Shown: positions 1 through 64,000 of the stretch, one piece after another
Layout of the letters: each line of letters starts with the position of its first letter
Numbering within the stretch: position 1 is the first letter of the stretch
Origin: Mesostigma viride
Lineage: Eukaryota > Streptophyta > Mesostigmatophyceae > Mesostigmatales > Mesostigmataceae
Direction: 5' to 3'
Length of the DNA stretch: 64,000 nt
NCBI GenBank assembly: GCA_009746045.1
Contig: RPFO01000448.1
Coordinates: 2,752,882-2,816,881, forward strand
Notes under the pieces: generated by a model
Database searches by the model: none
Told to the model about the DNA's origin: nothing
Seen by the model: the letters and a program-made list of their open reading frames with translations, nothing else
Translations under genes and position numbers: made by a program

Positions 1-110
1 CCCATCATCCATCCATTCCATCCATCCATCCATCCATCCATCCATCCATCCATCCATCCATCCATCCATCCATCCATCCATCCATCCATCCATCCATCCA
101 TCCATCCATC
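1..110. repeat. (CCAT)n tetranucleotide microsatellite
   Basis: A nearly pure run of the tetranucleotide CATC/CCAT fills the window edge and probably continues beyond it. It is followed directly by a LINE-type 3' tail. No gene is visible. Confidence 0.95.
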
Positions 111-290
111 GGGGTTAATGCTCCGTGACTCCCCAACGGGAGGACGAGTTTAATTAATTAATTTATTATGGGATGGGGGGGGTCTCTGCCCCCTAGAGCT
201 GCCAACTGTGCACACTCAAGGGTTAAAAACACTCAGGTGCTCCCTGGCTCCCCAACTGGAGCACGTGTTTAATTATAATTTCACATACAT
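111..290 (+). repeat. Two adjacent copies of the LINE-type 3' tail
   Basis: The phrase GCTCCGTGACTCCCCAACGG followed by TTAATTAATTAATTTATT is the same terminal module seen at 45366-45436 (plus) and 39750-39815 (minus). A second, more diverged copy follows at about 235-275 (CTCCCTGGCTCCCCAACTGG, then TTTAATTATAATTT). These look like 3' ends of non-LTR elements with an ATTA-type simple tail. The match is by eye. Confidence 0.6.
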
Positions 291-966
291 GCAGCCATGG
301 TTGTCCGCAGGTTCCGAATAGATATTTTGAAAAGTTTGTCAGATGGTGCATCATGGTAATATAGGGTTGAAGCGATACCATCATTATATAAGCATCGACA
401 TGTGCACACGTGACTGGAAATATGTGGCAGCTAGGTTGCTATAGCCACAGCTGTGTGCGCAGCGCGATCAAGTCCAGGTTGTTTTGGCCTCACATTGCAT
501 GGCACAAGTTTGCATCAAAGATTTGCCGTACGCATATAGGTTGAGGACAACTAAGCAACTGACCCGGCCTGGCAGAGGTAAGCTTCGGGGTCGTACACTT
601 AATGTCTATTTTGCTCCTCTTGTTTGCTCACCAACGCGATCATGTCTTACTCTCCTCTTGAGCAGTTGCAATTGCACATGTGGCCTACCTCCATCACGGT
701 GAGAGAAGGATGGGTGACTCTGCCCCAGGTTCTTGTTGTGTAGCAATCACTGGGATGAAAACACAATAATGTCCTTAAATGGTGTTATATTGCTCCGCAA
801 GCTCCCCAGGGGGACCGCATGTAATGAATCAATTAATCAATCAACAGATGAACAGATGTCAGAAATCCATAGACAGGAATCCGCAGGAATGCAGGAATCC
901 AAAAGCGGGAAGTTTTAGGCTTGGATCAAATAGACTGGATGGCAACCCGCCTGTTTCCCCCCAGGG
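291..966. other. No supportable gene (291-966)
   Basis: Only short, mutually overlapping frames without recognisable motifs occur here. I see no RNA gene or strong repeat. Confidence 0.4.
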
Positions 967-3673
967 TCACCGTACTCTGGATGACTTGAGCTTGTCAGCG
1001 ATTTTGTCCAGTGCCGCCTGGTCCATCCCATCCTTGAACCGAAAGTTGTCGGGGAGGAACTTGCCTGCTGTTGCACGCTGGTGGACCACCTCCAGCTGCA
1101 AAGGGACGATGACAGAATAAGAACAATGGTACAAGTACAAGCACACGTACAAGCGAGTTGGGGATTAAAAGGGACCAAGTTAACAGCGGACTGATTGTTT
1201 GCAAAGGTAACGCTGTACCTATACTACTGTGGTATTTCGAACTGCATTGAAAGGACATCTGATAGTAGCATGGTACCGGGAACTGGTACCAAGTACCCTA
1301 CCAGTTCCATGAATAGATCACGGCATAGACACAAGGTCTGATGCGGCAGCAAGAGCTCAAGACAGGAGCTTGTTCAGGGCCGAAATTTCCTTGGCCATTT
1401 CCTCACAATGCCACCGCTGCTTGACGAGGATGTGTATATGATGATGGGGCCCAGCGGCAAGCTCATCCCGGCCCACCTTCGTTACCTTGTTATCTCATTC
1501 TCGTCCAAGTCACCTCATTCTTTCTGGTCATCAGGACTAGCCCACCCAGCTCTTCCTCCCAACTCTTTCCCTCGTCGCGCATGCTCTAAGGCAAGAAGGC
1601 CATTGCTGGCAGTGCTTGTTTCACCCACATACATTCTCACGCTTGTGCCACCTACACGCACCGCCAAGGAAGCAACAATCGACAGAACCGGGCAGCTGCC
1701 AGGAAAGGAGCGGTAGGGACTAGGGTTCCTGTCCTTACGGCCACGGCCCCAAGCCACCAACAGGGTCCATTTTGACAGGCTATCGACTTGCACGGCAACC
1801 GCTCGTCAGGCGTTTAAATGTCATACTATTATCTATTAGGCTGTCACCCAAACATATACAGTTATCCCCGCGTTAAGTTACGATTCTAAGGTTACGGCCC
1901 CGCGTTAACTTACGACGCCCCAAATGTTGGCAGCGTGTACCTCGCCGCCCACCTTTTGCAACATATCTGGCCGCAAAAATGGACTTCGAGGGACTTTGAT
2001 GATGCAGCTGGATCGGGCTTGACGAGAGCTATCGCTTGCCGTATAAAAAGTCCGTCAGAGGAGGAGGGGGTGGGCTGCTAGCCTAAATCTACCGCTAAGG
2101 TTAAATCCCCGCGTTAAGTTACGACGCCGAGAATTTGGCGGCGATCGTAACTTAACGCGGGGATGACTGTATCCTGTTCATAAGGCCGTCACCCAAGATA
2201 GTCCTATTCGCAGGGCCATCACCCCTGACACAACAAATTTATCACTCCTGACCTGCTTCACGATGGCCTCCCTATTTGTGAGGAGATCAACGCCCACCTG
2301 CTTCAGGATGGCCTCCCTATTTGTGAGGCGATTGCCCTCACCTGCTTCAGGATGGCCTCCACCGTGCTCTCGTGGTCAAAAAAGTCACACCCGGCGTGCG
2401 CGAGCTTGCCCCCCAGGAACATGAAGTACATGGGCAGCGCTGCAAAGTGGTACCGCTCCATCATCATCCGCCCTTCCGCCATGTCGGCCTTGACCATGCT
2501 GCGGCAGTAGACAGGGAACCAAGCCGCATGCATCACAAGCATGACCAGGAAAGTTGTTTAGTACGTGTTGGCTTGACAATGCTGCCGCAAGAGAACAGGG
2601 TGTTGCGGCATAACCAGAATGAATTGCAAGCATAAACAGAATGGTCATTCAGCTCGCGCCAGCCTTGACCATGCTGCAACGATGAAGAGAAGACGGGTGA
2701 CGTCGCGAGAGCAGCCAGAAGTGAGCAGAGTGTGAGTCCAGGCGCACTAGCACACATGGCCAGAATGATCATACAGCTCATGCACACATCCCCGAAATGG
2801 TTGAGCATACCATCTTATAGTAAGCCTGTGCACACATGGCCATACCGCAAGCTCATGCCGATGACATCAGGAAAATTGCAAACTTGGGATGGCCAATATC
2901 TTGATCGATGATCACAAATACCTCAGCGACAGACCCCTGTTGCCCTGGGATGGATTCAGCGCACTCACAAATCTGCATGACATTTGAAGAAAGGCACACA
3001 TCTAGTCAACCGCTCCCATATCAACAAGTGCTCCCAATCAAGCAGCTGCTCCTGTGCTAGCAACTGCTCCTATGTTAGCAAGTGCTCCTGCCTCCATGCC
3101 AGCAATTACTCCCTCACTACCAACTGCTCCCATGCTAGCAAGTGCTCCCATGTTAGCAACTACTCTCTAGCTTTCTCTGACCCACTGACAGCTGTGTGCT
3201 GTTGTGCATCTCTTGCGAGTCCTGCTTGCTAGCTAGAATAGGCAGTGAGCGGTACCCAGCATGAAGGGAGGAATGTGATACAGTTTACGTATACACACCC
3301 CCAGCAGCCCCTTCAGCTGGGCACAGCGACCCCTCATGGGAGAGTAGCCATTGCAAAGCGTAGCCGAACATGGCTTAGGAAAACCTAGAGCAGATAAGCC
3401 ATGAGGACTAAATACAACACAAAGCTAACATACGAAACGAGACTTGTCGGGGAATGAGGAGCAATCAGGGTCGACACAATGGGACGATCATCTCAACAGG
3501 CCATTAGAGGCCCATGCAAAGTAGCTGCCACAGATCGCACCCTCACCGTGCACTAAATGTCGGTTTGGCCGCCGTGGTTGCCCCACCAGCAGCGGGCATC
3601 TCTGCCTCTTGCGCCTTTCTCCTCTCCTCCAGCAGCTGCTGCAGCTGGTAGTTGGCCTGTTGCAGCACTGATT
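967..3673 (-). CDS. Thioredoxin-fold-like protein gene, partial at 5' end, three exons visible
   Basis: Three minus-strand exons have compatible phases: 3673-3547, 2498-2342 and 1095-967. The acceptors are GGCAG, CCGCAG and TTGCAG; the donors are GTGAGG and GTGAGG. Exon 1 encodes a coiled coil (LQQANYQLQQLLEERRKAQE). Exon 2 holds a stretch resembling the second half of a thioredoxin domain: VKADMAE, then a basic/aromatic helix, then ALPMYFMFLGGKLAHAG, where thioredoxins have a cis-proline strand followed by F-x-x-G-K. Exon 3 gives a charged helix ending KLKSSRVR and a TGA stop. No CxxC active site is seen, so upstream exons carrying the N-terminal half are probably missing. Splice joins and the thioredoxin assignment are inferences. 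The end of exon 2 and the following intron start are triplicated in tandem (about 2249-2350). Confidence 0.42.
1357..1485 (-). other. Short open frame with C-terminal helix, possible alternative last exon
   Basis: On the minus strand an open stretch ends HCEEMAKEISALNKLLS followed by TGA at 1359-1357. It lies in the last intron of the thioredoxin-like model and could be an alternative terminal exon or a separate gene fragment. The upstream acceptor is unclear. Confidence 0.22.
1859..2169. mobile_element. pogo/Tc1-mariner-like MITE with TA target duplication
   Basis: The element begins CAGTTATCCCCGCGTTAAGT and ends with the inverse (ACTTAACGCGGGGATGACTG). It is flanked on both sides by TA (1857-1858 and 2170-2171). 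Inverted repeats of about 26 bp differ at one position. The CAGT start and TA duplication are typical of pogo/Tc1-mariner families. Extra copies of the CCCCGCGTTAA motif at about 1900 and 2106 make an internal hairpin (2106-2164). It has no coding capacity. Confidence 0.8.
2250..2352. repeat. Tandem triplication of a 42-46 bp segment
   Basis: The phrase CACCTGCTTCAGGATGGCCT, with TATTTGTGAGG between copies, occurs three times. It includes the donor site of the thioredoxin-like exon. Confidence 0.7.
3010..3170. repeat. Imperfect 15-bp repeat (AGCAACTGCTCC-like)
   Basis: About ten degenerate copies of a 15-bp motif of the form TGCTAGCAACTGCTC. The frame through it is an artefact of the repeat. 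Nothing else is visible in 2500-3540 apart from repeat-like intronic sequence. Confidence 0.7.
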
Positions 3674-3674
3674 C

Positions 3675-4160
3675 TGCCACACGGCATGGGCCAGACCTGC
3701 ATGCATGCCCCATGCATGAGCACGCATAATTACATGGGATCCACTAGAGTGAAAACGAATCACGTGACTCACGCATGAGCACAATGAGGCATCCCAATCG
3801 GACAAGGTACTGCCGCAACTGAAGTACCGTTTTTCTGCATCCGATTTCTGATCCTTGCACACAGCTGCCCACATGTGCTGTATCTGGTACTCCTCTCATG
3901 CCTTCTCTTCTTTGTAACAAAATAACTTCCTTTGTACTATCCTCTTTAAAACTTTCTTGGCTGCGTCGGGGGCACGCGGGACATATTAGGGCACAGCTGA
4001 GCAGTGACAACTACACAGCAGTTGGTACAGCTACATAGCAGATGGTACAGCTACGTAGCAGGTGTGCATGAGCAGTGGTGTATGGCAGATGGAAGATGCA
4101 TGGGACTTTGGAGGAGAAGGCAAAGCAGGCTCGAGGGCGACTAGCACTTATCCATTATCG
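3675..4160. other. Unassigned intergenic sequence
   Basis: No convincing exon. Short repeats of the type ACAGCTACATAGCAGATGGT occur at 4009-4065. Confidence 0.4.
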
Positions 4161-4164
4161 ATCA

Positions 4165-4578
4165 ATAGCAATCTCGAGCAATAATAACAAGTAGAGGGTG
4201 ATGGACCCACTCGAGCAATAATAACAAGTAGAGGGTGATAGACCCACTTTGTTAATAATAACAAGTAGAGGGCGATGGACCCACTCGAGCAATAATAACA
4301 AGCAGAGGGTGATGGACCCACTCGAGCAATAATAACAAGCAGAGGGTGATGGACCCACTCGAGCAATAATAACAAGTAGAGGGAGATGGACCCATTCGAG
4401 CAATAACACAGAGTAGAGGGTGATGGACCCACTCGAACAATAAGACCAAGTAGAGGGTGATGGACCCACTCGAGCAATCAGAACAAGTAGAGGGTGATGG
4501 ACCCACTCGAGCAATCAGAGCAAGTAGAGGAGATGGACCCACTCGAGCAATAAGACCAAGTAGAGGGTGATGGACACA
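4165..4578. repeat. 37-bp minisatellite, about 11 copies
   Basis: The unit contains ACTCGAGCAATAATAACAAG followed by TAGAGGGTGATGGACCC (37 bp). Copies vary by a few substitutions and short indels. All long minus-strand frames here are repeat translations. Confidence 0.93.
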
Positions 4579-4984
4579 TTCTTTGAACCAGTTTCTTCTA
4601 TACGTGAATGCGGGAACAAGAGGCCATGAGCGGCTTATAGGTCGCAGTGTTTACTCGTAGCTGTTTGGCTAGAGCTTTTGTGATTAGTAGATGCAATATA
4701 GTGCATGGTTGAAAAATGAATTAAATAAAATGTGCGTTCCGCGCTTGGGTTGATTATACCCGGGCGGAACGGGGCGTGAGGTGCAGTGCCCCTGAAAAGA
4801 ACAACCTACGCATTATTTAATACTAGCCGTGCAGATTCGGGATATTCTACCCCCGGTCTGTACGGTTAGCGTCTTACTAGCATCCACTAAACATAAGGGT
4901 TTAATGACGTCAGTTAGCTAGGGATAAGGGAGGTTTTGCGACTAAAGCCGCTCTGGCTGGTTTTGTCGGCCTCTTTCTTTGCTC
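4579..4984 (+). repeat. Long direct repeat X, copy 1
   Basis: The sequence from TTCTTTGAAC to CTCTTTCTTTGCTC is repeated almost identically at 5954-6364. It includes GTGCGTTCCGCGCTTGGGTT and TTTAATGACGTCAGTTAGC. Differences are a few single-base changes and short indels. Coding potential is not evident, and it could be part of an uncharacterised mobile element. Confidence 0.9.
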
Positions 4985-5819
4985 GTTGTCGTTGCGGCGG
5001 CAGCCGCAGCTATGGGTGCTGCGGAGCAAAATCCCAAAAGCACTGGTTGCACTGGCCACTTGGCCAGTGGTGAGACTTCCAGTTGTTAACCGGCCAGGCG
5101 TAGTTCCTCGCCCGGTTAACTAAAAGAAAAGAAAAAGATTACCTCCGGTCCGCACCTTTTCCCCAGCTTGGGGTCTTTGGTGGGCCGGATGCCGTGACAG
5201 GTGCTCAACTGTCGCTTGGTCGGCCCAGTGCGCGAGCTGGTGCTCCGTACCTGGGGATGCTTGCACCCCGGGTTGGAGCCGGATGGCTGGCACTGGCGAC
5301 CCGTGTCTCGGTCCGCGGCCTGCGGCTTTTTCTTCGGAAATTGCTGCTGGCCAGCAAACTTTGCAATTGCCTTCCGCCGAGGGGGGGGTGGTTGGGGCTG
5401 GGGACGGCGATGGGAAAAGCGTCTAAGCTAGAAATTTTTTCCCCACACATAGAAACCTCGGGGGGAATGCGGTCTTGGCTGAACGGACTCTCGTTCAGCC
5501 AGGTGCCTGGGGCTGTGGCCTCGGGCATCCGGGCTGGCGGGGCCTGGGCTAGGTCCACGTTTTTTCTCGAAGCACCCCGGGTCTATGGGGAGACGGCCAT
5601 AGCGGTACCGACTCGGGGCCCCGAGAGGGGTCATGATAGGCTGGCCGTGCGCAATCGCAGTGCAAATGCGCTGGGCCTTTTTGGGCCTGGCCATGCATCC
5701 ACAGCCGCCGGGCACACGCCTCCCGATGTGGGGGGCTCCCGTTTTGCGGCAGGGCGGTCACTTGTGACAACGAGCAAGGTGGAGTGCGGCTTCAAGGGAA
5801 AGCCAGGGCGGGGGTGATT
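4985..5819. other. GC-rich spacer between X copies
   Basis: This block is clearly more GC-rich than its flanks and holds one open frame (5194-5817, plus) with no recognisable motif, overlapped by equally long frames on the other strand. I see no coding signature. The paired GTTAACCGGCCAGG and CCCGGTTAAC near 5086-5120 form a small inverted repeat. Confidence 0.4.
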
Positions 5820-5947
5820 GGGCAACGTACTTCATGAAGGGCCTTGAACGGCGTGCCTCCGGGCATGTCAATTAGTGTCACATGTATGCTTCCACTTATT
5901 GTTTTAATGAAGATGCTGGTTTTTGTGGGAGCTACGTGGGACATGAA
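5820..5947 (+). repeat. Direct repeat Y, copy 1 (128 bp)
   Basis: GGGCAACGTACTTCATGAAG through GGGACATGAA is repeated without visible change at 6399-6526. It adjoins copy 2 of repeat X, giving the order X-spacer-Y-X-Y. Confidence 0.93.
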
Positions 5948-5953
5948 TCGGGG

Positions 5954-6364
5954 TTCTTTGAACGGAGTTTCTTCTATACGTGAATGCGGGAACAAGAGGC
6001 CGCTGGATGAGCGGCTTATAGGTCGCAGTGTTTACTCGTAGCTGTTTGGCTAGAGCTTTTGTGATTAGTAGATGCAATATAGTGCATGGTTGAAAAATGA
6101 ATTAAATAAAATGTGCGTTCCGCGCTTGGGTTGATTATACCCGGGCGGAACGGGGCGTGAGGTGCAGTGCCCCTGAAAAGAACAACCTACGCATTATTTA
6201 ATACTAGCCGTGCAGATTCGGGATATTCTACCCCGGTCTGTACGGTTAGCGTCTTACTAGCATCCACTAAACATAAGGGTTTAATGACGTCAGTTAGCTA
6301 GGGATAAGGGAGGTTTTGCGACTAAAAGCCGCTCTGGCTGGTTTTGTCGGCCTCTTTCTTTGCT
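5954..6364 (+). repeat. Long direct repeat X, copy 2
   Basis: Near-identical to 4579-4984 and followed by a short CCCACCCACC linker and the second Y copy. Confidence 0.9.
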
Positions 6365-6398
6365 CCCCACCCACCCACCCTTGTCTTGGTTGCCTCTA

Positions 6399-6526
6399 GG
6401 GCAACGTACTTCATGAAGGGCCTTGAACGGCGTGCCTCCGGGCATGTCAATTAGTGTCACATGTATGCTTCCACTTATTGTTTTAATGAAGATGCTGGTT
6501 TTTGTGGGAGCTACGTGGGACATGAA
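6399..6526 (+). repeat. Direct repeat Y, copy 2 (128 bp)
   Basis: Identical by eye to 5820-5947. Confidence 0.93.
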
Positions 6527-6779
6527 ATGTTATTTGGGAGGACAAGAAAGTTGGTTTTTGAGGTGTGTGTATCTTACGGTTTTGCGATGGAGGAAACCTC
6601 TAACAATCCTGATGCTCTCGTGATCGTGTTTTGTTTATGTGATATCTGTCAAGGCAGAAAGGAGAGGAGTCGCCCGTTGCTGAGAAGCTGAGGACAACTG
6701 TACTGGAAAGGTATGTGGACAAGGACAACTGTGGGTGTGGGGGGAACAGCTTGGTGGACACTTTCTGACTGGTCCGTAA

Positions 6780-8480
6780 GGCCTCTACCCGAAGGGGGTT
6801 GTGAGCCAACGGCCGTTGGAATTGGAAAAACATTATCATATGCTTTTTATTCGTTTGATAGGGTGGCAAGCAGCCAGGATGTGTCTTTCATGCAGCTTAG
6901 TGGTGGCTATTACCATTTTTCTTCCAAGAAAGGCCTCCAAAAAATCTAGCTGAGCATAAACATGGGCTTCACTGGTTCGTAAGGCATCCACCCTTCCCAG
7001 AGGGGGTTGTGAGCCAACGGCCGTTGGAATTGGAAAAACATTATCATGTGCATTTCATTCGTTTCATTGGGTGGCAATAAGGCAGGATGTGTCTTTCATG
7101 CAGCTTAGTGATGGCTATTTACCATTTTTCTTCCAAGAAAGGCCTCCAAAAATCTAGCTGAGCATAAAGATGTGGTTGAATGGTTCGTAAGGCATCCACC
7201 CTTCCCAGAGGGGGTTGTGAGCCAACGGCCGTTGGACATGTGCATTTCATTCCTTTGAGTGGGTTGGCAATCAGCCAGGATGTATCTTTCATTCAGCTTT
7301 GTGGTGGCTATTACCATTTTTCTTCCAAGAAAGGCCTCCAAAAATCTAGCTGAGCATAAAGATGTGGTTGAATGGTTCATAAGGCATCCACCCTTCCCAC
7401 AGGGGGTTGTGAGCAAACGGCCGTTGGAATTGGAAAAACAATAAAATGTGCATTTCATTCGTTTCATTTGGTGGCAATAATGCAGGATGTGTCTTTCATG
7501 CAGCTTAGTGATTGTTATTACCATTTTTCTTCCAAGAAAGGCCTCCAAAAATCTAGCTGAGCATAAAGATGTGGTTGAATGGTTCGTAAGGCATCCACCC
7601 TTCCCACAGGGGGGTTGTGAGCCAACGGCCGTTGGACTCGAAAAACATTACCATGTGCATTTCATTCGTTTAATTGGGTGGCAATAAGGCAGGATGTGTC
7701 TTTTATGCAGCTTAGTGGTGGCTATTTACCATTTTTCTCCTAGAAAGGCCTCCAAAAAATCTAGCTGAGCATAAAGATGGGGCTTGACTGGTTCGTAAGG
7801 CATCCACCCTTCCCACAGGGGGGTTGTGAGCCAACGGCCGTTGGAATTGGAAAAACATTATCATGTGCATTTCATTCTTTTCATTTGGTGGCAGTAAGGC
7901 AGGATGTGTCTTTCATGCAGCTTAGTGATGGTTATTACCATGTGCCTTCCAAGAAAGGCCTCCAAAAATCTAGCTGAGCATAAAGATGTGGTTGGATGGT
8001 TCGTAAGGCATCCACCCTTCCCACAGGGGGTTGTGAGCCAACGGCCGTTAGACTTGAAAAACATTACCATGTGCATTTCATTCGTTTCATTTGGTGGCAG
8101 TAAGGCAGGATGTGTCTTTTATGCAGCTTAGTGGTGGCTATTTACCATTTTTCTCCTAGAAAGGCCTCCAAAAAATCTAGCTGAGCATAAAGATGGGGCT
8201 TGACTGGTTCGTAAGGCATCCACCCTTCCCACAGGGGGTTGTGAGCCAACGGCCGTTGGAATTGGAAAAACATTATCATGTGCATTTCATTCTTTTCATT
8301 TGGTGGCAGTAAGGCAGGATCTGTCTTTCATGCAGCTTAGTAATGGTTATTACCATGTGCCTTCCAAGAAAGGCCTCCAAAAATCTAGCTGAGCATAAAG
8401 ATGTGGTTGAATGGTTCGTAAGGCATCCACCCTTCCCACAGGGGGGTTGTGAGCCAACGGCCGTTAGACTTGAAAAACAT
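6780..8480 (+). repeat. 208-bp satellite, about 8.5 units, each with the CCAACGGCCGTTGG palindrome
   Basis: The palindrome recurs at 6806, 7014, 7222, 7414 (mutated), 7622, 7831, 8038, 8246 and 8454, a period of 207-209 bp apart from one 192-bp unit that lacks part of the A-rich segment. Units share CATTTCATTCGTTTCATTTG, TTCCAAGAAAGGCCTCC and TAGCTGAGCATAAAGATG. The period is not a multiple of three, so the open frames across it are not real genes. It ends about 40 bp before the ATG at 8522. Confidence 0.95.
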
Positions 8481-8521
8481 TACTTACGTATTACGCACGT
8501 GCCAATTGGCGCAGGGGAGGG

Positions 8522-9391
8522 ATGGCGGAGACGGGCGAGCTGGAATCTTCGACCCGCGCTGCGATTGCCTGCGTGGCAGCAAACGTACTTAACCGGGCTC
8601 GCGAGATCCACGGATGGGTACGGCAGCACGAGAAGCGCCTGGGTCGCCAGTTTGCGGTTTTGGTCGTGTATGACTCGTTCGCCTCAGTAGGACGACAGAT
8701 TAATCTCCAGTTGCTGGACATGTACTTCGCCTTGGCTGGCGGATTCTACAAGCCCACGCCGGCGGATCGGGTTCCACTCAATCGAGACGTCGAGTTTCGA
8801 CTTCTGGTGTCGTATGTCGGAAAGGTTGGGTGGGACCAGTGGGAGAAAGACCAGTGGGGGAAATTTCCAGACGCGAGTGAGGCGCAGCCGAGATTGACCG
8901 TATCGGCGAGAGTAGAGGGGGGGGGTTTGAAGGTTTCCATTTTACATTCGGGAATTCCGAGTACGTGAAATTGACGTTTTCACGGATGATCGTTCTCCCG
9001 GGGGTGGGAGGGCCGATGCTCGGCTCGCTTCCAAAGTGTTGCTCGAATCAGGCGTGCTCTGTGATGGAGGGTGTCCACCGCAAGTGCGGGGGTTGTCGAG
9101 ACGTCCGGTATTGTGCTGCCGAATGCCAGCGTGCGGACTGGGAGGAACACAAGAAGTGGTGTACCAAGTATCGTGAGGCGAGAAAGTCTCTCAGCACTAT
9201 GCACGGCGACGTTACAGACAGCTGGTCTGGTGTCAATTTGGCCGGACTTGTAATTCGGATGGGGGGTGAAGTGCATTTCAAGTTCAAAGGTGAAATGTTC
9301 AAGGTTTTTTGATGGGACTGAATCGTACCCAAGGGCGATTTGTGAGGCGATGTCCGCGCTGGGGGAACAGTACCCCTGTTCGACTGCGTGA
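8522..9391 (+). CDS. MYND zinc-finger protein, reading frame interrupted twice at homopolymers
   Basis: An ATG at 8522 opens a frame to 8968 (alpha-helical, unrecognised). A second frame, whose first ATG is at 8986, carries a MYND finger at about 9040-9170: C-C-x5-C, CGGCRDVRYCAAECQRADW, then E-H-x3-WC. The two frames join if the run of nine Gs at 8917-8925 had ten. The second frame stops at 9310-9312 after a run of six Ts; with five Ts it would continue 26 codons to 9391, giving a C-terminus (AICEAMSALGEQYPC) similar to that of the gene ending at 11409 (AVREVMYALGQEYKF). MYND fingers mediate protein-protein contacts. Both joins are inferences; they could be assembly errors or real decay. Confidence 0.6.
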
Positions 9392-9440
9392 GGGGAATGG
9401 ATTCTGCGACTGAAGGCATTTTGGGTGTGATTTTCTTGCG

Positions 9441-9666
9441 CCAACGGCCGTTGGAACTTGCAAATTAGCGTTTGATTTTCTTCGCACCCGGAAGTAGGGT
9501 GTGGTTTGCCACGTGGCACCATGGATGTAATTAATAAATGCATAATAAAACATTTTTCGTGCGCCAACGGCCGTTGGAGACTGAAAACTAGTGTGTGCTT
9601 TGTGCGCGTAATAAATCTTAAAATTCTTGTTGTTTTTTCAAGCCAACGGCCGTTGACGGTGAGAAA
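9441..9666 (+). promoter_or_regulatory. Intergenic module: three palindromes plus a G-box
   Basis: CCAACGGCCGTTGG-type palindromes lie at 9441, 9564 and 9653. A 12-bp G-box palindrome TGCCACGTGGCA (9507-9518) is followed by ATGGATGTAATTAATAAATG. The same ordered module recurs at 11434-11625 before the next gene. TGTAA is the usual green-algal poly(A) signal, so part of this may be the 3' end of the MYND gene and part the promoter of the next. Confidence 0.5.
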
Positions 9667-9715
9667 TGTATATCAAACGGTGTCGGTGGGTTGCAGATGA
9701 CGTTCTACAGGACGG

Positions 9716-10805
9716 AGTTAGGTTAATATTGTGCGGAAACCTTTTTGCCACTTGGGCTACTCAGGTTCCGCACAATATTACCGGCGATAACCACTCGCCG
9801 GACACTCAAGTTCACGACGTCGTGAACTTGAGTGTCCGGCGAGTGGTTATCGCCGGTAATATTGTGCGGAACCTGAGTAGCCCAAGTGGCAAAAAGGTTT
9901 CCGCACAATATTAACCTAACTAAAACCTAGCCTCTTGGGGCGAGGACGAATCACTAGGCTCGGAACACCCGTATGCATGAATATGATCGAATATAAGCAT
10001 CTCGTTGGTGCAAATATCGATATGAATATGATCGAATATGAGCATCTCCTTGGTGCGCATATGATTAGAGCCGGGTGCCAAATCGGAACGAATTATTCCC
10101 CCAAATAATCCGCTTCCGAGTGGATTCGAACCTGCGCCCCGCAAGGATCCAGGTCTTAGTTAGGTTAATATTGTGCGGAAACCTTTTTGCCACTTGGGCT
10201 ACTCAGGTTCCGCACAATATTACCGGCGATAACCACTCGCCGGACACTCAAGTTCACGACGTCGTGAACTTGAGTGTCCGGCGAGTGGTTATCGCCGGTA
10301 ATATTGTGCGGAACCTGAGTAGCCCAAGTGGCAAAAAGGTTTCCGCACAATATTAACCTAACTAAGACCTGGATCCTTGCGGGGCGCAGGTTCGAATCCA
10401 CTCGGAAGCGGATTATTTGGGGGAATAACTCGTTCCGATTTGGCACCCGGCTCTAATCATATGCGCACCAAGGAGATGCTCATATTCGATCATATTCATA
10501 TCGATATTTGCACCAACGAGATGCTTATATTCGATCATATTCATGCATACGGGTGTTCCGAGCCTAGTGATTCGTCCTCGCCCCAAGAGGCTAGGTTTTA
10601 GTTAGGTTAATATTGTGCGGAAACCTTTTTGCCACTTGGGCTACTCAGGTTCCGCACAATATTACCGGCGATAACCACTCGCCGGACACTCAAGTTCACG
10701 ACGTCGTGAACTTGAGTGTCCGGCGAGTGGTTATCGCCGGTAATATTGTGCGGAACCTGAGTAGCCCAAGTGGCAAAAAGGTTTCCGCACAATATTAACC
10801 TAACT
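9716..10805. mobile_element. Nested palindromic foldback element P-M-P-M'-P with 5-bp target duplication
   Basis: Ends are AGTTAGGTTAATATTGTGCG and its inverse. Flanks carry GACGG at 9711-9715 and 10806-10810. It contains three copies of a perfect 206-bp palindrome P (9716-9921, 10158-10363, 10600-10805) separated by a 236-bp segment M (9922-10157) and its inverted copy M' (10364-10599), which differ at one base by eye. The whole is therefore one large palindrome made of palindromes. All internal frames are mirror translations and no transposase is seen, so it is non-autonomous. The family is not recognised. Confidence 0.9.
10320..10399 (+). other. tRNA-like A-box and B-box inside the palindromic element
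   Basis: TAGCCCAAGTGG (10320-10331) resembles a pol III A box and GGTTCGAATCC (10389-10399) matches the B box exactly. The mirror copy gives GGATTCGAACC at 10122-10132 on the other strand. Stems around the T-loop do not pair well, so this is not a working tRNA. It may be a tRNA-derived pol III promoter. Confidence 0.35.
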
Positions 10806-11433
10806 GACGGAGGGGGGCGAGTGGATCAACTTGGAAGACAGGCTTCTGGGAGTGGTTAAGAGCGCGCTCAGGCTTCTGCCGGACATTAAGCTGGATTTTA
10901 TGCCCAAGGAGGGTGAAAGGTCTCTTTTGAGACCGGATGTCGCGAAGGCCGCGGCTCTTGTTTTCAATATCGAGGGTCGGGGACTCCCAAAGCCGACCGT
11001 AGAGCCATTTGAGGAGGTGCTTGTGAGGTGTGGTGCTATAAGGCCCTATGATCCATCAATACCCAGCCCAATTTGTTTTCAGTCGATCGATGCTGATGGT
11101 AATGAAAGTTGGATACCGATGGCGCGGCCATATGATAGGGGAGAAGGGTTTAAGGGTTTAGGGGAGGTGGGACGGTTCGAATGGGTCATCTTGAAGGACG
11201 GCAAGTACTTCAAGCATCACACTGACCTGATCATCGACCGGCTGTTCGTGTCTGCTGGAGATTGCATGTTCTGGTTGAGGGAATACGTGCATGAGTGGGG
11301 ACCCGACGGTGTTGACGAGTTTGAGAAAGCGGTTCGTGAGGTGATGTACGCGTTGGGGCAGGAGTACAAGTTCGAGTGCGTGACTGACGCGAATCGATTA
11401 TGCGACTGAAGTGTTGGGTGTGATTTTCTTTGC

Positions 11434-11664
11434 GCCAACGGCCGTTGGCAGCTGGAAAGTTGGGTGTGATTCGCCACGTGGCACTATGGATGTAATCAAT
11501 AAATGCATAATAAAAATTTTTTTCGTGCATTTTTCGTGCGCCAACGGCCGTTGGAGACTGGAAAATGGTGTGATTTTCGTGCGAGTAATAAATCATTCTT
11601 GTTGTTTCAAGCCAACGGCCGTTGACGGTGAGAAATGTGTATCAAACGGTGTTGGTGGTCGCAG
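11434..11664 (+). promoter_or_regulatory. Second palindrome/G-box intergenic module
   Basis: Palindromes at 11434, 11541 and 11612, a G-box GCCACGTGGC at 11473-11482, then ATGGATGTAATCAATAAATG and TATCAAACGGTGTTGGTGG before the CAG-ATG start. It parallels 9441-9697 element by element. Confidence 0.5.
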
Positions 11665-12447
11665 ATGGCGGTCAAATGCACGGTTGCGTGGTGCCAGGAA
11701 GCGAGAGCAGGAGGGGATGACTTGTGCGTGCGTCATGTCAGCGTGCGAACGGGAATGGCAGGGAGGGTGAAGGATTTGTTTGCAAAAAAGGGGGGATGTA
11801 TCGCCCGGGATTGCCAGCTTCCATTCGGGACGGATTGCATGCCTTTTTGTGATGGACACGCCAAGTTGTCAGGGGAGATGCAAGAGGTGATCAAAGGAGG
11901 CTTGTTGTTTGTGAATGGCGAGTCCAGTGCTGGTGAAGGACCTCTTGTCCTGAGTTTTGAGGTGGACGGTGCTGGAAGTCTGGAAAGAATGGCGGTCCGG
12001 TCGCGGGAATGGATGTTGAATCACCCTGACTTTGACTCGTATGCCTACTGCCAAGGTTTCGGGGACGCCGTTTTTACATGGATGCTGTGCTCGGAGGATG
12101 ACGTGCATGCGATTGTTTCGCATGACGACTTGGATATCGCAGGCGCCATGGGCGCAGACCTGTTGTTGTATTTCATGATTGGATGGGGTTGCGGATTTTT
12201 GGAAGGTGATTGGTGGGTCCCGCACCTCGCAAGGCTTACTTTTGCGGTCGGCGAATTGCCTGTACCTGTTGAAGTGTCAAAAACTCGTGTGGAGATGGCT
12301 GCCGTTCTGGCATCGGGGGTTAAGCGCCAAGCCCGATTTGCCATGACCGTTGTTGCTGATGCTGAGGGGGAGGAAATTGAAAAGGTCGTGGAAAGGGTCG
12401 TCCTGGCCTCTGCTTTGGTGGAGAGAGCAAGGAATGCATGCGACTAG
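11665..12447 (+). CDS. Uncharacterised protein with two C-C-C-H zinc-binding-like motifs
   Basis: The start at 11665 (CGCAG-ATGG) is preferred over the upstream in-frame ATG at 11635 because the three relatives start at the same CAG-ATG position. About 260 residues. Residues 4-22 read KCTVAWCQEARAGGDDLCVRH (C-x4-C-x9-C-x2-H), and a second motif follows (C-IARD-C-x11-C-DG-H). The rest is a mixed alpha/beta region with SYAYCQGFGD and MIGWGCGFLEGDWW, ending ERARNACD. C-x(2-4)-C-xn-C-x2-H repeats bind zinc in many unrelated families. No enzyme motif is seen. A palindrome follows 14 bp after the stop. Confidence 0.65.
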   Translation: MAVKCTVAWCQEARAGGDDLCVRHVSVRTGMAGRVKDLFAKKGGCIARDCQLPFGTDCMPFCDGHAKLSGEMQEVIKGGLLFVNGESSAGEGPLVLSFEVDGAGSLERMAVRSREWMLNHPDFDSYAYCQGFGDAVFTWMLCSEDDVHAIVSHDDLDIAGAMGADLLLYFMIGWGCGFLEGDWWVPHLARLTFAVGELPVPVEVSKTRVEMAAVLASGVKRQARFAMTVVADAEGEEIEKVVERVVLASALVERARNACD

Positions 12448-12518
12448 GTGTTTTTGGTCGCCAACGGCCGTTGGACTTGCAAAATGTCCTGTGAGCTGAG
12501 TCCGTTTCTTAACTTGCC

Positions 12519-12863
12519 ATGGACGTCGGTTGTGCAGGGGCAGGGTGTAGGATGGAGTGCGGAAAAGAAGGAAAGGAAGGGGGGGAGACTACAAAGGAAA
12601 ACCTGATAGAGATTGTGGAGGCCGAACTGGAAGACCTGCCCGATCTGGTTCTCGAAGAGGACGGGCAATTGCACGCTGAACGTCTTGATGGCGTGGGCAT
12701 GATGATGTCGGAGGTTGATGGGTATGGTGGAATTGCTAAAGGTGTATTGCGTAAATTGAGGCGTGAGGAGGATGTGGGGACTCCGGCTCATGTTTTGGTC
12801 AGTTTTATGAACGACAATTGGGGTCGAATGCAACCCACTAAAGATGGGGAGGATGTTGACTAG
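12519..12863 (+). CDS. Small acidic unrecognised protein (114 residues)
   Basis: ATG at 12519 in good context (TGCCATGG). The N-terminus is Cys-rich (MDVGCAGAGCRMECGK), followed by an acidic helix (EIVEAELEDLPDLVLEEDG) and a basic C-terminal half. It lies between two palindrome sites (12461 and 12956) like its neighbours. Downstream GAATGTAAATTTATTTAATA (about 12880) resembles a green-algal poly(A) region. It could be a truncated family member. Confidence 0.45.
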   Translation: MDVGCAGAGCRMECGKEGKEGGETTKENLIEIVEAELEDLPDLVLEEDGQLHAERLDGVGMMMSEVDGYGGIAKGVLRKLRREEDVGTPAHVLVSFMNDNWGRMQPTKDGEDVD

Positions 12864-13057
12864 AATGTGATTTTAGGATGAATGTAAATTTATTTAATAA
12901 AGAAGAATCATTTGGAAAAAATCGCCTGATGGTGTCAAGTTTTGTGCGTCTAAGGCCAACGGCCGTTGGGGTGTGTGGAATTTAACAGGGCCAACGGCCG
13001 TTGACCCTGCTGAATGCGTGCGTTTGCGGGTGGTGTAAAAAATATCGATGTGCACAG

Positions 13058-13642
13058 ATGACCTCATTCGATGACCCCATTCGATGCGAACATCCGGATT
13101 GTCAATGGGAAGGAGTGCCGACGGAAAGCGAGTGGTTCTGTCCCAAGCATTCTGACGTATGGGGGGCGTTGTTTGCCGAAATCGAGAGCGGGCTGATGAC
13201 GATTGACCGTCACATCGTGACGAAAAAGTGGAAGCCTTGGCCCAACAACATGGTTTTGGTCTTGTACTATGTTGACAAGAAGCCTCGATTCATGCTGCGT
13301 GATGCAGAGTGGGTGATAGAGGAGGTGGGACAGATGCGACCTGGAGAGGGGATAGGCGGTAAGGACAAGCCGCCAAGGCATGTGTGGGCTTACATGGGAG
13401 ACCATCCCGACTGTCCAACGGCCAAAGTGTGGCATGATATGGGAAGGGACCTGGCCACGGAGTCCGCGTATGAGTGCGCGCGACTCGTGACAGCGCTCTT
13501 GAAGGGGGAGGTGAAAGACCTGATGCGCAAGGGGGGGTTGGTAGAGCAGATTAGACAGCAGATTAGACGTGTGTGTGATTTTGATGAGGAGATTGATGAG
13601 AAGCCGGCAAAGAGGGGCAGGATGGACAGAATTGCTCAGTAA
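13058..13642 (+). CDS. Uncharacterised protein with C-x4-C-x12-C-x2-H motif
   Basis: The start at 13058 (CACAG-ATGA) matches its relatives; an upstream frame extension begins at a non-ATG codon. About 194 residues. Residues 10-31 have C-EHPD-C-QWEGVPTESEWF-C-PK-H. After that comes VLVLYYVDKKPRFML, a central charged region, and a C-terminal basic tail (EKPAKRGRMDRIAQ) that could be a nuclear localisation signal. RRVCDFDE echoes the Cys-Asp ends of two relatives. Two palindromes lie just upstream (12956 and 12991). Confidence 0.62.
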   Translation: MTSFDDPIRCEHPDCQWEGVPTESEWFCPKHSDVWGALFAEIESGLMTIDRHIVTKKWKPWPNNMVLVLYYVDKKPRFMLRDAEWVIEEVGQMRPGEGIGGKDKPPRHVWAYMGDHPDCPTAKVWHDMGRDLATESAYECARLVTALLKGEVKDLMRKGGLVEQIRQQIRRVCDFDEEIDEKPAKRGRMDRIAQ

Positions 13643-13865
13643 GAAAGAGAGGGAGAAAATATGATTTGATTAATCTGATGCGTGTAATTGAAACTAATTT
13701 ATTTTGTCTCATAAAACTTCTTTGAACGGACCTTTGAACCAACAATTATTGCACAACAAGACTAGATTGAGAATTGTGTGAGAAAGACGCCAGAGGGGGT
13801 TCTGACGGTCCTTATTGCCCCTGTTATACAATGGCTGCTGTATGGGACTCATGGCAATTGCGCAG

Positions 13866-14654
13866 ATGGCAACGAAATGCAAAATCTGTACGGAGCCCGT
13901 AAGGGTCGAGGGACTGTGCGCGGAACATTACAAGTTCCTACAAGCGCACGACCTCGAGTACCAAAATGCCAAGGATCCATACGGGGGGTGTGGATTTCTT
14001 AGATGTGATAGACCACTGGAGGGATTGGATGTGTATTGCAAGACACATCTACCTTTTGCCGAGAAGTTGGAGGACGTGTGCGCTCGTGGGATCGCATACG
14101 TAGCAAGTTTGCAGATGTTGATGGGGAAGACCGGAATGACACGCTCGGTCCTCCACTTCACGGCAACGCACACTGGGGAACGGAAAGTTGAGCTGGTGCG
14201 CCTCGACAGGCAGGGACTCGAGATTTCGGCAGAGGGGGACAGCGCGTACGGGTTTGCTCATGGGCAAAACGTTACCATGGGGGATTCCTTGCAGGGTGTG
14301 GCGCGTGAATGCGCGTACACCTTGATGATGAATAATGGATTTGTGGAAGCACAAAGACTGCACAAGGATATTTTGGAGGCTCTTCTTGCCGCAGAGCCGG
14401 TGAGACTGCCGACGCTCCCGAGGCCTGAGGAGCGGGACCGTTTGATCAGGATGGTGGTGAAGGCGGATATAGATGCAGATGTGGAGGCCGCAAAGGCGAA
14501 GGCAGAGGAAGCGCGTCGTGCAAAGGAGGAATCGGATCAAGAACTGTTGGAGAAGATGCAGAGCTCCAACAAAATTTTGCATCGTTTGGGGATGGCGGAC
14601 GTCGCTTATGAATACGAGTCCGGGAAGGGGAAGAAACAAACGAGGAAAAGATAA
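13866..14654 (+). CDS. Uncharacterised protein with two C-C-C-H motifs and a basic coiled-coil tail
   Basis: Start at 13866 (GCGCAG-ATGG). About 262 residues. Residues 5-21 read CKICTEPVRVEGLCAEH (C-x2-C-x9-C-x2-H); a second motif, C-GFLR-C-DRPLEGLDVY-C-KT-H, follows at about residue 41. The middle (VLHFTATHTGERKVELVRL) corresponds in position to VLSFEVDGAGSLERM in the 11665 gene. The C-terminus is a long charged helix (AAKAKAEEARRAKEESDQEL) ending in a basic tail GKGKKQTRKR. The pattern suggests a nuclear or nucleic-acid-associated protein; that is inference. Confidence 0.65.
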   Translation: MATKCKICTEPVRVEGLCAEHYKFLQAHDLEYQNAKDPYGGCGFLRCDRPLEGLDVYCKTHLPFAEKLEDVCARGIAYVASLQMLMGKTGMTRSVLHFTATHTGERKVELVRLDRQGLEISAEGDSAYGFAHGQNVTMGDSLQGVARECAYTLMMNNGFVEAQRLHKDILEALLAAEPVRLPTLPRPEERDRLIRMVVKADIDADVEAAKAKAEEARRAKEESDQELLEKMQSSNKILHRLGMADVAYEYESGKGKKQTRKR

Positions 14655-14874
14655 TAATGGGAATGGTCGCCCACTGTTCTTGTCACAGAAATGCTTTTGT
14701 TAATGCTGGCGAACTTGGGACGGTCGTCCGTATTTCAACATTTCCTTGCCTTTAAAATTGATTGATGGGTAAATAATAATACTGAGCAAGCCTTCCATTT
14801 TATGTGTCTGTGGTCATACAATTTCGTTATTGTTTCAACCCTTGCAACGATGCATGTAAGTCTCAACCTTGGTG
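14655..14874. other. AT-rich spacer before the plastid insert
   Basis: No gene. AT content rises towards the plastid-derived segment. Confidence 0.4.
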
Positions 14875-15400
<526 letters not shown>

Positions 15401-15469
15401 TCATTGAATTGAACAAAAAAAATTCTCTTATTGCCCCAATCATGGCTATTCTCTTAATGCCCTATCATG

Positions 15470-15725
15470 GCTATTTGTTTGTGTATGTTTTGCCCATGTT
15501 ATTACATTAATGGCATGATGTTGTGGATTGCTAGCTCTATCTATGATGGTTGTTCGTTTGTGTATGCTTTGCCCATGTTGTTACAGTAATGGCATGATGT
15601 TGTGGATTGCTAGCTCAATCTATGATGGTTGTTCGTTTGTGTATGCTTTGCCCATGTTGTTACAGTAATGGCATGATTTTGTGGATTGCTCAACCTATGA
15701 GGGTTGTTCGTTTGTGTATGTTTTG
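15470..15725 (+). repeat. 79-bp tandem repeat, about 3.5 copies
   Basis: The unit includes GTTTGTGTATGCTTTGCCCA, TGGCATGATGTTGTGGATTG and CTAGCTC. It lies immediately before the putative first exon at 15739. Confidence 0.9.
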
Positions 15726-15738
15726 CGCGCAGATCACA

Positions 15739-26875
<11,137 letters not shown>

Positions 26876-28190
26876 ATAGCTTGATCTGAACTCGTGTACA
26901 TTTGTAAAGATCGATCTGTACATCTGTCTCCAGAGCATTCACTTGAATATTCAAAGTTCAAGTGGGAATTACTGGTTGGGTTGTGCACAGGCTTGTGCAC
27001 AATTTTGGCAATAATTATAATTCGTTCTATAAATAGAACTAGCGGGGTCGTGGAGAGGGTTGTGCAATTGTAAATAATCTACAACTTGTCTCACTTGCTT
27101 ACCCTCCGAGTGCATGACACTATGACAAAAACAGCCAATTTTACCCCGACTTGAATAAATTTTAATAAATGTTAATAAATTTTAATAAATTTAAGCAATC
27201 TAGTAATGAAAAGTGCACGCGGAAAGCGCACCAGTGACCAAATTGCATGAAATGGTAATGATTTCATGTGGAAACGCATTCACAATGAGCATCAATTGTC
27301 ATGTATTTGTTGAAATGGCGTCTCCTCAAGTAATAAAATTTGGCATGGGTATTGTAGATTGATTGTGGGCCCCCCCTATAATATCGGCGCGAAATTGATG
27401 GAATCCGATCAGTGCGCGCGTCTAAATTTCATCGCGTGGCTCAGTGCTGATCCATTATTGGCAATATACGATTTCAAAACCTCAACCAAGGTTGCCACAG
27501 GACATTTATTTATCTATGTCCATCATTCTAGTTGTCTCGTTTATTATTGATTCGCCCTGGACCGAGCTTCATACAGGGTTACTAAAGTGCCAAGGGCGCA
27601 GCCAATTGCAGCCCTGAGCAGTTTCCTACAGACATGGCCTCTGAGCCCTAGAATCGTGCCAAACCGTAACCATCTTGCCTGTAAACCACCCAGCCATTGC
27701 CATGCCATTCAACCACCATGCAAGCTTCAACCAGATGCCTTACACCTTGGCCAGCCGACACAGGTCTTGAGCGAGCCCAACACCGGTTTCTGGTTACCGC
27801 AGTTACTGCGTGCCCTCGCTCCGCACTCCGCGTTTCCTCGCTCCACCATCCGCGTTTATGCTGTGGCCCGAAACACGCATCCAACAAACCCTTTGCAGGC
27901 TGTTTGTGGCCCGCGCAGCCCTCCAAATCACCGGTGCTTGCCCCCGCACAAGCTTCCTGTTTCCCCAGCACAGGCTTATCTCTGGTCCCCCCCTACTCGA
28001 GCGCAACGTGTCCTCGGCCTCGTCGGTGCTTGGCGCCGCACATGCTCCGTCCCTCACGGCACAGGGTATCCCTGGACACCCTGGACACCGCTCTAGTTTT
28101 CCTCCTCCCATATTGTAGCGGAAATCTGGAAAGGGTCCTGCATTCATACCGTAGTCGCATACTAAACTCAGTTCCTCTCCTCTCATGCGC
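26876..28190. other. Intergenic / likely 3' UTR of the FLU-like gene
   Basis: 26876-27560 is AT-rich with repeated TTTAATAAAT units at 27155-27190 and no gene. 27587-28190 has overlapping Pro-rich frames on both strands without motifs; as it lies just beyond the stop of the minus-strand FLU-like gene it is best read as 3' UTR and intergenic DNA. Confidence 0.4.
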
Positions 28191-30957
28191 CTAGTCCTCG
28201 GCCTCGTCAGTCCTGAGCTGCGCAATGTAGAGGTCGTAGTACTTGCCCGCTTGCTCAAAGTCCTGCAGCTCCGCGTACATGTCGGCGATCGCGCCATATG
28301 CATCTGCGTCGCCGATGCTGTTGCCCACTGCCTTGGACAGCTCCAGCACCGCCTTCTTGTACTCGATGCCCTTGGCGTACTCACCCAGGCGCTGGTACGC
28401 CGCGCCTGATGAGAGGGGGGGGGGGGGGGGGAGAGGGTGCAGCGATGGAAGGAAAGAGGGAGGAAGGGAGATGACACAAAATGGGTTTGGTTAAGAAGCT
28501 GGTTCGCCTGAACGGCCAGGCGGGCGGGGGGCGGGGTGGGGTGGGGAGAGAAAATGGAAATGGGGAAGGAAGAGGGAAGGAAGCAAGCGAAGGACAGAAA
28601 GATGGGGAGAGGAACAGGAAGGGGGGAATAAGGTTCATCTGCTTACGTGCCATGAAGCCCCCCCCACAAAACTAAAGATAAAATCAACTGCCATGCGGCA
28701 CGGTGAGGGGATCATGCGGTAGGCAGCATGCATACATTGTAAGAACACAAGAGTAAGCACTTCAATCACAAAGAAAATAGCCCACACAAATGATTCGAAA
28801 ATAGCACACACATATCATCAAACACAGCCCACACAAACCATTCAAAACAAAGCCCACACATGGCCTGAGATTACAAACGCCTGATCGCTTGTATCACACA
28901 GGGGAAGCTTAGGGAGAAAAGGGGAAGGGGCTCCTTGCCGATGTGCCACATGGCGCGCCGCTGGCATGCCAGTGGTGGCAAATCAATTATATTTACAAGT
29001 GGTGGCACACGTGACGTACACATGGGGAAAGGGAGGAGATGCGGGGAGAGGAAGGCAGGGGGGCTCCTGTACTCACCGATGCCCCGTGTGGCGCGCCGCT
29101 CGGCAACCTTGTCGTTGAGCTCGACCGCCATCGCGCACGCCTCGGTGAAGAGGGCGACCGCACGCTGGTGGGGGGGAGGGGGGGGGGGAGTGAGCACAGA
29201 CGGGGAGCAGGCAAAAACCACACGTGGGGGTGGAGAAGTAAGAACAACACGCACACAGACACGCACACGCAAAGACACACACACATGCACACACACAAAC
29301 ATGAATACACATGGGGGGCAAACTTTTACGACAACCGAGGAGGGAGGACCAACGTGTCATCAGGTCCCCACAGGGAGATGCACAGCCACATCAAGCCAGC
29401 CAGCAGCTTGTTCCGTTTGACAAGACAAGCACTGGTACGTATATGTTGCTATACCGGGGCGGGTGGGGTGGAGGGAAAGAGCACTACCGTGTTGCTTAAT
29501 AACCTGCTCTTTGGGGGAAAAAAGAACTTGAGATCATTTGTGTTTCCTTCCCTCTTCTTTACCCCGTGTGAACAGGACAGCACCGAATCCATCTCTACAA
29601 AAAAATTGACTGCAAGTAGCTGCGCCATCAGCAATCCGCTAGCGGCCGCCCCAACAGCAGCACAGCTGCACCGCACGATGAGATCGCAAGGCACCCAACC
29701 CACAAAGGCAATCGCATGTTTAGGGTGCAAGATTTGGATGTACTTTACACTAATTGGCCAGGCGCTCACCCACCTTGGCAAGCGTGACGAGATGACAGGG
29801 GAAAACGACAAGACATTTTTCTCTCCGCTCCTGCTTGACAGGGCTGAGAGAGGGGGAAAAATGTCTCCCGCCTAGGCCGTACGTTAGGGGTCAGTGTTAG
29901 ATGCTCATAAATAAGCATTTCATAGCCGCCGCCCACCTTCGTCCGTTTGCAGCTCCTGCTTGGCAAGGCAGCCTACCACCTAGGCATCCAAATGTTCAGG
30001 GCTTGGAGTCAAATTTTATAACGTTATAGAAATAACTTGGCTAGGCAGCCACCCACCTTGGGGTCCGTCTGCAGCTCCTGCTTGGCCAGCCGCAGCTTTT
30101 CGCTCATGGCCTTCGCGCGTGTGTTGACCACAGGGGGCGCCGCATCCGCCGCGGGCGCAGCAGCGGCCGCCGCAGCAGGGGCCACGGCAACGGGCTCTGC
30201 CCGCTGCGGCGGCGCGTAGGTGAGCGAGGGCGCGTACACCTCAGTGCGCGCCTGCTTGCGGAGGCTCAGGTTGATCTGGCGCAGCTGCGCGTTCATGCGC
30301 TCCAACTCCTCCTTGCGTTGCCGCGCAAGGGTTCCTGGGGGGGGCGGGACGGGGGGGACAGGGGGCGGATGGCAGCAGGGAAGCGACCGATAGCGTGTTT
30401 GGATGGTCTTGGAGAAGCGGCATGGGTGCATGCGTGGGTCGAGAGAGCCCATTGCAGCAGGGGCAGTGTTTGCCCTATGATGGCTTCTTTTATGTTGGAT
30501 GGTGGGGGACGGGACGGGGGCACGTGCATGGATGCATCCGTACATGCATGCTTCCTTGCCAAGTCATAATCAGAAGTCGATCATGAAAGCGAATAGGTTG
30601 GGTAGCCATCACGCCAATTTTGTTGAGGGGGTGGGCGAGAAGTTTTGTTGAAATACCAGCTGCCAGAGAATGGACATCAGGTTAGTCAGAAATGGGCTAG
30701 GTCAGCGGAAGGCCGAGGCATTACTCACCACCTACTCCTGCGCCCAGCAACGCGATTGTCTCGGTCACGATCAACAGGGTTACTAGCCGGTCGTCTGAAA
30801 ACAGCCCTTGTTTTTCTGCGCACTCCGCGGCCAGCGCACTGCCCACAGGCAACAAGGCCACGGCGCCTGCACATAGTAATGCTGCGGACGTGCGAAGAGC
30901 GCTCTGCAAGAGTGACGGCTGCATCCGGGAGGTGAACGTGCACGGACGTAAGCGCAT
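28191..30957 (-). CDS. FLU: FLU-like TPR protein, negative regulator of tetrapyrrole (chlorophyll) synthesis
   Basis: Four exons: 30957-30729, 30334-30057, 29164-29077, 28405-28191 (stop TAG). All introns are GT-AG and phases fit, giving 269 residues. Order: hydrophobic plastid/thylakoid targeting region ending LLPVGSALAAECA, a membrane segment LLIVTETIALLGAGVGG, the conserved coiled coil ARQRKEELERMNAQLRQINL-SLRKQAR, an Ala/Pro linker with APSLTYAPPQ, and C-terminal TPRs (RATRGIGAAYQRLGEYAKGI, DADAYGAIADMYAELQDFEQ). This architecture and these motifs are those of Arabidopsis FLU and Chlamydomonas FLP, thylakoid-bound proteins that bind glutamyl-tRNA reductase through the TPRs and repress 5-aminolevulinate synthesis in the dark. 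The start ATG is uncertain (30924, 30957, 30990 or 31086 are all in frame). Confidence 0.88.
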
Positions 30958-31099
30958 ACAGTGGAAAGGACTGTCAGCGCTGGTTATCATAAAAATTGTG
31001 AAGATAAATGCGGATGCGCCGCGATGTTTCAGAGAGATATCTCCACCAGGAGGATTGTCAGCAGGCGAGTAACGATGATTGCACAAAAAAACACGGGAG

Positions 31100-31829
31100 T
31101 ATCATATGACAGTCAATTAGCAGAGATATAGCGAACTCGTGGCGGGACCAGGGTAATGCACAGTTTGGAGGGAGACGGCCATGAATGAAACAAAAATGCA
31201 ATGGCATCACCGTACCGGCTCAGGCCTGCCGTCTGTGCTAGCTCGGCTGACATTTAGGGTTTGGTTATGATGCCCTGCGTTCGAGCATTTTGCTAGGGTA
31301 ACCAGCCGTTGGCCGTGTGGTCGCCCTGCTGTACGAACAAGTCTATCCGAGCGTAAACTGTTCACATTATTACTTGTCAAGCTTGCCGGTAAAGGTGACC
31401 GAATGGAGCACTCCAGAGAAGCTGTTCGCGCTTGGATTGCTTCCATTTCTAAGGCAATTAATGATCAGAAATACAGGCTCTGTCTTCTTACTTCACCGTT
31501 TAGCTATGGCGAGTTTCTATTTCGGCAAACCGCTGTTAAAAATGTGTGATATTCCCAGCACGCGCGTGGGTGACGTAGGGCACACTCGGAGCATGCACTG
31601 CGCCCGAGCCGCCCGCCCTTGCAAGCCTCACAACGCAATCGCGTTTGTTACATCAGACAGCGCGGGTTGGCCTCTAGATAGATTTGTCGTACACAGTTTC
31701 ATACGGACTCAATCCTAAAAATACGGTCATCTGTGGTGGGCAGCCAGTCGGCCACAGTCGTAAAGAACACCGTACACAGTTAGCCTTCGGCATTCAGCAA
31801 CCATTGTAAAGCATAGATGAAGATTCGAT
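31100..31829. other. Upstream region of FLU-like gene and spacer
   Basis: One plus-strand open stretch of about 70 codons (31338-31550; RMEHSREAVRAWIASISKAI) lacks a known motif and could be a decayed exon or transposon piece. No other feature is supported. Confidence 0.3.
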
Positions 31830-32147
31830 TTAGGCACGACTCACATGAGGCTCGGTGAACTCCGTCGGTGAACTCTTTGTGAACTGGGTCGACGGCCGGG
31901 TCGCCACCGGCGCTTCACCGGCCCTTCACTTCGAGTTCACGCACTCACATGGGTCGCAACGACGTAGTGAACTGCTCCCCAGTGAACTCGTTTGTGAACT
32001 GGCGGAGGCGCGGGAAGACAGCCCAGATTTCGCGGGAAAGGGCGCAAACGTCAAGCAAGTGCATGATGCATCCTTGCATGCTGGCTAATAACATGCACGT
32101 CTTGTCCAGCTGTAAACCACTAACTTCTGCACCACTAATTTGATACA

Positions 32148-32640
32148 GTGCTGCAGAAATATGATAAAAACGCGCCGGTGACCTGTCGTGCATGTCGCTT
32201 TTCCAGCTACCTGTCTGCGTTCGAACGCAGACAGGTAGCTTTCTTTGCAAGTTTTTCCAGGTGTTGGTGCCAGTGCTTCTCTGTCGATATTGTTTCAAAG
32301 CCGGTTTGTTTATTGGCTGGGGACGACCCCAGAGCCGCCCGCCGTCACATGCACAAAACATGCCATATCTCGCTGGAGGCGTTCGGTTATTTACTGGAGA
32401 AAATCGGCCCGATCAGCGAGCCGAATCTCCAGACAATGGCGGGCGCGGGCTCCGGTTGGACGTGGTAAGACCCGAGCAAATGCTCATTGGTGCATTAGAG
32501 TGGCTTTCTCATAGCTGCGACTATGGTACCTTGGAGCGTGCATATGGCATCGCTTCAAACACGTGGTCCAAAAATGGGGAACGCCCTGGCATTCTACGAG
32601 AACTTGAAGATGCTTTCAACAGCAAACAGCAAGCGTAGGT
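32148..32640 (+). pseudogene. Harbinger-like transposase N-terminal remnant, frameshifted
   Basis: One frame reads CHISLEAFGYLLEKIGPI, like the F-R-M-S-x-E-x-F-x-x-L-L-x-x-L-x-P motif of Harbinger nucleases. After a frameshift around 32400-32455 another frame reads RPEQMLIGALEWLSHSCDYG, matching the following helix-turn-helix-like part (P-x-x-x-L-L-I-A-L-x-W-L-A-x-G). The DDE catalytic core is not seen; sequence passes into simple repeats. A partial duplicate of the last 50 bp follows (GACGCCTATGGTAACCTGGA). Confidence 0.55.
32205..32240. repeat. 36-bp perfect palindrome
   Basis: AGCTACCTGTCTGCGTTC followed by its exact inverse, centred on TTCGAA, inside the transposase remnant. Confidence 0.95.
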
Positions 32641-32714
32641 TCCGGTTGGACGCCTATGGTAACCTGGACTGTGTATACGTCGTCGCTCCAAACGCAATGC
32701 CCTGCCCACCCATA

Positions 32715-34004
<1,290 letters not shown>

Positions 34005-34255
34005 TTCTTTTCATGGATGGGCATCTGGTTTCCCATATCAGAGTGGGCATAAGCAAGAGTTTTTTTTAGAACTGAACTCCTTACTTCATTTGGCAAATGT
34101 GAGTCAACATTTCAGAATTATAATAATGGAAATTCCATTAGCTTACCGTATGATGCTACACATGTTCATAGTGGTCAATTACGTGAGCTCCTTGAGCTAG
34201 TCACACGCACTGGGGGTACTGTGGTTGTTAAGACCTCACTTGGACATGTGCAATG

Positions 34256-34748
34256 GGCCGGGCCCACTTCAAATGTTCCGAAAAGTGTGACACTTTTGGT
34301 CGTTTTTTTGACTTTTTCGACGATCGTCACTCTGCAGAGTGATTCGTCGTGCGAAATCGTGCGAAATTGTGCGAAATTTGCTGAAATCGTGTGAAATTTG
34401 CTGAAATCGTGCGAATTTGTGCGAAATTTGCTGAAATTGTGCGAAATTTCATGTGAAAAATGTCGACGGTAAAAAATTTTGATGTGCACAACGTGTGTGA
34501 ATTCATGCGAAATTTTGTCAAACGTCACTCCCCAAAACGACCCTTGGTTGAAATCCATGCGAAATTGTGCGAAATCATGCAAAATTGTGCGAAATCGTGC
34601 GAAATCGTGCGAAAATGTGTGAAAATTTTGCGAAAATCACGCGAAAATCACGCGAACTCGTGCGAAATTTTATTTTTTTTTTGCGAAAAACGACCAAAAG
34701 TGTCACACACTTGGCTTGGACGGCGGAACATTTGAAGTGGGCCCGGCC
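34256..34748. mobile_element. MITE nested in the Harbinger-type element
   Basis: Termini GGCCGGGCCCACTTCAAATG and its inverse, continuing to TTCC; a further shared block ACACTTTTGGTCGTTTTT lies just inside. AATG flanks both ends (34252-34255, 34749-34752). The interior is made of degenerate GTGCGAAAT(T/C) repeats on 34350-34670. No transposase. Confidence 0.75.
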
Positions 34749-35039
34749 AATGTCTTGAATTGGTTGCTCATTGAGTGAGACATAATGTTGGACGTATTGT
34801 GGCTGCTTAACAATAACTTTGTGCACGCGTAATTCTTTAATCATGACTAATGTCAGGCGCGTTGCAATTATAAAGGGAGGCATGCAACTATGCAATGTGC
34901 GAACATATTAATTCCATTTAGGGTTATTGCAGTTCAAAAGGAGTGGTGCCGTCGCAAACCGTGTAGATCCCGCTCTGAATGTTAGCCAGCCATAGTTGTA
35001 ACTTACAAGGCTGCACATTTCCACCTCCATTTGTTTCCA

Positions 35040-35145
35040 TCGTTGTGAATGACTCGACTAACACGGATGAGTCAACAGCAGGCTCGAGATATCAACAGCA
35101 TGGTCCGGGATCTCCATATTTCTGGCCTGCGCTAGTTGCTTTAGT
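35040..35145 (+). repeat. Dispersed repeat shared with 60905-61010
   Basis: GGCAGGCTCGAG-type core: GAATGACTCGA, CAGCAGGCTCGAGATATCA, CATGGTC, TTTCTGGCCTGCGCTAGTTG match GAACGACTCGA, CGGCAGGCTCGAGCTACCAT and TTTCTAGCCTGCACTGGTTG in order. Function unknown. Confidence 0.6.
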
Positions 35146-35750
35146 GATAGTCTTTACATTGTCATCAAGTGAGTGAGACAACAAACATGACAATTGCCTG
35201 GGGCCAGCAGATAAATGTCCAAAATTATTTCAATGAGCAATAAAAGTGATTACTACAAGTAGTCAAGGAAGTGTTATCGCACAGCAAATTTGAAGCAATA
35301 TCTTATGAATCACGTTCCATAGTGGCCATCATGATCGCACACACAAAAAGAGCATGCCCCTGAAAGAAAAGAGATCGGACTCAACGGACCTTACAAGTTG
35401 ACCTTTCTTACCAACCAGTGTGCCTAGAACGTGAAGCGTGGGGCGGCCAGCAACGAAAGATTGTTCATGCAGACGGACCGCCCATGCTATTGCCGGGCGC
35501 ATCAGTGTGTATGTCAATGAGACAACAGCGCAGGCCAGAGATCTGGAGAATCCGGACCAAGGTAGCTCGAGCCTGCCGTTATGTTATCCGCGTTTTCGAG
35601 TCGTGCACGATGATGGATATGAACCAGTGTGTGTGTGTGGCCATCAACACCAATTGCCGCCATCCATATCGTCATCAGGGCGTTGTGAGTTTCACGTTTG
35701 CTTTGTCGCTCATATTTCGCTTTGCCTTCGGCTTAGGCGAGCTCGCCTTG

Positions 35751-36065
35751 TCATCTCCAAAGAGTATGCAATGCCGCACAAGAAGACCGACATTTATTAC
35801 TGCGCCAACTATCGTCCTCAAGATTGCCAGCATCTCCAAAGATCACCAAAGCCGCAACCAGATCGAGTGCGGCGCTGTGCCCTTCGCGTGCAATGCTCTG
35901 CTCTTCTACAGCCGTGGGGCTCGGAGCATTTGGGTTAATGTCGTCGCTAATAGCAGGCTTCGGGTCACCTTTCGCGAGGGTAACCCGTTGTAGCCATTCC
36001 TGAAAAAGCTCGTCGGTGTCCCTCATGGCTGGCGACTCCCGAGCACCTGCCACCTTCCCGCGCAT
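35751..36065 (-). CDS. Possible second ORF of the Harbinger-type element
   Basis: A 104-codon minus-strand frame (MRDTDELFQEWLQRVTLAKG inside) lies near the right end. Harbinger elements usually carry a second, Myb-like gene, but no Myb motif is visible here. A plus-strand frame overlaps it. Low confidence. Confidence 0.2.
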   Translation of the reverse strand: MRGKVAGARESPAMRDTDELFQEWLQRVTLAKGDPKPAISDDINPNAPSPTAVEEQSIAREGHSAALDLVAALVIFGDAGNLEDDSWRSNKCRSSCAALHTLWR

Positions 36066-36311
36066 GTTGCACGTCTGGCATTTTCATGGGCTTGCTTCGC
36101 GCCAACGCACGCTGTCCACCACAAGTTCACAAAGAGTTCACGAGGAGTTCACGGGGAGTTCACGGGGAGTTCACAACTTCGGACTTCGGGGAGATTGTGA
36201 ACTCGTCCTGTGAACTCGTGAACTCCTCGGGACCCAAAATTAGCTCGGCCCCGGTCGGCCCAGTTCACAAAAGAGTTCACAAAGAGTTCACCGCCTCATG
36301 TGAGTCGTGCC

Positions 36312-36770
36312 TTACGTTGATTCAAAGAATTCAGTATTACCAGAACTCAAGAGGTACCAGGGAAGAATCAGAGAAGAACCGGCAGGAACTCCCAAAAAGT
36401 CCTTGGCAAAGGGAATCCCATAGTAATTCAACCTTGTGCCCAAGGTCATACTTCCAGTAATAATTTTTAGTTATAACTGGCAATGCGAGAAGCCGAGAAA
36501 CGTTTTGGCGCAGTTGACAGAGGTCTGGCTATGGGCAACATGATTGTAATATTCGGAAAAGTCAGGACTGGATAAGTAATATTTGGCAACAAAGCAACCC
36601 CGATGAGCGTCTCACTAATCTCATCTAGCACGAGTTTAATTAATTTATTAATCAATTAATTATTTATTTATTTAATAGCAGTAGTAGTGTAGAATAGTAA
36701 GGCTTCAGTTACACAACGTGGCCTTGTCCATGTACGCCTATTCAGTTACTTCTGCCACCTGAGTCGCCTT
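36312..36770. other. Intergenic, AT-rich tail sequence
   Basis: 36630-36680 has an ATTAATTAATT/ATTTATTT tract like the LINE tails elsewhere. No gene. Confidence 0.4.
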
Positions 36771-36774
36771 GTTC

Positions 36775-38845
36775 TGCATGGCAGTCCGTCAAAAGAAGGG
36801 AGAGGGAGTGGATGCGGTGTTCAAACTGAGCTGGGACCACTAGGTCGGCCAGCAAGATCTGGGTGTAGTTCATGGCAGGTTTACTGACCTAGCTTCCTAG
36901 GAACTAATGTCCTTGGCCGGGCCAGGCCATGTCAAGATATCAGATAGTGCCGCCCTGGTTGGCCAAGCCGCGGCTGGGGGCTGGCCAGACCAAAGGCGGT
37001 GTCGACCTGGCTGGTAGTGCTAGCAAGATGTATGCTATCCTACGCTGCCTAATCTCGTCCGAAATACGAGGCATCCCCTGATACCGGCAAAGACTCTATA
37101 ATGACCTATGCTTGGAAAACCCTACATTCAGGACCTGTCGGAGCATCCTATAAACCGTGCCGTCGAGCTTAGCCGCCAGTCAGTCCGTGAGTGTCCACGC
37201 CTGGCATCGGCGCCATACGTAAGCACCGTGAGGACGAGGACCTTGAAGAGCATGCGCTTGCGGTGCTCGCCCAGGCCCTTCGAGCGCCAGTAGGTGTACA
37301 TGTTGAGCGAACGGAGCCTGGCCCAGGCCAGGCCGATGCGGATGTCAACATCGTCAGTCGGCGGTGTCGGGGAGCATGCTCCCCAGCAGTTTGAAGCGCT
37401 ATAGCCATTAGCCTAGCCATAACAATCTTCCACCCCATTGTCGTCAGAAAGCAACAAACGTGAAAACGCTAGCTGCCCAAATCTGCAAGATTCCGCGGAA
37501 CACAGAAAGTATGAAAGCCTAGAAGCTACCAGCAAGGAATCGAAATAGGACCTTTAACATGATTTCGCGGCTGTGTGAGTCTTCTGATCCGAAGGCATCT
37601 CACTTAACGTTTCGAAACAGCCCAACTGCAAAAAACCTCTTTACCAGAGAGGGGTGCCAATATGTCCTAGATATTGCAGAATCTATCACGGACCTACGCG
37701 ATATTCTAGTATCGCCGTTCGAAGTAGGCAGGTTGACCACGGCTGGAATCTGGTTGTAGTGTGACGTACAAACCTAGAGGACGTAGCCGAAACTAACTAA
37801 TATCAACCGATCTTACATTATCGTCAGAAAGCAACAAACCAGTTCCACCCCATGCCAGGCCCTTCCACCCCATGCCCGCCTTAATTGTGGAAGAACTGCA
37901 TCGCCTTCAGCCTGGTGAGTCCCCTCTGCACCTTGTGCCGGTGGACTTCATCAAAGCCTTCGATTCGGTTTTCTGGCCTGCGCTGTGGGACATCCTCGCT
38001 CTGTTCCGGATCCCCCCCCCCTGAATGCTGTCATCCGCAACCTGTATGGAGGGTCCACCTTTTCGGTGCGCACTTCCTATGGGACCACGCCACCATGCCC
38101 TTTACAGAAGGGAGTGTGGCAGGGCTGCGTGCTGTCGCCCTACCTGTTCGCTATTGTGGTCGAATACGTGATGATTCAGGCGCGCAAGCGGTTTGCCCGC
38201 ATTGTGGGTAGGGAACCAGGGGTGCAGGCCGACAACCGTTTCTGGCATGGCGGCGCGGAAACGGAGATTCGGCTGGCGGACATCATCTATATGCAGACGA
38301 CACCAAGTGCTCTCTTCGAGGGCACTGAGCACGTGCAGATGTGGCTTGACTGCCTGGCAATCGAGGCCCGTGCGGTGGGGCTTGAGCTATATGTCAGCAA
38401 GAAGACAGAGGAGGCTCTAGCGATAGTAGGGCTCACTCAGCCACCGCCCGAGCTCTTTCGATCTCCTTAAGTGACGGCTCTCGAGTCCTGTATCGGGACC
38501 GCGTATGTCAAGTTGCTGGGCAGCCTACTCGATCCCAGCTGCGAGGCCGACGTAGACCACCGTATCTCCCTCGCCTGGCACGCAATTTACACCAATACCG
38601 GCCGGGCCCTGTGGCGCAAGCCCTTGGGCAAGATTGAGAAACAGGACCTGTTTGCAGTCCTGGTCCACCCTGTTCTTACGTACGGGGCCGAGACGTGGAC
38701 ACTCACAGCCGACGTACCTTGCCAGAAAGCTGGACGGCGCGGTCACGTCAACATGCTGCGATCCATTTTTCGTGTAGGATACGCTGCTCATGTTCGCAAT
38801 GAGAACCTGTACCTTGGCATGCCATACATCACAAGCACCATTAAC
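36775..38845 (+). pseudogene. LINE ORF2 remnant: reverse transcriptase with lost catalytic site
   Basis: 36775-36920 matches 62160-62330 upstream of another LINE ORF2. From about 37885 the plus strand encodes an RT domain: VPVDFIKAFDSVFW, then after a frameshift in a C-run NLYGGSTFSVRTSYG, GVWQGCVLSPYLFAIVV and the catalytic position RLADIIYM where active enzymes have a second Asp (ADD), then LELYVSKKTEEALAI. A TAA at 38468 is followed by the thumb/C-terminal part: LLGSLLDPSCEADVDHRISL, then VLTYGAETWTLT. The enzyme is dead. Confidence 0.8.
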
Positions 38846-38999
38846 CCGTGTTTTTTCAATTAGTACGCGATATATATCGCGTTGTAAGCTTTTTTTAGAA
38901 CGCGTATAGCACCTAAGGAAAATTTTTTTCATGGTCATGTATATACTTTCCTGAAAGCCCATAAATCAAATCATTTTTGAGCTACTCAGACCTACAACA

Positions 39000-39740
39000 T
39001 GAGCACTGATTCATTAGAGAGATACACTTGTTTGAATACAGGGGGGTCTGGCCATGACCGCGATTTGTTGACCCTAGGTCACAAGTCATGTGCTTATTCA
39101 CAAATGGTTCATGAAAAAAATCTGGCTTCTTGCACGAGCTATCTATGGGCAACATATGCAGGCTTTGTGGAACAAAACTCAGGCCCATTGGGCCGCTGGA
39201 GCTATTTTTCATTTGCTGCCATCACAAATATACAACGCAGTACAACAACGCAGTGGGAAAAATGAGAGCCCTTCACAACATGACGCAACGACACGAGCCC
39301 CATAAACGGGGCCATAGTGAGCTTGGAGGGTCAAAACGTTGAAAATAGGTGTTGTGATAAGTTATACAGCATCAAACATGCATGCATCAAACATCATGAC
39401 TGGATGACCTAATATGACTGAATCAGGCAGCCATAGCCAAAGCATCATCCACTCTCACAACGTGTTGAGCACGTACATGCCTTGTGGGAACGGAGGTGCT
39501 GGGTTTGAATCATTCCATAACGCGTGCAATACTGAAATTAAGAATTAAGAGGCACGTGTAATGCAAGGCTTGGATAGGTTGAGCCGATCCATGAGCTTAC
39601 ATGCAGGCAAAGATGACGCTGGAATGCATGCTAGCAAATGGTGGCAAGATGCTAACAACACACATAATTATACACCATGATTATGGGCACCTACGGCTGA
39701 TCTTCTTGCACAATCAACACAGTATAAACCATCAACATCC
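39000..39740. other. Unassigned sequence
   Basis: Short frames only; nothing recognised. Confidence 0.35.
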
Positions 39741-39744
39741 AATC

Positions 39745-40396
39745 CTCACGATATATTAATTAATTAATTAATTAAACTCGTGCTCCCGTTGGGGAGTCAC
39801 GGAGCACCGAAGTGCTTTTAATCCCTGTGTGTGCACTACAGGAGAAAGGGCAGAGACCCCCAGTCTCCTTCATGCCAAAGGCATGCCACAGCTGCAATCG
39901 GGCGCGGCTAGCGAAAAGGACAGGCTAACGATCCGGCAAACTGTGGGTGCAATAAGACCCATGTGAGCATATCATAGCAAGGCAAGTAATCTGAACATAG
40001 CCAGGGCGTAGCATGGCTGTACTAGGACTAGGCTAAGGCTATGGCTGGTTGTGTACCGTGCGTTGGCGGCACGTGACTAGGTGTGTTGGCACAGCTAGGC
40101 ATGGCTGCCTTAGCGGCAGTGACGCCAATGGTTACAAGCTAGGGCTATTGCTATTCTAGCCCGCTGGGGGCGTCCACATCTTGTGGTTGATCATCAGGTC
40201 CCCGCCCCTCCAGTACACCTTGGGCTTCTGGGGGTCCTGCTTATGGCGGAGGTATTCCGGCCACAGGTCGCGTCGCTGCTGTTGCTGAGCGGGGGTGAGG
40301 TCGTCATCCAGCGTCCAGGTGAGGTCGTGCAACCGCTTGCGACGAGAGAGGAACCGCTGCTTATCCTCAGGGGAGGGGAAGGTGAGTAGGACTGGT
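39745..40396 (-). pseudogene. LINE ORF1-only copy (C-terminal domain plus 3' tail)
   Basis: Minus strand 40396-40180 encodes the L1-ORF1-like C-terminal domain: PPVLLTFPSPEDKQRFLSRR, then DLTWTLDDDLTPAQQQQRRD and KPKVYWRGGDLMINHK. About 350 bp downstream on the same strand is the GCTCCGTGACTCCCC tail with TTAATTAATTAAT (39750-39815). No ORF2 intervenes. Confidence 0.65.
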
Positions 40397-40769
40397 GGGG
40401 GGGCCGCCTTGTCCCGTGAGTGGGGACACGATATATGCACGGCTTGACGACGTATACAGCACCTAAAATTATACTGCAATATTGCAACCTAGCTGCTATG
40501 GCTGACATGCAAGCAACGTCGAGTACTGAGTAGGATGGCGGTCTTAGAGAGGCTGGGCAGAGATCGGTAGAACTGGAAAACTGGCAGAAACTCGGTAGAA
40601 ACACGATATACATACGCCTGCAAGCACTATTGAGCCGGTGGCAGAGGCCATTTCCAGGAAAATACAGCATACCGTAGCAATAGCCACGGTCACGCCTTAC
40701 GCTATTTGCAGGCACCATCACGCACGTACGCTGATATATCAATTGTCCCGACGCCATTACGCAATATTA

Positions 40770-43700
40770 TGACGAGCAAACGCTCCTCGACGCAACGCAG
40801 TTTGGCGGATGCGCTCGGCCATGAAAATACGTCTGCAGCTCAGGCTGCAGCTTCGCCCTCAGGTCCGGCAGGCAGCGGTGACACTAGTCGCGCACTGGTG
40901 CTCGCCCCGAACCCTCCCGGGCTTAATGCCTCGCCATCGGCATTGCCTGACCCTAAACGCGCAGCCGCCCAGCCGACAAAACAGGAGGGTTTTCACGCCC
41001 CACAGAACCGCGCTTTCGGCCCCAACCTTTCAAGGTCGACGGCCACGACTGGACCAACATGTCCCCGGCAACTGCTCTGCATTGCATCTCAGTCTGGAGG
41101 GACTTCGCCTCGCTTTACGACCTGTGCCTCCATCTCCACGACATCAATCGCCTCCTCCTCCCGGACGGCAAATTTTGGTTTAACACCGACACTTTGCTCG
41201 GGTGCGCCCGCCCCCAACGCCAGCACACCATTCTCAACTCCCTTCTCATGCGCTCTGACGGCGAGATCTGGGCTCCATCCATCTCCGCCCCCACACTCCG
41301 TTAAATCCTTACGGAAGCCTTTCAGCAGCACGTGACCCGGCCCCCTTGCTGCCGACGTCGCAGCAATCGGCGGCACGCTGGCTGCTGAACTTCCTCACAT
41401 TTCCACCACCGCCGCCTCCACCTCCACTGCCAAGTTCCGCCTCCACTGCATGCCGACATCAAAGCCCAGCTCCTCGACCTCGACCAACGCCTTCAAGCCA
41501 CCGCCAGTCCGCCACCGCCCTTGAGTGCTTGCATGACACCGCCGGCCTCACCGCCCAGGCGGTGAAGGACATCGCCGCCCAGCCGGCACCTGCTGGCCCG
41601 GCCGGCGATGCTCCCTCCACCTGGGCGGACTTGCTTAAGCATCACACCACCTCCACCACCTAGCTCCACCATCACGGCACAACTCGATCAAGCAACAAGC
41701 CCTCGACCTTCGCGAGGAAGCTGACATTGCCAGGCGCAGCCACAATGTCATCGTCAAGCACTTCGACCAGCCGGCAGGTGAGACCTCCATGAGCCTTCTT
41801 GAGGCATTTAAGCGCGACATTTTTGCCCCCTTGCTACTCACAGTTGGTGAGCTGGACATGTCTGCTGTCCGCCTCCCCCGCGCGCGGGGGAAGGCTGGCC
41901 CGGCACCCGTGCTCCTCACCTTTAAGTACATGGCGGACAAGCTGTCGTTCCTTAACCCCTAAATGGTCTTGCTGCCGATTTTCCGCCAAAAAGTGACTTA
42001 CAGCCGATTTGTCGGCACCTACTCGGGGGACCAGTTTGCGAGAATACTAATGGGAATTAGGAAACGTTTAGCTGAGAAGAATGAAAGTTTATAAGTTTCT
42101 CCAGAACATGATACTAGGGTTTGCTATATTTTCACCAAGTTTAACAGGTGTTCCAGACCGTCAAAGTACAAGGGGTCAGGGTACTTTTTCACGTACAACG
42201 TGCATTCCGGAAAACGACGACCTGGCCATGGCGGCTTGCGCCCACGCATGGCATTTACGTTTGCGTTCGAATTTTCTGGCCAAACTTAGGATATTGATTT
42301 TATACGTCCTAAAGATCATACAGGCCAATTTTTGGTTCGCGGGAATGCCATTTGATAGGTGTCGGCAGCGTTCTTGCTGGAAAAAACTGCGATCAGGCCG
42401 GACGATAGAAACGTTGACAGCAATACCTTTCCGGCGTATTTTAAAGGATATATCGGTTTCTTTGTACTTTTTATGATACATATTAGTCGTAAACGTGCAA
42501 GGGTGGCCAGAAATCGCCGAATCCAGCGACCATGCTGCACAACTTTGGTGTGCCGAAATGCGCCATTTTGCGGCCACCGCCTGGGCCAAGGTAACGCCAT
42601 CCATGCCTGGTAAAGCTTAAGCATCGTTTTCCTATCGATGTTTGACGTTTATATATACGTTCTAGCTTGTGTAGCACATTCTTTTTGCATTATTCATGCT
42701 CTTTCTTGACCCTGGCCTGGCCCCTTTCTAAAACACCCTTCTTAGATGCTTCCCTCAGTCAGTTGACCTGCCACAGGGTGATGGTGATAAGTTTTAGAGG
42801 CTGTATGGGTTTGAATACCTCCATATATGTTTGTTATACATTTCCCACACACATATTGCATGAGTGTGAGGCAGTTGGCTGGTCTCTGTGGCATCATCAA
42901 GCATGTAACCGGTGAGTAGAAGCTTCCCATTGTCAGCATGTGCCACCAGGTGTGCTGGCCATCACCTGGAAAGCTATAGCAGCGTAGGCCTAGTTTATCC
43001 TTGCTAGGGCAGGCTGAAATAGGCTTAAAATCACTAGTTTGTTGGTGGCTGCCTCCTAGAATGCATGCCTTGCGTAGGGTATCCGTACCACGTTACCTAC
43101 GTGCATGGACAAGGTGGCACCTGCACATAGGTGCCATGTAAGGGCAGTGTGATGATGCAGTTATGTTTCCCCATAGTTGTGGAAGGGAAATGTATTGTTT
43201 GGCATGGTTGGGGGCCATATTAGTAGGTATTAGTAGGTAGTATGCCCACTCCTACCCCCTTGGTTGCTTTTTACCAACGGTACCCCTATGGGCTGTACTG
43301 GGTGTAACTGCTGGTATACCCACCCAAATGATGACCCCAATGGCTCAAACTGTTCAGCTACTAATTGTTTATCATCCCTGAAGTGGTAGGTGCCTAGCTC
43401 TTACAACATAATTCAAAATGCACATTCTACCAAAAATGAAAACGCTCGTCTTGACCCCCCTGACTTTGACGGCAGTTATACATGGCCTACGATGAATATA
43501 TGTGAGGTTGTGATATATCATGGCTTAGGGCAACTCATGGACATGCTTGCCCCCCAAGGACAGCCATTGGATATTGCTAGGTTGTACAGGGGCTGGTTTA
43601 CAAAATAGGTGAGTTACTGCCGATTTATCGGCAGCATTTCCGCCCATTTAGGGGTTAAATGCCGCAAGACGGAGACTCGCTTCACGCTGGATGACGACTT

Positions 43701-43812
43701 GACCCTGGCCCAGCAACAGCGGCGACGCGAGCTATGGCCGACCTACCTTCAGCTCCGGCAGAGCGCAGGGGGGAAGCCGGTACTACTGGAGGGGGGCGGT
43801 CATCCACGTTGA
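40770..43812 (+). pseudogene. LINE ORF1 (L1-ORF1p-like RNA-binding protein), frameshifted and split by insertion
   Basis: ATG at 40770 opens a Ser/Ala/Pro-rich N-terminus (MTSKRSSTQRSLADALGH). Frames then change repeatedly (WTNMSPATALHCISVWRDF; PSTWADLL; the RRM-like SHNVIVKHFDQPAGETSMS-LLEAF; RLPRARGKAGPAPVLLTFKY). At 41952 the frame is broken by a TTAA-flanked element and resumes at 43659 with CRKTETRFTLDDDLTLAQQQ and RRRELWPTYLQLRQS. The intact junction is seen in the copy at 61511-61882. A 3' tail follows at 44220-44300 without any ORF2. Confidence 0.78.
41956..43654. mobile_element. piggyBac-like non-autonomous element, TTAA target
   Basis: TTAA at 41952-41955 and 43655-43658. Ends CCCCTAAATGG and CCATTTAGGGG, with a subterminal inverted GCTGCCGAT(T/A) motif (41972-41981; 43617-43637 region) and an inner GCCGATTTGTCGGC hairpin. 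The surrounding LINE ORF1 becomes continuous if the element and one TTAA are removed, matching the paralogue at 61.7 kb. Internal frames show no piggyBac transposase. Confidence 0.85.
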
Positions 43813-44049
43813 CCACAAGCCCTGCATGGCATGCAGGCCCCTCGTGCCACCTCAGACTAAGGAATATATACCAGTAGTGTAGCTTAGTCAGGCTTAGCCT
43901 AGCATGTGGCCCACGCGCATGTGCGCCCATAATGGCCCCCCATGGATGATGCCTTCAGAATTTAGCCACGCCATGCCTATAATGGGACCCCAATGGATGT
44001 TGCATTAAGAATTTAGCCATGTTGTGCCTACGCAGAGAGATAGATGCTC

Positions 44050-44300
44050 TCTGTCGAGACGCCATGCCCTAGCTCTTGTATAGCCATGATCTTCCTCCCC
44101 CATGCCGGGATCCCCTTAGCTGGGTTGAACCCGAGACAGCATGGTGATGCCGGTGTCCTTGAGACACCTAGAGAGAGAGCAAGTGTTGACTACATTCCAC
44201 TCTTGCAGGAAGTAGCCCAGAATGTATTAAAAGCCATATGCCCCTTCTCCGGGATATGTGCTACATGTACTCCCAATGGAGTTATTAATTAATTAATTAT
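44050..44300 (+). repeat. LINE 3' region with (TTAA)n tail
   Basis: CATGCCGGGATCCCCTTAGC, AGTAGCCCAGAATGTATTAA and GATATGTGCTACATGTACTC end in TTATTAATTAATTAATTATG. The inverse is at 56405-56610. Confidence 0.85.
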
Positions 44301-44639
44301 GTTATTGTACGGAGTAATGTTACTAAATAATTAATCATGCCCGGAGCTACCCAATAAAAGTCTGCACAAATCTCGGTTTAGCCGAGAGTCCGGGCGTTCG
44401 GAATGAATAAACATGTGTTAGGAGTCAAAAGACCATGGAAATACCAAGCATGGTGCCGCAGCAGACCCGAGTCTTGACGTAATAATATGTATGCCGGTTT
44501 CCAGGGTTTCCGCATGAAAGTTGGGTGAGAAACTGGAAAAAACTACGTTTCCTTTGCCCCAGCACCTCAACAAACTAGTAGAAACCTAATTATCAACCTT
44601 TGAACGCATCATCATGGTCGTGCCACCCAACATCCAGTG

Positions 44640-45436
44640 AAATTCGTGCGAAAAGTGGCGAGATCTACCTGCCGCCATTGCCGTCCCGTGAAAATGCCTG
44701 ATTTCAGTGGTACATATTTGTTTGCAGCTGTCACAAAAAAAATACCAAAAATACCAGGATTCTTTTTTGAATTCTATGAGATGTTTCTGACCTATGTTGA
44801 AAGTTTCAGACCAAAAATCGCATGCTTAATAGGTTTGCCACGTGTCAGATTACAACGCGATACATCGCGTTCTAACCCTACAACGCGATGTATCGCGTTG
44901 TAAAATTAAAAACACGGGTGCCTGCAGCTAGTGGGGCACTTACTTAGCTCGCACCAACCAGGTACGTAGACACATCACGCGGTCCCCCCGCGGGACAGCC
45001 GGGACTGCGCCCAGCTCTGACATGGGCTGCAGCCTGGCCGGCACCTCCTTACGTGGGCCGGGCCCCATAATGCTAGATGCGCCGCAAAGGCACGCACCTT
45101 CAAAGAACAGCTAGTACTGAGGACATGGGGGGCCTAGGCCTCTCCGTGCTTTGGAACAAGATGATGGACAAGGTCAAGTGGGCCCAGGTCATAGAGGACA
45201 ACACCCCCCCCCCATCGCGGGGAAGCGCCCACGTTTGCAAACACGCGGGAAGCACGCTAGACAGGACCCCTAGGGTAGAGAGCTTAGAATAATAGATTTG
45301 GCTTGATGTTGTAGATAGACTACACCGGTAGGATTGTGTGTCCCCATCCACTCCATTCATCCGGGTTAATGCTCCGTGACTCCCGGCCAACGGGAGCACG
45401 AGTCTAATTAATTAATTAATTAATTAATTAATTAAT
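44640..45436 (+). pseudogene. LINE ORF2 C-terminal scrap and 3' tail
   Basis: MGGLGLSVLWNKMMDKVKWA (45123-45185) is the GGLGL-type C-terminal motif of LINE reverse transcriptases. The GCTCCGTGACTCCC tail with seven ATTA units follows at 45366-45436. Confidence 0.55.
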
Positions 45437-46530
45437 GCCAGGCCTTTTAAGGTAGGATACATCATGGTGGTGCACGTGCACTTTGTGCACCCAGAGCAGG
45501 TGTAGCTTACACCCTGCCCTTGCAGGCAGTAGCCCAGAATGTATTAAAAACCTGTTAAAAGACATATGCCCCATCTCAGGGATATGTGCTACATGTACTC
45601 CCTACGGAGATATATGTTCCAATTGATTAATGCATTGCCCAAGCGCCGGCCCACGCGCCAGTGCCTGTTTGGGCAAGCCCCCCCCCCCGCCCCAGGAGGA
45701 AGGGGCGCCTTACTGAATTATAGAGTACGGAGTTATAGGATTTTTGTAGATTAGATTATAGAGTTAGCTTAGCGCTAGTTTTTCGCGGCTCGGTGATCCC
45801 ACCCACCCCCATCAGCCATGGAATGCGTGCTACATGATCTCCCACGGAGTCAAGTTATATAATTTAATTCAATATTTTAATGATAAATAATCAATTATGG
45901 TTATAACATACAAATATATGGATGACTGTAGGTGTAAGTTGGCGATGCCATGGTAACCGGAGACGTCCGTCCTATAGTCAGCAAAATTGGTGCGAGAGGT
46001 CCCCAGTTCGATTCCGGTCGGATTCATTTGCAGATCGCGTTTTCCGCGTTTTCCGCGGCCTGGCACTGAACGCAAAGGTTTTCACCTTTGCGGAGTGTCT
46101 GATCAGAATATAGTTGGACAATTTACTATCGGTTTCCTTGCAGTGGTATTCAAAAGGCATTATCAGAATCATGGATTAAGTACAACCTGCTAACACTTGA
46201 TACTATCACCTGGTTGACACAAGCAGTTTGACAATGCCTGGTCCTTTGGTCCCAACGTAATCACAATCAGCAGTGTGAGTGCCCATTGATCGTATTATAT
46301 ACCCTAGACCAAAAATAATTGATCATCAGCACTTGTGGGCTTAAACACCACCATGTTGATGAATCTACCCATCCCAAGAGCCCGGCTAACTGCCACGCGA
46401 TCCATGCCAGACCCCCACTACCTTGCCATAGGAAGGCCCAATAGAAGGATTCGTCCCCAAACATTAAGGTGAATTATTCGATGGGGACCAGGGGCATGGA
46501 CCACAGCTGCCCGCACGGCCCCGACCGCCC
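45437..46530. other. Repeat-derived intergenic DNA
   Basis: 45480-45615 is another LINE 3' tail copy (CAGAATGTATTAAAAACCTG, GATATGTGCTACATGTACTC). 45805-45870 is an inverted tail (GCTACATGATCTCCCACGG). 45998-46020 holds a B-box-like AGTTCGATTCCGG within a tRNA-derived-looking stretch (about 45930-46025), perhaps a SINE. No gene. Confidence 0.45.
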
Positions 46531-46531
46531 C

Positions 46532-49500
46532 TCAGCTGCCCTGCAAACACAGAATGTTGTTCGCCATGGCCATCCTATACAGGAACCGCTCCAACTCAAG
46601 CCCGTGCGCCTCGCTGGCCGACCACTCCTCCCCCCCATCCTCCTCCACCCCAAACCCGTACAAGTCCACCCGCGTGCACAGCTCCGACTGGACCAACGCA
46701 AGCGCAGCTGAGAACCCAGGGCTCGCCTGCAGGGTCCCCTGGAAGATCACGTCCGTGTCGGCCGTGGCCACGGGGACCTCGTACTTGGCCAGCTTCTGGT
46801 ACAGCTCCGCGTAGTTCAGCGACCGCGTGATCGCCTGCAGCGAGAGGAAGGGGACGGGGGGCAGCTCCCCCCGCCCGGCTGCGTACCGCGCCGCAAACGG
46901 GGCGTCAAACTTAAGCGTGCCCAGCGGCATGCGCTGCTGCTTCCCGCCGCTATATAAATAGAACCGCGATGGTGGCACGTAGCGCTCAGGGGGGCCGAAC
47001 TGGGCCGTCGGCCACTCCGCCGTCTCCGGCGACGGCAGCTCCGTGACAAACTGGACCGACATCCTCGAACCGGCCCACGGCTCATGCCCAGGCGCCGGCA
47101 TCGGGCCGACCCGGATCACCGTGTCGTGGGCGTCGATCTCAGCGCCCTGGCGGGAGCCAGGGACCCCCCGCACGACCGCACACGTCCCAAGCGAACGCGA
47201 GCTGAGGTCGACCCCGTGGTAGCCCGCGCCTAGCTCCCCACATGCGCGCCGCGTGGCCTCGCACGACATGCTTCCTTCACCGGTATACCCGCCGGGACGG
47301 AGCAACAGATAGGCCGATCTAAGGTCCCCCTCGGTCATACCCTTGGGCTCAAAGGACCGCTGGCTGACGCGCCGCCCGGCCACAGAGGTGCGCCTCGAGC
47401 GGCGGCCGAACGCGCGCGCATCATTGAGTGATTTGGGCTGGGAGAGCTTCTGCTGTGGGCTGAACAGCCCCTCGCCCCCCCTACTTGACGGGGCAACATC
47501 GTCGGGGGCATGATGCTCAGGCAGGTCCATCAGCCAGCTGTGCTCCCGGTTGGGCACGCCGACCACCTCCGGCACATGGTGGTCCCCGAAGAAACTGGCA
47601 GCCGCCACGTCTGCCGCCGAACCATCCGCCGCCGCAAAGGAGTCCAATGGGACCACCCTAGGAGTATCCAACCCAACCCCTCCCGAGGGGGCAACATAGC
47701 CGCCACCGCCACTGCTGCCACTGTCGCCACTGCCGCCACCGCCGCCGGTGCTGCTGATGGTCATCGTGATGCTGGGGCTGGTGGTGCTTGTGGCAGGCAC
47801 AGGGAATGTTGCCGCGACAGAGGGGGTGTTGACGATGGGCGGCGCTATGGTGGGGGGAATTACAATCTCGGGTTGTGTGGGAATTGCCTCTGCTGTAGGG
47901 GTTACCGCTACAGTGACCACTGGGGTGCTGGCCTGCGACGGCTGGGTAGCAGCCCCCTTATTTTGGTCTCGATCGCTACCGGCCATCCCACTACTGTCAT
48001 TATCATCACTTCCCTCCTCTCCCTCCTCTTCCTCCTCCTCCTCCCTCCCTGCGACGGAGTGGATCGCCGCGGCTTGCGGCACCGCTTTCGGGCCGCCGCC
48101 ACCACCCCTGCCGACCCCAAACTTCTTACGCAGTCCCGACCCAGGGACATGCTTTGAGAGCCGATCCATGAGACCCCCCGCAACGCCTAGGGCCCCCCCC
48201 CCACTTTCCCCTCCACCCCTACCTGCATCCGCTGCCGTGGGTGGGCTCTTGAGCCAGTTCCCAAACACGCCCAATAACTTACGGCTCCGATATAGATTCA
48301 CCTCGCCCACATCGGCCCCCTCACCGGCGGGCGCGGCCTCTCCCCCAAGCCGGTCAATGATGCCATTTACCGCTTCCAGCATCGCCTGCAAATGCTCTGA
48401 CGAGTCATCCCCGCCACTGGCACCCGCCCCGGGGGACCCAAGCACCTGCATCAATGACGCGAGCGATGCCGCCCCTCCTACTGATGCCGCTGCTGATGCT
48501 GGCATCTGCCCCATTCCGCCCATTCCACCCATTCCGCCCATTCCGCCCATTCCGCCCATTCCGCCCATTCCGCCCATTCCGCCCATTCCGCCCATTCCGC
48601 CCATTCTGCCCATTCCGCCCATTTCGCTCATTCCGCCCATTCCGCCCATTTCGCCCACACCGCCCTGGCTCCCCCCAAGGCCACCCAGGCCAGCCCACAC
48701 ACTGCCCTGGACCCCGCCAGCACCACCCTGATTCCCCCCCGCGCCGCCCGGGCCTTCCCCCGCGCCCCCCTGGCCCACCCCCGCGCCATCCCATGCCAGA
48801 CCACCCTGCGCCACGACCGGGCTGCTCTGGCCTCCGGAACCCTCGCCCTCGCCCTTGCCCGCACCCTCGCACACCGTCCGAATGACGCACATGCGCGGCA
48901 CACTGAACTGGGTATCGCTCAACACCACCCCGACCATCGTGTTGGACACGATCCCGGGGGGGGGGATGACCACGCGGCAGGTGGTCGGGAGCTGGTAGCC
49001 ACCCCCACCGGCGCCTGGCCCCCCACCCGTACTATCGCCACCACTACCACCCGTCGCAACCCCCGCGTCCTCGTACAGATCGGACGTGTCTTCGGCGTCG
49101 CTGTCCCAATCCTTGTCCAACGCGGCCTCGATGATGCCAGGGTCACCACCACCGTCCGCAACACCCTCACCGCCGCCCTTGACCCGGGCGGGCGGGTTAG
49201 AACCGCCGCTTGGGCCCCCGCCAGCCCCCGCGTCAGAAAACCCGGACGACTCCCACACGGGCGTGTCCGTGGTTATGGGGCTGCCCTGGGGGGCGCCCAG
49301 GGTCCCTGGCCGCGACACGCCCTCTGTAGACCGTGCGGCCTCCGCGGCAGGCACCACCGGCGACGGCCTGCCTTCCGACAGAGCAGATGATCTGACTTCC
49401 GATACAGCAGAGCCGACAGGGGTTGGCGCCGACAGGGGTTGGAAGGCACCCTGAGGTGGATTGGCAGCAGGGAGGTTGCCGGTGCCGCTCGCTGTGACAT

Positions 49501-52500
49501 TATTCCACCAGCCGTCAGCACCGGTGGGACCGACAGGGGTTGTAGCCACGTCTGCTGGCAAGGACCCTGCCGCCCCAACCTCGAGACTATACCCCGTCCC
49601 TGCCCACCCAAACGCTCCGTGCAGTGCCTGCTGCGATGCCTGTTGCGGCGCACCTGCGATGCCTGTTGCTGTACTTGAGGCGCCAGTTGCAGCCGCCCCC
49701 GGCATGGGACCACCCTGCACACCGCCCGGGCCACCCTGGCCGCCGCCCTGGCCTGGACCAAACACGTTCCCCTGCCCTTGCCCCGTTACCTGCCCCATGT
49801 CCAGCCTCACCCCGACCCCCTGGCCAAACCCGGCCTGGCCCACCCCCTGGCCCACCCCCTGCCCGCTCCTCAGCTGCTCCAGCTTCTCCTCCAGACCCTG
49901 CAGCCGCTCTCGCAGCATCGCCTCGCGCTGCTGGCTCAGCAGCTCCTTGGCCATGTCCGCCTGCTGGTGCTGCATAGACATCATCAGCAGCTGCCCCTGC
50001 AGGTGCTGCTGCGCAGCCAGGACGTCCGCACCCGGCCCCAGCCCCCCCAGGCCCCCCAGGCCCAGGCCTGCCTGCGGGTAAAACCCCAGACCGCCCAGGT
50101 TCGCCACCGGTTGCTGGTAAGGCCCCCCCTGCAACGCCCCTGGGAGGTACGCGCCCACCCCCGGCCCCGGCTGCTGCCCCGCGTTGGCGTTCACATTATG
50201 ACCACCGGAAATGCTGGCCCCCGCCAGTGCCGCCGACAGTGCCGCTTGCTTCTCCTTCTCAGCCCTCAACTGCTCCACGAGCGACGACATCTCGCGCACC
50301 AACGCTGCAGACTGCGCGTCCTGGGTCCCTGGTGCGCTTGGGGTCGCACCTGCCCCTCCCCCTCCCCCCGCCCCTACCGGTGGCATGCGATCTTTCTTCG
50401 CCCCCTGAGACCACGCCACCTCGCCCGGCTGGCCCGGCTCCATGACCTCCGACTCGTCCTGCACCAAGAACGGCTGCTGCAGCTGCTGTTGCTGTGGCTG
50501 CCCCATCCGGCTATTCGCCTTCTGGTTCCGGCTATTCGCAGGGTCCAGGTTTCTGTTCACGGCCTGGTTCTTGCTGTTCGTCCCCGCCTGCTCGTCCGCC
50601 TCCCACATCCGCTCTAACTGCTCCAAGCGGGCATCCGCCTCATCCTCCTGCGCCTGCTGCAACAACTCCAAAAGCTGCGCCACCTGCTCCTCCGACTGCG
50701 CGGTCGGCGTGACGCTCCCCCCCCTGCCCTCCCCCACCCCTTGCTGCTGCTGCATTAATGCTGACTGCCGCTTGGACATTTTCTTTTCGTCCTTGCCAAA
50801 ACCCACCCCCCTGTCGCGCAGAAGCTGCCGCTGCGTGGGCGCTGCGCCCCTGCCCGGCGACAGCAAGCTCGCCAGGTAACCCTGGAAATCATCCAGGGGG
50901 GTGGAGGACGCTGCGGCTCCCCCTGGCCCCCTGGCCCCCGTCAACCCAACCCCCCCCTCCATGGCCTGCCCCTTACTTCTCTGTTTGAACGCCGCGAAGT
51001 CGCGCAGGACCACGTCGGCCATCGCATCCATAGGCACATTGTCGCCCTTGCTGGCGGATGCCCCCGCTGCCAGCAACGTCTGCAGCACCGTCGGCAGCTG
51101 GACGGTGTCCACCTTTAATCCGCCTGAACGTTGTGTAGCACGCGCGCTCGTCGGCCCCACGACCAACGCCCCCTCGTCAACGGCCCCCGCAATTATATCC
51201 CCCGATCCCGCCATACCGTCATTATTTCTCACGGCATCGCGCACCGACCTTTTGCCTGCGGCCGTTTGGGCGAGGCCAACCCCGCCCGCCTCCCCCTGCA
51301 CCTGTGCGGCCACCTGCTCCAGCAGGCGCGTCACCTGGCCCTTTGCGCGGCGTGTCTTGGCCGCGAGCGCGCGCGCATCTCCCCGGTCCCCTGCCGACAT
51401 GATCACCGCCGCGCCGCCGCCGCCCGTCGATGCATGGCTGCCGTCACCCGCCACCCCCAGCACAGCTTGCCATCGGGCGCTGATGGGACTCCCCCCCTGC
51501 ACTGAAAGGGTCCCGTCCCCGCCACTGGTCACCACCGAGAAGGGCGAGTCATCATTGCCCCCCCCATCACTCACAACGTTGCCACCGGAATCCCCCCCAT
51601 CACTCACAACGTTGCCACCGGAATCTCCGCTCCCCCTAGGGGCGCCAGCATTTTTGTCCCCACTGCTGCTACTGCTGCTGCTGCCTCCCTGCTCGCTGCC
51701 TGCCCCCCTGTTGTTCTTACCGCTGCTGGCATCGGCACGGATCTCCATCGCCGCGAGCCGCTCCACGATCTTCTCCATCACGCTCGCCGCCACCTCCAGC
51801 TGCGACGCGAGCGAGGGAGGGCCCGCATCCTTGCTGCCGGAACCAGCCTCGTTGCCAGAATCCTGGGAAACCTCGCTGCTAGAGGTAGGATCTTGGCCAA
51901 CCTCTCGGCTAGAGGGAGCATCTTGGGTAGCCTCTCGGCTAGACCTTTTTCTACTGGCGGACGGGCGGTCCCGCGCGGGAGACTCGCTGGCATCAGAAGC
52001 AGGGCGGGCGCGGGCGCGGGCGGGCGAACCAGGGGGCGCGTCCTGGGTGGGAGTCCCTGACCGGGGGGCACGGGAGGCGCGGGAGGCATCTGACCGGGCA
52101 CGGGGCTGTACCTCGGGGTCATTGGGCCGCTCCAGCTGCGACGCGAGCAAGGGAGGGCCCGCATCCTCGCTGCCGGAACCAGCCTCGTTGCCAGAATCCT
52201 GGGAAACCTGGCTGCTAGAGGTAGGATCTTGGCCAACCTCGCGGCTAGAGGGAGCATCTTGGGTAGCCTCTCGGCTAGACCTTTTTCTACTGGCGGACGG
52301 GCGGTCCCGCGCGGGAGACTCGCTGGCATCAGAAGCAGGGCGGGCGCGGGCGCGGGCGGGCGAACCAGGGGGCGCGTCCTGGGTGGGAGTCCCTGACCGG
52401 GGGGCACGGGAGGCGCGGGAGGCATCTGACCGGGCACGGGGCTGTACCTCGGGGTCATTGGGCCGCTTAAACTCTGGCTCGGATGCCCGCCGGGCGCTGG

Positions 52501-53098
52501 CGTCGTGAACTCGCTGCTGCCGTCGTTGGAGGGCGGCTCGACCCTGGCCGGTCTCCTGGCCGTCCTCGACGTCCACGTCGAACACGGAGTCACGGATGCG
52601 GGTTGCCGAGGTCCGCCTGGCGGAGGGGGCTCGGCCGGTCTTGTCGGAAGAGTAGGGTTTCTTGCTAGTCGGCTTATTGGAGACTGTTTCTCTTGTAACG
52701 TCCCGGCCGCCATCTGGACGTGTCTGAGCCTGTCGGCTCGGCCGCGAGGGTCTCTCTCTCGGCGAGGGCGCCGAAACGTAGACGTCCTCTCCACCACTGT
52801 CTCGTTCTGCAGAGGTTATGGTGTATGGTATCTTCAGAGAAGCGTCGACTCCACTTCCTTGTCGGTTGCCCTTCCATTCGCTGGCAGGCCCTGACTTAAT
52901 CGTGACAAAGGCATTGCTGTCACCGGCAGAGCCTGCATTGGCAGAAGACTCGTCGACAGAGTCCGAAAATAGAAGAGGCTGCTCATCCCTGTCCACCTGG
53001 ACATAGCCGAACAGAATTTGCGGCAATGTACCAAGGATGAACAAAAGGTACAATGCACGCAATGCCGCAACTTGGCGATGGGTGCCCATTGAACTCAT
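46532..53098 (-). CDS. GT29-family sialyltransferase-like glycosyltransferase with giant N-terminal stem
   Basis: A single frame of 2,188 residues. Residues 13-35 (LRALYLLFILGTLPQILFGY) form a type II membrane anchor, as in Golgi glycosyltransferases. About 1,900 residues of low-complexity stem follow: Ser/Arg/Pro-rich with a 112-residue tandem duplication, Gln/Gly-rich, a coiled coil (LLELLQQAQEDEADARLEQL), and a Met-Gly-Gly repeat (about residues 1480-1530). The C-terminal 230 residues carry GT29 motifs: L (CAVVRGVPGSRQGAEIDAHD then TVIRVG), S (SPGFSAALALVQSELCTRVD then LYGF) and VS (H-x4-E in AHGLELERF). Animal GT29 enzymes move sialic acid from CMP-Neu5Ac; algal homologues may use Kdo-type or other CMP-sugars, so the donor is unknown. 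Motif S lacks the usual P-S/T-T/S-G. GC-rich, intronless. Confidence 0.88.
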   Translation of the reverse strand: MSSMGTHRQVAALRALYLLFILGTLPQILFGYVQVDRDEQPLLFSDSVDESSANAGSAGDSNAFVTIKSGPASEWKGNRQGSGVDASLKIPYTITSAERDSGGEDVYVSAPSPRERPSRPSRQAQTRPDGGRDVTRETVSNKPTSKKPYSSDKTGRAPSARRTSATRIRDSVFDVDVEDGQETGQGRAALQRRQQRVHDASARRASEPEFKRPNDPEVQPRARSDASRASRAPRSGTPTQDAPPGSPARARARPASDASESPARDRPSASRKRSSREATQDAPSSREVGQDPTSSSQVSQDSGNEAGSGSEDAGPPLLASQLERPNDPEVQPRARSDASRASRAPRSGTPTQDAPPGSPARARARPASDASESPARDRPSASRKRSSREATQDAPSSREVGQDPTSSSEVSQDSGNEAGSGSKDAGPPSLASQLEVAASVMEKIVERLAAMEIRADASSGKNNRGAGSEQGGSSSSSSSGDKNAGAPRGSGDSGGNVVSDGGDSGGNVVSDGGGNDDSPFSVVTSGGDGTLSVQGGSPISARWQAVLGVAGDGSHASTGGGGAAVIMSAGDRGDARALAAKTRRAKGQVTRLLEQVAAQVQGEAGGVGLAQTAAGKRSVRDAVRNNDGMAGSGDIIAGAVDEGALVVGPTSARATQRSGGLKVDTVQLPTVLQTLLAAGASASKGDNVPMDAMADVVLRDFAAFKQRSKGQAMEGGVGLTGARGPGGAAASSTPLDDFQGYLASLLSPGRGAAPTQRQLLRDRGVGFGKDEKKMSKRQSALMQQQQGVGEGRGGSVTPTAQSEEQVAQLLELLQQAQEDEADARLEQLERMWEADEQAGTNSKNQAVNRNLDPANSRNQKANSRMGQPQQQQLQQPFLVQDESEVMEPGQPGEVAWSQGAKKDRMPPVGAGGGGGAGATPSAPGTQDAQSAALVREMSSLVEQLRAEKEKQAALSAALAGASISGGHNVNANAGQQPGPGVGAYLPGALQGGPYQQPVANLGGLGFYPQAGLGLGGLGGLGPGADVLAAQQHLQGQLLMMSMQHQQADMAKELLSQQREAMLRERLQGLEEKLEQLRSGQGVGQGVGQAGFGQGVGVRLDMGQVTGQGQGNVFGPGQGGGQGGPGGVQGGPMPGAAATGASSTATGIAGAPQQASQQALHGAFGWAGTGYSLEVGAAGSLPADVATTPVGPTGADGWWNNVTASGTGNLPAANPPQGAFQPLSAPTPVGSAVSEVRSSALSEGRPSPVVPAAEAARSTEGVSRPGTLGAPQGSPITTDTPVWESSGFSDAGAGGGPSGGSNPPARVKGGGEGVADGGGDPGIIEAALDKDWDSDAEDTSDLYEDAGVATGGSGGDSTGGGPGAGGGGYQLPTTCRVVIPPPGIVSNTMVGVVLSDTQFSVPRMCVIRTVCEGAGKGEGEGSGGQSSPVVAQGGLAWDGAGVGQGGAGEGPGGAGGNQGGAGGVQGSVWAGLGGLGGSQGGVGEMGGMGGMSEMGGMGRMGGMGGMGGMGGMGGMGGMGGMGGMGGMGGMGQMPASAAASVGGAASLASLMQVLGSPGAGASGGDDSSEHLQAMLEAVNGIIDRLGGEAAPAGEGADVGEVNLYRSRKLLGVFGNWLKSPPTAADAGRGGGESGGGALGVAGGLMDRLSKHVPGSGLRKKFGVGRGGGGGPKAVPQAAAIHSVAGREEEEEEEGEEGSDDNDSSGMAGSDRDQNKGAATQPSQASTPVVTVAVTPTAEAIPTQPEIVIPPTIAPPIVNTPSVAATFPVPATSTTSPSITMTISSTGGGGGSGDSGSSGGGGYVAPSGGVGLDTPRVVPLDSFAAADGSAADVAAASFFGDHHVPEVVGVPNREHSWLMDLPEHHAPDDVAPSSRGGEGLFSPQQKLSQPKSLNDARAFGRRSRRTSVAGRRVSQRSFEPKGMTEGDLRSAYLLLRPGGYTGEGSMSCEATRRACGELGAGYHGVDLSSRSLGTCAVVRGVPGSRQGAEIDAHDTVIRVGPMPAPGHEPWAGSRMSVQFVTELPSPETAEWPTAQFGPPERYVPPSRFYLYSGGKQQRMPLGTLKFDAPFAARYAAGRGELPPVPFLSLQAITRSLNYAELYQKLAKYEVPVATADTDVIFQGTLQASPGFSAALALVQSELCTRVDLYGFGVEEDGGEEWSASEAHGLELERFLYRMAMANNILCLQGS
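48500..48655 (-). repeat. Met-Gly-Gly coding repeat in the GT29 gene
   Basis: Nine-base units (CCGCCCATT on the plus strand) repeated about 15 times encode GMGGMGGM with a few E, S, R and Q substitutions. Confidence 0.93.
51794..52465 (-). repeat. 336-bp in-frame tandem duplication in the GT29 gene
   Basis: 51794-52129 and 52130-52465 are almost identical, 112 codons each. Units start (minus strand) RPNDPEVQPRARSDASRASR. Differences such as AGCGAGGGAGG versus AGCAAGGGAGG are few, so the duplication is recent or homogenised. Confidence 0.95.
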
Positions 53099-54305
53099 TC
53101 ACATCTGGTCTTAACCTCCAACATGAGTACAAGCCGGATTCGGCTGTTTTCCATATGTCCAGCGGTTTAACTAAGACCGACCGGTCACTGTCATCATGTT
53201 CAGAAGCAACCACATCGCCAGCATCCATAGCCAGCGAACATCATTCTGTTGTCACCCTTCGCGGTGCAAATCTTGTGCGGCTTCATCAGCGAAATTTGAT
53301 CAGATTGCCGTCCGTTTGCTGACAGATCCAATCATACGGCAATTGCGAGTATCCTACGAAATTTGGTGACGGACGAAAGCTTTTCCCAAAGAATATTGGC
53401 AGGCCGTCCTCTCTACTATAGCTAAATCTGAAGGAAGCAGGTACGGCCCAGGACGAAACAGAAATGACTCTCGTGTAAGCGGAACCACCCACACTCTCGT
53501 GTTTACTGTATGATTCATGACCTCTGAATTCGGATCAATGACCCAGGGTCATAAAACCGCTACGTGCTTCCTTCGATGCAGCTAGGTGGCAAACGACAGT
53601 ATTCACTATTCAGGCCATGGACAGGCCCGTTTGACGTTGTAAAGTTGTAACTAGACTAGTAACAGGACTCGCACATATTTTATCCAACATCGTCCCAAGA
53701 AAACAAGGCTGTGACACAACTGCACACCCCTCACAACCGCAGAATTTTCACTGCGGCATTTTCAAAGGAAGAGTCTACCTGCTTTTGTTTTAAAGTGGCT
53801 TGGTCTTTGTAAAACCCGTCTGGCGATTTGTTTCCTCAGGGACTGTTGATCCGGATTACTTATTCAACTCGGTGATTGCTCCTTGGCTCAATTGATAGTG
53901 GTGCACCAAATTTATCACAGAAACGCTCCAAACTGGGCAGGTCGACGCGAGGCGTGTGATGGACTAGTCACTAACAGTGAATCTAAAGCGCTCGCAGCAT
54001 GGTTTCCTCACGCTTTACGGTTTGCGGCGCGGCCATAGTCGCAACAGTCGCGTGGAAGTGGCTGCGCAGAACGCGTCGAGACTTTGCGGGGCTTGACGGT
54101 AGGCATCCCGATCGAGTAGAGTCAAATGTTCTGCTCCTTCGAAGATTCTTGCACCGGGAGTGTCTTCGAAATGTAGAAACCCGGTCCTCACCTGGTGTCG
54201 TTAAGAGCTTGCATCTAGAAGGGACATTCGAGCTCTCTTGCTCCTTAGAATCCACCTTGTGTTCCTTGTAATTTTACCCACAACTACTGCCTTCCCGTTA
54301 CAGGA
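53099..54305. promoter_or_regulatory. Divergent intergenic region between GT29 and methyltransferase genes
   Basis: 1.2 kb between two divergently transcribed genes; must contain both promoters. A plus-strand frame 53999-54271 (MVSSRFTVCGAAIVATVAWK) ends before the acceptor-like TTACAG at 54297-54303 and could be an upstream exon of the methyltransferase; not proven. Confidence 0.4.
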
Positions 54306-57300
54306 ATGGTCTCGTTCAGTAGCCGGATGATCGCTGCGGCGCGCGCCTTGGAATCAGAGTCGGAAGAAGCCATCATCTATGATCCCTTGGCAGAGGAACT
54401 GGCAGGGCCCACGGCCATGAAGCAGGCGCGGCAGCGCGTCACAGAAAGGAGCCGTGCGGGTAAGGCGGCCCGGTACGGAGACTCGTCCATGCCAACATAA
54501 GCGCCCTTGGCAATTTAAGAGTACTGCCTCTTGTATTACCTCTTACGTCGCGGCATGCCCATTTTTTTTTCTGACAGAATCGGAAGCAAAATGTTTAGAA
54601 ACGCTCGTTGTGCGTGAAGCTCTGGCTCATCTTCGTGCCACGTCATCTCCGCCATTCATCCTTCTGCCCGATCTTGCCTTCCGTATTCCTGTTCTTATGT
54701 AAATTGTCCTTTCCTCATCACCATTCATCCCCTTGTCGGACACCGGTGCCCACCCTTCCATCATCACATGACTGCGTTACCCCGTTTCTGTTTGTCACCC
54801 TGTATTTCACCCTGTTCATGCAGGTCACCCCATTTAGGTGCTTGCCACCCATTAAGACAACACCAGTCCTCGGCATTATCTTCGCCCTGCGCTTTTGTCG
54901 CATTGATGTGTTGTCTCATTGATATGTTGTCTCATCGATGTGTCGTCTCATTGATGTGTTGTCTCATTGATATGTTGTCTCATTGATATGTTGTCTCATT
55001 GATGTGTTGTCTCATTGATGTGTTGTCTCATTGATGTGTTGTCTCATTGATGTGTTGTCTCATTGATGTGTTGTCTCATTGATATGTTGTCTCAGTGATG
55101 TGTTGTCTCATTGATGTGTTGTCTCATTGATATGTTGTCTCATTGATGTGTTGTCTCATTGATGTGTTGTCTCATTGATGAGTTGTCTCATTGATGTGTT
55201 GTCTCATTGATATCCCCTTGCTCCTCACCGGTTAATCCCATCAAATGGACAGCAGCCCTGTAGCACATACCGTTGCCCCCCCCCCCCCCCGTTCATCCAA
55301 TCAGACAATCCCACCCCTTCTTTCATCATCACCCCATCAACCCACCCACCCCTGACCACGTCATCCCACTGCTCGCCCCCCTACCCCATCCTCCCCAACT
55401 ACCAACTACCAACCACCAACCACCACCACCACCACCACCACCACCACCACCACCACCACCACCACCACCACCACCACCACCACCACCACCACCACCACCA
55501 CCACCACCACCACCACCACCACCACCACCACCACCACCACCACCGCCGCCGCCGCCGCCGCCGCCGCCACCAGGCGAGAAGCGTCGCGCCGGCATCGCCA
55601 TCCGCACGCGGTACCTGGACGATGCGCTCGTGGAGGCGGTCACTGTGCAACTGACGCCGTCCTGTGCTACAGTGACCACTACCACAGTGCACGAGGATGA
55701 TGTGACTGCTGCCACTGGGGGTGGCGACAGTGGTTCCCAGGGGCATGTTGGGGCATCAGAACAGGCAGCAGGGAAGGAAGCATCGCCGCCCCCTCTGCCC
55801 AGCCAGGTGGTCATCCTGGGTGCAGGGATGGACTCCAGGGTGTACCGGCTGCCCCGCCCCCCCAACTGCCTTCCCAGAGAGCGCACAGCGGCCAATAAGG
55901 TCTCAGGGGGAGCCGGGGCGGTAGCGGGTGCTAGCGGATACGCGGCAGCAAACGGTGGCGCCGTGGGCGGCGATACTTTCAAAGAATTGGGTGGTGCGAC
56001 CGATGATGGTGCTACGAAGACAGGTTTGCCGGATGCCAGAGTGAGTTTTTCAGTCGTAAAAAATGCTGAGGTGGCGTTCCACCCGATCGCGGACCTGTTT
56101 GAGGTTGACCAAGCGGACGTGCTGCGTGCCAAGGAGGCCACGTATGAGCGGCTAAGGGAGAAGGGGGTCATGCCCCCACTCTCGCTGGCGCAACGACGGA
56201 CGGTCATCGCGGCCAACGTGGAGGAGGTGGACACCCTGGAGGCGCGCCTGGTGGGGGGCGGCGTGCGGTTTGCGGAGCCGGTCGTGTGGCTGCTGGAGGG
56301 CCTGTTGGTGTAAGTGCGGGAAAAGTATCAACAGTTTAGTAGTATAAACAGTAGTACCAGTAGTTTTGTCAGTATAAACAGTAGCGCCTGTATAGCTGTC
56401 AATTATTTGTGAGCATTAATTAGTAACATAACTCCGTTGGTAGTACATGTAGCACATATCCCGGAGAAGGGGCATATGGCTTTTAATACATTCTGGGCTA
56501 CTTCCTGCAAGAGTGGAATGTAAGCAACACTTGCTCTAGGTGCCTCAAGGACACCGGCACCACCATGCTGTCTCGGGTTCAACCCAGCTAAGGGGATCCC
56601 GGCATGGGGGAGGAAGATTGTGAGCATCTAAGGAAGAATCTTCCTCCCCTGTCTATTGTACGTGTGTTTATCATCATATGTGTGTCCCCCCTCCCCCCCC
56701 CGGTTGGTCCTTGTTCTTTGGGGCTCTGCCCTACCCTGTTTTCAGTGGGACATGAGCACCTGTCAGTGTCTAAGGGTGGAAAGGCCACCCGTCGCAAGGG
56801 TGGAGACGACCGCTGTCACGACCGGGGTAGTTGTGATGGGGGACCGGTTGGCTGATGCGTGCATTGCCCTCCCCTGCTGGTGTCAGTGTGCTCCGGGTTC
56901 TGCCCAGCCGTGTGAATGGCGGTGTTTCCCTACCGGTTCATGTAATTTTGTGGGGGGCGCTGCCCTCCCCTGTTGTCTGAATGACTAATAACTAATAACT
57001 GTGCCTAGACCCCCTGTTGTGTTCACAACTAATAACTGTGCGTAGACCCCCTGTTGTCATCATAACTAATAATGTTGCTTAGACCCGCTCTGTTGTGTTC
57101 ATAACTGATAATTGTGCTCAGACCCCTTGTCGGCACAACTGTGCTTAGACCCCCTCTTGTTGTAAGTGCGTCTCGGGAGGGTCTCCCCCCTGTGCATGTG
57201 TGTGTTCCCCTTTTCGTGGGTGTATGGGTGTCCACTCTTCCCTCCGATCGGTTCCCGTTTGATCAGTCTCCCAGTCATCGTCGGTGGGATGTAGGGCTCT

Positions 57301-59738
57301 CGCCACCCCTATGGCTGTGCGCGTGTCACCACCTGCCCGGCTGAAAGCGTTTTCAAAGTTTTAGCCAGTCCCTAACCTGTGGGTGTAGGGCGTGCTTTGC
57401 CCAGTTTCTGCTGGTGCATGTGTGAATGGGATTTTACCTTTCCTTTCAAAATTTAGAGACACTCATGCCTATCAGCTCCAGGTCCATTCATAACTCCCTT
57501 CAAATGTCAGGTACTGACATCGTGAGCCGAAACATAAGCCTGTCACATATGGCAGTCGGTGGCATGTCTAGTGCTGCGGTGCTTGCTTCGTCCGTCCCTG
57601 CTATGCTTCGTCCGTACGCGCTGTCCATGGGCCGTGTCTGCCATCCTGGTATCTGATATGCCATGCGCTGCATGCTGTGCTTGCATTTGTTGCCATACCT
57701 TACACGCTTGCATTCCCTGCTACCCCTTGCATGCGGCACTCTCAAATCCCCCAGGTACCTCGAACCGGACAATGTCGCCCGCTTGGCACGCAAGATGGCT
57801 GAGCTCTCGGCACCTGGCAGCGTGTTGCTGGCATCCCTGGTACGCACCACCTAGCTAGCATATGTCAAGGAAACAACCAGCGCAGGCCAGAAATCACATG
57901 TGCCCTGATCTTCATATGTGTGCCCTCGCGCACACCGTCACCGTTCTTGTCAAGGTTATTGATGGTTCCAATGTGAGCCGAAACCAACCCCGTCCCCCTC
58001 CATGTTTTGCTGCACACTGTCACCGTTCTTGTCAAGGTTATTGATGGTTCCAATATGAGCCGAAACCAACCCCGTCCCCCTCCATGTTTTGCTGCACACC
58101 GTCACCGTTCTTGTCAAGGTTATTGATGGTTCCAATGTGAGCCGAAACCAACCCCGTCCCCCTCCATGTTTTGCTGCACACCGTCACCGTTCTTGTCAAG
58201 GTTATTGATGGTTCCAATGTGAGCCGAAACCAACCCCGTCCCCCTCCATGTTTTGCTGCGGTGTTTGCCTTGGGTGGGGTTTGAGTGGTAGGGTCCCTGG
58301 GCATGGGGAGACCCTGCTGCATCGCGTCCTACTGCAACAGTCAGTTGAGCCTGAGGGTGAAAATTAAGGATGAGGTGAAGGATGAGATAAGGAAGGAAGT
58401 TAAGGATGGCATGATGAGACGATGATTTAAATGATGGCCCAGCCTCTAAATCTTCGCATGACAACTGCTCCCATGGGTCCCGGTGTATAGCTAAATGGCT
58501 GCTTAGTCAAGAAGTTAGAAGGGGGTGGTTTATAAGAGTGTGGTCGGTCATGGCTCACCATTATTAGTGCCATGTGGACGTGCGAGTGCGTTTATCTTTT
58601 TTTGCAGACCGGCTTGCAATAATGGGGATGAACATCCTGTGATCTGCTATCCATGGAATCATCGTGAACGTCCCGAAGGATATATCCCAGGTTTGTGAGC
58701 ATCTGTAGAAAAAGGCCATGCAGTGCCTTACCATTTCTTCCCGGCTTTCATGCCTCAAGAAACATTCCAACTTTTTCCCCGCCTTTGCGAACTTTTTTTG
58801 CAATGGCATGTTGTCGTTACGCAGGTAAACGAGACGTGTGTGACGCGAGCGGTCGCCAACGCATCCAAGGGGTCGCTCATGGAGCACTGGAAGTGGGGGG
58901 TGAACGAACCATTCAAGTATTTCTCGCAGCTGGGATGGCACGTGCTCTCAGTGGTGCAGGTGGGTCTGTCTCTTGTCAAAGGTCATCCTGCACTTTCTAC
59001 TCCCTTGAATCTTTATCTGTTTTCCAGTGTGGGGTGTGGAGTGGATTAAACAAGGCTATACCTGATGCTAAGAACTAGCAAGGCCAAAGGACGAGATCCC
59101 GGTTGCACGGTGCAGATAGGAGGTTCTACTCCACGGCCCTAGTTGCACCAATGGAGCCACATGCACGATGACTAATGGAAAGAAGGCCGTTGTCGGCTAT
59201 AGAAACATGGGTCAGCCCTACTTCTGAAAGAAATCTGATGAAACGTGCAGGTTGTGTCTGTAGTAGCTCCAAGACCAGGCACCATAGCTCTTCTTTTGTT
59301 TTTCGTTACTGTCTGCTGAGTATTTTTTCCGTATCAATGACAATCGGCACGATTAACGGGGGCGGACCCTGCCGTTAAGGTCTTTTTGCCAGGAAATGTG
59401 CTCTTGTCCAAATTTCTTGCTGTGACGATCCGAACTGAAGAGATATCCCCACACATTTCTAAAAACGTGCTTGATGGCATGTCTATTTCAGAAGCTGCTA
59501 GGATTCCCGGTATTTCGAAAACTGCTAGATGATTCCTGTCACAGCTGTGAGGTTGAATAACGGAGTTGCCTCCCTGGCGCGAATGTCTGCTGTCCGATGT
59601 TGAATATCAATGATCTCTCACGTGCTTCAGTATGGAGCTCCTGAGGCCAACTACGGGCGATACGAGAAGAAGGAGATTCTGCCTCTGGAGGACAACTCCG
59701 TCGGGCGAGCTATGCTGCTCAGGGCTGTGAAGCTGTGA
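54306..59738 (+). CDS. LCMT/PPM2-family SAM-dependent methyltransferase, five exons
   Basis: Exons 54306-54459, 55574-56309, 57755-57839, 58825-58959, 59631-59738 (TGA). Donors GTAAGG, GTAAGT, GTACGC and GTGGGT; acceptors CACCAG, CCCCAG, ACGCAG and TTCAG; all phases fit, giving about 405 residues. Motifs of the leucine carboxyl methyltransferase superfamily: SRMIAAARALESESEEAIIY with YDPLAEELAG, RAGIAIRTRYLDDAL, the SAM-binding VVILGAGMDSRVYRL, acidic FEVDQADVLRAKE, VWLLEGLLVYLEPD, LSAPGSVLLASLVNE and WKWGVNEPFKYFSQLGW. Family members methylate protein carboxyl termini or small molecules; the substrate is not deducible. A Gly/Ala insert (about 110 residues, 55700-56060) lies around the SAM motif. 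A further 5' exon is possible. Confidence 0.87.
54898..55212 (+). repeat. 16-bp minisatellite in methyltransferase intron 1
   Basis: About 19 units of TCATTGATGTGTTGTC with TATG and GAGT variants. Confidence 0.95.
55416..55572 (+). repeat. (CCA)n/(CCG)n trinucleotide tract abutting the exon 2 acceptor
   Basis: About 43 CCA units then eight CCG units run directly into the CACCAG splice acceptor at 55573. The poly-proline frame through it is an intron artefact. Confidence 0.95.
56400..56640 (-). repeat. LINE 3' tail in methyltransferase intron 2, inverted
   Basis: Inverse of 44050-44290: ACATGTAGCACATATCCCGG, TTAATACATTCTGGGCTACT, GGTTCAACCCAGCTAAGGGG and GGCATGGGGGAGGAAGAT. The rest of the intron (56641-57754) has TAATAACTGTGC/AGACCCCCTGTTGT repeats at 56985-57160 and no gene. 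Confidence 0.85.
57931..58262 (+). repeat. 82-bp tandem repeat, four copies, in methyltransferase intron 3
   Basis: CACACCGTCACCGTTCTTGT recurs at about 57931, 58013, 58095 and 58177, with CAAGGTTATTGATGGTTCCA and GAGCCGAAACCAACCCCGTC in each unit. Confidence 0.95.
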
Positions 59739-60904
59739 GCTTGTGAAATTTTGTGTGCATGCTTCGGGCAGTACAGCATGGGCAGGACGAAGTCCAGGCT
59801 GAGGAAAGACTGTCTAGTCCACAGTTCTGCTGTAATGTATACGATTCAAGTGCAGGACCAGCGCTAGGGCATGACGCAGCCAGGGCTGAAATTCTTATTT
59901 ATCAAATAAGGCAATTATCAAGTGCGAAATTTAATAGATCTATGGAGTGATACAACTATTCCTGGACGAATGGTGTGCCCGTTCCGACGTCGTTCAATGA
60001 CTATATTATTTATCTGGTCGAGCTAGCTAGAAGAAACGCGAGAAGACGCGCATGGAATTCCGTGTACGTGGCTGTCGGTCATGCAGGCAGTTGGTTGGGA
60101 CCGTTGGGGAGCTGTATATATAGATGGGGCCGCCCTCTAGATATTCCCCAATGTAACCACCGGCACGACATTACCGTGCTGGACTACGATGGGCAGGGTT
60201 GCCACCTGCTCGTTGATTGTATCGATCTCCGTGGCTCGGCCGCTTTCCGGTCGCCACATGTATCCTCCGGGCGGCTGTTGATACCGGCGCTGCTGCCGCT
60301 GTGCATGGCCAAGAGCGACAAGTTTTCCTCCTATATGCATGGCCATGGCACTAGCTGTACGTGGGGCCCCACCGGGTCATCCCCTTAGTCCTTGAGGAGT
60401 TTGGGGCCATGGGCCCGCCCCAAGACGGCGGAGTTTTTTCGCATGCCCCGCGTGGTCTGCCCAGACATGCATGGTCCTCGGATTGGCGGCAGCGCCTGAT
60501 CCCTTGACCTCACTTTCACGGTGGCTGACATGTGTTATTCCGCCGGCCGCGCCCGGGCCGACTTTGTTACGACCCAGGCGGTGTAGGTTACTTCAGTGTT
60601 ACTTCCCTGGCCGGCCTGGTGGGCTGGCCGCAGATCTAGGTGTTGCTGTGTGTCGTAGTTTTAAAATTGGTGTTTTCGTTAGTTGTACCTTGTGCCGCCA
60701 GGCTTGATCCTTGCATGCCCGTGTCGGATTCTTATTATTGCATGTCTTGCTCAAGGGTTCTTCTTTTGGGGGGTTAATTTCCTTCTGTACGTTGCATGCC
60801 ATTTTCACCTCCGTAATTTATCCTTCTCCGTGCATGTTCACATATATAGCAGACTAAATTAACTAGGTGCGCTAATAAAAACTCGAAATTTCTGCATATA
60901 TCAT
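59739..60904. other. Transposon-derived spacer
   Basis: The frame 59975-60388 contains HRHDITVLDYDGQGCHLLVD followed by CIDLRGSAAFRS, which resembles the D-x-x-x-x-D-(Y/F)-D-G-x-G-x-H-L-L-x-D-V segment found at the C-terminus of some plant and algal LINE-type proteins. Weak evidence. No host gene. Confidence 0.3.
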
Positions 60905-61010
60905 ACTGAACGACTCGAAAGCGCGGACAAGATAACGGCAGGCTCGAGCTACCATGGTCGATCCAGATTCTCCCGATTTCTAGCCTGCACTGGTTGTCTC
61001 CTTGATGTAT
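60905..61010 (+). repeat. Dispersed repeat shared with 35040-35145
   Basis: See the copy at 35040; similarity is interrupted by short indels. Confidence 0.6.
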
Positions 61011-61067
61011 GGATCGACCACTCTCTAGTAAATTTTTGTTTGCCGTGCAACGTGCGTTGGGTGGTAG

Positions 61068-61882
61068 GGGATTAATTAATTAATTAATTAAAATCATAGC
61101 TCCGTGGGGAGCATATGTAACACATAGCCCTGAGAAAGGGGCATCTATGGGTTTGTAATACAATCAGGGCGACAACCTGCAGGTGTAGGATGTACGACTA
61201 TCACCTGCTCTGGGTGCACTAGGTGCACCTGCACCTCCATGATGGTTCATGCCTCCTAAACAAGCACAGGCACCCAGGGGGGGCTTGAGGAGAGGGCCTA
61301 GAAGGCCTGCATGACATATGGGGTGGAAGGTATGTGGCTAGGCTATGGCTAGGGTACACATGGCCTCTCAGCAGGGAGTAACTCCCTGCATGGGCAAAGC
61401 ATGACTCGAAATTGCTACGGCTATTGCAAGGGCGGGTGTGGGCCCGTCACGTAGGCATACATGGCCACGTCACTAAGCTTTCTAGTCTACACTATACTGC
61501 TATATATTCCCTAGGCTGGGGTGGCTGGGGTGGCTGGGGCGGCAGGGGTCGCCTGCCAGGGCTTGTGGGCGACGTAGATGTCCGCCCCCTTCCAGTAGAC
61601 CGGCTTCTGCCCCGCCGTCTGCCGAAGCTGGAGGTAGGTCGGCCATAACTCCCGTCGCCGTTGTTGCTGCGTCAAGGTCAAGTCGTCGTCCAGCGTGTAG
61701 GCGGTCCCCCCAAGCCGCTTGCGACACTTGAGGAACTCCATCTTATCCGCCATGGTGTCAAAGGTGAGGAGCAAGGGGGAGGGGCCGGCCTTACCCCGCG
61801 AGCGGGGAAGGCGGGTCACCCCCCGCGGCTTGCCCTTACCAGTGATAGCCATGGGGACAAGGATTTTGTTCTCAAACGCCAT
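61068..61882 (-). pseudogene. LINE ORF1-only copy (C-terminal domain plus 3' tail)
   Basis: Minus strand 61882-61511: RGKAGPSPLLLTFDTMADKM, EFLKCRKRLGGTAYTLDDDL, TLTQQQRRRELWPTYLQLRQ and PVYWKGADIYVAHKPW, matching the L1-ORF1p C-terminal domain. The TTAATTAATTAA tail lies 420 bp downstream (61068-61092) with GCTCCGTGGGGAGCATATGT. The frame is open and shows the unbroken FLKCRK junction that is interrupted at 41952. It lacks the N-terminal part. Confidence 0.75.
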
Positions 61883-61915
61883 GGCAAGGGTCTCGGGTAG
61901 GGGATAGCCTGCCTA

Positions 61916-61990
61916 TTAAAATTAAATTAAATTAAATTATATGACATGACTCCGTTGGGAGATCATGTAGCACATATTCCTTGCTGGATG
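61916..61990 (-). repeat. LINE tail variant with AAATT repeats
   Basis: ATTAAAATTAAATTAAATTAAATTATATG followed by GACTCCGTTGGGAGATCATG and TAGCACATATTCC is an inverted tail of the same kind as 45805-45870. Confidence 0.6.
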
Positions 61991-62159
61991 GGCGGAGGTG
62001 GGCGAAGTCGCGTAATCGAACTAATTCCTAACTCTACTAAGCTATCTAGCCTAGAAAATCCTATAGCTACACTACTCAGCAAAACGCCCCTTCCGCTTGG
62101 GGGGAGGGGGCTTGCCCACAGGGGCTGGCGTGTGAGCCTGGACAATCTTCTGCCACCGC

Positions 62160-64000
62160 TTCTTGTTCTGATGCATCGCATGCAGTCCAAAGAAGAGAGA
62201 GGGGGTGAATGCGGTGTTCAAACTGAGCTGGGACCACTGCAACTAGGTCGGCCAGCAGCATCTGGATGTAGTTCATGGCAGGCTTACCTAGCTTTCTAGG
62301 AATCAGTCCTTGGGGCCAGGTTCTTTGACCCCAAGACCAGGCGAGCAAGTCGCGCCGCCCGCCTGGAGGGTGCCCTATGCGCGTTGAAAAGTACTATGTT
62401 ATCTCACGCCGCACACACGTCCCCGCCAGCCTCCCCCCAACCCCCTGCCGACACCGCCGGTCCCCGGCGCCCCCTGCTGGGCCAACGCCGGCACCACTCG
62501 CTGCGCATCGCAACCTACAATGTCCGCACCCTGCCCGGGGATGCCCCCCCGCGGGCCAACGAGCTTGTCCACTACTGCCGCCTATATGGCATTGATGTGC
62601 TTGGGGTCCAAGAGCACCGACGCTCCTTTGAGGGCCCCGTTCAGCGTGTCACCCTCGCACTACAATGGCAACTGCTGTGCGGCCCGGCGCATGCACCGGG
62701 GCAGGGAGGAGTGGGCCTGCTGTGCTCCCGGCCCCACCGCTGCCGCCCAGCTCGTGGACCACAAACTTTGCTCGAATCGGATCCTTCAGTGCACTTTCCG
62801 CTCCCTCATGAAGGACGGACCCCCATTATGCTCTCGGTAATTGTCGGATATGCCCCACATGCTGGGCACCCGGCCGAGGACTGCGCAGCGTTCTTCAACC
62901 AGTTGCTCGACATAGAGAAACAGATCCCACGTCAATACATCGTTGCCATCTTGGTGGATGCCAACGCGACCCTGCCCGTGGGCCGCGGGGGCTGCATGTA
63001 TGCGCCGCGCCTAACCGATAGCAATGCCAACACCCCCCTACTTGAGCAACTGCTCACTGAGGGGGACTTGACTGCTGCATGCCAATACGCTTTTTGCTAA
63101 ACCGCCTGATGCACTAGTGACCTTTGTGGGCACCATGCGCAGGGCGGCTGGCTCAATGCTCCCTCGGCGGCGATGTGTATGCTTGGACTACATACTTGTG
63201 CGCAAGTGCTGGCGCTCTAGCTTCCGTCATCGATGCCCGTACGCTGACCACCCCCAGTGTCGCATCGGATCATCGCATGGTCACCGCAACCTTGCGCCTA
63301 CGTCTTCAGGCCCCTGCGCGCCGCCGCCCCCGGCCCCGCCCTGACTGGACCTGCTTATTACGCCCCGTCCGTGGGCGCAGGGAGAAGTGGTCAGCGGATG
63401 AGTCTGATACGCCGCGATGCAATCAGGTCTGCCTTTGTGGACGCGCAACCTTTGATGTACCTGGACGCAGATCGCGGTGTAGATCTCACGCCACCCTACG
63501 AACTGTTCATGCGATCGGTGGAGCTTGGCTCTACTGTAAGCTTTTCCCCGAGCAACTGAACCCCGCGCCCGACCAGCCCCGCTCTACCTGCGCGACGCCC
63601 GGGTGGTTGCCGCCCGGCTGGCGCTAGCGCAGGCCCGCCGCCGCGGGGAGGACCTGTACCCGTACCAGGAACGGCTTACTCAAGCATATACTGCCGCACA
63701 TGCGGAGGAGGTGGAGACACTTGCCGCCGAAATCAATCGCCACACGGCCGCCAACCAGCACAAGGCGGCCTGGCGCTCTCTCGACCGTCTCACCGGACGC
63801 CGGGAAACGCAACGGGCTGACATCCCAGGCACCCCCAGTGAACGCCTTGAGATTTGGTTCAGCTCCCAGGCCAAACTATCAGGGGCCCCTGGCCCGCCCC
63901 CCCGCTTGACCCCGCTGCAGCTGCACGCCCTGCGGCCAGCCGAGGCGGCCCCATTGAGCCCCCGCAGGCGCCCACCAGCGAGACGGACTACCTGGTCCCA
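62160..64000 (+). pseudogene. LINE ORF2 5' half: AP-type endonuclease and linker, frameshifted, runs off window
   Basis: From about 62500 the EEP/AP endonuclease motifs appear in order: LRIATYNVRTLPG, IDVLGVQEHRR (catalytic Glu), GGVGLLCS, VIVGYAPHAGHP, AILVDANATLPVG and, after a stop at 63098 and a frameshift, SDHRMVTATLRLRL (catalytic Asp-His). From 63582 an open frame reaches the window end with ARVVAARLALAQARRRGEDL and WRSLDRLTGRR, the usual spacer before the RT. The upstream part (62160-62330) is shared with 36775-36920. Disruptions indicate an inactive copy. Confidence 0.8.

Follow-up and report, generated by a model that had tools for sequence, protein, structure and literature searches.

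A nested palindromic transposon family in the streptophyte alga Mesostigma viride whose arms evolve in concert

Genomes are generally regarded as unstable hosts for long perfect palindromes, and PMC1925063 likewise describes such palindromes as unstable. The window, a 64-kb stretch of Mesostigma viride DNA on contig C1215 of the assembly, contains a 1,090-bp element that reads as a palindrome composed of three shorter palindromes, which raises the question of whether such a structure is itself a mobile unit and of how its arms come to be alike. Comparison of the window with itself confirmed the layout that had been proposed from the letters alone (the sequence-only reading), in which a palindrome, P, is separated by a spacer, M, and its inverted copy, M', in the order P-M-P-M'-P. 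The features of the element are as follows.

9711 to 9715, no strand: left copy of the target-site duplication GACGG, directly adjoining the element
9716 to 9921, no strand: P1, a 206-bp perfect palindrome of two 103-bp halves, h and h'
9716 to 9741, plus strand: terminal inverted-repeat tip AGTTAGGTTAATATTGTGCGGAAACC, with its mirror at 10780-10805
9724 to 9780, plus strand: SL1, a stem-loop of 57 nt in half-palindrome h, folded as DNA and present in all six halves
9781 to 9801, plus strand: SL2, a stem-loop of 21 nt in h, with the stem CCGGCGA / TCGCCGG
9922 to 10157, plus strand: M, the 236-bp spacer of the left arm, with two 41-nt direct repeats inside, 45 bp apart
10158 to 10363, no strand: P2, the central palindrome and the dyad of the whole element
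10364 to 10599, minus strand: M', a 236-bp inverted copy of M with one mismatch
10600 to 10805, no strand: P3, the third palindrome
10806 to 10810, no strand: right copy of the target-site duplication GACGG, directly adjoining the element

P1, P2 and P3 share one sequence, which reads the same on both strands. Once M' is reverse-complemented, it differs from M at a single site (10092 / 10429), in agreement with the one base counted by eye, and this pair is the only mismatch between the 1,090-bp element and its own reverse complement; the flanking GACGG noted in the same reading was likewise found on both sides. The inverted arms are 545 bp long with 0 nt between them, so that inverted repeats span most of the element, and these terminal repeats meet at the centre because what moves is an inverted dimer of 1,090 bp, P-M-P-M'-P. 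Six tips are present in the window, compared with a mean of 0.00 in 100 shuffles. The longest other perfect spacer-less palindromes in the 64 kb measure 36 bp (32205-32240) and 30 bp (at ~45.4 kb), the latter being a TTAA-type microsatellite. When folded as DNA, the half-palindrome h (103 nt) gives z = -7.6, with 0 of 200 shuffles equally good, and in several diverged copies one stem pair of SL2 is altered on both sides. The only reading frames of at least 80 aa that overlap the element encode 82-93 aa and all run through P; no transposase gene is found inside the element among the listed frames, the longest of which is 93 aa.

The element lies within a host gene, the two parts of which are:

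9697 to 9715, plus strand: opening codons of the interrupted host gene (MTFYRT...), with the ATG at 9697
10806 to 11409, plus strand: remainder of the interrupted host gene, with a listed frame of 192 aa at 10831-11409

The right flank carries on the gene in the same frame as the start in the left flank. Once the element and one GACGG are removed, the flanks read MTFYRTEGGEWIN, which is the start of the intact paralogue P0001, and the insertion therefore breaks the gene after six codons. Judged from this match, the empty site is seen in P0001. The interrupted gene (9697-11409) belongs to a small family, for which only three relatives were found, all named Mesvir1, and a Pfam search with its 192-aa frame gave no match at E up to 0.1. 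The window insertion (9716-10805) is repeated on a second contig as L029 (C1423:23827-24916), with identical flanks and sequence; L029 and the window copy are haplotype or segmental duplicates.

The surrounding DNA is eukaryotic in look, with long satellites and microsatellites. Very long simple repeats extend over ~4.5 kb (TCCTTG, 16719-21185) and ~1.2 kb (CTCA, 32842-34001). A short palindrome, CCAACGGCCGTTGG, recurs at 6793-8482, 9426-9655, 21194-21768 and 22981-23556, where it is located between small plus-strand reading frames and in tandem arrays with units of 46 bp and ~208 bp. Pfam matches in the window include:

8965-9312: MYND finger
46532-53098: sialyltransferase (GT29), towards the end of a 2,188-aa frame
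55273-56313: leucine carboxyl methyltransferase
62384-63100: endonuclease/exonuclease domain

The assembly (439.9 Mb, 2,243 contigs) was searched with the first 20 bases of the tip AGTTAGGTTAATATTGTGCGGAAACC, and conservation in these bases consequently stems in part from the selection of hits. At up to 2 mismatches the pattern matched 493 times on the plus strand and 511 times on the minus strand, and the reversed-pattern control matched 0 times. Loci were chosen from 100 listed tip places of the 1,004 and from 40 scored places of 685 candidates, the latter set being biased to young copies, and 60 loci (L009-L068) were fetched, some of which represent one place twice. Target duplications were examined in 51 entries, of which 5 repeat an insertion, leaving 46 distinct insertions; copies with incomplete ends (L024, L026-L028, L065-L068) and repeats of insertions (L030, L038, L040-L042) were set aside, and no duplication was found at the incomplete ends of L024, L026, L027 and L028. 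A target duplication flanks 45 of the 46 distinct insertions and is exactly 5 bp long in 43, the other two being one of 6 bp in a C-run and one of 13 bp in a tandem repeat. The sole insertion lacking a duplication is the truncated copy L048, whose right end was placed by hand. The duplicated sites are varied, with a weak symmetrical preference for GCWGC. The genome-wide search that the sequence-only reading had proposed thus returned many copies bearing their own target duplications, and the prospect it had raised of an isolated sequence with neither further copies nor an empty site did not materialize. The element is a transposon, as that reading had called it, and its copies form a real family of mobile elements. 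Beyond this genome, P patterns had no match in viral contigs or prokaryote genome contigs, the whole element had none in phages and P-M-P had none in plasmids; a neighbouring 413-aa frame had no match in viral contigs.

Among the locus layouts, P-M-P-M'-P is the recurrent form, and the transposing unit is this dimer. Other forms include a P-M-P monomer (L018, 3133-3779, 647 bp, duplication CATGG; duplicated in L057), a lone, shortened P of 175 bp (L022, duplication TCGAC), the longer form P-M-P-M-P-M'-P (L050, 1,538 bp, duplication CATGC), a second longer form with two M' in succession (L064, 1,399 bp, duplication GAGCA), and internally deleted copies. Every P repeats in both orientations, and recombination between P's could therefore derive these other forms from the dimer. 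At L061, two complete dimers (1001-2088 and 2153-3240) lie 64 bp apart with the separate duplications GGTGC and GGCCG, possibly as a result of a local second hop. At L021 (413-851), two P's lie 27 bp apart; the segment between them combines the beginning of M with a near copy of the left-hand flank and looks like filler DNA from break repair.

The symmetry of the arms was compared across 26 full-length dimers of 1,087-1,090 bp, obtained from 35 loci after removal of 9 repeats of the same insertion, with shortened, interrupted, monomer and longer copies kept apart. Exact palindromes account for 13 of the 26, and one perfectly palindromic sequence is common to seven (L015, L031-L035 and L037, with L031 as the reference). 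L047 differs from the window copy at 9 sites. L059, L060 and L062 differ from it at 19, 19 and 21 sites, with 2 further gap columns each, and all three are still exact palindromes, carrying h44A>T, h101G>A and h102A>C in six of six halves. Variants of M that occupy both arms in some copies are M142G>A, M171A>G, M175T>G, M189C>T and M227T>A, and mirror-paired variable sites number eleven (h44, h48, h57, h59, h101, h102, M142, M171, M175, M189 and M227). Variants within P are present in both halves in 71 of 80 cases and in one half in 9, which indicates that the arms evolve in concert; variants in M occupy both arms in 8 cases and one arm in 6, so that M is less uniform than P. In elements whose three P's are not all alike, the halves within each P mostly still match. 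Twenty-one of 35 half-palindrome patterns are partial, and in these 29 pairs are full and 9 are half, compared with a mean of 31.8 half pairs when the patterns are shuffled among the six halves; none of 200,000 shuffles gave 9 or fewer, a figure that takes related copies and neighbouring sites as independent and is thus a description rather than a strict probability.

Whole P's within one element differ at some site in eight of the 26 copies (L013, L016, L044, L045, L052, L053, L054 and L056), so that symmetrising is not obligatory at each transposition; in three of these, L013, L016 and L054, the differences are confined to the centre sites h101/h102, where the alignment is less sure. The one-arm variant of the window copy, M171A>G, is the change found in both arms of L036, which points to exchange or conversion over a one-step remake. 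Among older copies, L022 has changes of its own and L026 an inserted base of its own, each in both halves of P. Half-to-half identity within one P is 98.9% in L026, 92.0% in L028, 94.7% in L022, 89.3% in L065 and 100% in L009; the mean P identity between elements is 93.5%, and two of these five older P's (L028 and L065) fall below it. The halves of L028 and L065 are thus less alike than elements are on average, so that old copies are not kept symmetrical. The near-perfect identity of the window arms had been ascribed to either very recent formation or strong gene conversion, and both apply: the single mismatch between its arms marks the window copy as young, and concerted evolution of the arms is seen across the family.

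These features probably describe a non-autonomous, foldback-like DNA transposon that is moved by an enzyme encoded elsewhere and made symmetrical by hairpin-templated repair or conversion between arms. A transposase or integrase would bind the tip AGTTAGGTTAATATTGTGCG and cut with a 5-bp stagger. The dimer may have originated by inverted duplication around a P, when a hairpin-capped or folded-back end was copied through. During replication or repair a single strand, either of P alone or of the entire unit, could fold on itself, so that a mutation in one arm would appear as a mismatch in the hairpin stem and be corrected to symmetry, and conversion between P's and between copies would contribute. 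The spacer-less P should fold most readily, in line with its greater uniformity compared with M.

Neither an autonomous partner nor a transposase turned up among the places examined, which cover 100 of the 1,004 tip places. The tip pairs of L009 (8.6 kb) and L010 (8.45 kb), considered as autonomous elements, proved to be P-M-P monomers with long inserts, each in one half of a P, that by eye look like copia-type retrotransposons (gag zinc knuckle, integrase, reverse transcriptase/RNase H). Inspection by eye marks L026 as an old copy that has taken two more insertions, L028 and L067 as old copies surrounded by simple-sequence repeats, and the lone tips L066-L068 as diverged copies in which no transposase-like frame was recognised. 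M is unconvincing as an inverted-repeat element of its own, since the match between its ends is 59% over 44 bp (E 2.5); an inner hairpin of M matches at 74% over 38 bp (E 0.035). Each half of P contains CAATATTAC (9773-9781 and its repeats), which fits NANTATTAC, the origin nonanucleotide of CRESS viruses. The match lies off the hairpin apex and 5-bp duplications do not suit such an origin, and it is probably due to chance. The host is a streptophyte alga, and the element therefore offers a lead to a transposase that makes 5-bp duplications in the plant lineage.

Motifs of RNA polymerase III (Pol III) promoters were sought with the general consensus sequences for the A box and the B box, and the matches are:

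10320 to 10339, plus strand: two Pol III A-box consensus matches, with starts at 10320 and 10329, both in the right half of P2
10389 to 10399, plus strand: a strict B-box consensus match (GGTTCGAATCC) in M'
10596 to 10599, plus strand: the first TTTT run past the B box, a putative Pol III stop at the M'/P3 junction

The A boxes in P2 start 60 and 69 bases upstream of the B box, and A-box matches recur in the other P's. The B box has a mirror on the minus strand (10132-10122), and these two are the only strict matches in the 64-kb window. The B-box string is present in seven of nine older or variant loci scanned and absent from L066 and L067, the fetched part of the latter matching only the first 178 bases of M. 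In copies with h44A>T, the A box at 10320 would lose its first T and that at 10329 would be unaffected. At the level of motifs, this arrangement suggests two divergent small-RNA (Pol III) units in the element. No tRNA was detected by ARAGORN or Rfam; the 27 matches that Rfam returned at E up to 10 were for the most part to miRNA families of hairpin shape, located on P, and none reached the gathering score.

The symmetry could be accounted for by a recent burst from a few perfectly palindromic masters, with no active upkeep of the arms. The sequence shared by seven of the 26 dimers accords with such a burst, as do several one-arm changes that resemble ordinary post-insertion mutation and the drift between halves in two of the five older P's. 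A burst alone is nonetheless unlikely, given that the eleven sites listed above are each mirror-paired in at least one copy and that the older L022 and L026 behave likewise; a master would have to gain each change in both arms, and therefore some symmetrising step acted repeatedly. A bolder proposal, which is quite unlikely, is that the element moves as a self-paired single-strand hairpin with a stem of up to 545 bp, which would be copied and repaired to symmetry and then inserted with a 5-bp stagger by an integrase; the nested palindromy at three scales would be the copying format, and the two putative Pol III units would diverge outward from the central palindrome. The element might also descend from a hairpin replicon, copied outside the chromosome from terminal hairpins in the manner of a parvovirus, of which a monomer, an inverted dimer and longer forms then integrated. 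Its layout recalls a dimer replicative form with a common middle terminal palindrome, monomers (L018) and longer forms (L050, L064) exist, and every half of P has inner stem-loops. A target duplication of constant 5-bp length, however, indicates a cut-and-join enzyme, no replication protein was seen, and the longer forms do not strictly alternate (M, M, M' in L050 and two M' in a row in L064), as would be expected from unequal exchange between P's, which makes such an origin very doubtful.

An assembly or short-read polishing artefact is a highly improbable source of the arm identity or of the palindrome as such. For the published Mesostigma assembly, Canu was used to assemble PacBio reads and Pilon to polish the result with Illumina reads, and the reported long-read N50 was 11.2 kb; 150-bp reads are blind to differences between arms, and polishing may have evened out some arms if the assembly analysed here is the published one. 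Against an artefact, the layout occurs in 26 distinct full-length insertions with differing flanks and, where tested, their own target duplications, and the N50 is ten times the element length. Polishing should also homogenise copies, yet the variants are not the same from copy to copy, nor from P to P within a copy, and this variation among the P's of one element indicates that polishing is not the main cause of arm identity. A compound of independent insertions, in which a 206-bp palindromic element was inserted three times around M, would be in keeping with the lone P of L022, 175 bp long and flanked by its own duplication. That history is hardly credible, as the inner P-M junctions lack duplications in the loci examined and are constant in dimers except for one base in L011/L012, the outer duplications enclose the whole unit, and a lone P can be produced by recombination between P's. 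LTR retrotransposons, including the miniature TRIM type, have TG...CA ends, a primer-binding site and an internal region in one orientation. The 5-bp duplications, the short repeat at both ends and the P-M-P monomer could be read as such an element with P as its LTR, but the ends are AGTTAGG...CCTAACT, M is present in opposite orientations within the dimer and the tRNA scans were empty, rendering a TRIM-like origin extremely improbable. A non-autonomous, foldback-like DNA transposon with symmetrised arms is the preferred reading.

In this family the transposing form is a perfect palindrome of 1,090 bp, itself composed of three perfect 206-bp palindromes, and variants arise mirror-paired. The family is therefore well suited to studying the means by which long palindromes in DNA stay perfect, and its 1,004 tip matches, together with subfamily markers that fill all six halves of some copies, make the rate and scale of arm homogenisation, and the copies concerned, measurable.

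The sequence-only reading knew of no described family with the P-M-P-M'-P layout, and none was found here: no palindromic or nested-palindrome transposon of this layout was encountered in the openly licensed literature searched, which includes the available portions of PMC1925063 and PMC10111430. MITE-Hunter and other repeat finders were used in the Mesostigma genome papers (PMC6947507, PMC7027972), and no word beginning with 'palindrom' occurs in their main texts. Non-autonomous DNA transposons and MITEs resemble the Mesostigma element in having no coding capacity seen, terminal inverted repeats, a uniform target duplication and many near-identical copies, whereas the Mesostigma element is longer (1,090 bp), is palindromic over its whole length and within each 206-bp unit, and makes a 5-bp duplication. 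As for a tRNA-derived SINE in the M part, strict matches to the Pol III box motifs are present, and ARAGORN and Rfam recognise no tRNA. Transib elements make 5-bp duplications and have a CACWATG-like tip (a CAC-type heptamer), and hAT elements have the tip CAGNG. The Mesostigma element shares its duplication length with Transib, but its tip is AGTTAGG and not a CAC-type heptamer. The hAT5 DNA transposons also make 5-bp target duplications (PMC12730594, in the part available) and differ from the Mesostigma element in the same respect, as AGTTAGG is not CAGNG.

Foldback elements, such as Galileo, FB and Tetris of Drosophila and Tm1 of root-knot nematodes, are similar in that modular inverted repeats fill most of the element; the Mesostigma element, however, has no middle region, and its arms are themselves built of perfect palindromes. 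Galileo in D. willistoni generates target duplications of 7-8 bp (PMC4168063, in the part available). The duplication in Mesostigma is 5 bp and thus departs from the Galileo type, of which a P-superfamily transposase is also characteristic. Parvoviruses have terminal palindromes with inner stem-loops, a dimer replicative form, a replication initiator and linear DNA with hairpin ends. The Mesostigma element is like them in its inverted dimer with a common central palindrome and in its terminal palindromes with inner stem-loops, and unlike them in its 5-bp target duplications, its many chromosomal copies and the lack of any replication gene seen. The arms of large sex-chromosome palindromes are kept alike through arm-to-arm gene conversion. 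There, as in Mesostigma, paired arms evolve in concert, but sex-chromosome palindromes are few, huge and fixed, whereas those described here are many short mobile copies without a spacer.
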